Assembly (NCBI GenBank): GCA_011800805.1
Contig: MPNW01000132.1
Span: 213,065 to 277,064 of the forward strand
Direction of reading: 5' to 3'
Length of the DNA stretch: 64,000 nucleotides
From: Hirudo medicinalis
Taxonomy: Eukaryota; Annelida; Clitellata; Hirudinida; Hirudinidae
Every line of letters begins with the position of its first letter. The stretch's first letter is position 1. Made by a program: the position numbers and the translations under genes. This document shows, piece after piece, positions 1 through 64,000 of this stretch. The notes under the pieces are model-generated. The model was not told where the DNA came from and searched no databases. It saw only the letters and a program-made list of their open reading frames with translations.

Positions 1-94
<94 letters not shown>
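1..94. repeat. (TTA)n microsatellite
   Basis: Almost perfect TTA repeat from the left edge of the window, with one TTG interruption. The real length is unknown because the window starts inside it. Confidence 0.97.
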
Positions 95-1918
95 CGTTAG
101 ACATGCGAAAGAATGTCATTTGCAGATCAGTTTGTCGTATTTGTGGAATCCTCGGGCGTTTTGAGGGAAGAAATTGAAAGAAATGAAGAAAATTGTGAAT
201 TGTGAGGTGATTTGCTGATGTTTTATGCTTCGGAGGACATTTCTTGTGGCGTCACAAAATTTAAATTAACAACGGAAACAGTTATTTCTCAGTCAAAAGT
301 GTTTACAAAGTGCTCGAAAAAGTCCACAATATGACTTGATGGAGAACATGAACATGTTAAGGATCTGATACACTGCTGCACTGTTAATTTGCACCCCTGG
401 GTGACCTGGGCAGTCCAGGCACGCCATGGATTATCCCCAAGCTCCCATTTATTCAACTCCTCGGCGGCCACTTGCTTGGATGTTTGTGGGCAGCACATGA
501 AGTGAATCATTTGCAAAGTAATGAGGCAGAAGATGTTGATCGGGTTTGATTTGCAGCTCATTTCTTATTTCCTCCTAACGACTTTTCACTCACTTGATGA
601 CGTCATCTCGTGTGAGAATTTGGATGAGTTACTGTGTTCTTCTTGCTAAAAAGTTAATCCTGCACATGAATTGTACCACAGAAACTTGATCTTGCACTTG
701 TTAACATTTTGTAAATCACTGTAATGATTGTAATAATTATGACCTCGAGATTGTTAAATAAAAAATGTTCAACTTGAAATGTACGACTTAAAGATGCACG
801 TTATTGGAAACACTTTCTTAGAAAAGTCTTGCAGAACTCCCAATAGAATGGCATCTTTGTGATAATGAACTCTAAATTCGCCTTTGAAGGCCGCCCGAGG
901 GTGAGCAGGATGAAGAATAAGCCAGGGAAATGGAGGAATAAATTTCAACTGCTTTCTTTTACACGATCAAAGAGTTCTCGCATTATGAGGGGTTTATTAC
1001 GAAAAATAACAAAGAATTAAAATAATACAAAGAACGAACAAATTGTGAACGAAGAAAGTTTCAGAATTTGACCCGAGTAGCACATGCGGTCGTGCATAGC
1101 GGATGTCTTATAAAATGCCACAAGTTCAAAAGAAACTTCTTTGCAAACATTCTGGCTACGGTTCAGAGAACGTTGATGGATTATTTGTCGTGGAATGCGT
1201 GTCAATGGAACTTTGGAGACTTGTGAGGAGTTGATGACAACCACGTAACTACATGACTACGCAGCATAACTTTGAAATGGAAGTCTAAGCAGAAATTAAT
1301 CTTTGCATTCAAGGACTGAAACCAAATGCCTGACCAATTATGATAATCATCCCGCTAATCATCGACATGAAAACATTGAGTGAAGCATCGCCTGAAATAA
1401 TTTTATTGATTAGAACAAACAAAATGCTTGTGACATCACTAACACGAGCCGATGACATTTCAAACATGGCGATTTATTTGCCGAGAAATTCCTGAGAAGA
1501 AACTGCCAAGGGATTAACACGTAATGAAGAAAGAATTACTGGCGAGGTTTTGTTTATGAAGAAGAAATGATTTATAAGCCCTTATCTTTATAAGCACGAG
1601 TACATGACCTCGGCTGACCCGAAATACTGACTGAGGATGAGTGGATTAAAGGGGAGATGCAACCCCACAAAGTATGGGGTTTGAGACGCCCTCTGAGTGA
1701 TAGGACGTCTTCGCATGTTTATATGCAAGTCATTTTGCGCCTCCAACCTCCACTGCTCTGTGACTTCGTGTGTGGCGCCTCAGAATTTTTAAACAAGCGC
1801 TTCACACGTCAATGCTTGGAAGTTAAGACGCTGAACATTCAAATTAATTACACATTCAGATTCAGTGCGTATTCAAAGGATTGAAATGATTGAACTTTTA
1901 ACAGACATCGTTGGAAAC
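95..1918. other. No recognised gene
   Basis: Several short open frames occur on both strands. The longest is a 90-residue minus-strand frame at 289-561, Cys-rich at its N-terminus. None shows a family motif or a convincing chain of splice sites. An AATAAA lies near 757-762 on the plus strand, so part of the first kilobase could be the 3' untranslated end of a gene lying to the left. The last stretch is presumed promoter and 5' leader of the lectin receptor gene that starts at 1919. Confidence 0.5.
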
Positions 1919-4900
1919 ATGATGACTGCTGTGCTTTTCATTTGCTTGTCATCAGCCAATCAGGAGAGAGGTTGGTTTTGATTAGTTTTTATTTTGAAGT
2001 ATTTAAAAACCATTTCCTTACAATTTGTCTAATTTTAGATATAAATAAATATCAAACTTTAAATAATAAAACTTTATTTATTTCAATTTAAATCTCATTT
2101 ATTCTGAAACTTGAACGAAACAACTTGTGAATTTAGTCCGAAACTAGAGTTCATTTCCTGATAAATTACCAACTAATGTTGATTAAAAATAATTAATTGC
2201 AAATGAATTAAATTAGGAGACTCATTAATTCACGTTGATAATAATCTTTGCACGCCTTACAACAGCCCTGGATTTCTGCATGCACGAATCCTTCAGCGCC
2301 AATTGTTCTTCAGGAAGACACGTGATTCTGATGACGTCAGCACTGTACGGGAGGATGGAGGTTGGCAGATGCATAAGTGAGGACCTGAGCGTGGGTTGTT
2401 CTGCCAACGTGCTCCTTTACATGGACACTTGGTGCACCATGCGAACCTCTTGCAATGTCAGCGTCAGAAACTTTGTGGACATCCATCCCTGTCAACGGGA
2501 CTTCACGTCCTTCTTGAAGGCAGCTTTTCAGTGCATTCGAGGTCGGCAATTTCTCATGCAATTCATGCAAGTCTCCAATTCACGTCCGTGAATGTCATAA
2601 TTTATCTACTTCTATTTGAAGGGCAGTCACCAGCATTATCGTGCGTTATTATGCTCCCGCATGGTCTACTTGTTAAGACATCCGCCTCTCGCGATGGCAG
2701 CACGGATTCGAATCCCGTTGCGGGAGAACCGTCCTAATCATCCGGTTATGTAGCGGAGGCTAATAAACAACAGCAACAACAACGTAGCATTACGATGCGG
2801 GGATCATACAGCCTATGAGTTGCATGGTGGTGATGATGATGGTTGCATGAGAATAATTCTGTGGTGGTTTTATAATGCGGTGAATTGATGCATTTGATAC
2901 TGAATTGACTTTGTGATGAAACACCGTGGAATGAACGAATGAGGTTCTGTTTGCAACCGACCTGATGAGAAGCAGGATTTTGAGCGATAGGAGCCGATTG
3001 ATGGAGCGTGGTTGAAAGAACGAGTTTGATTGATGGGTTGACGGATGGACAGATGCCGATGATGGATGGACTGGCTCTAATAATGTTCCAAACGCAGTGC
3101 TCTTGTATGGGATTAGTGCAGCCCCGTAGTGCATATTGATCCTTCCGGGAGTCAATATGGCCGCTAATTATGGGGCTTTGAAACCTGGATTGAATTCAAA
3201 GGAGGTTTCTTTCCTCTTCAGTTCAATCCATTCCTGCGATCTGCCCCAATACTGGAGTCGTCGAAGCGGAGAGCGGATCGGGCCACATTTTCACCGAAGA
3301 ACGTCTTGGGTGGTCGGCAAGGTGCCCGTGGAAGATTAAAGGGGAACGAGGTCAGCAGATTCTGCTGAAGGTCATTTTCGTCCATCAAAGTAAGCAGCAG
3401 CACGGTGAGATAAAGAGGAAGCTTTTTAAAGTCTTGCAATTCAAAGGAACTGGATTCCTTTCTCCTCTGAAAACATCGGACGAGGAGGTTCCCTGCAGTT
3501 CTTCAGTTTTCATGATCAAAGACGGAGAAGATGAACAGTTCAAACAACTGGCAGTTTGTTGGGGGAGGAAGAGAGAGAGACTCCTGCATACGTCACGAAG
3601 TCACGTGATATTCGTGTATCTTCAGAGCGTCGAAGAAGTTGCCATGAAAATTCTCATCGGCTACGAAGGTTTCAACGTTTCCATTCGAATTGGTTTTAAT
3701 TTGATTGAGTGAAACATGTCACTTGAAATATTTATTACCTTTATTACATTTATAGTTAAAATTATTACTTATTAATAAAAGGTGTAAAATCAAAAATATC
3801 TAACGAGCCTCGTAGAACCGTGGGGGAATTTTGCAGAATGTTCGATGAAAATAATTCCATTTTAAACGAATCACATGCAAATATTCGGTCATTTTTCTTC
3901 CTCCACAATTGAATATTAAACCCACTTCCGGTGGAATTATTTCCTGGTAAAATAATTTATACAGAGACCACCCACAAACTCATTAAATTTACTTGTGGCC
4001 AGTAAATCGTCAGAAGCCCTGCAATCGGATATTTCGAGGTGTCAAACAGAACCACTGATTTTCTGCAACAAAGCATGGTTTCTTTTCTGTAATCGCGATG
4101 AAAACACAAGCCGTCATGTGGAATTAAGTTGTTCTTTATGAACAGACAAATGAATGACAAATGGCTGTCTTGCATCACATTGCTACATGAATAAGATGAT
4201 AATTTACAACCTTATCACGTTGCCTGCATCACATCGATAACAAAAGAACCTTTCAACCATTCATGCTTCCTCCATTCATGCTTCTTTCATTCATTCATTC
4301 GTCCGTCCATCCGTCCGTCCGTCCGTCCGTTCGTTCATTCATTCATCGTTTGTTCATTCGTGACCCGTGTTTTGAACTTAAGGAAAAAGTTGAAATGTTT
4401 TCCAGCTATTGGTTGTGGAGATCTCGAGGTGCATGGAAATGCATGGACGGAGAGGAAAGGTTCAAATGCCGTGGTGAAGTGCAACGACACACAACACACC
4501 TGGCACTTAACCTGCCAGCACAACAAATGGGTCGGACAATTAGGGAACTGTTCCAGAGGTTTTAAAGTATTTATAATGATTTAATAATAATAAATTATCA
4601 CTCATTACCAGTTACAGTTATTTTCAAATATCTTGAAAATGTAAACTGCTTAAAAATGAATTTTAAAAGAAATTAATAAAGAAATTCGTCTCAACCAGCG
4701 TTGAGGTCTCAGAAAGAAGAAGAAAAGGAGGAGGCACAAGTCACTCAAGGTTGAAGTATCATGCCACGTTCTCTTAATTAATGCTAATTACAACCACATT
4801 AATAAATAGCCACTGCTTAACAAATCAATAGAAGTGATGATGATGATAATAGTTAATTGATTGATTACTCGCCATTAATTATGTAAATTCATGATATAAT

Positions 4901-6393
4901 TTGGATGATTAAATATTATTTAGTTGTTCATTTAGTCAACAAATCGTTTTAATTTATTTTAATTGAAATTTATTTGCATTTGTTCATCTTTTATTTCGAT
5001 TCAACAAATAGTTAAGATTTTTTTTAAATTGCATTAATTCTCAAACTTAATAAACTTTATTCTGTTTATTTGCATCAGAAAATAGATTATTAATAGCAAT
5101 GAATTAATTAAAAATAGATTAATAATAACAATGAATTAATTACAAATAGATTAGTAATAACAATGAATTAATTAAAAAATTAATTCTTGCCAACGCACGA
5201 CACATTTAATAATATTTAAAGAATATATGCAACAAAAACATGAGGGATGGGATAAATGCATTTCCATGATTATTTTCCTTGCAGACTCAACTTGTGATGA
5301 CCACGTGATTGGAGTCTTGACGCAAAAACAAAAATAACTCAAAAACTGACATGATTACCTTGAAGCCCTCACTAGCTCCTTAAATGTTCATTTTTATTTT
5401 TATTTAATTTCAACTGTTTTATATGTTTTATTTTATTTTATTTTATTTATTTTATTTTATTTTTTTCAAAATTAATGAACGCATTCATAATTGTACAATG
5501 AAAAAAATAACATTACAGTAAAATATTAATGGTAATATTATACAAAGCATAATTATTATTTTACTGATTGTTTTTCAACGTATTGAAGACATTTTCAAGA
5601 TTGCACACTTTTTGTGAGCACTTAATTAGTGAGCATTTGAATGATGACCACTCAGATAATTCAACTTAAAATAAGAAAACCCACCAAATCAATTTAATTT
5701 TCCGCGATAATTAAAAAATATTTGTCAGTTCCAAACAGGATTTTATTCTAAATTATTTAATGTTAAGTCACCCTACGCATTCGTTAAGGTGTAATGACAG
5801 CCATCATGGTTGGAATATTACTTGGAGTTCTTACTGGACTTTTTCTGCTCTTCATTGTTTTATATTCCAAAAGGAGGTAATGTTTCACAGCATTTCTTGT
5901 GGTTGGTTAAAAATTACTAGAAATTGTTTTGACAAAAAGAGATCCGTCGGAGATGAAATCAGACGAAGAAGCAAAAAGTAGGAAAAGGAGGCAAAACAAT
6001 CTGCAGACGAGACTCCTTCGCAACGCGAGTGTCATGAAAGTTTCAAATTTGTTGATGCAGGAAATGACGTCACATGAAAGATTTCTCTTGCAAGACGTCG
6101 ACACCAATTCCGAATCATCCCCCTACAACTGCAAAACTCGAAACGAGGGACTCTGCAAAACCCACAACAATAACAATAACAACAACAACAGGATAATTTG
6201 CTGCCATGAAATTCCAACTCACATCGGTTGCGATGATGAATATTTCCCGCCAAAACATTCGGACGACTACCACCGAGTCCTCATGCACAATCTCCCATTG
6301 ATTCAACACTCAACTGATCTTTCCTTCAACCACTCCTTAGAGCTTGCACACGAACCTCGAAGTTGCCTCGTATGCATGGAGAATTCAAGTTGA
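1919..6393 (+). CDS. Membrane receptor: SUEL lectin - CUB - sushi-like - TM - tail
   Basis: Six exons splice to a 485-residue protein that closes in frame: 1919-1970, 2266-2541, 3222-3668, 4406-4558, 5801-5876, 5940-6393. Exon 1 is a short signal peptide (MMTAVLFICLSSA). Exon 2 is a SUEL/rhamnose-binding lectin domain, with SALYGR followed by the family Cys pattern. Exon 3 is a CUB domain (GHIFTE, then ARCPWKIKGERGQQILL). Exon 4 resembles a sushi/CCP module with spaced Cys and WHLTC. Exon 5 holds a transmembrane helix around GILLGVLTGLFLLFIVLY. Exon 6 is a basic, Asn-rich cytoplasmic tail ending at TGA 6391-6393. The first four introns are all phase 1, as in shuffled extracellular modules; the last is phase 2. 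SUEL domains bind galactose or rhamnose; CUB and sushi modules bind proteins. Nearest known relatives in design are EVA-1 type lectin receptors, but those lack CUB. Function is inferred; the weakest splice site is the exon 6 acceptor. Confidence 0.72.
2654..2784 (+). mobile_element. tRNA-Glu-derived SINE (intronic)
   Basis: Bases 2654-2726 fold like a 73-nt tRNA. The seven-base acceptor arms CTCCCGC and GCGGGAG pair, there is an A box at GGTCTACTTGTTAAGAC, and a perfect B box GGATTCGAATCCC. Overall it reads like tRNA-Glu(CTC). It is followed by an unrelated tail ending in AACAACAGCAACAACAAC, which is the usual build of a tRNA-derived SINE rather than a working tRNA gene. It sits in the second intron of the lectin receptor gene. 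Confidence 0.7.
4287..4347. repeat. (TCCG/TTCA)n tetranucleotide repeat
   Basis: Runs of TTCA and TCCG units just upstream of the sushi-like exon, inside an intron. Confidence 0.85.
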
Positions 6394-8243
6394 ACGTTCC
6401 ACTGTTGCCGTCCGTTTTATTAGCTGAGGCAATATTACAAAAGAAATCTTCAGTTGGCAATAATCAAAGACAGTCTAAAGGAAGACTTCAATGACTTCAG
6501 AGCAGTGATTTCACAAGTCTTGAAAGGGGTGCATCAAGACATTTGAACATTAATTTGGATAAACAATAGATGAATGCATTCAACAACAGATGCGAACAGT
6601 TTCAAAACGTTTATTTTCAAACAATTAAATCACTCATGGGTCTGTAGACACGTTAATAATGTTTACTATTTTTAAATTAGGAACCCTTCCATAGAAGCTG
6701 TAATGTAAACAACACTACAAACGAAGTGAAATGCAGCATTTGAAGCATCACAATGGAAGACGACTTAAAGCCATATTGATGACTTTTCTAAATTAAATGA
6801 ATTGACAAACAAGAGATTCCGAATAAGTCATAAACATCTTGCAATCTCCCCTAGGCCACCGTTTTACCATTTACCCGTGTTGCGCATAAACCGAGGGCTC
6901 AGATCAGCAGCCAGAGGTTTCCTATCAGACAGACGCAGGAGGACGGGTCCTTCAACGTTGTTGGATAAAAACCAGAAACAGACTTTTAATAACCAACCTA
7001 AGTACATTCTCGGAAACTTTCCACTTTGGGTGTCAATATTAAGTTCCAAAGTGAACCCAAAGCAAAATTGTTTTAGCCGAAGCCTCGTTCACCTTAGAAA
7101 CAATTTCGACACCTCCAAGCACCAGAAAATAATTTTAATCATCTGCTTTAACTTCATAGGTCTTACGCCAAAGTTATCATGTGATCTTACAAACACATTC
7201 TAAAAACCTCAAGTTCTTTAGAGCAACCCTGCTCAGGGACTGCACAACAAACAACGAGCAACGAATCCCCAGCGAATAAAATCCAATTTCATCCACTGCC
7301 GCTGTTCGATGACTCGCAAAAGCGCGTTTCGTCCTGCAGATCTTAATTAATTATTGACCAAACTTTTGATTCTTAATTACTTAAAATGCAAAGGTTATCT
7401 TTTTGACGTACTTTAACCCGTCGCTGCATAAATCAAAACGTTTGTAATCATGTTGTAAGTCCTATGTTCGGTTACTATAGCCAGCGAATGACCAAGTGAT
7501 CCTCAAACTATGTAACAGTCTCAATGAACAGAAAAATGGATTTTGAGAATTTCTGGAAATGAAATCATTCTCAATAAAACATACAGAGATTCCAATGCTT
7601 CATGAACCATCATAATCAACACAAATCACTTAAGCATTAAATCAATGCCATCATCCCTCACACGAGTCCAAAGAGTGCAATCTGAGATCAACATTGGCTT
7701 GAGAAGCAAACATGTTTGAAAATGCAAACTTCAACAAACTTTAAAACATATTAAACTTTTATGAAACATTAAAATCATGCATCCTGCAAACCAGACAAAA
7801 CCAAAATATTTACAAGGGCAGTTTCTATTTATGTACATAATCCGACATTAACTTCAACAAACATGATGGCGAACATGGAAACTTTCCTTGAACTTGGAAC
7901 GAATTATTCTTCTCAACAAGAAAACTTCATAAACTGAAGACCATGAAAATGGTTAAGTTACTTGTTAATTAAAATGTGCTGGAGTCGAATTACTGATATG
8001 TTACCTTTGCCTTGCATCATGACAACTTATAATTTCTTGCATAATGTCTGCTTTTTGATTATTCAAAATTATCCAATGGCCGCACGACGACCATCTTCCG
8101 GACAAAAGCGGTAACTTAAAGACTTAAAAAGCACATCACTTGCTTCCATCTAGCACAAATTTGGAATAGTTCTTGTAAATGCTGAAGCTAAAATCTATTT
8201 TTATCTAAAAAATTGCCTGAAGAGGTAAATAATGAGATGCATA
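6394..8243. other. Convergent 3' region between lectin receptor and VAP genes
   Basis: No domain is recognisable. Open frames at 6802-7203 (+) and 6864-7049 (-) look like chance frames. A minus-strand AATAAA at 6610-6615 could end a long VAP 3' untranslated region, and a plus-strand AATAAA near 7277 could serve the lectin receptor. No sequence evidence decides between them. Confidence 0.4.
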
Positions 8244-10293
8244 TTACATGACAAACTTTCCTAACGCAATTCCAACAATGATGGAAACTATGGCAATTAA
8301 GATGGCTGCCAAATAACTCAGATGGCTGAAGGGTTGTTTTGAATGTATTGTTATCCTTGAGGGAAAAGTGCCCTCCTGAAAAAAAAGTTCAACATTTGAT
8401 GAATTAATTTGTTTGAATTGAAAAATAAACAACATTGCATGAGCAACATCATTATTCCAACTCTTCCAAAACCAGCCTTAATCATACATGAACACAATAA
8501 GCATAAAATGCATTCTAGATACAAAAGTAGGTCATCTCTGATCATTCCCATTGAATTTACACCTAAGTCATAATTACTAAATGAGCAACTGCAATACGAC
8601 ATTTTTAAGGAGAAATAACAGGAATAACAGATGCAACAATGTCGCTATTTCATTATACAAATTGTTTAATTAACATAATTACATCCAACAACTTTTGTCT
8701 AATATCATTTTTAATTTCAGAACAATTACTCAAATTCTATCTATGACAAATCTATCTGTAAACCATAGTTACAGCAAAATTGAAAAATTCAACTGATAAA
8801 AACATTTGTGAACAGAAAGTGTGAATGCCCAAATTCCAGCAAAATAAATGACATGATGTAGTGTAATGTAATATTTACTGGCTTAAATACTAAAATATGA
8901 TTTCTTTTCAGAAACTCAATTCGTTCGTCTTATGTAGGATTCTTTAAATACAAACAATTTAAGGACAGAAATGTTTTTCAAATGAATTAAAATTCTCCTG
9001 AAGTAAATACTTAAACAAATACCACCTTCAACTTTTTGTTTTCTGCAATCAAAGCTCTTTTTTCCAGATTCAATTGTTCATCATTTGGTTTCTGAAGAAG
9101 AAATAATTTCCCAAAAGAAATCAATTACAACCATTTAAATATTTTGAAACACTGACCTCCCCGATGTCGAAGACGCATTTCAATTTGTGCTCGGAAACGT
9201 CGGCCGGATCCACGTCCTTCCACTGCAACATTTTAATTTTGAGTTTCTGGCATTTCTGACAAATTGTTTGCCATTTTCTTGCATTTATTTATTTAGCCTT
9301 TAGATCTTAAACATTGTGCATTTCAAATCAGTAAATTCTAAAGATTGTGAGCAATTTTTCAATTGCTAAAAGCCAGACAAATAAAAGCATCAGACAACAA
9401 TTAAACAAACTGCAAGAGGTAACTGAAATTAAAATAGTTAATAAATTAATAATTTAGACACTAATTTATGTATATACTCAAATATTTACAAGCACTTAAT
9501 TCATCTTGTGAAAAAACAAACCAATATTCAGCAAATTATTAAACTAAAATATATGACGTTTTACAAAGGCTAACTGACAATGAAATTGTGTATTAGTAAA
9601 TATTATTAATTAAGTTCAGTGAAACATTTTGAAGGAATTTCTAAAAGTATTACTTTAATAACAAATGAAAACTCACTAAAACCTCGGGATTGTCAACGGG
9701 ATTGGCACCAACCACGATAGACTGAATAAGAAACTTGTGCTTTAGTTTTTCACTTGAGACATAGTTGAATGGTTGAAGCATGACTGCCAAAAAGTTATAT
9801 TAACTAGTAAATTCCTATAACTGCTCTAACTCTGTTAATCATTGATTAAAGAAAAATTTCATGCATCACAGTACCTGTTATTGTAACTTTTTGCCCAGGT
9901 TTGACAAATCCACAATTTGGACGAACACAGTACTGCTTAGGGGCAGTAGTTTTGACTTTGAAACATATCATTTTTTGAGAAGCATTTGACAAAAAAATTT
10001 CAGCGTTTACAATTTCTGTAAACGGACCTTGGAAAAGTTACAGGAAATTATGTAAAATCTATCCAAGGACACCTAAATCCATGCAAGCAACCGTCTTCAA
10101 TATGATATTTTGCAGACTAAGATCTAGATAATGTTTTGATTACGCTTGATGACAGTACAAGATGCCTTAGCATTAATATTAAATCATGGATTTAAAAAGA
10201 TTTCTGGGGTTATCAAAAACGATAAAAGCATTTGCGAACACTTATACCTTCAAACTTTAAATCGGACTTGGGTTCGATTTGTAGGAATGCCAT
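8244..10293 (-). CDS. VAPA/VAPB-like: VAMP-associated protein (VAP), short form
   Basis: Six exons splice to 187 residues: 10293-10248, 10027-9875, 9783-9683, 9222-9157, 9091-9026, 8375-8244. VAPs are endoplasmic reticulum tail-anchored proteins that bind FFAT motifs of lipid-transfer proteins at membrane contact sites. Residues 1 to about 120 are an MSP domain, including CFKVKTTAPKQYCVRPNCG and MLQPF. A short charged helix (EQLNLEKRALIAENKKLK) matches the coiled-coil part. The C-terminus is a hydrophobic tail anchor, LAAILIAIVSIIVGIALG. The usual Ser-rich linker is very short and the total is below the roughly 240 residues common in animals, so an alternative exon may be missing. The HKF-M-VQ strand at the FFAT groove reads HKFLIQ here. 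The start is the first ATG in frame with LQIEPKSDLKFEGPFTE. Confidence 0.9.
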
Positions 10294-11382
10294 TTTGAAG
10301 CGCAAGACAACAGTTTATTCCACCGGTGGAACCGCTAACCTCCCCATAAAATTATAATGGATCAATCTGCTAAAATAACGTAATTTCCAAAGAGATCAAA
10401 TAAGCTGAACTTTTTCAAAACTATTTACAAATTGCTAAATTTATTCGTGTCTCACTCTTTTCTGCTAATAAAACAGCGATAAAGTGATAAAAATGTTCAC
10501 ATTCCTCCTGACATAATTTACAAAAATCAACATTGGCAGCATTTCACTTATAAAACAAATATCTTCTTCACCGAGAGGTGGTTAATTTTATTAAGAAGGA
10601 AGAATGGTAACATTTTACAAATTCTCGGCTCTTGACTATCTTCAGAAAAGATTTGGCTCCCCCAATTAAAATCTAATGAAAATTTTGATGACGACTTAAA
10701 TAAACGATTAAGACGACGAAATAAATACAACAATGACCATGTCAAACATAACCATGTCACCACTTCTTCATGGCCTCCGTTGGCTACGCATTCGGCAACG
10801 AATACTACAAGAGATCTACACCAGTATATATATTATATTTATAGTATTCAAGTCTCTCACAATCCGTCCTACCTGCCATCCGAGCACATATAGCGAAGAC
10901 CGGGATTGGTTGCATTTTTTTATTTATGGATTAAATCAAAATTATTGTAGCCCATACTTAAGCTTTATAACTTGGCACCAAATTAAGCTTTAGTAAAATT
11001 CTCTGTGTCAAAAAATGTATCAACAGAGGCTTGTTCAAATGGAGAATTCCAAGTGTTGTAACCAACTCTTGCCCGGGGTAGGGGTTGCAACACCTACAGG
11101 GGTAGGTTGCAACAGTACTGAAACTGGTTTGTTTATTTAACTGTTAACTATTTACTTTAGATTTGTAAGTAATAAGCAACATATTTTGATGTAACTTTTA
11201 ATTTTTGAAGATGTTCGATTTGGTTTAATTAAACACATTCAATTATAATAAAAAGGAAAAAAAACGTTATAATTTAAATTTGAGAATATGCATTTCAAGC
11301 TTTCAAATTATAACCAGAAAATGAAAATTGGTTTTCTAATTTAATGTTGTCAGCTTGCTAACTCGTTTAGTTCCACTTGCAT
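10294..11382. other. Intergenic, nothing recognised
   Basis: This is the presumed VAP promoter side, since the gene starts at 10293 and runs left. Short frames near 10548-10993 carry no motif. A small cluster of GTTGCAAC-like words at 11056-11120 lies next to the transposase remnant. Confidence 0.4.
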
Positions 11383-11870
11383 TTAATGGGCTAGGCTTTT
11401 TTTTATTATATCACTTAGTGGAACTGGCTGTGATATTGCATTAAAACGTGTGGCTCTGGCCAAGCTCGTGGCTTCTGATATTCGCAAAGAGAGTATTGGA
11501 TTTCGCAAAACAAAATCAAAAAGCCAATCTTCACCAGCACTAGAGCTATCGGACCATTGATGAAGAAATTTCATATTAAATCTAGCTGCACACTGGTAGA
11601 CCAGAACTTGTACATCTTTAGGCGACAGTCCATAGTACATATTACTAGCAGTTATTAAATATTTGGCAATAAATTTTTCTTGTTCATCAGAAAAAAGTTT
11701 TCGATTTGATTTATAGCCAGAAGTTGGCATCACTGCGATAACTTCACGAGCCACTTCAACCTTTTGAATATATAGGCTTAGTGTTGAATAGTTGAATTTT
11801 TTGCAGTCTGTCGCAAACTATATCTATTATCAATAACTGATGTTGCTGCTTCTAACATAACTGCATACCA
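11383..11870 (-). pseudogene. Pogo/Tigger-like transposase fragment (psq + CENP-B HTH)
   Basis: A 123-residue open frame at 11754-11383 carries the CENP-B/Tc5-type helix-turn-helix end, with WLFDFVLRNPILSLR and SEATSLARATRFN. This is the DNA-binding half of pogo-family DDE transposases. Just upstream, 11870-11755 encodes the Pipsqueak-type helix (SLRQTAKN) in a different frame, so a frameshift separates the two. The DDE catalytic domain expected after the HTH is absent; the frame stops after KKSLAH. It is therefore a dead, truncated copy, or possibly a recruited DNA-binding exon. Confidence 0.7.
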
Positions 11871-13351
11871 AACAAAATTTAAAATAAAAATAACTAATTA
11901 AAAAAAAAATCATTTCCAAATAAAAATATATATTTTTATGCAAATATGGCTTTGTGTGACCAATTTACAAAAAAAAAAACGCTCAAAATTTGATATAAAA
12001 TTGAACAGAGTTGGTTGCAATGGTTGTAAGATGTTGCCAACCCCGGAGCCATCATTTGACTTTTTGATGCAAAATTTCTTTGATCACGTTGGTTTCCATT
12101 TTCAAGATAAATTTCTTACCCAATTTAAGACAACAATAAATATTAAATAAAATAAAAATAGTTCGCTAAATTAAAAAAGTTACCAAATTACAAATATAAA
12201 TAAATCTGAAAGAGTGCCCACTTCAATAATCAATACTAGTCCAACCAAGTTTCACAAGTTTCGTATATTGCTATGGCATGCAATATTCTGACATCCAGAA
12301 ACTGGTAAAGAGTATGAAAGAGGCAATAGAAAAATTTGGACAAGCAGAGTCCGAAATCATTCATCGATAAATCCTTTAAATCAATGAAAAAAATGTGACA
12401 AGACACATTATTAACTTTATTTATTTTGTAACTTGAAAGCCTGTTTGATCCTGAAAAATAAAGATTTTTGCTGCCGTATGATGGTCACTGGTTTTTCGAT
12501 GTTTTACGCATTTTCGGTTTTTTGCTTAAATTCTAAAAAGTTTCTATTAACACTCAATGAAATTAATATTTCCCTCTAACTAATGAACTTATATACATCA
12601 TAGCAATAATTGGTATAAATATGATACCTAATAACATAACTATGATAAAAAAAACTCGAGTGTCGTATCCCTATATTCCTATAGGAATTGTTGAAATGGC
12701 ACCTTTCCAACTGCGCACTAATGCAGTCGCATAATTACATGACATCGCAATGGTTATTATAATTTTTTAAATAATTTTCTCAATATCACATTCTTGTATC
12801 GACCCACTAAATTACGAGAATAATAATTAAGTTAAATTTCATACGTTTTTTTTTCTTTTGTAGAAATACAATTTTGAATGACAAATCATGGTCGGCAATA
12901 CAGTATCGATAATATTAATAGAACGATATCTGCCTGTGCTTCTTCATTTATGAATCGGTGACCGGTTGGCTTTATTTTGTTTTGAACCAGAAACTGAAGT
13001 TTTTATCGGAAGCAAAGTGAGACAAATCCATTTTTTAATTGCAAGTTTTGGAATCATGGTAATCAAATCTTTCACATAATGACAATGTGCTATTACAAAA
13101 CTTTTGTTTTGACCTTTGACATTTTAACTGCCAACACTTTTTAATCAATTTTTTTTATGTTAACTTTTATTCTATTAACTTGGTGCATTGAAATCTTTCT
13201 GATCTCATTCCAGACATTAGACAAATTTTTAATTGATTTAAATTAATTCGACGCCTTTATTAAAATCCTAAATTATTCATTTCTTCCCACATGAATAAAT
13301 TTTCAATTTTCTTATATTAAAAAATGTTAAAAAACGTTTCACAATGTACAA
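11871..13351. other. Intergenic, AT-rich, nothing coding recognised
   Basis: The only signal of note is a minus-strand AATAAA (TTTATT at 13256-13261), about 91 bases beyond the channel gene's stop codon. It is a good candidate for that gene's poly(A) signal. Confidence 0.45.
13256..13261 (-). promoter_or_regulatory. Candidate poly(A) signal of the channel gene
   Basis: AATAAA on the minus strand about 91 bases past the TGA of the DEG/ENaC gene. Confidence 0.45.
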
Positions 13352-16300
13352 TCATTTTCTGCTTAAGAGAGAGTGACACGTGACAACCAAGATGTCTACA
13401 GCCAACTCGATGTATTCGAAGAAAGTCATAAAAGCAAATCCAAACCAGAGTCCCAAAATTCCACATAAATCAGAAAATAATTGAGTTATCTGTGAGAATT
13501 AAAAAAAAAACCTCGTAACTTGGACTTATTATTAATTACTGAAAGGTTTGAATGCCTTGAAGTCAGTTAGATTATCAAACTGCATTCGCTAATCACAAAT
13601 AGACAATCACGGGTGATCAATAATTTAAGTAAATATTCACAAACTCACTCCATAAGAGGGGGACTCTTCGAAGGTCTGCACTCGAAAGTTGGAGAAGTAA
13701 ACCTGAAGTTTCAGGATGTTCTTACTTAATTTGTCCTCACTAATTTGCCAATTTTCTTGTAAATATTTCTAAATTATTTAAATAAATTGTGGTTGGTCAC
13801 AAATTAATTTGAAAAATAAAAACCAATAAAATTAAACTTATTTTTCTGACTTTATCTCCTGGAGAAGTTGGCCAATCCATTGCAGATGTGAAATACTTGA
13901 AAGTTTCCTCTCTACCAAAAATAAATATGTATCAACAAATTCTTCAAAATTCCATGAAGATTTACCGGCATGTTATTGGACAATCACAATGGATGGAATT
14001 GTTTAAAAACTTCATTTTGACTCCAAAGTGGCATTCATCTAGATTATAAAATAAAATGTTAAAATATAAATTTGAATAATTACATATTTCGTATTGTCTT
14101 TTAATAAATGGAGATAAGTATGTATATTTTAAATTATTATTTAATGGCATTCTAAATTAATAGTAATTTGAAACAATAATTTTAAGGGTTAATTAACTAA
14201 TTAAATATTATTCATACATATTTATTTATGATTATTAAAAAATGTAATTGAATCAGCTGAAGAAAATGAAACTCTCGAATGAACGAAAAGACCTTGCTTG
14301 AAATTGTTGACAGAACAAATTGGCAGACCAGATTGGCTAAATGCTTTTCCCGAGTTTGGATAAAACGGATCTGAACAGTTGCACTCTTCTATGACCTTTC
14401 TTTGGAAGCAAGTGTTTTCGCAGGCCTTGAAGTTTAATAAATTTAATAACATTAATAATAATATATTTATCAGTATAATATTTGAAATTGATGAGCAGAC
14501 CTTGGTGCGATAATCCACAGGATATATTTCAGCATAAACGTCTCTGTCCATGTCCTCTCTATCAGATGAACAATCTCCATAAGGATCAGACAGACGTATC
14601 ACCTCGCTCTAAATGATAATGTTGGCTATTTATGTCAAAATTATTGTGCGTCCCTGGATTACCTTGTAATTAAAGAAAAACATTGGCAAAACTTATTTAC
14701 GAATAATATATTCATTAATATCACTTTCATTGATTTGGATTTATTTGAAATGTATCTTTGAAAATGCTTCATCATTTATTTAAGAAATATCAAGTTTTGT
14801 TAAAGTATGCTGGCCATTTAGAGGAGATTGCTTCTTCATCTATATGCTTGCAAAGTCTCAAGTACGACAAAAACTTTGTCACTAAATCTATATTTGTAAT
14901 TTTTAAAACCGACTAATCAGTCGGCCCCAAAGGTTATCGTCAGGTTAGTATGAAAATACGAAAATTTAAGGTGACAGTTACGTGAATATTTAAAAGTGAA
15001 ATTAAAATTTTATATACAAATGTCAAATATTTGATTATAGGAATGAAACTAAAATATAACATAAAAGAAAAAATTTTGAAGAGCAATTCTAAAATTGCAA
15101 CAAAGGCAACAAATGTAGTTACAATGTATCACCGTTTTCTTCTGACAGTGATGAAAGTACTGTCATTCAACAAAAATATTGACCCGTTATATTATTAAAA
15201 ATATCAACAAATAAAAAATAATTTTTATTAAAATTTGAGTGAAATGTCGCCTAAAAATAGAGACTAAAAATAAGAATGATTTTAAGGTTTACAAAAAAGA
15301 TATGCTGAATCTTTTCCATATGAAATCATTCGCTAATCTAAATCGAAATGTTATTAAAAACCGTGCTAAAGAGTCATCCGACAACGCAGAAGAACCTTAT
15401 CGATGCTTATGAAAGTCATCAATCCTGGTGGAACAGTGATTCCTTCGTCCTCAGGAAAAGCCAACTGCCTTTGACCCGACACCACCACCCTGACTCCTGC
15501 AACTTCACCAGCTGCTGATGAGTAACTTGCCTGATCGATGTTCATGATGACTTGAAGTCCTGTCATAGTTGTTACCGTGCGACTATCATAACCCTTATTA
15601 AGAGGCGATCAATAATGTAATAATTTATAATGCAACCTGTATTGTTATCACCGCTTGAATATTATAATATAAGAGTTGATCTTAAGATGAGAGTATGTAA
15701 CCCGTTGTTATTTGTACGATGTGGGCATTGTAATTTATCAATAATTCATATTTTGTGATAGATATTAGTATTTCACCTACCAGTCACGGAACTCACTTAG
15801 TTCCAAATTTAAATGTAAAGTTGAAATAAATAGATGAAATAGCTGATAAAAATCAAATAAATCTTTAACCACTCCCATGCCCTGTTTCAGTGGCCATCTT
15901 CAACGAGGAATTTTCATTCCATCCCGAGTTGAACACCCAACAGTTTCCATGAATCGGGTTGTTGAATTCAACATAATCACTGAAACATCGACACTTTCTT
16001 TTAACAACTTTCCTCAACAACCTGTAACTTGCCATTGACTTGTCGCTAAATTGGTGACTAAATAACCTGCCTCTCCGAGTCGCATGCTTCTCCTTGATAA
16101 AAACAAGCAAGAATCACATCATCTCTTTCGTAACCAATCTGCTTCCTCTTCTCTGCAGAAAGATTCAAAAAGCTTTCGAAATACATTTCTTGCTTCTTGA
16201 ACTCCTCATTCAAAGCTAATCTGCCCGGGAATCTGCTGTTATTTAATGCGGTTGGACCTTGGAAAGTGACAATGGAGGATGGATTTTGGAGAGCATCGAG

Positions 16301-18316
16301 AAGAGTCATGGCTGATTCTGTGGAGGCATTAAAACTGCCCCTGATCGAAGAAGCACAAGTTGAATCTCTGCAACATGTGCAACAACATTTCATTTCTTTG
16401 CTTGAAACATTTTCATAGTTCCAAGGAGAGTCGTATTGTGTCGTTGTTGAAATGAGAACATTCGATTCATCGGAATAGGTCAAGAATTCAGTTATGGAAA
16501 ACATTTTTGTGGAAATTGATGTTTCGCTCCTTAGCTCCGTTGATGTTGCTAATGATGTTGTTGATGTTGTTTGTGGTGTTGTTGATGTCGTTAACGATGA
16601 TGTTGTTTGTAGAGTTGCTGATGTTGCTAATGGTGTTGTTTTTGATGTTGTTGATGTTGCTGATGATGTTGTTGATGTCGTTAATGATGTTGTTAGTGAT
16701 GTTGTTGATGGTGTTGTTTGTGATGCTATTGGCGACGCTATCGGTGATGTTGTTGATGTTGTTTGTGATGCTATTTGTGACGCTGTCGGTGATAATGGTG
16801 CTGTTGTTGGTGATGTTGCCGGGGACGCTGTTAGTGAAGATGTTGGTGTTGCTGTTAGTGATGCCCTTGATGGTGTTGTTGGTGTTGTTGTTAATAATGC
16901 TGTTGGTGTTGTTGGTGATGTTCTTGGTATTGTTGATGGTGATGCTGATATTGTTCTTCCTGTTGTTGTTGCTGATGTTGTTCTTGGTGATGTTGTTGGT
17001 GATGTCGGTGCTGTTCTTGTTATTGTTGTTGGTGGTGAAAAAATAGTTGTTGATGCTGTGATTATATCGGTTGGTATTGTTGTTATTGTAACGAGAGATT
17101 TCGTGCTTTTGTCAGTTTGGGAAATTTTCGAAGATGTTGCTACATATAGGAGAAAAAAAATATTTCATTTATCAAGGGAAACATGAATATTTACAATAAA
17201 TAATGTGACAATGAATAAATATGATTCATTCAAGGAATAATAGAATAAATAACGAATGGAGCAACCTTCTTTAAGACATAAGTAATAAAACACTTCTTTA
17301 CAATCACTTTCTTTGTAAAATCCTTTTTGATCTCCACTGATACACTGGGCACCTTTGTTGGATCCACTATTACCCCAATTGCGATATTTTGACGGGTTGC
17401 CGTCGAGAAAATACGTCTGAGCGTTGGCACCAGGTCGAGCTTTAAATAAACCAAACCACCAATGACTCACTTCTTTTCGAACCCTGAAAATAATTTCAAG
17501 AAAAATCAATCAATCATCATGCGATTAATTATATTCAATCGCACACAAAAATTAAAATTACAGTGCTTTCAGTATGAAATTCAACTCGTTCTCGTCTGAT
17601 ATGCTGGCCAGTCGAGCATTTCTTTTCTTGCATTGAACTTCACCGTCGTCGAAGGATTCCTTTTCAAATGACATGTAGAAGCATTTGCTCTCGTATCCCT
17701 CCCAATCTGCCGGACATTCTTAAAGATTCCGATCAATTTTTTGTACGGTTTGAATTGATTTAGTAAAACTAAAAATGTACTTAAATTTTAATATATGCAT
17801 TAAAAAAATCAACAATTATTAATAATTAATTATTTATCAAATGAAAACAATTAAAATAAGAAAATGTCCACGAAAAATGGAAACGTCCACCTCCTCCAAC
17901 TTGTCTTTTCTTCCTGACGTTGACATGTGATTCCTTGACAGGGTTCATGTTGCAGAATGTCACTGATGGGAAAGTCAGTTCGTCTGGAGTTTTGAATGAG
18001 ATGACGACGTTCTTGGGGTAGGAAAGGTACTTTTCCACCAATCCCACGAGGCAATAAACCAATGCAAACGTAGATGCCAAACCAGCAATTCCCCAAAAGT
18101 AGGATTTAAAACGTCCTATATTATTTGACATTAAATAAGTAAATAAATAAATAACAATTATTCATTAAAATGTTATTAAGAAATTCCTTATTTACCTCTG
18201 GCTCTGAAGAAATTCGGGATGCCATGAGCTGTTGTTTCCATGTTGTTGTGGATAAAGAGTTTGACAACTTTGTGTCTCCATGGCAGATTGTCCAATTCAC
18301 ACTTGAATCCGTACAT
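13352..18316 (-). CDS. DEG/ENaC channel subunit with inserted C-type lectin domain and mucin-like stalk
   Basis: Thirteen exons give about 876 residues in frame: 18316-18196, 18115-17891, 17718-17562, 17483-17266, 17139-16071, 15979-15870, 15559-15396, 14608-14501, 14425-14293, 14038-13966, 13911-13851, 13702-13649, 13489-13352. The order is: cytoplasmic N-terminus with the family His-Gly (TTAHGIPNFFRARG); TM1; FPSVTFCNMNP; RKKRQ; a C-type lectin domain (CPADWEGYESKCFY to FYYLCLKE); about 190 Thr/Ser/Pro/Ala-rich residues; ENaC ectodomain (GNCWVFN, PYGDC, CNCSDPFYP, CDCPITC); YFSNFRVQTFEESPSYG; and TM2. These channels are trimeric Na+-permeable channels gated by ligand, acid or force. The lectin part suggests glycan binding at the cell surface (inference). 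The exon 5 donor is either a GC site at 16071, or a GT at 16067 used with a different acceptor. The start ATG is the first one giving a normal N-terminus; the frame stays open upstream. Confidence 0.85.
16530..17040 (-). repeat. Coding Thr/Ser-rich trinucleotide-like repeat (mucin stalk)
   Basis: ACA/TCA/CCA/GCA codon repeats read on the minus strand give TTS, STTSLTTSTT and similar units without a stop for about 170 codons, in frame with the flanking channel exon. The same DNA is also open on the plus strand as a Val/Asp/Gly-rich frame (16494-17186). That frame is a shadow of the repeat composition. Confidence 0.85.
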
Positions 18317-19116
18317 CGTCACAAGATTAACTTTCTTACACGAGAGTGAGTGCTCAGGCTGAATGTGCTCCGCAAATATTAAATAGAAAGGAAATTCTAT
18401 TGTTGGATCGATAGTAATGGATCAATGGACTCAACAAAGATTTCCTGTATTCCGACAGCACCCGGTTATCGTCTGTCACACGTTATGACAGAATTGCATT
18501 AAAAATCCATGTTCTCGTAATATGTATTATCAAATGCTGTTCACATTTAAACTTGTCAATTAAGCTTATGTTTCAATCGTAAAACAAGTGCTTGTTTGGA
18601 CTTATTAATCTGCTCAACGGACTGACATGTCGAATTAATAAAGTCTTATCGATGCATGTGTTGTTGTTGTTTCTGAGAGATTAAGATTTAAGATGAGGTT
18701 TGCTCTGATTGAAGAAATTTCTTGGAGGTTGATGGGACACTTTTTGAATGCCGAGGATTGAACTAACAGCATTGCATTTTAATTAAACTACTGGTCACAA
18801 TTTATTTTATTGATAGCTAATATTTAATTAGCTTTATTATTAAAAATAATAAAAATTTATTTTATTATTTTGTGATATTAATATATGATGAAAAGTCTGT
18901 AATCCTGCGCTGACATAAATGGAAACACTCAAGCAGATGTGTGATCAAATAAATGTTTATTCATTTAAATGTATTCTCATATGAAACTCCAATCCTGTTC
19001 TTGTATGAAAGCAAGTCATCCAATTGATTCCATATCGACTTTCTCTCAACAATTGAAACAAATAATCACTAAAACATTTTACATTTAACAAAACTTCTCG
19101 TCTTCGTGAAATAAAC

Positions 19117-19191
19117 TTAAAATATTACCGTCGCCACTACAAAGACTCCCACGATGATGGTGATGATGACATCGGTGACCATGGTGACCAT
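19117..19191 (-). other. Possible 24-residue transmembrane micropeptide or orphan TM exon
   Basis: The minus-strand frame MVTMVTDVIITIIVGVFVV, continuing to a TAA, is a nearly pure hydrophobic helix. The frame stays open upstream to about 19260 (reading EASLRFNIQEVRLLDG just before the helix), so it may instead be the last exon of an unrecognised membrane protein. No homology is claimed. Confidence 0.2.
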
Positions 19192-20837
19192 GGTGATGTT
19201 GAAACCATCCAACAGCCTAACTTCTTGAATGTTAAATCTTAATGAAGCCTCGCTAAAACTTCAAGCATTTGCGATGATTATCAAACAGTTATATCTCTTT
19301 ACCTAGGTAATCATACTTTCATCTAATAACGCATGAGAATCTCTCCATCGAACCACAATCCTGACTTCACATTACAATTATATGTCTTATTTGTCCCTCA
19401 ATAACTGTCTGCTACTATGACGACCAATCGATGAATTCGATAGACAATTGATTCTCAGGGTTTAAAATATTTGCTAATCATTAAGAGACACAAGTGTTAC
19501 ATTACTCCAAATACGCATTACATAAAATTAATGAATTGGTGTCACGGAGCGACATATGAGAGCTGACTTAGGCTCTCAAGAAGTGCTTTGTTTGTTCAGT
19601 AGGTGGTCCCCAAAACAAAAATGTGAATGCACCATCTTACCACATCAGCTGGAGACTGTCAGTGCTCGGGGCGCTAAGTGATCTCAAATTTAAAAACGAT
19701 GTTAATAGCTTCGGACCCTTCTGTTTGTGAAATAAATAAGTAAAAGTGTTCACTGAAAATAAAATGACATCTCATTAAGCAACTTACAATGCCGCAATGC
19801 TTTAAAATTGTCAGGTAATGTAATGAGGGTAACATCTAGATTGGTTAAATTCACGAACCCAATCTAATTAATATTCGTCCATTAAGCAGCAACTTGGACT
19901 TGTAACGATTGGAGGTGGCAGGTGAACATGCCTATTCAGAAATATTTGTTTATTTATTTACAAATCATCCAATCAGAATTATCCAATCACTTCATCTTTA
20001 AAAAAAATATTAAAATATTTGTATTTTGACAAAAGTGAATGTGAACCTTTGATGTTTTTCACTTCATTTGCGAGTTGCGAGGATTGAATTTTGGAATAAG
20101 TTTGAATGTTTCGGAGTTCAACAGTTCAGAGTTGTGTTGACTATTATATATTATATAATTATATTACTATTATAAGGATTGTAAGATTATGTACGAACTG
20201 TTACCTTTTCGGAATATTGGCCAAGTGACGAAGCCAACTAACGGGCGGGTGCCAAAAACCCTAATCCTATCCCTAACTCTGGAAAACCGTGGAAAATTGA
20301 TGAAATTTTCTCCAAGCGAGTTGGCTTTTGTCCGCCATTCCTCCAGGCATCAATTTTCGCAGAGAATACAAAAATTTAATAAAAAGAACTGAAAGCAAGT
20401 CTAACAAAAAATAGTAGTTTGGAACAAAATTAGTTAAATTAAGATTATTGCGTTTAAATCTTTATTGCGTCATTTTTCGAGTAATTTGTCAGTTCACAGT
20501 CATTTCACTAACCAGAATAATTCATAATCTTGCCATGTTTTTCGACTTTCGAACGTTAGCAAAGTTTACTCTGCTAGGTACTCTGAAGATTCCTATTTAA
20601 AGGATTTGTGACCACTCTCACAAAAACATGGACGCCTACCTCAGGGACAACTGGTAACTTCCAACTAAGGATTTATTTACAATTAAACTTCCGTGAATTT
20701 AGAAACCTTAATTTGCATACTTGCATTTTGCATTATTTGCATAATTAGACATTATTAATGTATACCGGACATGAATTTAGGAGCAACAAGACAAGAAAGT
20801 CATTTTGCCTTTAATTATTTTTGAAATGTTTTAAATT

Positions 20838-20862
20838 TTATTATTATTATTATTATTATTAA

Positions 20863-20894
<32 letters not shown>

Positions 20895-20926
20895 TTGTTG
20901 TTGCTATTATTATTATTATTATTACT
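20838..20926. repeat. (TTA)n(TTG)n compound microsatellite
   Basis: TTA units, then TTG units, then ATT units. Confidence 0.95.
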
Positions 20927-21760
20927 ACAAGATGTATCATATTAAATAAATAGTAATCGATGCATTCTTCGAAGATCTCCCATAAGTCCATGGTTCGGGC
21001 ATCCAGATCATCTCAATATCCTAGGATTTGAACCTGGGGTCTACATTCCCTCCCAATTTTAAGAATTCTTTTGCCGACTATTGTTTCTCGCTATGCGAAG
21101 AATTTTCCGGTAATACTTTAGAAAAAATATGAGATAATTTGCAATCAGTGCAAAACCAGCGCCAGGAGTTATCCGGTTATTCTTGGGATTTTTTTTAAAT
21201 AAATTTGTCGACGGTAAAGAGTTGTCGGAGATGCTCCCAATTGGATGTTGTTTGTTTGTCTGTTTGTCCTCTTGTTTGTTTGTTTGTTTTGAGGAATTCA
21301 AACCATTATCCATGGCACTACTTAGATCTTCAAACTTACATTATTAAACATTTCTATCTATTATTTATTTATTACCTATTAGGAGAAATGTGCAAAAGCT
21401 CTGGGTATTNGTTGTTATTGTGTGGATAAGATTGTATTGCATTGTTGTTGTTGTTATCGTGTGGATAAGATTGTATTGTTGTTGCTTCAGTTGTTTTTTA
21501 TGTGAAGAACATTAGGAATGACGACATTAAATTTAGTTGGAGGACATCAAACACGAATTTTATTAAAATTTAATTGCAACTAAATAATTTAAGTTTGTAA
21601 ATAATTACGTCTCCCGTGCAAAATATTTTTTTAAAACTTAATTCTAAAATAATTATGAACACATTTATCAACGAATTTAATGAAATTTGAAAATTAAATT
21701 AATGAAAGTAATTATTCGATTAAATGTCAATCAGTTAAACACACGTTGTTTGTTGACTAA

Positions 21761-21851
21761 ATGAATGAATGAATGAATGAACGAATGAACGAATGAACGG
21801 ATGAACGAATGAACGAATGAACGAATGAACGGATGAACGAATGAATGAATG
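21761..21851. repeat. (ATGA/ACGA)n tetranucleotide repeat
   Basis: About 22 tetramer units alternating ATGA, ACGA and ACGG. Confidence 0.95.
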
Positions 21852-22238
21852 TTGATGAATGCTACTTGAGATCGATGAGATGAATCGTGTTTTCAAATTG
21901 TTCCAAAAGTTTACGAAATTATGTATTTATTATAAATAAGAATTAATTTTTTATTCGCAACATATTCGCAAGCCAGCCAAATGACAAAATAAAAGATGCG
22001 AAATTATTTTAATAAGCTACTACGTTGAAAAACAATTACCCAAATAAAATTATAATATAAATATTTATAATTTATAATATAATAAATATAAAGTAATATG
22101 AATTTATTATTATTATTTACCCACAAATACGTACATAATAAGCACAGAGCACAAAAGCAGACGTGAATATAAAATGTGTTCATCAGATGTCGGTCAAAAA
22201 GCACGATGAAATAGGCAGTGAGGTGGATTTCTTGTTTC

Positions 22239-25200
22239 CTAAAAACCTCTGCCCCTCAGGAAGTGCCAAACCTCCAACGAAACGTGAAGTTCTTGTAGCT
22301 TGTTGGCCTCGACCCTCCTGAGGATCGCTAATTTGCAGAGGGACTTCAGAGCCAGGAGACATCGCAGTTTTGAGACCGGTTTGAAGAGATGCACCAACGT
22401 CTGATGACCTGCTGAAGTCCTCATCGTTTTGTTTCTCAATGCTTCAAAACTTTCTCTTGCCGCGTCTTTAAATTTGACCAAGTAACAAACTCTGCCGAAA
22501 ATTTTTGATGAATCTTCGAATATCTCGTCGACCTTTGATAGAAATTCTGGCACGCTCATCAACTGAGATGCTTGAAAATTTCTGACACAAAATTTGTCTG
22601 CGGTTCAAAATAATTAATTAGGAATTAATAATAATAATAAAATAATTAATTAGGAAATAATAATAATAAAATAATTTCTTATGAAATGCAAACGTTTCTG
22701 AAATTGCAAATCGTTGCGGACCTGTGTGATGTTCAATCCTTGTGTGCCTAATCCTGCCAGAGGTCGTGTAACTGACGGTGAGCACGTAACGATCATCCGA
22801 ACTGTCCCTCAGCACGAAGCTTCCATCTTCTTTCCCTCTCAAATGCTCTTCAATCTTTTCTACCGAACACGAACCCCAGTACCAGTTCTTCTGGAATCAA
22901 CAGAAAGAATGAAATCCCAACATTTGTTCAAAAGTATTTGAACGTCCTACGTGCTGAAGTTGTTTGAGACTCGTCATTAAGTCGTACTTGAGGCTCGGTT
23001 TGAGGCTCTCTGCGCAGGACTGACCTGGAAAAAACACGATAATTGCTGACTTTTAATTCAACAATATCTTTAAAGTGTTCGACAAATACCAAGTTGCTCA
23101 TCAACAACAAGCTTTGTTCGTTAAGAGGACGTTTGTTTGAGCTGTTGAAATGAATGAGGTGCTCGATGAAATATTTCAGTCAAGAAACGTTTTTGTACTT
23201 CAACACTTTTTGAATCTTTTTGAAACAAAATAAAATAAAAGTTAATTCACGGGGTTTGAAACATTTAAAAAAGAAACAAAATTGAAGAATGTTTGTGGAA
23301 GTCGTATTTTGAATAAATAATAACAGCAATTATGAAAATGGATCTCATCCATTCAAGATGATCCACTGCTTGTGACAGCACTTGCATTCGAGCTGTTCTT
23401 TGTTTTCCACTTTACGGAAACCAATCAATACGCACCTGTATCTGAGACAATCAGAAAAATACTTTTATGGCCGAAGCTATCACTCCAGGTAATCCAACAA
23501 CACCTGTTTATTCCGCTGACTCCTACGAGGATCGGTTTATTAATGAGATAATTTGCATGTTAAGGCTGGTGAGAATTATGCAAATCAGTTGCAAAAGCTC
23601 CTCATAATTCTTCTGCTGAAGTCTTTGCGGAATAAAATATGATTAATTTCTTGAATTTTAAGCAGGGAATCTAATTAAGTTTTATGGTGGCCTCGTGGTG
23701 ATGATTACAAATAATGGGGAACCATAAATCGAGATGAGCTTCATCTCCACAGGTGTGCTCATGTGCATGTGTGCTCTTGTGAGGAGTCCCATTAATAACA
23801 CGTCTCCAGCGAAAGGAGGCTCGCAAAATTGCGTTTTCTCGCTAAAACGGAAGCATGCCCCAGAGACATGAAGGACCAATGAGTGGAGGAATTGAACGAT
23901 TGAGAAATATGTTAGACTTTTTATGGGGGTACATTGCTTCTAAAGAGATTAGTCGAACATTTCTGCTCGCAAAGGTCGTAATGGCGCCAAAAATTAACGC
24001 TACTACGTGACAATGAGAATTTACGTTCTCCAAAATGGAAGGATTGTGTGGGTGGAAGGAAGAATGGGAGAACGGAGCACCAACATCTGCTGAGAGGAAG
24101 TTCTCTTTTGCCTTTTTAAAACTAACTTGTTAATGGAAGAGAAGTGCTGAGAAGTCAGTGTTAGGGTTGATTGTGTCGAGGTTAGGACATAAATACGGAA
24201 CAACCATCGCACGAGTCGACATTAACGACTCCCGAAGACTTGAAGCGTAAGATTACCGCTGTAATGAGTCCTCGTACTTCTTCTTTATTTCTTTCTTTCC
24301 TGTCACTTTAGCCGACATTTTTATGAGATATGTTTATGCTTATGAATAGAAATTGTTATTAATCAATAATCATTAAAATGATTAACAATTGTTATGAATA
24401 AGTTAGCTTATTTGTTAATATTTATTATTAACGATAAAATTTAACAACTAAATATTTAAGAACAGTAGCTACTTAGCGTTCAATTCGTTTCCAAATTAAT
24501 GAACCTTGAGACAGTTTTTATGACCATGTGACTACATAGTTACTATGGAGAACTGAACTTCGAATCCCTTAACCAAAAGTTCCAATTGCCAGTTCATTCA
24601 AATATATTTATTAATTTATTTCACAGGCAGGATTTAAATCAAGAATATTAGTAACATTCAAATAAGGATTATTAGTTTGAACATATAAATACATGAAAAA
24701 TTACTGATATACTGGTCCAACCTTTAAAACGAAACACTCGCATTGCTGCCAATGCTTGGTAATTTTGCAGTTCAGCAAACGTCATGCGATACTTGAGCAA
24801 ACAAAAGCACTTATTGCTTTACATTGCTGTTTGTCCTTCAAAAACATAGTTTTAAATCGGCAATTTTTGTTGCAAATAATTTCATCAGACTCCAATTATC
24901 TGCTACCCTTCCTTTCACTCCTCCATTAGGCCTTCCTTCCTCCTGATTGAACTTTATTACCAAGCATGGACTGCACAACTCGAAATTTATTTTTTCCTCA
25001 AACAATGGAACACAAAACACAATTTTTCGCTATGCAAACAGAAGCATCATATTTTCATTTCCCAGTACAAATATCCTGCCATCTTGGCGTGATGGAGCTT
25101 ATTACAGGCGACGAGAGAGTAACGAGAAAGAGTGTTCCACGAGGCTCGTCCATCCGGGCTTAAGTGCCCCGGTTAAGGTGATCCAGGACATCTCTTCCAA

Positions 25201-27948
25201 TTAGGATCAACTTCTTCCACGAAATGTTTGTTTCGCCAAATACGTTCTTTTCCTGATAGAAAATTAATCAGAACAAAGGAAAACAATCAGAATCGTTTCA
25301 TCTCCTTTCAAGTTGGTGACGCTGAGAGACAATTTGAACTCGAAAGCACATCAATGTGGACACACGGGAATTGAAAGCCTCCAGGTTCTGTTTAATTAAA
25401 AGTACAAAAGGAAGAAAAAATCCACGGAATTTTCAGCAAATGCCCCCTTAATTCCCATCATAAAAAACTAGAAATTCTCTCCTCCGTTGAAATCTTTAGA
25501 ACCTTGAGGCAATAAAATTGTTGCTATTTTTTCATCATTAAGTTGATGTCAGGAAACTCTGAACGGATGTAAAAAAAAATATTGTTGCTAATGGGATAAA
25601 AGGCCGCATGAACTTCATTTTGCAAGAGTTGAGAGCCCAGTAATGAATGTTTTCAGCGAGTCGCAATAAAATGTCCGCCCAGAGTAATAGAACTTTTATG
25701 TCCTTGGTGTCTTTATGGATGGTCCTTTAAAATTCATAAGACTCAGGTGGCATTCCAGATATTAGAAAACAGCCATTCGGAGCAATTAATCTTAAATTAC
25801 TCGATATTTCTATGGAACACATTTTTGAGAAAAACTCAAATGGAAAATGTAATCACATTAATATAATAAAATATAATCATATTAACAAAAGTTCTGCAAG
25901 AATAAGTAATGTAAACAATGTAATGTGTTTTTGTCATTTGATGAACATTAATTACAAGCCCGAATAACAGGAATACAATACCTAACAAGAATAACAGGAA
26001 TACAATACCTAACAAGAATAACAGGAATACAATACCTAACAAGAGTTATTTTCTAAGGTGGCTGCTTACGAACACGAAAATGTCGTTCAAAGGTGCCTTC
26101 AGTTTTCAATGGGAGTCAGGAAAGGAAAGCATAAAAAGCTCCGCGGGTGAACATAAATTCCAGTCCTGCTGACAGGCGGCTCCAGGACAGCGGAAATAAA
26201 GAAGCAAATCATGGAATTCTAGTGACGTCGGAGAAGTGGACAATTGGAAGTTGAATTAATTGTCATCGAGATTTAAAATGTTTGCCTGAATAAACAGCAT
26301 CTTTCTTCATATTGAATCTGGCGATGCTTAGATTCCGATAATCCGCAAAACGGAATTTTTTAAATAAAATTTTGAAATTATTTAAAATTGCATTATCCTC
26401 ATAATTTTATTTTATCTCTCGTTCTCTAATCTCTATTTTAACGAAGAAGTGCAAGCAACAATTTAACAAAACCGAACCGTGATGTGGCTTGACTGTTTGT
26501 TGGACCGGCTTTGGAGATGGAGTTCTTCCTTTTTGGCAGCAACGATTGCTGTGGTGTGGCTGACAAATTCTGTAAGATCGGATGTGTTGCTGACAACAAG
26601 ATGCTTTTATAGGGCATCTCGTGTTGGTTTGTTGTTTGCTGCAACAACATTCGCAACAACACCCATGTTTCTTTATGGCGGAGAGGGATTTGTCGATAAA
26701 ACTGACTTCTTCTTTTAAACTCTGCTTTAACTTTGAAATCCATAAAAACTTCTTTTCTCCAAAAATATTATCCACAAATTCATTCGTTTGTTTTGTTGAC
26801 TTTCTTGGCTGGTGGTTGTTGGACAAGATTCTTTTGCATTGTCTGTAACTATGGTCAACTTGAGGACCATCAGATTTCATATCGTTGAGAGCAAACCAAA
26901 CTCTGTCCTTCTTTTTTGTTCTTGGAAGGATGAGTTTAATTCCAAGATGCTGAGCCTCCGTCATGACTTCCTCCCAACTCATATAAATCTGCTCCTCCAT
27001 TGGCCTGTTATTATCCAACGATTGTCCAGCGTTTCCGTTCACCTCGTTAAGGTTGCAATCTTCTCTCCTTTTCAGAATCGACCTTCTCTGGCAGCTATCG
27101 AGTTTCGACAAGCGATTTGCATTGAGAGCTTGCCATTGGTCAGGTTTGATCATGATTGCGTATGAGGAACTCACTTCAGATTCTTTCCATTCACTTTCAA
27201 CTTTCTTTGTGGGTTCTTCTTGACAGATGTCAACATTTCCAGGAAAAGGAGCTTGCAGCTGAATGTTTGCATTGTCATCGCTATTTTCGAGAAAGACGTC
27301 ATCATTATCGCTAGCTTCGTCATCATCATCGTCAGAACCACTCTCAATAACTTCGTCTTCACTGCGATGTTGAGCACCATCGAAACCTCCATTAGTTGTT
27401 AATGGAGTGCATTGTTGAGCCTCGATAAAATCGTGGAAACTTACCTGTGTTTGCCTCTCACAGCTCTTGAAAGTCTTGTTCGTTACGTGCCACGGAAGTT
27501 TAACTCTGAATTGTTCCTCGAGATCTTCCAGTGTCAGATAACCAGATTCCTTGCCAGAGCTGTCAGTGTCGTAAGACTCGGGAGTGCTCACGTGGCTCGA
27601 CTTTGGAGAATCCTTATGTATGTCCTTGTTGGCATCCACTTCAAACTCTGAGGAGACCGAAGCAGTCCTGCTTTGCCCGGTGCCACAACGCTCGCTATCG
27701 CTACCGGGTGGAACGTCGGTAGTATTTGTTTCGCTTTCGAAATACTGCTCTCTTAATCTTTTCAAAGTTGATACTGGAAGAATTACATGATAAGACGTAC
27801 TCTTTTCCAGCCTCTTTGTTTCAAAGCGTTCATGGTCTGAAACGCTAAATCTTGGCTGATCGAATTCTGCTTTGAATAGCACTGGCCCCGTATCAACACC
27901 ACCATCTGATCTTCGTGGCTTCCTCAGATTCAGTTTTGTTCCTTCCAT
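22239..27948 (-). CDS. SOCS6/7-type suppressor of cytokine signalling
   Basis: Model of four exons, 690 residues: 27948-26478, 23024-22951, 22890-22722, 22597-22239. SOCS proteins bind phosphotyrosine through SH2 and recruit elongin BC/Cullin-5 to ubiquitinate signalling proteins. The SH2 domain starts at KNWYWGSCSVEKIEEHL, has the phosphotyrosine Arg in GSFVLRDSSDDRY and continues through HTRIEHHTDKF. This wording is closest to SOCS6/7. The C-terminal SOCS box reads LKSLCKLAILRRVEANKL. The last three exons are certain. The large 5' exon (490 codons, Ser/Asp/Glu-rich, probably disordered, with a Cys-rich patch near its end) is joined by inference: it ends phase 1 at 26478 and the next exon begins phase 1. 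If read alone it would be a 513-residue intronless orphan ending at 26407. Such long disordered N-termini are normal for SOCS4-7. Confidence 0.75.
23025..26477. other. SOCS intron 1 (3.45 kb)
   Basis: No coding exon recognised inside. It contains a 27-bp tandem repeat at about 25963-26045. Short frames here lack motifs. Confidence 0.45.
25963..26045. repeat. 27-bp tandem repeat, about 3 copies
   Basis: The unit AAGAATAACAGGAATACAAT plus ACCTAAC is repeated almost perfectly three times. Confidence 0.9.
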
Positions 27949-28854
27949 GTTTGCCTGTCAGTAACAATTTGCTCTCAGTTTAATTTTTTATGACTGCATT
28001 ACAAAGCATCTCACCTTCAAAGGTTCGCCTCAGTTTCCAGATTTTGCGCCATGAATTCGCTTTAAAAAATGGAGGTTAGATCCAAAAACATGACTAGATC
28101 AGCAAATATTTTTGAACCCGCGGATGGAAAACATGTGAGTCTGCATGCACTCCATCATCGAGCGATGACGTGAGGAGCGATTTAAGCAGACGAGAGACGA
28201 CGGCTCCATTTATAGGCGGGGGACTCGGAAACGGAGTTCCTGGCGTGCATAAATCAGCATCTTTGCGGCTCACTGCATACAAGCCACCGGTGGAAGGCAC
28301 ACCTCTAATTGCATTCACATCAATCGACGTATACTGACTCCATGAAGTCCAGAAACCATTCTGAAGCAGATATGTTCGATATAAATATTGAACTGAAGCC
28401 TCCTAAAAGAAACTACATGGGTTCGTACCGCAAAGATTGGTTCTAGATTCAATTTCGTATTTGCACGATTCGAAACTCCGCAGATAATAAGATTGATTGA
28501 CCAATAACCTGGCTCGGGATGCATTATCGCTGTCAACATGCATTAGTCTCTTCAGTAAATAACGTTCAAACACCGAACAAACCCAATAAAAAAAATTTGA
28601 ACAATTAAACAAGCCACTCATAACTGGAAATCATTTCAAACTTTAAAAGGAAATTGTTTAAATATGAAGTGATTGGTATTTATAGACATAGCTCAATTAT
28701 GACACAAATATGAAATTAAATTAATGATTCCAAAACCAAAATGGGGAACAACGAATTCAAAACATCAAATATGACTGTCCTCTCATGATGATGAAATTTG
28801 TCCAAAAATCAATAAGCTAAAGTTTGCTGATGTAAAAACAATATTATGGAACAG
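27949..28854. other. Intergenic between SOCS and CCDC47
   Basis: Presumed SOCS promoter and 5' leader plus CCDC47 3' untranslated region. The minus-strand frames at 28094-28621 have no recognisable domain. Confidence 0.4.
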
Positions 28855-31358
28855 TTACAGAGCTTTGATTTTCATCCTCTTCATCTTTGGCTGGTTCTTC
28901 TTAGCCTCCTTTTTCATATTTTTCTCCTGAAAATCTCATTTTATTCAGTATTTGTGACAGAAATAAATCATTTTCCATGCAAATGTCCAAGAGTTCAAAA
29001 CAACCTCAAGTCTCCTTTGCTTGTCGGGGTCATCTTCATTCATTATCTTTTCCTTTTCTGCCCTTCTCTTTTCTTCCTTCCTGCTCTGAGCAGCCTCACT
29101 CCTCTGAGTGTGTGCAGCCTTTTGGAACAACTCCAAAACTCTCTGACGACTTTTGTCAGCTTTCATTTTGGCCTACAAAAGTTGCAAATAGACAAAACCC
29201 CATAAAATACTAAACATACTTCAGATGAAATACCTCCTTGCTCAATCTGAAGCGTTTGATCTTATCAATGGAGTAGAAGACCATCTGCAACAAGGGTTTC
29301 AAATGATCCATGTCCTTTGGAGTGCTGTACCCACCTCCACTAACTGTTGATAAAATGTTTGAACTGATGAAATTAATTATTATTATCAACTGATTTTTTA
29401 AATAATAATTTTTAATAATGATAAACCACAGTAGCTTCTCAGAGATGAAAAATAATTTCCAACAAACTACCATTAAAACAGAAGATTAGAACTTTCGAGG
29501 TCTCCGGCAATTTAGTCGACTGTGAATCCCTGAAGTGAATTATATTAAGAGCTTAACAAATGTTGTTCGTTCCTTGGCAGTAAAAAGAAAACCATTTAAG
29601 AACTCACTCCGGTTGCTTCACTCCTGCAAACTGATCAGAAAAGTGCATGTACTCGAGATGATCTTCAAACTTCTTTAATACTGTGCAAACCTTTGAGAGA
29701 GACATTGGTTAAGACAACTCGACAGATGTGAGCTCGACCGAGAAATAAACGATCCTCACTTTGGCATCCAGGATGAAAGAAACCACTTCACCATTTTCAC
29801 TCAGAACTTGCAAATGAGGGGGAAGAGAAAACTTTTCAACGCTTTTTTTCTCCGAACAAAAGTTGGCCTGAGTGAAACATTATCATGCTGACTACATTCC
29901 ATTCATAATTACTTACAATCAGTTTATGTTGATTAACATTCAGTGATGGAACTAGTTCAACTCTTACCAAATCAGAATGATCTTTCTGAAGACGAGTGAT
30001 GCATTTCTTGTTGGCCAGACAAAACACAAAGGAATCCATGTCTATGTCGTCCATGACAACTTTGATCACCTTAATTGATTCCCACAAGTCAATGCACGTT
30101 ATTCAATTAATAGCATTTCTCATTTTAGTGCTCACCACTTGATCTGTCACTGGTCTGAAGAGTCTGGCGATGGTGCTGACGAGGTCTTGCCTCTTGAGTA
30201 GTTTTATGGTCACCAACATGCCTTCACAGCAAGTCCTACCGCTGCACCAGAGTGAATAAACATTCTCTGCCTCCTTCATCAGGCCCGAATTTGTTGCTTT
30301 TGTTCCTGTGCCATCATCACCTGTCAAGCAATTTCTTATGTAAAATCACCCCATACTAACAATGGCAACCTGCTAACCAATGACAGCGAAGTTTTCTTCA
30401 AGAAGTTGTTTGTGAGCAGTCAACCATGCTTGAGCTAATTTCTGGTTCTTTGCTTTACCAGCTAAATAATTGAGGAGATAAGCACCTAGGCCTCCAAGCA
30501 TCAGCATCTCCACATAAAAGCTGTCCCAATTTGTATGGAGATGGAGAGGCACCTTATTATGAACATAATTTTCATCATGAAAATAACTTAACATACAGAA
30601 AATAACTTAACATCCAAAATATCATTTATCCTAATATCAAGGCCAATAACAACAGTCTAGAAGCATCTTAAATACTGAAAAAATAAATTAGAAAAAAATT
30701 AAATAATGAAATAAATTGTATACCTTTTTATTAAAAACACTAAATAAGCAAAGTTTCTGTAGGCATCACCTTTCCAGAAATACAAAAAAATACATACAAT
30801 TCAATTCCATAATCCTAATCCAATCACAACCAACTAGGCAATCCTAAAAATAATTTTAATCAAACTTTGACAATTTTTAAGTCCTGTGGCTGATCATGTG
30901 ATTCAGTTTTGACTTTTCTTTCCTTCTCAAAACCTTCAAATTCATCTTCATTCAAATTCTCAAATTCTTCATCTTCCTAATAAAATCAGATAAGTCTCAC
31001 TCAAAACAAAAAGTTCAAGTTAAAAGCCTTTGGAATATAATAGGAACCTCTACAGATGCATCTTCATCTTCATCCATTTGCTCACTCAAGTCTGCTGCAG
31101 CAGAAACAGCTTCAGGTGACATCACCACCTTCACTTTGACTTTATCATCCACTTCTTCCCAATCACCTTTTACCTCTGGAGAGCACAAATAACATCAATA
31201 TCATCTGCTCACAACAAAAATGAAAGATGCCAAAGCAATTTGTTACCTTCATCGAATTCCTCAAACTCTGCAAACTCATTATTTTCAGTGTCAATGGCTT
31301 CCAATCCCACAACGACATACAAGAGTGCACCCAGAACAAATAAATGACAGAGCTTCAT
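28855..31358 (-). CDS. CCDC47: CCDC47 (PAT complex subunit, calumin)
   Basis: Twelve exons give 487 residues, matching the roughly 483 of vertebrate CCDC47: 31358-31247, 31175-31048, 30976-30866, 30552-30378, 30320-30136, 30069-29917, 29867-29760, 29690-29608, 29529-29471, 29343-29234, 29172-29005, 28926-28855. The protein is an endoplasmic reticulum membrane protein. With Asterix/WDR83OS it forms the PAT chaperone that helps multi-pass proteins insert at the translocon. Visible are the signal peptide ([18 protein letters not shown]), the acidic lumenal stretch ([22 protein letters not shown]), one transmembrane segment ([16 protein letters not shown]), the conserved cytosolic core ([34 protein letters not shown]) and the basic coiled-coil tail ([20 protein letters not shown], ending KIKAL). 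All intron phases agree. Confidence 0.95.
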
Positions 31359-31794
31359 TTTGTCGAAAAATCTTTAGAAAAATACATTCACAATGTTATT
31401 CACAGATACGTGTAACATTACATCAAAATTAAATATATGCAATAAATTTAAACAAAATATCTGCTGTAACTACAATCTATTAAGATTAGAGAAAAACCCA
31501 CATCCAGAAACCATCGACGATGACAACCAGCCGTAGTACCCCCGAGTCGAGCGATATTTAGAAGCCAAAATCATTTAAGCAAATAAATACCTCATTAAAA
31601 AAAATCTAAATATAATAAAAAACTTGTTAAATATGTTTGTTGCCCTGCTCAATCAAATATAAACTGTTTAAAGTTTCTTTCAAAAGCAATCTAATCAATT
31701 AACAATTTATCATTGCTTACAAAAGTTTATTTAATTTTATCAAAATAACCAAAGACATATCAAAGTTTTTGGTGTCAGGTGAATAATTTAAGGC

Positions 31795-32045
31795 AGTGGT
31801 TCACAACCTGTTCTCAAAGGTGGGCCGTGACAAGAAAAATGGTGGGCTAAAAAGACGCCATTTTCAGCTTTTTCTTTCTTTTCTTTATCGCACAATTTGA
31901 GGAGATGACTTTGTTTTGCTTTTAGCCAAAGGCAGGGGGGTCAGTCAGTAAGAGCCAATCATTAGGGGAAATAGGACTTTAGGGGGAGGCGATTTTCCCC
32001 TGCCCCCATATGACGTCCATGGTGGGCCGCGCTGAAGCCTTGAAG
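31795..32045 (+). mobile_element. Possible hAT-type element remnant
   Basis: CAGTGGTTCACAACCTGTTC at the left resembles the CAGTGGTTCTCAACC terminal repeats of hAT transposons. Internal words GGTGGGCCGTGAC and GGTGGGCCGCGCTGAAG also fit such elements. No matching right terminus or target duplication was found. Confidence 0.3.
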
Positions 32046-32788
32046 CAAAAATTAGACAAAAAAGTAGAAGAAAACAAGAAATTGATCTGCGTTTTTCACG
32101 CATTGATTGCGACAGACTGTCAGATTAGACATTAAATTTTTCCAGCTCTTCGAGCAAAGTCCCATATTTGTTTATGGTTGTCTTTTTTTTATTTGATTTG
32201 AGGAATATATTTGTCTTTCCTTTTTCTAAAGCTCGCCCAAAACCTCGATCAAGAACAATGCTTTTTGAAGTCGTCACTCTGGAAATTAAATCTATTAATG
32301 AGATGGAAATATTATTGCCCTTGTATATAATTAGTTCGTTTGTTATAACGTTGAGATTGAAATGCCTGAATATTAAATGTTGCTTCTTTTTTTTTTATAT
32401 CATTGAGGAAAATCGAATTAAATTTGTGTCTGAGATAATTTGAGAATCCTAATGTTTATAACGTTGAGGCTTTTTTATGCCTTATTTCAAATTGTTCTTA
32501 ATGCAAGGTGAAGTGTCCGTTTATAATATCAACTCCAGGCAACCTCACGTTGTTCTCTGGTTGATTTTAAGCGGCCCGTCAGAGCTCGAGCTTTTTTTTT
32601 AAGTCAATAATGTTGAAGATATCACTCATTTGCGATGCAATGACGACTTTGATGCATTGTGTGTACTCGCTTGGAACGCATCCTGGAACGACCGTCTACT
32701 ATCCAATCACTAATTCCTGCCCCATGGGGACAAGGCTGAAGTCGGCATTCATCGACCGAGTCATATAAATTCTCTGCAGTTTCATGTT

Positions 32789-33094
32789 TCAGTTGTTTCC
32801 AAACTTTCTATATTCGCAAAGACTTGCGCTGTTATCTTTCAAAGCACCAAGCAGAAACTCATCCTCATTGGACCTGGAATGTGCCACCATTGCCGACATT
32901 CTACTGATTCTAATGATCGGCACCCATTTTCTGAGCTGCAGTATTCCTAGTCCTTCAGCCTTGACCCCCGCGTGGAAGAAAGCAACCGGCGTGTCCTTAG
33001 GAAGGCGCAGCCATCGTCGGACAGCGTATCTAATCTTGGTGTCAAAAGCACTGAGGGACTTTAGCGAAATACTATTGAAGGTGAGGTAATGCAC
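32789..33094 (-). pseudogene. Non-LTR retrotransposon reverse transcriptase, C-terminal fragment (R2-like)
   Basis: A 101-residue minus frame contains DTKIRYAVRRWLRLPKDTPV, then AFFHAGVKAEGLGI, the region that follows the polymerase core in R2/NeSL-type reverse transcriptases. The polymerase motifs and endonuclease are not present next to it, so it is a short dead fragment. The plus-strand frame over the same bases is its shadow. Confidence 0.65.
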
Positions 33095-33321
33095 GAGACT
33101 TGGTATTAGTTAGGACCTCAGAGTGGTAAATTTTTTGATTTAACAATTATTCACCACTATTATTATTAATATTATTATTATTATTAATTATCGTCGTCGC
33201 AGACATCGCCATCATAATCAATGTTCTTATTAGGCACAAAAAGCAAGCACATTTTTGGCCATTCAGTTTACATAGTAATCAGTTGATGCTAAATGTGTTT
33301 ATGTGCATCTTCAATCAGTAA

Positions 33322-36300
33322 TTAGTTCAGAGTGTCCGAGAGACAGTAAACTTTCAGATTGTCGTAGAATGATGAAACATTGACAATGGGCTTCCTCGAT
33401 GTGTAAGTGACCTCCCAAGTGTTGTTGGTCACAATGAAACCATTGTCAGAAAATGTCCCAGTGAAAGTAGTGGCCTCAAGCCACACAAATAAAGCAAAAT
33501 GATTGGTCCCCAGAGTTATGTTCAGAGTATTATCATTTTTTCGAGTCACATTTCTCACCTAAAGATGCAGAAAAAAACCATTACATAACCCTAAGCCAAA
33601 CAATTTACATAAATACAAAAATTTAAGGAATTTACATTTTGCAAACTTTTATAACATGCATTAAAACCTATCATAAATACTCACTGTTACCCTGGCAACA
33701 GGTATATCATAAAAATAATTTTCAACAAGTAGGAAGTTCTCTGCAATTTTTTTATTATCACAGGTAGAAAAAGCTTGAAATTCGAAGAAGCAGTCTCTAG
33801 GCCTCGAACAGCCGCATTTGCTGGTCAAAGCGCTCAGGTAGTCTCGGAACACCATTCCAACGGCTACAGACTGAAAGCACAAAGGCCACAATTTATATTT
33901 ACCATGCCTTAAATATAAGAATTAAAAACAAATAAAAAAAATTATTATACAATTATTATTCAATTAAATAAATAATTGCACAACTGAATGAGCTAGCCTG
34001 GTGAAATTGGATATCCCACTTTCTGGAGAGTTGAAATTGATGAAAATTAAAACAATGAACTTTCACAGAAAAGTCATTACATTGTGCATCTAAGGATCCC
34101 TCATCTTTTATAAAGTAAACAGTCATCCAACCATCTTTTATGACAGGTGAAACAAGATGAGTGGCAAAAAATTTCCGAGCAAAATAGTGAAGCATCTTCC
34201 ACTTTCCACCATATTCTTAAAATCGACCGTACGAAATGAATAGATTTTGTCCGGAATATGCACACCAACTGAACCAACCGATGGAAGACCAGGTAGGAGC
34301 TTGCCAGACATCATTCAACTGCCAATACATGGCTCCCATTGTCATCCCTCTCCCATCTTCAAAAATGGATGTTTGATGCCTCCTATAATGTTCAACTTGT
34401 GTTTTCACACACATTGCTTGGTCAACCTGGAGACATCATCTTTTTGCAGATTCTGCATGCCATATAAAACTAAATAACTTATTACCTGAGTCAAATAAAC
34501 AAAAAGCACAAAATCACTGGTTTTATTTTCACTACATGGTAGCTTCACATGAAGCTCAACCTGGGTTTCCATTTCAAAATTCCCTGCAATAAATTTGTAC
34601 ATTTGCAATAAAATTGTATTTGCTATTGAAATGTTATCCTTGATCAAGAGCTACCATTGGCATGACGCTGCCTGTGCTCTGTGAAGTTGCTGCCATGCTG
34701 CAAGTCTTCAGGAAGAGAAATCGGTTGAAGAGTTTCAAGAGAAGGCCATGACTGGAATCCAAATTCAGAGGCAAATCTGGGGATCCTATAAGCTTCAGGA
34801 TTCCAACCATCAATGGAATAGCTGTAGAAGTGGACTAAAGTAAAATGAAAATTTGTAACAAATTTGTAAGGAAAGGCAAAGGAATGATAACTCACTATCT
34901 CCATATTTCTCATCCTGGGGTTTAAGTGAAAGCCACCCATCAATAATTGTTTTCAATCCATTTGAAGGACTTGATGTAATGTATGGTCTGCTCAAGTCTT
35001 CCTTAAGTACAATATTCCCCATGTAATCGACATACAAATCAATGTAATCCTTCCTATATACATCCATCATATCACTTGGCACTTCAAACCTGGCAAAATT
35101 AGTGAGTGAACCTAAATTTGGGGTCGTTATCACTTTCCAAGGGAACAAACCAGTTATCAGCAAAAGCCACCTCATTCTCATTGTTACCTGACCAGATGAT
35201 GATGGATGGATGATGGCTCAGCCTTCGAACCTTATGATAAATGTAACAATATGTGTTCCAGGTAAAAATATCAAAAATATATGCAAAATGCTTAACTGAA
35301 TTTAATATGGTATTAAATATTAACTGAGTTTGTTTACTTGAAGCTTTTCTTTTAAAACCCTCAGGTTCTTTATCTTACTGAAATACACGGTGCTCCCTTT
35401 TTCCACCGTGCATCAGAAATTTTTTCCATCCTCTGCAATAAGCTTCGGCAAGTCCAACTTAACCTCTTTACTTCTGGTAAAGAGTACTTTTGAGAGTATT
35501 GACGAACAAACGTACCTTTAAATGTGCTTGGTTCTTTAACAATTGATGTTTTACAACCCTAGACTATTTTTTCATCATTTTTGGATATTCCCCATAAAGG
35601 AAAAATTGAAAGATGCTTCTTTAGGAAAACCTTCACAAAAGGAATATTTTTGATGCATTTTCATCTACCCCAGATTCACAGATTTTCTCTAATTTTATGG
35701 TCTTTGTTAAAACTACATATCTATGATAACTGGGCTTGTAATCCCTAACTTCTGCTTCACTTTCATTTGCAAATCATATTACCCATTCTTTTTTAAAATA
35801 AATAAATGAATCAATTGAATGAATAACTTTAAATAGTCCAATAAATAAATAAAAATCGAATCTAATTTGGGCCATGGGTCAGATGTCACTAAAGTTGTTT
35901 TGATTTTATTGGAACTTTTGAAATCAGTTTGATGCTTTCCCATTGGATTAAAAATCAGACATTTGTGAAAGGTAGTCATCAGTCCTTTTATTTGCTTCAA
36001 TCATTTAAAACTGTTTTTGCCTGCATTAAAACTGTCCTCTAAATCTATGTAATGACCATGTAATGACACCGACACAACAAGGCAGTCCCTTTTAACAGGA
36101 GTTAACTCCATTGGGAGTGAGTCCTGGAGTAACAGTGGTATTCAGTTTAAATTCTGATTTGTCACTTTTTTGTCCTTATTCTCACATGTTGTTCTAAATT
36201 GAATGGAAGCCTTAAAATCTTTTAAATAAAATTCCAAGGTTCTGTAATGTGTCTTTTTTCTAGGCAATTCTCAAATTGTTATATTTATTGGTTGGGTTTT

Positions 36301-39300
36301 AACAAAACTCTATTAAAACTAAGCCAGAGTCAGAACTGAGGGAGATTTCAGTCATAATCTGCCTCACAAGTTTATCTTGTGACTCTCCATTATATCTTTG
36401 GACTGAAGATTGAAGAAGTTGAAAAACTCACTTGATAGGCAACCTCACTGCTAATAGTTTCCAAGAACTCCAAATTTGTTGGATAAAAGGCACATGCAAA
36501 CATGAAGTCTTGCCAAACCATGATTCCCAACTGATCAGCTAAATCATAAAATTCATCCAATTCATAAACCTAAAAGATAAAGATGTAAATTGATGCAAAA
36601 AATTTATTAAAAAAAAACTCTGCTTAAACAAACTTACTCCTCCACCCCAAACTCTGAGAATATTCATGTTGGCATTGGCAGAGGATTCAAGTAACCAATG
36701 CATTTGATCCTTGTCAATTGAACCTTGGAAACTCCCTGCTGGTATCCAATTGGAGCCTTTGCAAAAGACTGGTATTCCATTTATTTTGAAGTAAAATGTC
36801 AATCCTTAAAGAATCCATCATTGATTTAAAGAAAGTTTAGAAGTTAAAAATAATGAGTTGAAAACCATGGCTGTCGTTGACATTTTCCTGGATCAATTCG
36901 ACTGTTCGAAAACCGACTCGAAAAAGTCTTGAATCTTCGCACTTAGAGTCATCACAAACATCAATTTTCACTTCATACAGCTTTGCTTCACCCATCCCAT
37001 TAGGCCACCATAGGTCTACAATGGCTTGACTCTGTTAACATTTTGAAATGTTCAATCAATTTTGAGACATAAAAGAAAAACCAGAGAACTTCTTGTTTCA
37101 TTAAAAATATTAAGAAGTGCAAATTGCTAGATTTAATGCTAATTTCATGGCAAATATGCAAGTATAGTGCAATTCATAATTTTGGCCCAGGTACATTTTT
37201 GATGATAAATTTTATGTACTGGATTTGTTTTTTGCACAACGTACTGAATCACATTAGATTTACATAAAAATCTATTGAACTCAGACAAATATTTTGTGCA
37301 AATTTCACGAAAAATCAGAAACACCCAAAATTACTTATATCAACCAGAAACACTAAGGAGCATAAATTTTCATATTTACTAAAATCATATCTATAAATTA
37401 TAATTTATATGAAAGTCAATAATGTATCTTATCTCCTTTCTTAATAATAAACTCTATTTTTCAATGAATCCAGGAAAGGTTTCAAACTCTTTTCATCCAG
37501 TTCCTTCCAGGCCTTATTCAAAGCTTCTTTCAGATCCTGAACTGAACACTGAACACTGCTTCCCATTGGAGTGTACCTTCCTAGCAAGCAATCAAAACTT
37601 GACAAACTCAAGTCTTTAATAGCCTTTATTTGTCCTTTTCAATATTGATATATTTAATTCTCTTTCCAGAACCCATCTTTAATAACACAAACTATCAGTA
37701 CTTTTATTATGTAAGCAAGTTATGGATGTGAAGCCATTTATATAGATCCTTGTTATAATAATCAGCTTTTGTGAGTCCTGTAATAAAGACTATTTCCTGG
37801 ACAGGAAGAGCCCTTCGCTCAGTGGTGAAAACCTCAAAAAAATAACATCAAAGGCATTTATCGAACAAATCCCACTGATATTCGAATTTTATTGCTGAAT
37901 TTTATTTTATATTAATTAATTATGATCTTGTGAATGATATAAATGATATTTGGGTGAAAATTCAGCAGTAATTTAAAAGATAACTGTATAAATTGTGCTT
38001 CTTAAACCTGGGCCAAAATTATGCCACACCACACATACAAAAAAAATTAAAGTTGAAGATTTTTATAAGTTAAAGTGAAGATCAGGTGGTATGTAATAAA
38101 TGTAACATGCCATGAAACAATAGATATGGTACTTACCAGACGAAGTCATAATCCAACTTATTTACAAATCACGGTTATAAAACAGAGATAAACGAAAAGT
38201 TTCATCACATTTTATTAATTAGACACTGGCACACTTTCACACAACAAAGGCTAGAATAGAAGAAAAGGAAGTTTTTCAAAACTTATTTACATTATAAATA
38301 TTTGAAGCCTAATTCAAACCAGATTTATGAGAGTTTCGTGGATGAGAGATGAAGGTTTCAAATAAATCACTTCCTTCCTTGTGATGTTCAGTTGCTTCAA
38401 ACCGATTGTTTGAATGACCACGGCTCCATCCGTTTTGTCAGAGAGATCAAAATATGATGTCACTATTAACGTCCAACTTTCATTATCTGATAAAATTATT
38501 AAATAAATAAAAGTAAATTCATTATCAAGAATTTGACCACAGAATATTTTTTAACATCTTCATACCTGAAAATGTTTGAATTTTCACATCTCTGAGAACC
38601 ATTTTGATGTATGTTTCAATGTAAATATCCTTCCTGTAACATGCAGGCAAAATATAACTAAGTTTACCACAAGATTCCTTACAAAATTCCCCAAAATTGA
38701 CAACTTAGAATTTTATATTTCACATTAGCTATGGTTGGTAATTTTATTAAGAGAAACCTTAAAGCAAAAGAATTAATTTTAGAAACTATGGATAGATTGT
38801 GTGATATATAACCATATGCCAACAGATGGAAATGAAGGTCCCCAGTCCCATCCAAATGAGTAAGCAGCTTTTCTGATGAAGTTAAAGTGAGGTTCTGGTG
38901 GTACATCGTATGGATAACGAGCTTTTTGTTCTGATTTGTATAGCATCGAAGATGCGAAGGTCACATTTATGAAGTTCTCTCCTGGCTGAAAATGCAAACC
39001 AAATTCATTCCAACATTTGCACTAGCTTTTTAATAATCCAAGTACCAAGTGCTAACCTTTAAAAATTCCTTAATGTTGTATATATATTTTCTATGCATGT
39101 TATTGGCATTACCCACAATAAATTCATTGATTTGTATGGAAGCTACTGTATCCAGGCCATTACATACTAGATCAATTCCTTTTGAATGCAGCAATTCTTG
39201 GGAAACTGCATAAAGCCTCAGAGTTGCATGACATGTTATATTCATAATACTAATCAACAAACAATAAAATATTGCCATTTATCCCTTAGCTATTTATTTT

Positions 39301-39829
39301 TTCATTAAGGCACCATCATATTAAAGTCATGGAGTCAATCACAACAAAACAAATAGCAAATTCAGTAAATTTATGTTAAACATACCAAAACACATTAAAA
39401 CTTACTTTAAATTAATAAATAAATTAATAATCAGAAAGGGAATATGTGTGCAAATCTAAGTTGCGAAAATTAAACTGGCTTAACCATAAGATAATAAAAT
39501 CGCAGTTGTTACACTCACCGTCAAATTTTCTGACATAAGACCAATTAGTTAGACCTATCCATCTGTATTCGACATCATTCATTCTATACAAAGGGTTTCC
39601 AATGATGCCGGAGTTATGTAAATCGGTATAAACACATCCCGGCACGATAGCATTAACTTTAAAATGAAGTATATTATTCAGGCCATCAAAACACAATTTA
39701 ACAAAGCACTAACGAACCCGAGACATTTGAACCGTGGAGTGTCCAGTTACCATTTAACAAGACTTGCTCTCCACAAGTACAGGCTATATTTGCGGCACAT
39801 AAAATGCTCAGTGTAATTCTAAACTGCAT
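33322..39829 (-). CDS. MANBA: Lysosomal beta-mannosidase (GH2)
   Basis: Seventeen exons give 885 residues (human 879): 39829-39718, 39656-39519, 39205-39057, 38985-38813, 38633-38566, 38486-38320, 37031-36866, 36804-36638, 36569-36432, 35230-35112, 35089-34896, 34834-34655, 34583-34486, 34426-34279, 34215-33998, 33870-33685, 33558-33322. It removes terminal beta-mannose from N-glycan fragments in the lysosome. It has a signal peptide ([17 protein letters not shown]), the N-terminal jelly-roll (NNPLYR-type strands, [15 protein letters not shown]), the linker DLWWPNG, and the catalytic barrel ([35 protein letters not shown]). The acid/base Glu lies in [11 protein letters not shown] and the nucleophile Glu in [29 protein letters not shown] follows, then the C-terminal beta domains (FSDNGF). 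Exon 15 appears to use a GC donor (CACCAG/GCTAGC), the only choice in frame. Confidence 0.95.
35231..36431. other. MANBA intron (about 1.2 kb)
   Basis: Nothing coding recognised. Short frames have no motif. Confidence 0.5.
37032..38319. other. MANBA intron (about 1.3 kb)
   Basis: Nothing coding recognised; AT-rich. Confidence 0.5.
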
Positions 39830-42800
39830 CTTCGCCACTACACATAATCTGTCCAATTCAGCATTACCATTCAGAATCACACGAAATGCTTTCGCGTCAT
39901 TAAATAACTGAAGGCCCGCAGGCCAGCTAGGTTAGCTAATGCTACAATGTGTATATTACTTGTGTGGCAAAAGGTGTCCTTAAATAATCAATTTCTAATT
40001 GCATCAATAGATCTTTCAACCACTAAAATCAATAATAATTTGCATGACGAATATTAAATAGACACAATAACTTTCATAACATTCTGAATACTTAATTTAA
40101 GCCACAATAATCTATTATATATTTGTATCAGGGACGTCACTTCAACGTCTCGCACAACTTGATGAAATGACTTTGTTTCTTTATTTTCTTTTAATTCTCA
40201 CCATAAAGTCAGGTGGAGCACCTGATCAGACGCCCCCTAAATTATGTAGCTGATTTATATATCTAGCCATTCTGTCCAGTAGTTTCTGAGGCTTAAAAAC
40301 ATTCTAATCATTATTATCCTCCTCATCATCATCGTCACCGTCATCATCATCATTGCAACGCTGTAATAACATTATATAACGCTGGTAATTAGAGACATGT
40401 TTAAAAAACACTTGACCCGTGTATCCCGTTATCTTGATTTATTTATAAGGACCACCTTTATTGGTTTTATCTGGATAAATTATTCTTTGCTTTTAAAAGC
40501 AAGGGCCTTTTATCTTATCTTATGAAGATTTAATAATAGGAATGTCTTTAAAATCAAAACACATTCTGTCAGATTACGACTTCTATTAATATTAAATAAA
40601 ATGCATTCCCTTTAGAATTTCTCAGTCTATCACGATCCATTCATTTCATCATCCTAATATCATCACTTTTTATTTCCATCACTTCAAACACTGGTTGCAA
40701 AGCCATCCATTTGGAGGATGGATCTCGCATCACTTGCGGTTTAACGTCCAAGATGAAGACATGAGCTATCTCGCTCAGTCCATTACAGAAGATTGAATAT
40801 TATTATCGCTATCACTGCCTAGCGATCTTCCCAAATGAGAGATATTTATTCATTAACTATTCAGGCGATTGCAGATTGGGTTTGTATATTGTACAATTTA
40901 CCGAATCGGATTTAACATTTAAAAATGTTAGCCCAATATTTGAGGCTACAATTTTCAAATTTTCTTTCCCGCGAAACGATGACATTCAACTAAGTTTTGT
41001 TTGTTATTTGTTAACCTATCATAGTTAATAAATACGCTCTAAACCGATTCAAAAAGTTTTACGCTTTTACATTTTGTAAATGTAACATTGAACAATTTCG
41101 ATTGAACAATTTTAATTGTCTTCATAGGGCATACAAATCAGAACAGTGCTTGAAAGAAGTCATCATCGGAAGGAGTGGACAACGCAAGCTTTGAGACATT
41201 GAATTCTGCAGATGTTGAACACCCAATGGAATGTTCTGAATTACGAAACCAGTCTAACACATTCTGGAAAAATTTCTAATTTTCACTTTCTTTAGCAGCT
41301 CCAGAGAAATTCTCAGTTTGGATTCAATATGTTGACATATTGCTGATTGCATTGAATTGAAGTATTTTTTTAATAGTTATATTTTTCGTTATTATTCCCA
41401 ATAAAACTTGTATTTCTAAACATAAACTTTCGCTTGAGTTGGAGCAACTAGTTGCATATTTAAAAATTTAGGCAAAGTATTTTCTGAATAAATTTTTATT
41501 TCGAGCATCCGCACACAACTCGCAGACAATTTGTCGTTTACAATAAATTCATTTATTGCTTGCCATTTTTCCATTTTCACAAGCTTTTAGCATTCAACTG
41601 TTTATTTACGACATTCGTGAGACCATTGCAGCGAGATTTCAGCATCATTGAAAAGAAGAACAGACGGAACGTATTCAGGGAAGTCATTGGGAGGATGCAG
41701 GGGGCAACGGCAACGGACTTTTGGTGTGAAAAAAAAGGGTCATTTCATCAGGCTGAGAAAAGGTTTGAATCCCCGGGTAAAGCTGAAATGATGTTCCAGA
41801 ATAGATTAACTTAATTACGAAGCTTTTATGCTTTTAACTGCATATTTTTTACAACAATTGCGTGCAGGTTGGCCGAATGGGTTGCGTTCCTGCATGGGGT
41901 CGTAATAGCAACAGTCGTCATGTGTCGTGTTCGCAACCCAGCCTGCACCGCCAGGGAGCGCCCTCGGGTAGAGGCGCTATATAAATGGTAGATCGATTAA
42001 AAATTGCCTTCACATCCAATTCGAATACATAAGGCACTCAAAATATCGGCTAAATACAAAATACAAAACAAAAACCTGCAAACTCTTTGTCGAATATTTT
42101 GAAATCTGAAGTAACCAATTGCAGTGGTTTAAAGTAATAATTGTTTTAAAGCAATGATGAACGGATGTTTCCATTTAACTTCTGTTGAGTCCGCGTTGTA
42201 AAATGCTTGTGATTAGAATAATATTATTCCGTCAGGTGTAGCCTGGTTAAGTTGTAAAAATATAAATTTAAATTGTAAATGGCTATAAAAAGTTCCATTG
42301 ATAATTTATTTAAGAAGTATATGTAAAATTTATACGTACAGTTATGTGAAAAATCATAAAAAGTTAAACGTAAAATAAAGACATTGCTTAATGTCGCATG
42401 TCATCAGGTTGAAGACAAATTAAACAGATTTAATAGAAATTACAATCCGAAGTTTTGTGCAAGGCAAATGTATTCGAAAGAACTAAGCATTTCATCTCAT
42501 TAATTGCATAATCTGTTAAATATCATCTTTGATATATTTTGTCACATTCCTAAGAATATTTTCTTTTTAATAGAAAGTAGATTTGGAAATAAAAAATAAG
42601 TAAAATTTATCTCAAATTATTTAAATGCTTATAAAAATGTCGTAATCATCATGGTTGACAAATATATCAATTTTCCGATTCTTAAAAGTAAATTTCCTTC
42701 TTTTAATAAAAAATTGTTTCTTCTGTTCAACAGATATCATCGCAGCCAAATCAAGCATAATAAGTTTAAAATGTTCTTAGCTTTTTAGACGATGCATCCA

Positions 42801-43056
42801 TTTTTCTTCCCTTCACTCCTCCTTATTACGATGCACATTCTTTATGGAAATGCAAGGGTGCTTCAGGCGCATGTACCTTTGCTAGGCGCAGTTGGATGAC
42901 AGGAAGGAGTTGCGAGGAGATTTCAGTGCTTAACAGATGGCGCTCTGAAGTATTTCCTGTTCTAAGGCAGTTGAGCAGAGAATCTTCTAGAACCATTCAG
43001 TAAACTATTCGCTTCAATCAAAATTTAGACATTTTTGGGCGATTTGTCGTGGAGAC
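39830..43056. other. Gene-poor region
   Basis: Apart from one SINE at 41862-42000, no coding region or RNA gene is recognised. It includes the MANBA promoter side. The 84-residue frame at 41560-41814 has no motif. Confidence 0.45.
41862..42000 (+). mobile_element. tRNA-Leu/Ser-like SINE
   Basis: Bases 41862-41948 form an 87-nt tRNA-like head. The acceptor arms GTGCAGG and CCTGCAC pair perfectly, with an A box at GGCCGAATGGGTT and a degraded B box at GTGTTCGCAACCC. The length suits a class II tRNA with a long variable arm. The tail GCGCCCTCGGGTAGAGGCGC followed by TATATAAATGG resembles conserved 3' domains of several invertebrate SINEs. A working tRNA is unlikely because the anticodon arm does not fold. 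Confidence 0.6.
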
Positions 43057-43065
43057 TTGAAAGAA

Positions 43066-43354
43066 GTCATGAAAAAATTCATCGATTCGTTCGAAGGCAA
43101 GACATCGAGTGCTCGTCTCTTGGAATGCCCAGGAGACAGCAGTTCACAAGGGCCTAACTACCAGGCTTGTTCTGATCTGGAAGATGGAAAGAAGAAGCAC
43201 AAAAACGGAGTGCCATTCTTGAGGACAAAAACTTACTCGTGTGATGAAACTGGTGAAAAATTCCATCGCATCACCGGAGATGATGAAGATTCAAAGACGA
43301 GGTTTCTGTGCGTGATGGATTGTTGTGGAGGAGGCAGGCTCAGTCTCGTGTGGA
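43066..43354 (+). CDS. Candidate 5' exon, function unknown
   Basis: An open frame starting at an ATG near 43057-43066 has many Lys, Asp, Glu and Ser, a KKKHKNG patch and CVMDCCGGGRLSLVWM just before a GTGAGG donor. It ends in phase 0, the phase needed by the synaptotagmin exon at 47702, so it could be an upstream exon of that gene. It lacks the transmembrane helix expected of a synaptotagmin N-terminus, so the link is weak. Confidence 0.3.
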
Positions 43355-43870
43355 TGGTGAGGAAACATTTTACATATTTATTATTATTTAATATTGTTAA
43401 ATATTTATTGTTACGTATGATTCACGAGAATTATAAATATGAAGGTCGATCAGATATGGATTTTTAAAACCTACTTAAAAATATTCTGAAAACACGATAA
43501 TTTTAGGGCTACAAATGGATTTTTAGAATTAGTTGCTTATCCGGTTGCGAATGAAAGAAGAAGCGGAAGAGGAAGTAACATTTCAAAGCTGGTGTGGAAT
43601 GGCGCCCAAAGCTGTCAGTGGATTTATTGTTGCACCCATGAGTTTGAACTCATGAGTTTATCTCCTTTATGACAGCAACCCAAATCACCATCTGTGGAAA
43701 TTATTCGAAAGCTTTTTTTCAGAATAAAACACGATGTAAATGGAAGCGGATGAGAAAAACGGTCCATTGCGAAGTTCAATTATGCTTCAAGTGGATGTTC
43801 AATGCTTTCCTTCGTTTATTCTCCTTTCAAGCCTATCAACTTTGAAGAGCTTCCGATAATTACGTTCCAA

Positions 43871-44142
43871 CCATTCACAATTACATTCAACCATTCATAA
43901 TTACATACACCATTCATAATTACATTCAACCATTCACAATTACATTACACCATTCATAATTACATTATACCATTCATAATTACATTACACCATTCATAAT
44001 TACATTACACCATTCATAATTACATTACACCATTCATAATTACATTACACCATTCATAATTACATTACACCATTCATAATTACATTACACCATTCATAAT
44101 TACATTCAACCATTCATAATTACATTACACCATTCATAATTA
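43871..44142. repeat. 20-bp minisatellite, about 13 copies
   Basis: The unit CATTCATAATTACATTACAC is repeated in tandem and is nearly perfect in the middle, with a few shorter variants ending CAA at the edges. There are no unique spacers, so this is not a CRISPR array. Confidence 0.97.
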
Positions 44143-44510
44143 TACCACAACCAGTTCAATTTAATATCGTCACATCGCAACATTTTATGCCATTAAAACC
44201 ATAAAATGAATATATTATAGTTTATTTTTTCAAATTCAAATGGTTATCAGACATTTCGACTTCCTTTTCTTCTCATTGTTCACTCGCTACGACTTGCCAC
44301 GACTTTAATAGCGAATAATCACAATTGATAATGAAAATTATTTTGACTATACTTAAGAAAACTTGTCTTCAAAAGTTCCTTTATTATCATCATCATTCAT
44401 CCATCATGTCCTGGCGCAGCATCTCGGAGTCCTCGAATGGCGAAATCCACCTCATCGCAGGTGATTGGAAACTCCAAATTATACAGAATTCCACCACTGG
44501 CCTTTTATCT

Positions 44511-45130
44511 TCAACTGAATTTTCTGAGAAAACCTGTCCCTAATATTCGACCAATTCTTCCACCGGAGCTGTCTTTGATTCTTCCTTGTAATACCCACTC
44601 AGCACTGGACGTACCCCTGCTGCTGGAATTCTCTTGAACAAATTTTGAGCGACATTTCAAACGCCTTTGTCTTTCAATCGTTCTCCGTTCTTTTTTACTT
44701 AATCCGATCTTGGTTTTCATAAACTTACGACATTTTATGTCATGCTGGATCTTTCATGTTCTATTTGCCTTCATTTTCGGTGGGTCGTTCTGATTGCCCC
44801 CGGCTGAATCGGGTCAATGGGGCATTAGTCTTTCATTCCATGCGTTATATTCCCTGTCTATTTTGCTGACTATATCAGCTAAAGATATGTGCTGGAACTT
44901 CTTTTGAGCTTCGACATTCACATTTTGCATCCCTCCTGTTTTAGTTCCAGTTCAATCTTTGCCAGCATGTCAGATTCTTCTTCCGACCATCGACACTTGG
45001 AGTAATTCTTGCCTACCCTTAGCCCATGGTATTCCACGGAGAGAGCATGGGTTTTGGTGGATCTTCAAGCCTCGTTCTGTTTGGAATTCTGAATTGCATA
45101 ATTCGCATTCAAAGCGTCCGTACGCAATCG
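44511..45130 (-). mobile_element. R2-like non-LTR retrotransposon, 5' fragment (degenerate)
   Basis: On the minus strand around 45115-45048 lies a C2H2-like finger (CELCNSEFQTERGLKIHQN), and around 45010-44945 a Myb-like helix start (RWSEEESDMLAKIELELK). This finger plus Myb order marks the N-terminal DNA-binding part of R2/NeSL-type elements. A basic frame (MKTKIGLSKKERRTIERQRR) follows at 44720-44511. Stops and frameshifts interrupt the path, so it is dead. Confidence 0.5.
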
Positions 45131-47701
45131 ATATTCAAAGGACTATGACTTCAGCTTTTAAACTTTTAAACTTTAAAAAAAAATTTTTTTGACTAAATTT
45201 TTATGTATAACTTGAGGTTTTTACATGTTTTCAAACTAAAACCAGCAGTAACCCGAACTTGATTTTGGAGTCCTTTCTAATGAAACTGCGAAGTCCAATC
45301 AGCGAAAATTCTAGACGAAAAAAACTAATTGACCAAAAGTCACGACAACGCTGAAATCCCAGAATTGTATAAATTCTAAAGAGCAAGCGAATATTCGACA
45401 GCACTAGTCGACAGCTCGAGCGATATTGTTATTATTATTATTATTATTCTTGCCTACGATATTACTGTTCTTTTTATTATTTTGACTGTAAAGCATGAAA
45501 TAAGAGGCTCACAAATATAATCCGAGCACTTCAGCATTTTGTCCTCCTTTGGTTCGCTTGGAATTTGCAGCATTTTTCGGAACTCTTTCCTCAATGTTCC
45601 AAGCGCATCTACAATGATCACTTATAATTTCGAGAAGAGAACTTGATCTTGTGCAGTGATGCTGCAGTGATGAATATTCTCCTTTCGTGCCAGAGTTTCT
45701 CAACCTCAAAGTTTGTCTTTTGCATTTTTTGTTTTTTTTTTCAACGAAAAAAATATCCGCGTAATGGTTTGCTTTTAATCAGGTCAGTTTTACTTTGTCT
45801 CACCTTTAGTTCTGACATGAGTGTCTTTCAGGTTTTTATTCAACCCTGATTTTATCTGCATGCTGACTGAGTATTTGGTCTCGTGGCAGTCGGCTATTTT
45901 GATAACCTTCATCAGTTCGCAGTAACTTTTTTTGTGATTTGGCAAGCTAAACAATTTTTTTTAATTGAGCCGAACAAGCAAACAAAATATGTGTATAATG
46001 TGAGACAAAAACAAAATTATATCGGCTCAAGGGCTAGTCCTAAGGGAATGACTTCCCGCTATCTGGACTGCCCATTTCACATGTACAACTTAGTTATGAT
46101 CCTATTGTAAATGATTGTAGACGGAGAGTAACATAAAGGGCTGAATAAGTTTGGACGCGAATTATGTCACTGAAACAACGGCGAGTGAATAATGAATGTT
46201 TTAAGCAAACATTTGAAGGCAAATACGTTTGGTTGCTGGGTTATGGTGATTGGAATCATAGAATGTATTTGGTCCTAAGCATGTGCTGGAACGAAGTGGT
46301 GTGTTGGATCTTGCAGAGGAGGGTTTGTGTTTTGGCATGGATCGAAGTGCACATGGGTGCAATAGTGATGGCTTTACAAAACACATATTAAATAAACAAG
46401 GGAGAATGAAATGATCAAATCTGTACATGAAGATGTCTGGATGTGATAGTTGATTTGATGAACTTTAAGAATTTTTAGATTTTTGATGAAAGGGCCAGTG
46501 TGAGAATTATAAGTAAACATAAACAATCTTTAAGTTCCTTAAACAGAGTACTTTAATGTTGTTTATTATATTGATTGCCCTAGTCGTTGTTGACTCCCAG
46601 GTAAAGTAATAGATTTGCATAGACGACCTCGTAGAAATATGTTCAGAACTCAACTCCAAGGAAATTGGAAGCACCTGGAATTGTTGGGCGCAAATTGCCT
46701 GCAAATGAGTTTTTTTATGTCTTGAAGAAATTCGAGGTTCTGCAGGAGATGAAACTCGTTCCTTCACGCAAAATATATTGACAACAAAGATATTGTTAAT
46801 AATTGTTAACAAAAGATTATTACATTTTTCACAATGTTAATTAAAATATTAACATCAAACTTTATTAACAAAATACATTAGCGCCAATTATAACGAAGGA
46901 ATTAGCATTATTATTGACGAAATGATAAATATTGTCAAATAAACTGAATTAAATTCCGTTCTAAACTCAATTTTTTAAATAAGCGATGAACCCTAAATGA
47001 GATCTAAAACAATGTTCATTTTCCTTGGGCAAAATGAGTTTTTTTCAATGTTCGACAGCAGAGACAAAAGAGGTGGTCACAAATTTTCTTAACAATGTCC
47101 ACAAATCCCATGAACTATATGTGTTTTTAGTTTTCTTTTTTTTTTCGAATTTGTAACATGTAAGATGGACAAAAGACAGACATATAAATAAACAAAATAG
47201 TAATGTAATTAAATATAAGGGAATATAGAAAAAATAATGTTAAATAATCAAACTGAATAGTAAATTAAACTTTTAAAAACATTATATTAACAACGCAGCT
47301 TCATTGTCAGCAACTTAAGCTATTTAGAATAACGAAGAAACGCTCTCAAGTTTTCGGCTTTCGTTGAGTTTTGATGGCTTGAGGACCACTTCCTAGAAAA
47401 AAGGTTTTTTGAGAAGCGATAGATCAAGCAGCATCGTTAAAGCAAGCAACAAATCATTCGCTGAAACCACTTCATCATTTCGTTGCACATCGTCACCTCC
47501 TTGAATAGGCTTGACGAATGAGAGCAAGGTAGCAAAACAAATAATACTCAAGCTTAAATGAATGGGCATTTTTGAAATGGAGTAATTTAGCTTTTAAAAT
47601 TTCTTTTACATTTTCGCAGGATCAAAAGCTTACTTAATGAGACCAACTCTAAATCCACGTTCATGTTTTAGTTCCCATTAAGGTGCAATTCATCTTCACA
47701 G
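45131..47701. other. Intergenic or upstream intron, nothing recognised
   Basis: Short TTA microsatellite at about 45427-45448. Frames at 45509-46812 have no recognisable domain. If the candidate exon at 43066 belongs to the synaptotagmin gene, this is intron. Confidence 0.4.
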
Positions 47702-50700
47702 AACAAACAGGCCTTACTCCCCACTGAAGAGGACAAAGATGAGTTTCTCCTTCAAAGTAACTCGAATATCAGCAGGCAAGAAGACACCTGCCAAACGGAG
47801 GCTGATGGTTCAACTCCTCCCAAGGAACCCGTACAGGTCTTTAAATTCATTTAATTTAATATTCCAAGCATCAAGAAGAATATCTGCTTGCAGGGAACAT
47901 CTATCTCAGACCGAGAGACGAGCGAGGTTTGCTCGGACGACCTTGAAAACTCGTTTTCAGACAAAAAACTTGGACGCATTCAATTCAGCATCCATTACGA
48001 TTTTCCCGAGCAAACTTTGACTCTTAGAATCATCAGGCCACGGATTTGGTAGCCAAGGACTTTTCAGGAACAAGCGACCCCTATGTGAAAATCATGCTCC
48101 TGCCAGACAAGAAGAGGAAGTTGATGACCAACGTGAAGAGGAAAAATTTGAACCCAAGATGGAACGAGGTGTTTGCTTTCGAAGGCGAGTTTTCAATTTT
48201 CTTCCTAAATATTTAAAACCTTTGTTTAAGACCGGAGGCAAATTAAATTAGGAGAAGGATTCATGGTCAAACTAATGCTTCTGTGGCACGCCTAATTTTT
48301 AAAAGAAATTCTCCTCACAATGTCGTTAAGGTGTTCTTATCAGTTCTTGAGGCTCACCATTCGTAAGTTGAGATGCAGGTTCTCCATGCATGAGGAACAT
48401 TCGTGCAAAATATCGGAAACATTGATTGTATAAATAATATTGGCTCTTTTTTATTATTTGAAATTACTTTAATTACAATAATTTTTAATTAACTCACATT
48501 CAGATGTAAAAATATGCTTATAATTAAGGAGGTGGTGTCATAACATGAGTGAATATCTCGAATAGAAACCATATCTCGAATCTCAAAAATCCATGAACCA
48601 TGTTTGTACCTGCATATTGAGCAAACAACCCTTTTACATTTCCAGCGATAACGATAGAGATTGTCCTCAAACTTAAAATACATTTCACATTGTCATCAAC
48701 AGTTTCGCAGCAGTTGTTAATGTTACATGTTATTAATATTATGTAATATTTGAATTTTCTATTAATTTGAAACATTCGTAGATAATTTAATTGCCTCTGC
48801 ACAACATTTGCTGATTCTGTTTTCTTTCATTTGGTTCCACTCATGCGGAGTGAATGCAGAATCAAAACTCGAAATAAATCTAAAAGTTCAATTGAATTTC
48901 TTAAATTTAAAGTTTATTCTGACAATAGAGATCTGTACAAGGAATAGTGCTACATTAAATTATTATTTCTTACGGCCATAACAATTCTTTAAAAATCCCA
49001 TGTTAAGGCTTATTTTTGAATTTTTAAATCTAAAACCTAGTAAAGAATACAGGTTAAATAATAAACATGTGCAAATATTTTTCAAACCAATTTTCTTTTA
49101 GACAACAGTCTAAATTCCATTGCAATGCTCGACAATCAAACTTTCCATTTCATTTTGCCATTTCTGAACAAATGATCAATGATCAATTTTTCGAAGACTC
49201 CACTTCTTCATTGAAATGTGGGGCTGACAAATCGTCTTCGGCTTTCGCCATCTTCGAAAGCCTTGTCTTAAAAGACAACAGAGAATGTAAATTTAAATAC
49301 AAACATTCTACAATTGCCTACGAAAATCGCCAGCTAAAACTAAATTGTAAATGTTTATCCGTGAGACCTGTTTGTGCAACCTTTAATATGTCATTATGAT
49401 GCTATTTGAAACTCAATAAAAAAAAAGCAATTTTCAATTTGGCGGTGAAACTGTTAGATTATCTTATACGCGCGACACAACTGGAAGAGTCAACAAGAAC
49501 GCTAAGGTCCAACTAACAACCAAAAAAACTAAAACAAAACAATTATATATAAGAATCGTTGCTATCTAACACAAACGACGTCTTTTCATCAAATATTAAT
49601 TGTAATAATATGTGCACATTAACTACTTCATAAACCTTCTCGTGGTTGTCCTAAAAACTAAGCAAAAGTTTTTACTTTGTCAGGAACATTAAATCATACA
49701 TTTCATTATATATTTATACATTCAAAATATTTCATATTATTTAAAGCAATTCTCTTTTGTACTACCGCGATACTAATGTCCCCTGTACTCAGTACTTTCA
49801 TTCTTCGTGTGTCATATATTTGTATTTTGTTGTCTATGATATGCGGGTAGTCCTAGGCGGGACTTCCGCTATCCTTTGTTTTTAGTTCGCTCGATGTAAA
49901 TAAACTCGGTTTTAAACACGACATGGCGCAGTCGACATATATTCTCGCTAGGCAGCCACCAGCGCTGGACATAAACTCTCCCAGCCCAGCAGACGCCTGG
50001 AGGCGATGGAGAAGTAACTACGAGACATACTTCATACTTTGTAACGGAAATCAGCTTTCCGATGATCGACGTTTGGCCGTTCTTCTGCGTGCTTTGGGCA
50101 AGGCCGCCAATGCTATGCATGGATTGGTACAACTAAGATGACAAGAAGCATGAAATTGTTCTTCAAAGATTTGAAGAGAAATTCACTTGTTGTCAAGGAA
50201 AAATTGCTCAGAAGGAAGTCAGTTAGTCGCCGCTTCCTCCATCTTCGGCGGTGCAAAGCCAACCGACACCAATAGAGAGAGAGCTTGAAGAGAAGCTGAA
50301 GATGCATGTCTCAAACAGATCTATGATATGCTTTATGATAGAAGAAAAAGTCAGTCATCAGATGACAATATCTAGAAGGCGCCCCTGCTCCTAAGGGGAA
50401 CAACTGGGAAGTTAGAACGAATAATCAGCAGACTGCACATGTCTCAGCCCAGAGGTTAAAAGGTCAGAAGTCTAAGCCACCCAAGACACATCCAGTGACA
50501 ACGTCTTGTTGATGAGCAGAGATCATTCTGAAGCGTTCATCGAGTTCGATTTTTCCCCGCAGAGAGTTTCTCGTGCCGAAAACACTGCAGAAACATCCGA
50601 GAAACATTCGATGGTCTCCAATGACGAGAGGTAAGAACCACCCAAGGGAAACATCTGGGAAACTAGAGCAAAAGAAAGACAAATGGAGACAAAGCAGACC

Positions 50701-53700
50701 CGAATACTCAGGTCAAGAGGATTGCAGTTTCCGTTGGGAATGCCATGAGGGGCAAGGGTGGACACTGCCAGAGAAGACCTTACAACAGGAGGGATGCACC
50801 AGTCACCTCGGTGAGCCTCAATCCGAAGCAGAGGGAGAGACAAGTACGAGGACATGCCGAAGTTGGAAGAGAATCCCAAAAAGAGATTGAGAGTTACGAA
50901 CAAATTCTCCTCGGTCATGGATGATGACGACAATGAAAACACTAGCAGATAGAAAACAAAGGCATTGAGGAACCTGCAGGCATGCCAGCTCAGTGGAAAG
51001 CTCCGACAGTCCTTCAGGCAAAAACACCCTTCAGCAACCGGACTTTGTTGAGATGCCCAGCGACCTCCAGAAGTGCTATCAAGTCCCCCTGACGATGTAG
51101 CCGATACGGTTTTGACTCAACGCTTGGAAGGGAGATGTCTTATATTTGGATTTTGTGGTATGTGATATGCGGAAGTCCCGCCTAGGACTACTTTCCATTT
51201 TTTTTGAGTTCGCTCGATGTAAATAAACTCGGTTTTAAACACGACATCGTGATCATAAAAGCCACTTTTTATCACCTTTGGTAGAGACCTTCGCAAGCAA
51301 TATCTGATTAAAAAGCCAAGCACATTTGAACCAATATTCAAATAAACTTAACTAAATTAAGTCAAGAATTAAAAAATGTTCTCTGCGTAATAAATTCAAA
51401 AAATGCTTTTCACTAAAACTCAGCCGGTAAATGTCATCCGCTAAATGCCAGCCGACATTTAAGCGAGGGTCCCTGGCGACTGGAGGAGCAAAACGAAGGG
51501 TTGAGCGAGGACTTACCCTTCTGGAGAAAGGATGAAATGACGTCCTCTGAATTTAAGTGTTTTTAGATAACATATTATGCATGATACAAATTCATTAAGT
51601 GTTCTCGATAAGAAGATTATTTGTAGTTGTAAATAAATGGATTTTATCTGAAGTTCTCAAAAAAAGCAATAAAATAATAGAATTGCGCCAAATTTCCATG
51701 TTAGCTTCAATTTGTTTTTGAATATTTTTAGAATAAATTATTTTTAATGGTCTGGAGCCTCCAAAACAAGCAGCTCATAACAAAGATCGAACGTGTCCAA
51801 AGGTTTTTCACAAGGGCCATTCCAGGATTGAGAACTCTACCTTACAGGAGCAGACTTCAGAAACTCGGACTCCAGACACTCGAACACNACACGAATTCAT
51901 TCATTGCACCATCCCCAAATTTCCCGTTTTCATGTCATCTCGCACACGTGGTCATACCCTCCGTCTACGTCAAGAAAAATGCTCCACCACTCACAGGCTC
52001 CATTTCCTCATCAATAGCATCGTGAAACCCTGGAACTCTCTGCCCCCAGATATTATCAGCTCCACAACCCATAGTGGATTTAAAGCCTGCATTTCCAACA
52101 CTGATCTAACAAAATATCTAACAATTTAATGACTTCAAATTTTTAAAATTTCTATGCACTCTTCATCTTTGCATTGACTGACTCCAATTTGTGTTAGTGG
52201 TCACGTGTGACCCTCTTTTTGGTTGACATAAAAATAAAAAAAAAAGATTTTTAATCGCGGTGTTGCAGCAAAATAAGACTTCCAAAACAAATATTATATG
52301 TGAGAGATGAGAATTATCTATTAAAATTTCTAAGTTTCATTTAATTTCTATGTCGTCAGGTCAACAGGGATAACTCTGCCACCGTGTCTCGCTTTACCCA
52401 ATAACAAATGGAAATAATAGTAATAGTAATTTCATAGGGCACCCAAATTGCAGCGATAACAATCTCATAATCTGTTTTAACCAAGTCACGCATGAATTGA
52501 AAAGATACTACAAAACGAAGATGTAAATGTCGTTGATGCTAATGAAACAAAATTACTCAGTCAGTGGCTATTTTTCCTTAATGCAGGATTTGTTTTGATG
52601 CTACCTATCGACAAATGTATTTGCTCCACCTTATCGTGTCATTTTCTTTAATGGCCGTTTTACGTTGCTTTTGTTGCAAGTCTCTCGAGTTTAGGTAAAT
52701 AGATAAACAAAAATAACTAAATCATAATTTACTCCTACATATCACATTTATTACTTTTGAGAATTAAAAGTACATAATTCAACAAGTCAGCACAATATTG
52801 AACGACTCAATATACATTAAGTTAGTGAAACTTTAACTCAATAAATTAATTTGTCGATTCATTTCTACATTTTCTTTGGCATTCTTACATTTTTAAGCCA
52901 ACAAAAAATTACTCTCATGAATTCTTGAAAGCTGATTTTGTGTATAAAAGCCAATCTTGCGTAAAAAAGTGTTTTTATTTAGATATCTAATAAATAGGTA
53001 TAAATTTAGATAATTTTTATTCCAGAACCTAATTTATAATTTGTAATTTTATTATTATTATGATTAATAATTTTATTTTTATTTTTATTTTATTACAGTG
53101 GAATTGTCACGTTATTCCACTCGGTGAAGTATGAATCCATGCACTGGTTGTTCCCGCAGTTCTTCTATTCTCTCCTTCTCGATGATGTCCTTTAGCATCA
53201 CTTTCGATGGTGTTTGAACTGTTGACAATTTGTATTTTTGTATTTGCTTTTGCAAATATTTATTCTTTATTGCCTTTGCTTCCTTCAAGAGAGAATATTT
53301 CGCTTTCCCAGCCTCAAGATTTTTTACAAACCTGCAAAAACTGTCTTTGCCCTGCTTAATATAATCACTCAAATTGAGCTGTAAGCCATTAATTGAACAA
53401 GCCCCCTATCTTTCGGATGAATAGCCCGTGCATTGTAAAAAGCTTCCTAGTCTTGCGATCCATTTTCTCAATTTCAGACTTCCCCCACTCAAGTATGCCA
53501 AAGCATTTATTGCCGATAATTTGTTTTAGAATTCAATTCTGATCTGAGAATGAGATGCGTTAATATTCTTTGGCTATTTTCACCATCATCGCATAGTGTT
53601 GAATGCTACCATGTTCATCAATNTTCGTTGAAAGCTTCAAACGCCTTCAAGACCGACAACACTCGACTTCATTTCGCTGAATCATTTGTTGTTGTTGTTG

Positions 53701-55774
53701 TTGTTGTTGTTATTATTATTATTATTATTATTGTTGTTGTTGTTGTTGTTATTGTTATCGTTATCGTTATCGTTATCGTTATCGTTATCATTATCATTAT
53801 CGTTATCGTTATCGTTATCGTTGTCGTTGTCGTTGTTACTGTTATTGTTATTGTTATTGTTATTGTTATTGTTATCAAAATGAACAAATTCTTCAACAAA
53901 GAAACATTTCGTTGATTATTTAAATTAAAATCATTGGCTTTTGTTCTTTATTGTTCCATGTTTTGGGAAGCAATGTTGACGTTTGTAAGTGCTGATGAGT
54001 GGTATTCATTCGTCTGATCAATACACCTAATCTAAAATAGATAGAAATTTTTTTGACGATATCTCGGCTAATATATTGTGAAAATTACTGAAATTTTAGT
54101 TTGTTATGTAATTAATGCTTCAAAAGCTATGTATTAAATTTGGCAAAAAAAGATAGAAAGTAGACGTCAAAAGTCAATAATGAAAAAAAATATCTCCAGT
54201 GGTTTATTCGATGGATTAAAATCAAATTCTTGTTAAATTCCACGATTATTTTCTGAATTTTCCAAATTAATGTCAATTACGTCAATTTAATTACTAATGG
54301 AAAATTGTTGCAAATTGCTTAATGATGACAATTATTAGATTCCTAGGACCACCCTCCGTTCCACTATTTTATGATCCTTGAAATAACAAACAAATGAGAA
54401 CAGCTTTGATGAATTGTCGGGAAAATTCGTAAAACTGGAATTTATTTGAGAGTTAAAACTTAGTGGGAATAAAAGGCCATAACCACTTGAACGCACGGCA
54501 TTTAAACTTTTAAGGCACCCATTGGAGTAGAGATTGTCCAGCGAGTGAATTTTGCCGCTTTGCAAATAATAATCATTGGTTTTATGTCAAGTTTGAGACA
54601 CTATCATTAAAAGCAGTTGGACGAAGAAATAGAAGCAAAAGTAGATGTATGAGATGATTACGTTGGAAAGGGACTTTAATTAAGTGCGACAGAGTTACGA
54701 CCTTTACTTAGTTCAACCTATTTGCTAGAAATGCAAATTTTAGTAAAATTCCTTTAAGTCTATGCGGTTACTTTAAACAGCAAAGCAAGGGTGAGCATTG
54801 TGAGTACCCAGAGAAAAGGCATGCTAATCAAAGTTCTTATTTAAATCATAGGTTTCCCTTACACAAAGTTGATGAACAAAACTCTTTACCTTCAAGTCCT
54901 GGACTACGACAGATTCAGTAGAGATGACCCGATCGGAGAGGTTTGTATACCCCTTACCGAATTTAACCTATCCTCTGGACAAACTATTTGGAAGAACCTC
55001 CAACCCTGCAAAAGTCATACGGTTTGAAATAATTTTATCAATTATTGGTACTAAACTGTAATGAGCACCCTAAGTCCATTTGCATTGTATCCTGGAGATT
55101 GAACAAAATTAACTCAAACTCGAATTTTGTTAAAATTTGCTCGAGAGCTAAGGACTATTTTAGGGAAAGCTTGGAGAACTCCAGGTGGGTTTGTGTTATC
55201 ATCCATCAAACGGCCTTTTGACTGTAAACATTCAGAGGGCCAGGGATTTGAAGGCAAAAGACATCAATGGCCTATCAGGTTTTTGAGGTTTCGCTGATAA
55301 ACACTAGATGCGCCATGCAAGCTGAGACTTTAAAAGCGGTATCGCAGCTACCTTTTTCTGGCTATAATTAGCTTCAAAATTGAGATATTTTATTCTAATA
55401 CTTATGGCCATCGACTCACTCAATTTCAAACAAATTCGCTGAGGAAGAATTATCATTCCGCAGATCCCTACGTCAAGATTTGGATCTTGCTAGATGGAAG
55501 AAAGCATGAGAAGAAAAAAACAAAAATCATTGAGAAATCACTGAATCCTCAGTTTGGAGAAACGTTTACATTCGGCGTCCCATATGACAAAATAAGGCAG
55601 ACGTCACTCATGATCAGCGTGATGGACTACGACAGGATGGGCCGCAATGAACAAATCGGTCAGATTCTTCTCGGGAGTAAAAGTGGACCCATGGAAGTCA
55701 AACATTGGAATGAGATGTTCTCAAAGGCCAGGCAAGAAGTTATCCAATGGCATGTGCTTAAGGACTTTGGTTGA
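47702..55774 (+). CDS. SYT7-like: Synaptotagmin-7-like, C2A and C2B exons
   Basis: Five exons: 47702-47836, 47894-48184, 54852-55021, 55164-55278, 55464-55774. Synaptotagmin-7 is a high-affinity Ca2+ sensor for vesicle exocytosis and membrane repair. The linker ([18 protein letters not shown]) leads into C2A, with [53 protein letters not shown] and [15 protein letters not shown]2B follows, with [49 protein letters not shown] and the SYT7-type end [12 protein letters not shown] to QWHVLKDFG. The calcium Asp residues of both loops are present except that the last C2B position is Glu. The N-terminal transmembrane exon was not found. Exon 2 needs a one-base gap at about 48035 to stay in frame. 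Its donor is GC (GAAG/GCGAGT). Intron 2 is 6.7 kb and full of mobile elements. Confidence 0.88.
49810..51246 (+). mobile_element. Short LTR retrotransposon with 5-bp target duplication
   Basis: The left LTR is 49810-49923 (114 bp) and the right LTR 51136-51246 (111 bp). Both begin TGTC and end in GTAAATAAACTCGGTTTTAA plus ACACGACA. The target duplication TCGTG flanks it exactly (49805-49809 and 51247-51251). TGGCGC follows the left LTR as a primer-binding-site start, and a purine tract GGAAGGGAGA precedes the right LTR. The 1.2-kb interior keeps a gag-like frame (49923-50141, with [20 protein letters not shown]) and broken polyprotein remnants. No intact protease, polymerase or integrase remains, so it is non-autonomous. 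Confidence 0.9.
51747..52247 (+). mobile_element. LINE 3' end (CR1/Jockey-like reverse transcriptase tail)
   Basis: [20 protein letters not shown], then [11 protein letters not shown], in one frame, and [20 protein letters not shown] in another, are the thumb and C-terminal wording of CR1/Jockey-type polymerases. A frameshift near the N at 51888 separates them. An A-rich tail at about 52229-52247 marks the 3' end. Truncated at its 5' end, as is usual for LINEs. Confidence 0.75.
53112..53530 (-). pseudogene. Reverse-transcriptase C-terminal fragment
   Basis: The minus strand reads [18 protein letters not shown], then after a break GLSDYI-like [20 protein letters not shown], and ends with [10 protein letters not shown]. 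This order is typical of the region downstream of the polymerase core in a widespread class of invertebrate non-LTR elements. Stops interrupt the frame around 53395. It lies in the synaptotagmin intron. Confidence 0.65.
53686..53877. repeat. Compound microsatellite (GTT)n(ATT)n(ATCGTT)n
   Basis: TTG, TTA, TTG, then hexamers ATCGTT, then TTGTTA units over nearly 200 bases. The long single-letter frames over it on both strands are artefacts. Confidence 0.97.
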
Positions 55775-55853
55775 ATATACTCTCGTTACGTTATCACACT
55801 TATAGCGTAACAATTCTTATTATATGCATCAACAATACATTCGTTCGAAAAAG

Positions 55854-55859
55854 TTTATT
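55854..55859 (-). promoter_or_regulatory. Candidate UTP20 poly(A) signal
   Basis: AATAAA on the minus strand, 28 bases past the UTP20 stop, which would give a very short 3' untranslated region. Confidence 0.55.
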
Positions 55860-55886
55860 TACAAGTTTTTATCAAGTTCTTTGCTA

Positions 55887-58800
55887 TTAACTGGAAATAG
55901 CATCATTCAGTCTTCGTTTCTTTGAGAAAGGTTTCATTCCTTCCATTTTCCTTTTCTTAGATTCCCTTTTTGCCAAATTCTTTTTAATTTTTCTTTTGGC
56001 AAATGCTTCAGGATTTGTTGATACCTTGAAAATAAATATTGCATGTAATAAAGCTGTTTGAATCTTATTTAAAGCTAAAATTGAAACCTGAGCTGATTTG
56101 GCAGCCTTAGCAGAGCACTTTTTGGAAGAAATTGTTTTGTTAACCAAAGCATAGAGTCTGGTGAATTCCTCAACTCCAGATATGCATTTCATGTGATCCA
56201 AGACCTCCTGGGCCAAAGTTTTTAGCATCACATCTGTGAATGGAAATTTAATTATTCTCCACAAAACACTTGACAGAATAAAAATGACAGGCCCTAAGAA
56301 AATCATACCTGCGTGAGGATTGTTGTCCAGCATTTCCCTGACAAGAGGAGTCATCATTCCTTTAAGATGCTTCCTTATCCTGGTTGGCCCAAGTTTTTCT
56401 GCTGCTGCTCCCATCCATACAAAAATGCTGTTTCTCTGTTTGTAATTAAAATTTTGGTTAACATTTTGTGAAAACAAAAACCCAACAAGAATGCCTAACA
56501 ACCTTCAGTGTGCATTGGTGATTCTTGATGACCTCAATATTCACTTCTTTGCACATCCTCTGAATGAGCCAATGAACTGATACTTTTGAATTCTCAGAAC
56601 TTTCCAAATTTTCTGGCAGCTCAAGCAGAATTTCAAGCAAGCACAATAGGTTTCCACACACCTTTACGAAGGTTTTTTTTTGATCATTTTCAAATTGATG
56701 TTGCATATGAAAATACCTCATAAAATTACCTCATTTGCAAGCTCTAAGCTCAAATCAGCTGTAAGTTGATAGCTAAATGTGCCCAACAATGCATGCAGCT
56801 GTTGTTCAAAAAACATATTTTAATATTAATGTAAGAAAAGGATATATAGAAGTTTAACAAACCTTATCTATGAAATCAATCTGAAGATATTCTAGTCTCA
56901 TGTTATTTGGTTTTTGGAGGGAGGTTGTTACAAGCTCTTTGAAATTCCATGAATTAAAAAGTAGTTTGAACAGCTGAGCTGCTTTCAGCCTTACAGGTTC
57001 GTATTCATATTTGCAGTGGTTCAATAGGTGACCTGAAAAAGATCATGAAAATTTAAAATTGTCTCCTAATTGTAGTCTAATACATGATAAACTTACCCCA
57101 AATGACAGCAAGTATCTCAGCATGTTGTGGATCTCTGATTACATTACAATGTGATAATATAACATGCAGCAGACCTAGCAGGCAGAATAAAAGCCTGTCT
57201 CTTTCTAGCTGTTCATTGTCATTAGTAATTGCCTACAAACATTTACAATTAAAATGCAAAAAATATTATTTTTAAATAAAAATTAAAAAAAAACCTTTTT
57301 GAATGCCTCAGGATGGATAAGATCACACAAAACTGGAAAAACAGATTTTAGATGCCTGTTGAAACTTACTGTCTCAACTTCTACAAAAATGCTTAGAACC
57401 ATCGTCATTAACATCAAGACATTTGACTGAAAGTAAAGTTCCAAAATGTTATGAAAAATAATTCTACAAGCTGTTAAAAACCTAAAACTGTACTTTGGAA
57501 CTGCCCATCCATTCAAACACAAGGGATCTCAATTTCTCACATTCATCTAGCGAGATCTGAAATGATTTTGTATTAAATTAATCTAATAAATTAAGAATGT
57601 ACAACCTCAAACCTTTTTGAGAAGGAATTTGATATTCTCTGAAGCCATGTTGACACATTTTATAGAATCATCATTTAATCTGCTTTGGGCCAATTGTAAG
57701 AAGAACATGATGCAGTAAGTGTCAAGGATGTTCTGTCAAAAAGCGCCAATTAATGATGAACCTTATTTACCTACACCTTATTTAAGTTTCTTAAAATTGA
57801 CAAACCTTTGGAAAGAGTTTGATGATGTTGTTGATGGTTTCCAAGGCAGACAGGCGACCTGCTTCGTACTCGTATTCGAGCTGCCGAGCAAGGAACTTCA
57901 TGTGTCCTTCCATGGTCTTGCTGTCGAGAGGATAGTCCAGCAGGTATGTCATTAGGGCCTGGAATAAAATTGTACTTGTTGTACTGTGAAGCTATTAAAC
58001 AATTAGAAATGTACACGATTCAAACCTTTCTACATTTGCTCTGAACATCAGGCTGCTCACTTTTAACTGACATTTCTTGTACTGTTGCCATGATTTGAGT
58101 CAACTCAGGAGCATTCAACTTCCTGCACAGAATTGCCTGCAAGGAAATGAACTTTAGTGAAAGAACTGTGAATAACAAGAAATTATGAAAGAACATCGAA
58201 CATGTAAAAGAGGAAAGGCTGTGGCATGTTTTGAGTAGTCATGGAGATCTCTTTCAGCATACATAAGCAGAACATGAAGCTGGTTCTCTGTTATGTTGTG
58301 GCATGTGACAAATTGCACAAGCACTTGAACTGACTGTTGAGTAACGATTTATGATTATTTCTTTAATAAAAAAATAATGAGCACAAAATCATAGATGGGA
58401 AATACCTTGAAGCACCAGTCAATCATATCAGAATGCTCGTTTTTCCCAGCACCAATGGTGGAGTATGTCTTGATGAGAAGGAACATCTTGGTGGAAATTT
58501 TCTTGATGTGATTTGAAATTGAAGGCAAAGGAAACCTTAGGAGTCTCATGAGACATTTCAGAGCTGCAGTGCACACCTGTCGTAGACATAATTAGCATGT
58601 TTCAATGAAGAAGCAGTAACCATTCCACAACCAACTGCTACTCTTCATCATCAACTCACCACTGTGTGTTTGCTATCCAATGATTTGGAAAGAACCGAAA
58701 CAAACGGATCCAGCATCTCCAGATGATGATTTGTTTTCATGTCAACAAAAGAGTGCTTGAGCAAGAGATGGAGAACCTAAGATGCACAGCAGAACTTATT

Positions 58801-59983
58801 AGATGTTTGTTAAAATTTATTTGCTACTATTAATAATTAGTAATCAATTCTTACATTTAAACCAAACTCAATGAGAACATATAGATTGGCTTTTGAATCA
58901 TTTTTTGCTTTAATTCCAACACGAGGAGGGGCTGTTTCTAAAATGAGACAACTTCCCTGCCTTAGATGGCCATCTTGTTTCACTGCAGGGTCCGATTCAT
59001 TTCTGGATGTTGAAACGAACAGATACATTCAAGCTTCACAGTAAAGAATAAAACCCCAACTATGTTCACGAACCTTTGGTTGACAAAGTTTAACAAAGCT
59101 TCAGAGGTGAGGCCATGAACAAATGTGAGAATAAACTTAACTGAAAGTGATTTATTCTCAATAAGGCCCACAGATATTTTGTTCAAACAATTAGAAACTT
59201 TGTTGATAACTTTGTGACTATTTGTCTGATCCAAAACCTGAACAAATATAACATTATAACTAAAAGTTAACATAAATATATTTTAATGTAAACAAATTTT
59301 AGTTGTTTTTTCACCTCCTTCAAAGGCAACACAAGTTGAGGAAGTTGTGCGACACTTATCCACACGGCCAGCAGCTGTATGAGTCATAACTTTTAGTCGT
59401 TGATGCTTCAAAAATTTTCCGTGAAATAGCATCTACTTCTTTTTCTTCTGCCACTTCGGTGAATAGTTCTTTATGGAAAATCTAACATAAATAGAAATTT
59501 AGAATGTCAATTCACGTCACATGTAAAGGTCAAAATTTAAAATCAGAGCTCCACAATCTCACCTCATTCAGTGAAGGAATGCATGCATCCAAATCCCCAG
59601 CCTTCATAACAAATTTGTTTTCCTCTTTAGCAGCCTCTAGGTTCATCTCTTCCAGGATCGACCATATCGTGTAGCACAGGACGTGGACCTGTCGTTTATT
59701 TAAATGTGGATGTTATCTTAAGTTCAGATAGATCTCTTAACTGGCACCTTTACCTGATAACCCCTGCAGAGATGTGATTTCATTGCTGTGATGAAGTGGT
59801 GAAGATATGATGCTCCTAATGACACAATAGCCTTCTTGATTGTGTCTCTTGCAATGTTCCTGATGTCTTTAGCTCGTGAGCCCAAGAAGAAGCACAACTT
59901 CAGCGCAATTCTATTTGATGATGTTGTCATACAATTGACATGTTAGACATCTTATTAATAATTATTTATTATTATATTAATAA

Positions 59984-60018
<35 letters not shown>

Positions 60019-63000
60019 GAATATATCTAATAATTTTCATACCCATTTAAGTTTTTCTCGAGTGAACCTGGTGGAAGTTTTTGTAGAAGTTTGATCATGG
60101 CCAAAGCAATAGGCACTCTGAGTATTTCTTCATCCTCTGCGTACTTTTCACGAACCAGTTTGTGCTGGTCGTCACCTTTAGCCTTATCGTGAATAATACA
60201 ATTAATTAATTTAATTAAATCCTAGGCAACCAAAATGCAATTATTACATGTAATATTTTGTAATTATTACTTTGTGTGTAAGACATTGGTTAAGAGCGGG
60301 TAAGACATGCTTCAGCAACATCACATGGATTTTAGTTGCACGACCGACATCGAGTTCCTTCAGCTTATTTTCATTTTCATCAGCAGTTTCAACATCAGCT
60401 TCATTGTCCTGCCAGTCCATCCCTTCCTCATCTGTTGAGATTTTATTTGTCAATGATTGGTTAGTAATGTATTGGTATAACATAAAATTCATTCTGCTCA
60501 TCAAACCTGGGTGTTGGCTTGCAGAGGCAAGTGATGATTTTCTGAGGTCAAAATGAAAGCTGTCTATCAGAGCAACAACAATCCTGTAATACAGTAACAA
60601 TCATTTAAAAAAATAAATTAGTTTTAGCATTAATTAATTAATATAATTAATATAATTCCATGCCATTCGTAGAATGCAATGACAGTCATTTATACCGACC
60701 GAACTATTAGCTTCTGGTTGGCGGGTGTCTTGGTGAGGACATTAAGATAATCCTTCAACAGGCGAACGTAGGAATTCCAGGGGAGGAGAAGAGAAATGGA
60801 GGAGAGTGCTTCAACTGCAGCAGTGTAAAGATCGAGTTCATCTGTGGTTGCCTTGAGGAAGCTCAGTACAAGTGGAAGAATGTATGATGTCAGGACTTTG
60901 GATGGCATGGTTCTACAAAATTGTAAACACACATGATGACCGATGTGATTGACTTGGCATCACCATTACTTTCTAAAATATTTATCGTGTCACACAACTT
61001 CTTACCGTACGCTTGCATCTCCTATCAAAAACTGTGCAAGCTTTCTCAATGCTCTGGCTCTTCTGTGCAACTACAAATTCGAGAAATATGAAGTATTGAT
61101 AAATAAACATGCCTCAACCTAAACATATGGATGCCTCTGAACCTGAATGTGAACAATGTTGAGAAAGAAGTCCTTCTCCTCATCCTCAAAATCACAAAGA
61201 TTTCTCAAGCTCTGAAAATGTACGTTGTTCTTGAAGTTCACCACCAATATTTGCAAAAGTTTGATCATGCAGTGTCGATGGTCCTGAAATAGCAGATGGT
61301 TAATATTTCATCGTTCCATTAAAGTAAATGTTCATAATATCGTAAAATACCTCAACACCAATTTGCAGGTGCTTCTTCAGTAACGGAACGATGTTTTGGT
61401 TGATGAACGACTCTCCAGAGCTTGTCTGGACAGAATATTTTATCATTTCCTCCAAGCAAGCGAGCGACCTTTCGCGGAAGGTGCGGTCGGAGGACTGGGC
61501 AAATAATCACAATGAAACATTTTAAATAAATTTATTAACTAACAAATTAATAAAGGATAACTACTTGTAACATGATGGCATTCGAGAGATGATTATGATT
61601 TGATATAAAAATTATTGTGCAAGAACTCACAGTGATGAGGATGAAAATGCAACTCTGAGACAGCAACATGATGTCACCATCACCTTTTCTTGGAATTCTT
61701 CCTTTCAAATATTCTGATGCTTTGGAAAATGCAGCCATCCTTGCAACATAATCTGGCTCATCGAGTCTTGATCGGTCAATGGCATTAAGCTGAAATGATA
61801 GCAGATGAATAACAATGACAACAATGATATTTCACAACAATTTTGCTGCATTTAGTTTTAAGTTGCCAATCACCAAAAAACAAACTTTGAAATTCATCCA
61901 TACAAATTTCTATGCTAAGAAGGAATATTTACCCCCACAACAATCTCTGAGATAACGTGGTATGATCCATCCTTGTTGCCAATTTCCTAACAATAAAAAC
62001 CTCTGTACAAATCGTTTCATGGAAATACTTGAATGTCATGTTTGTACCTGAAGAATTAGTGACAGTTCATTTCTAGAAACAGGATTTGAAATCCTCTCAA
62101 ATAGTGGTGTCAAGGGTCTGAAATTATATTTACACATTTTTAATAGGTTTAACATGGATAAGCATCTAGATTTAAATTATGAGTCATTTGCATATTGCTC
62201 ATCAAAATTTTTAAAAACATGATTGCTAACCCGATAAACTTCGATACGTTATCAACTCTGGACACCAAATGTTTTACAGATTTCAGCATTTTGAGTTCAT
62301 TTTCTGTTGAAACCTTGCATCCCAAGGACATCAACAAAATCAACTGTTCGCACAATTTTTCACTCAAGGATCCATCCATGACATACTGACTTAACCTAAA
62401 ACATTAGAAGTTTGGTAAAAAAAACAAGATTTTAAAAAGTGAATAAAATGCTTCACTTACTTTGATAGAATAGAAAACTGCTGAGAAAGACCCAATATTT
62501 TCCTTTTTCCAGTTTGGCTATCATTTGTCAAAGTTCTTTCAATACTTTCAAGCACCTCCTTCAAAAATCTCACAACAAGACTAGTTCCAAATGTAATGTC
62601 TAAAGTCAGAATTATAAAAAATAATATTTAAATATATATCCAAAACAGAAATTTAGGAAATTTTTAAATTCCGTAAATAAAGGTTTATAAACCTGAATCC
62701 TGACATCCACATGACAAATCTAACATTGCTCCTGGGATTAATGGTGACTGGTCATCCTCCATTGCCTCATCATCAAGCAAATTCTCAATCATCTCAAAAA
62801 CCATTGTCACGACACTCGCATCTATTTTGGCAACTTTGAGGATTTCAAGGATAATGGGGAATGGAGCTAAATTTTCTTCATCGGGAGAGATTTTTGCAAG
62901 AAGAACGTGTAATCTGTAACAAGGCAAACATTACATGACACATTCAACTACATTTTCTGAGGTCACACTGATTACCTTGGATACTTGCTCCAACAGTGGA

Positions 63001-64000
63001 GCAGTTTCAACAATGTTGTAGGGTTGCTTATTGCATCCACAGGCAATTTTTTCAGCTGCAAGACAATCATTTTATGAGTTTGAAAAGTTAAAGCCAATAA
63101 CATACATTAAAACTAAAATTGAAAAGACATACCTGAGGCCAAACAATGGCATGGAACATGGCTTCTATGTGTCTTGTTTCAAATGGGAATGTGTGAAACA
63201 ACTCAAAAAACTAAAGAATAAACAAATATTCCATTTTATTTAATTCCATTAACTATTCAAACTATTGAATGGTAAAAGTTCTAAAAATATATTTGAAACT
63301 TCACTTACTTCAACTGTATGCCCATAAACAGAGGTTCGAATGTTCTTCAAGAGGTTGATGACAGGACCAAGCAATGAATCTCTCCTTTGCATGAGGAGAT
63401 AGTTGCAAGATGATCCAAAACAAAGAAGGATGTTCAGGATCTTATCCAAGTACCCATCCATTTTATGTCCCAATTTCTTGATGATTAATTCAATGTTGGA
63501 TAACAAGCTGAAACAAAAATATGAACTTAGCTTTTTTTTACCTAATTTTAAACCAAAACTATTCACCTTTGCTGTTTCTTTAATGGAAGATCAATTGTCA
63601 CTTGTCCCGAGATTATGGACATCACATTTTCTTGAATGTCATCTGAAATATCACCTCAATTTGTCAATCACCTCTTACAAACTTTTATAAAAAAAAACTT
63701 GTGGTTAAAGCTACTTGTGGTTATGTGAAGAATTGACTCAAAAAATAAATCCAGAGACATCATAATTTCAGTTCTGTTAAAACTAGCAAGGTATGTGAGG
63801 ATCGTGTTTGTTCGGGCATGTCCCAGAGATCTTCCGTTCGCATCCCTTCCTATCTTCATTCTCATTTTACCCAACAATATCCTATAATAATAATCATTTA
63901 TTTTTGATGTGCACATTTCGAAATCAGTCCAATGGCTTTGATAAAGATGAAGGTAGTCACCTCAGAATAACTGGCACAGTATTGTGCCTGTGAACTGGGC
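55887..64000 (-). CDS. UTP20: UTP20 (small-subunit processome, DRIM), 3' part
   Basis: A long multi-exon gene that runs off the right edge, with roughly 30 or more short exons separated by small introns. The last three read 56435-56309, 56233-56088 and 56024-55887. UTP20 is a nucleolar HEAT-repeat protein of the U3 small-subunit processome, needed for 18S rRNA maturation. Diagnostic pieces are the DRIM-type stretch near 59930-59750 (GSRAKDIRNIARDTIKKAIV, then HFITAMKSHLCRGYQ), RVPIALAMIKLLQKLPPGS near 60120-60060, and the Lys/Arg-rich end (AFAKRKIKKNLAKRESKKRK) that fits a nucleolar protein. Helical Leu-rich exons throughout agree with HEAT repeats. The N-terminal part is outside the window. 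Many exon edges between 56.5 and 64 kb were not fixed individually. Confidence 0.88.
59986..60017. repeat. (ATT)n microsatellite in UTP20 intron
   Basis: Ten or so ATT units. Confidence 0.9.

Follow-up and report, generated by a model that had tools for sequence, protein, structure and literature searches.

Does a single gene of the medicinal leech Hirudo medicinalis encode a DEG/ENaC subunit that carries a C-type lectin-like domain (CTLD) within its ectodomain, and what might such a domain do for the channel? The question is raised by a locus on the minus strand of contig MPNW01000132.1, in a stretch of 64,000 nt (hereafter the window). A first-pass annotation had proposed here a DEG/ENaC subunit whose ectodomain includes a complete CTLD and a mucin-like stalk, an architecture which our spliced model and Pfam support and which a comparison with paralogs has strengthened.

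Gene Structure and Reality of the Fusion

The predicted gene consists of 13 exons on the minus strand (18316..13352), comprising 2697 nt including the stop codon and encoding 898 residues rather than the 877 codons counted at first. Junction phases are consistent at 12 of 12 junctions, where agreement at nearly every one had been claimed; the three junctions singled out earlier (17891/17718, 17266/17139 and 16071/15979) were all recovered, and the introns comprise 11 of the GT-AG type and one of the GC-AG type (16071|15979). An alternative splice between exons 5 and 6 (GT donor after 16067, exon 6 from 15993) is in frame and gives 905 positions including the stop, and it is disfavoured; it inserts CRC ahead of a conserved segment, and its acceptor is poor by eye. 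The GC-AG form is preferred because of its ENaC-like spacing and a phase-2 junction that is common to the closest paralog. As the first-pass annotation had predicted, Pfam found PF00858 split by PF00059 in the spliced protein: ASC (PF00858; E 6.9e-77) falls in two stretches on either side of an insert, and Lectin_C (PF00059; E 7e-11) interrupts it at residues 135-237. Queried alone, the CTLD matched PF00059 at E 7.8e-13.

In the spliced model, exon 1 (18196..18316) encodes the N-terminus with the DEG/ENaC motif TAHG (residues 29-32) before TM1, the His-Gly of which (31-32) corresponds to the gating motif. Exon 2 (17891..18115; 225 nt), which is also found in the paralog, encodes TM1, the family's palm-strand motif FPSVTFCNMNP (89-99) and an RKKR motif (residues 108-111; ~17904-17915). 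The two halves of the CTLD, both covered by the Pfam match, are encoded by exon 3 (17562..17718; phase 1 in, phase 2 out) and exon 4 (17266..17483; phase 2 in, phase 1 out). Exon 5 (16071..17139), which ends in the GC donor and has a counterpart in the paralog, encodes a mucin-like Thr/Ser/Pro/Ala stretch (~242-475), a CCCTCC cluster (492-497) and the first part of the finger domain. The following exons, each supported by PDB matches, encode the ectodomain segment HGNC..FNSG (exon 6, 15870..15979), the palm/beta-ball segment GLQVIMNID...PEDEG (exon 7, 15396..15559), an ectodomain segment with YGDC (exon 8, 14501..14608), the Cys-rich thumb segment ACENTCFQRK (exon 9, 14293..14425) and the Cys-rich segment CDCPITC (exon 10, 13966..14038). 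A thumb/palm segment (exon 11, 13851..13911) and a palm segment with FEESPSYG (exon 12, 13649..13768) lead to exon 13 (13352..13489), which encodes TM2, the pore filter GFA (870-872), a short C-terminus and the stop. A possible poly(A) signal, AATAAA, lies ~90 nt past the stop on the same strand (13256..13261).

Could the lectin exons be part of a different message or of a chimeric contig? In favour of this, the assembly has 1557 pieces, and the repeat array next to these exons is difficult to assemble; we nevertheless consider such an artefact highly improbable. The gene has no N (the window has three, at 21410, 51888 and 53623), all exons lie on the same strand, the phases fit on both sides of the lectin exons, and a search of the assembly at E 0.001 returned no second copy of this CTLD. 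In addition, a stop codon lies directly 5' of exon 3 in the lectin reading frame, and the lectin therefore requires splicing from upstream; the TM1 part and the channel body, in turn, make no channel unless joined to each other. It is also conceivable, if unlikely, that inclusion of the lectin exons is optional, the cassette being mostly skipped or functionally idle, and that the gene chiefly makes the ancestral channel with the mucin stretch. Exons 3-4 form a phase 1-1 unit, the skipping of which keeps the frame and yields a predicted 773-residue product with the domain order of the paralog plus the mucin stretch, and the lectin form may thus be a minor isoform. However, both lectin exons are open, and their six cysteines and GT/AG sites have been kept, which suggests continued use. 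We regard it as very probable that the locus is a single protein-coding DEG/ENaC gene, in which a two-exon CTLD cassette lies within the phase-1 intron that separates the TM1 exon from the finger-domain exon, and in which the start of the finger exon has expanded into a mucin-like stretch from an ACA/TCA repeat. As far as a predicted subunit can be judged from its sequence, the lectin and mucin-stalk architecture is confirmed.

Channel Body and Pore Filter

The best PDB matches of the channel body were ENaC alpha and gamma (E 7e-46 for ENaC alpha), and the NCBIfam ENaC model matched at E 1.4e-69, with 235 bits, under its curated cut-off of 428. Fourteen cysteines (95, 586, 593, 610, 701, 726, 730, 739, 741, 761, 771, 786, 788 and 792) align with cysteines of ENaC alpha, and we assume for those in the ectodomain the disulfide pairing of ASIC1. 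The HG motif, the two TM segments, FPxVTxCNxNP, the Cys-rich ectodomain and HGNCxxFN are shared with ENaC alpha and gamma, whereas the CTLD and mucin stretch between palm strand and finger, and the CCCTCC cluster, set our subunit apart.

The pore filter, GFA in place of the WFGSS of ENaC alpha, departs from the G-x-S/T selectivity filter. The third position is Ser or Thr in all 15 same-genome paralogous loci read (Ser in 11; Thr in 4, namely L003, L006, L008 and L012, from a looser scan); a first, stricter scan, which allowed only Ser or Ala at this place, gave Ser throughout, together with four stray non-TM2 rows (L006, L009 on the minus strand, the first row of L010, and L012). The G-x-S/T filter is usual but not defining, and we did not treat it as required for DEG/ENaC membership. 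Nevertheless, GFA counts against assuming that the predicted channel conducts. A protein-database search with the TM1+CTLD part and with the channel body returned no match at E 0.001, a blank that says nothing on rarity; any animal ENaC should match, yet none did, and the database is thus evidently poor in such animal proteins. A literature search for PF00858 and PF00059 named together found nothing, and domain databases may list such domain combinations.

Origin of the Lectin Cassette and the Mucin-Like Stretch

The closest paralog found in the 133-Mb assembly, on contig C23, is without the CTLD and the mucin stretch. Its phases equal ours at 7 of 7 exon starts compared, its TM1 exon likewise measures 225 nt, and it shares the RKKR motif and the Cys-cluster exon (CCCxCC; CCCFCC there, CCCTCC here). 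With CTLD and mucin stretch removed, the two proteins are 34% identical over 512 columns (E 4e-101). At the lectin insertion point the paralog has just a 96-nt phase-1 intron, and the lectin is a symmetric two-exon cassette of phase 1-2-1; the exons of a separate CTLD on C370, on our reading of its splice sites, are also of phase 1-2-1. The cassette looks as if it had been acquired by exon shuffling, and we infer from the lectin-free paralogs that the lectin was gained. The contig of the window is the only one with both PF00059 and PF00858 matches, and our CTLD had no match at E 0.001 among the first 14 channel loci fetched from the genome. RKKR occurs in 1 of 19 paralog post-TM1 tails read, that one being the closest relative (the profile scan gave 23 rows, less three TM1 fragments without FPxVTxC and one duplicate row of L011). 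A search of the whole genome with a pattern for the Cys-cluster codons (13,913 forward and 13,445 reverse hits, against 13,559 and 13,085 for the reversed pattern) was uninformative because of the thousands of TGT/ACA repeats in the genome.

The mucin-like stretch comprises 234 residues, including 81 Thr, 49 Ser and 22 Pro. Its DNA is a decayed trinucleotide array, in which the third codon positions vary least and each of the 15 blocks of 36 nt shows the same phase; the codon positions of the array gave no sign of selection. The frame is open for 189 codons against ~3.1 stops expected (P(0) 0.045), which taken alone is weaker evidence for the reality of the gene. The stalk looks as though an ACA/TCA microsatellite had been recruited for it.

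The C-Type Lectin-Like Domain

All six cysteines of the long form are kept (117, 128, 145, 215, 229 and 237), as is the WIGL-like core, both as in CTLDs of the mannose-receptor family. Matches included the IgY receptor, the PLA2 receptor, MRC1 and collectin placenta 1/SRCL, that is, mannose-receptor-type and other CTLDs. Residues 111-237, corresponding to the CTLD, gave a weak NCBIfam polycystin match (21.7 bits against a cut-off of 1861). Unlike mannose-receptor-family CTLDs, this one sits inside an ion channel and is devoid of calcium/sugar-site motifs. Ca2+-dependent sugar-binding C-type lectins are marked by EPN or QPD, plus WND; here no EPN/QPD stands between NW and the next Cys, and YKE replaces WND in exon 4 (NWGNSGSNKGAQC and YKESDC).

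Possible Modes of Action

The first-pass annotation took the channel to bind glycans directly and to be gated by them, as a Ca2+-dependent lectin might allow. A complete six-Cys CTLD does lie within the channel ectodomain, but the missing motifs leave this claim unsupported, while CTLDs of the same genome on contigs C1375, C1435 and C28 keep EPN/QPD-like and WND-like motifs; even though those on C370 and C1169 are likewise without EPN/QPD, we consider glycan gating very unlikely. The annotation also suggested that this would be a new mode of gating; control of a channel by a C-type lectin domain has a precedent in polycystin-1 (PMC7728438), and an extracellular domain of this kind is described for polycystin-1 (PKD1) and several sea-urchin REJ proteins (PMC7728438, PMC1934368). 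Activation of the channel is described as requiring the polycystin-1 lectin domain and as achieved by soluble N-terminal fragments that contain it (PMC7728438). By analogy with the action of this domain on PC-1/PC-2, the leech CTLD might act on the channel trimer, either tethered or released by a protease, as an agonist or clamp touching neighbour subunits or their N-glycans. The RKKR directly before the CTLD and the distribution of N-glycosylation sequons (seven downstream of the mucin stretch and none in the CTLD) are consistent with this idea, which we nevertheless consider rather unlikely, as PC-1 and ENaC are unrelated channels and RKKR is also present in the CTLD-less paralog. PC-1 and REJ proteins differ further from our subunit in their unrelated membrane fold, many other ectodomain modules and GPS autocleavage, and their CTLD is not nested within a pore-forming ectodomain; Pfam found no REJ, GPS or PLAT domain in our protein (only ASC and Lectin_C).

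The reading that we prefer, tentatively, is that of a CTLD which binds proteins or matrix and is leashed by the mucin stretch, at the place where ENaC is regulated by proteases. The CTLD would lie on the outside of the subunit, at its finger end, and hang on ~230 Thr/Ser-rich residues that are predicted to be O-glycosylated and stiff. It would capture a partner among proteins, the matrix or cell surfaces rather than bind a sugar in the classical Ca2+ manner; engagement of the partner, or a pull along the stalk, would then shift the finger domain. The finger domain is the part through which proteolysis sets ENaC, and furin acts in this region to activate alpha and gamma ENaC. A furin-type protease may cut at the RKKR just ahead of the CTLD and thereby release the N-terminal end of this domain, and the TM1 fragment, judging from ENaC/ASIC, would probably stay attached via a Cys95-Cys610 disulfide. 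At least one RX[KR]R motif arises in ~10% of shuffles of this protein, and RKKR need not have arisen for CTLD release, since it is also found in the CTLD-less C23 paralog. A more far-reaching version, which we consider unlikely, holds that the CTLD is at first a loop clamped by palm and finger and that, once RKKR has been cut, it forms the free end of a ~230-residue mucin tether (~50-60 nm if fully extended), so that a captured surface or matrix partner pulls the finger and gates the pore. Taken together, the gene anatomy and the leash mechanism provide what we regard, with moderate confidence, as the best explanation of the locus.

Perspectives

Matrix tethers have been proposed for DEG/ENaC channels, and the MEC-4/MEC-10 touch channel and shear-sensing ENaC, which are of the same DEG/ENaC type, are thought to be matrix-coupled (PMC10148893, PMC7958617). 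The tether proposed there consists of N-glycans or separate matrix proteins, whereas ours would be a built-in binding domain. To the question of how DEG/ENaC channels couple to extracellular tethers, this subunit brings a predicted binding domain of its own and a spacer, both at the regulatory finger. With its lectin-free sister, the gene forms a pair in which nature has set up the with/without experiment, both for tether gating and for proteolytic control of the ENaC type. The gene also exemplifies a channel that appears to have acquired a receptor module through the shuffling of exons into one intron, with a spacer apparently grown from a simple repeat. If the protease-released tether were true, exon shuffling and microsatellite recruitment would have produced a built-in force or contact sensor.

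Gene structure and domain organization

The gene encoding the lectin-bearing DEG/ENaC subunit lies between 18316 and 13352 on the minus strand; its 13 exons splice to 2697 nt, which encode 898 residues. Phases are consistent at all 12 junctions, and 11 introns are of the GT-AG type and one is GC-AG (16071|15979). The first-pass annotation, which proposed a DEG/ENaC channel with a lectin domain, had placed the exon junctions correctly and fell slightly short with a total of 877 codons. Its expectation that PF00858 would be split by PF00059 was borne out by the Pfam search, in which two ASC stretches (PF00858, E 6.9e-77) flank Lectin_C (PF00059, E 7e-11, residues 135–237). Among solved structures, the channel body matches ENaC and ASIC, with ENaC alpha as the best match (E 7e-46); for the lectin part, the matches are C-type lectin-like domains (CTLDs), of the mannose-receptor type and others.

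The predicted protein carries an N-terminal His-Gly (residues 31–32), followed by TM1, the palm strand FPSVTFCNMNP (89–99), an RKKR motif (108–111), the CTLD (117–237, exons 3 and 4), a Thr/Ser/Pro/Ala stretch (242–475; 81 Thr, 49 Ser and 22 Pro in 234 residues) and a CCCTCC cluster (492–497). Downstream lie the finger, the thumb and the palm, in which 14 cysteines align with those of ENaC alpha. In TM2, GFA (13433–13441, minus strand) stands in place of the GSS of ENaC alpha, and about 90 nt beyond the stop there is a possible poly(A) signal. The sequence shows the layout as one gene, the intact channel frame, the intact CTLD fold signature (six cysteines and WFGL) and the insertion point, which follows palm strand 1 and precedes the finger, on the side where proteases set ENaC.

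A lectin-free paralog and the origin of the cassette

In the assembly (133.0 Mb, 1557 contigs), exon-level lists of best candidates, which may miss some, gave 57 PF00858 matches on 20 contigs and 15 PF00059 matches on 12 contigs. The window's own contig, C132, is the only one common to both, so that no further channel–lectin neighbor was seen among these candidates. Seven DEG/ENaC matches (C450, C731, C1368, C422, C184, C258 and C787) span the whole Pfam domain in one stop-free open frame and are perhaps expanded retrocopies; the same genome also holds intron-rich relatives.

The closest relative found for the TM1 exon is located on contig C23 (44% identity), where seven consecutive exons and two near the gene end were modeled; no counterpart of exon 1 or exon 11 was found there, and the comparison leaves both out. 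Its first modeled exon has the length of the TM1 exon (225 nt), and its seven exon-start phases (1,1,2,1,0,0,1) are those of exons 2, 5, 6, 7, 8, 9 and 10. At the place of the lectin, the paralog passes from RKKR through a 96-nt phase-1 intron to an exon opening with a CCCFCC cluster; it lacks a lectin, its Thr-rich stretch is short, and the only domain that Pfam finds in the seven-exon part is ASC. Without its CTLD and mucin-like stretch, the lectin-bearing protein aligns to this paralog with 34% identity over 512 columns (E 4e-101).

The two lectin exons are entered in phase 1, split internally in phase 2 and left in phase 1, which allows insertion or skipping without a frame shift; skipping would leave 773 residues. 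Further CTLDs were compared at 11 fetched loci, representing 13 of the 14 remaining PF00059 matches. A separate CTLD on C370 shows the same 1-2-1 phases, with the inner intron at the corresponding place (splice sites read by eye), and one on C1169 has the identical inner phase. In the search of these loci, similarity to the study CTLD was weak (18%, E 7e-5, and 25%, E 5e-5, respectively), so both were classed as the same kind of module and dropped as donors. Exon shuffling of the cassette into a phase-1 intron is the simplest history. Loss of the cassette from the C23 paralog is possible but less simple, because no other channel gene among the best PF00059 candidates and the first 14 channel loci fetched was seen to carry a CTLD.

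RKKR is the sole furin-type motif in the protein, and at least one such motif occurs in about 10% of shuffles of the sequence. The C23 paralog has RKKR at the same place but no CTLD, so the site probably predates the lectin or is independent of it. Of the 19 paralog tails read, several of which end early at exon boundaries, only that of C23 has the motif.

Properties of the lectin-like domain, mucin-like stretch and pore

EPN, QPD and WND are the sugar-site motifs of CTLDs. In the sequence and alignments of the study CTLD, neither EPN nor QPD occurs between NW and the following cysteine, and YKE occupies the WND position; classical Ca2+-dependent sugar binding is therefore unlikely, and protein or matrix binding would be likelier. 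EPN/QPD is also missing from the CTLDs on C370 and C1169; EPN/QPD-like and WND-like motifs are retained in those on C1375, C1435 and C28.

The mucin-like stretch is a decayed trinucleotide array, with ACA, TCA, CCA or GCA in 131 of 189 codons. It shows no codon-position sign of selection, third positions varying least, and its frame is unbroken in a single phase (about 3.1 stops expected, P(0) = 0.045). The stretch is coding by position, since its exon runs on into the channel, and its sequence would not argue for function. TGT/ACA repeats are very abundant across the whole assembly, and one of them appears to have been turned into this stretch.

Among the 15 fetched paralog loci in which the filter was caught, the third filter residue is Ser in 11, Thr in four (L003, L006, L008 and L012) and Ala in none; this count covers fetched contigs only, and L014 yielded no filter. 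A profile scan added three further filters with Ser: an intron-split one in L011 and one additional filter in each of L004 and L027. The GFA of the study gene, with Ala in third place, is thus a filter without a hydroxyl residue, the only one lacking Ser/Thr there among the filters read in the genome. The subunit may be functional only with partners.

Other features in the window

A SUEL (galactose/rhamnose-binding) lectin-like domain lies at 2229–2588 on the plus strand (E 1.4e-6; 29 bits, slightly under the Pfam cut-off of 31.4). The Rfam tRNA match at 2655–2726 (plus), where ARAGORN finds no tRNA, is possibly a tRNA-derived SINE. On the minus strand are an SH2 domain (22621–22896, E 3e-10), presumably of a SOCS-family-like gene, a beta-mannosidase exon (36542–36805, best PDB match E 3.8e-21), with adjacent frames at about 33–40 kb that may belong to the same gene, and a partial UTP20-like ribosome-processing gene (55890–56504, C-terminal family, E 1.1e-9). 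A C2 domain is present at 55334–55771 on the plus strand (E 1.2e-19).

Possible mode of action

No description of a DEG/ENaC with a lectin domain was found in the literature searched, and term counts gave no "lectin" in the main text of two DEG/ENaC diversity papers (PMC10507113, PMC9234716) or a review (PMC10148893). Surface expression, O-glycosylation, cleavage, a ligand and gating are properties that we infer for the subunit. According to the review, DEG/ENaC channels are believed to be coupled to matrix (PMC10148893), and another paper proposes N-glycans as tethers in ENaC (PMC7958617). For polycystin-1, one study indicates that opening of the channel complex requires its lectin domain, and that soluble fragments with this domain activate the channel (PMC7728438). 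These reports support two neighboring models, in which the CTLD would either tether the channel to something outside or act as an intramolecular agonist. We slightly favor the former, in which this leech channel may be held by its own lectin-like domain.
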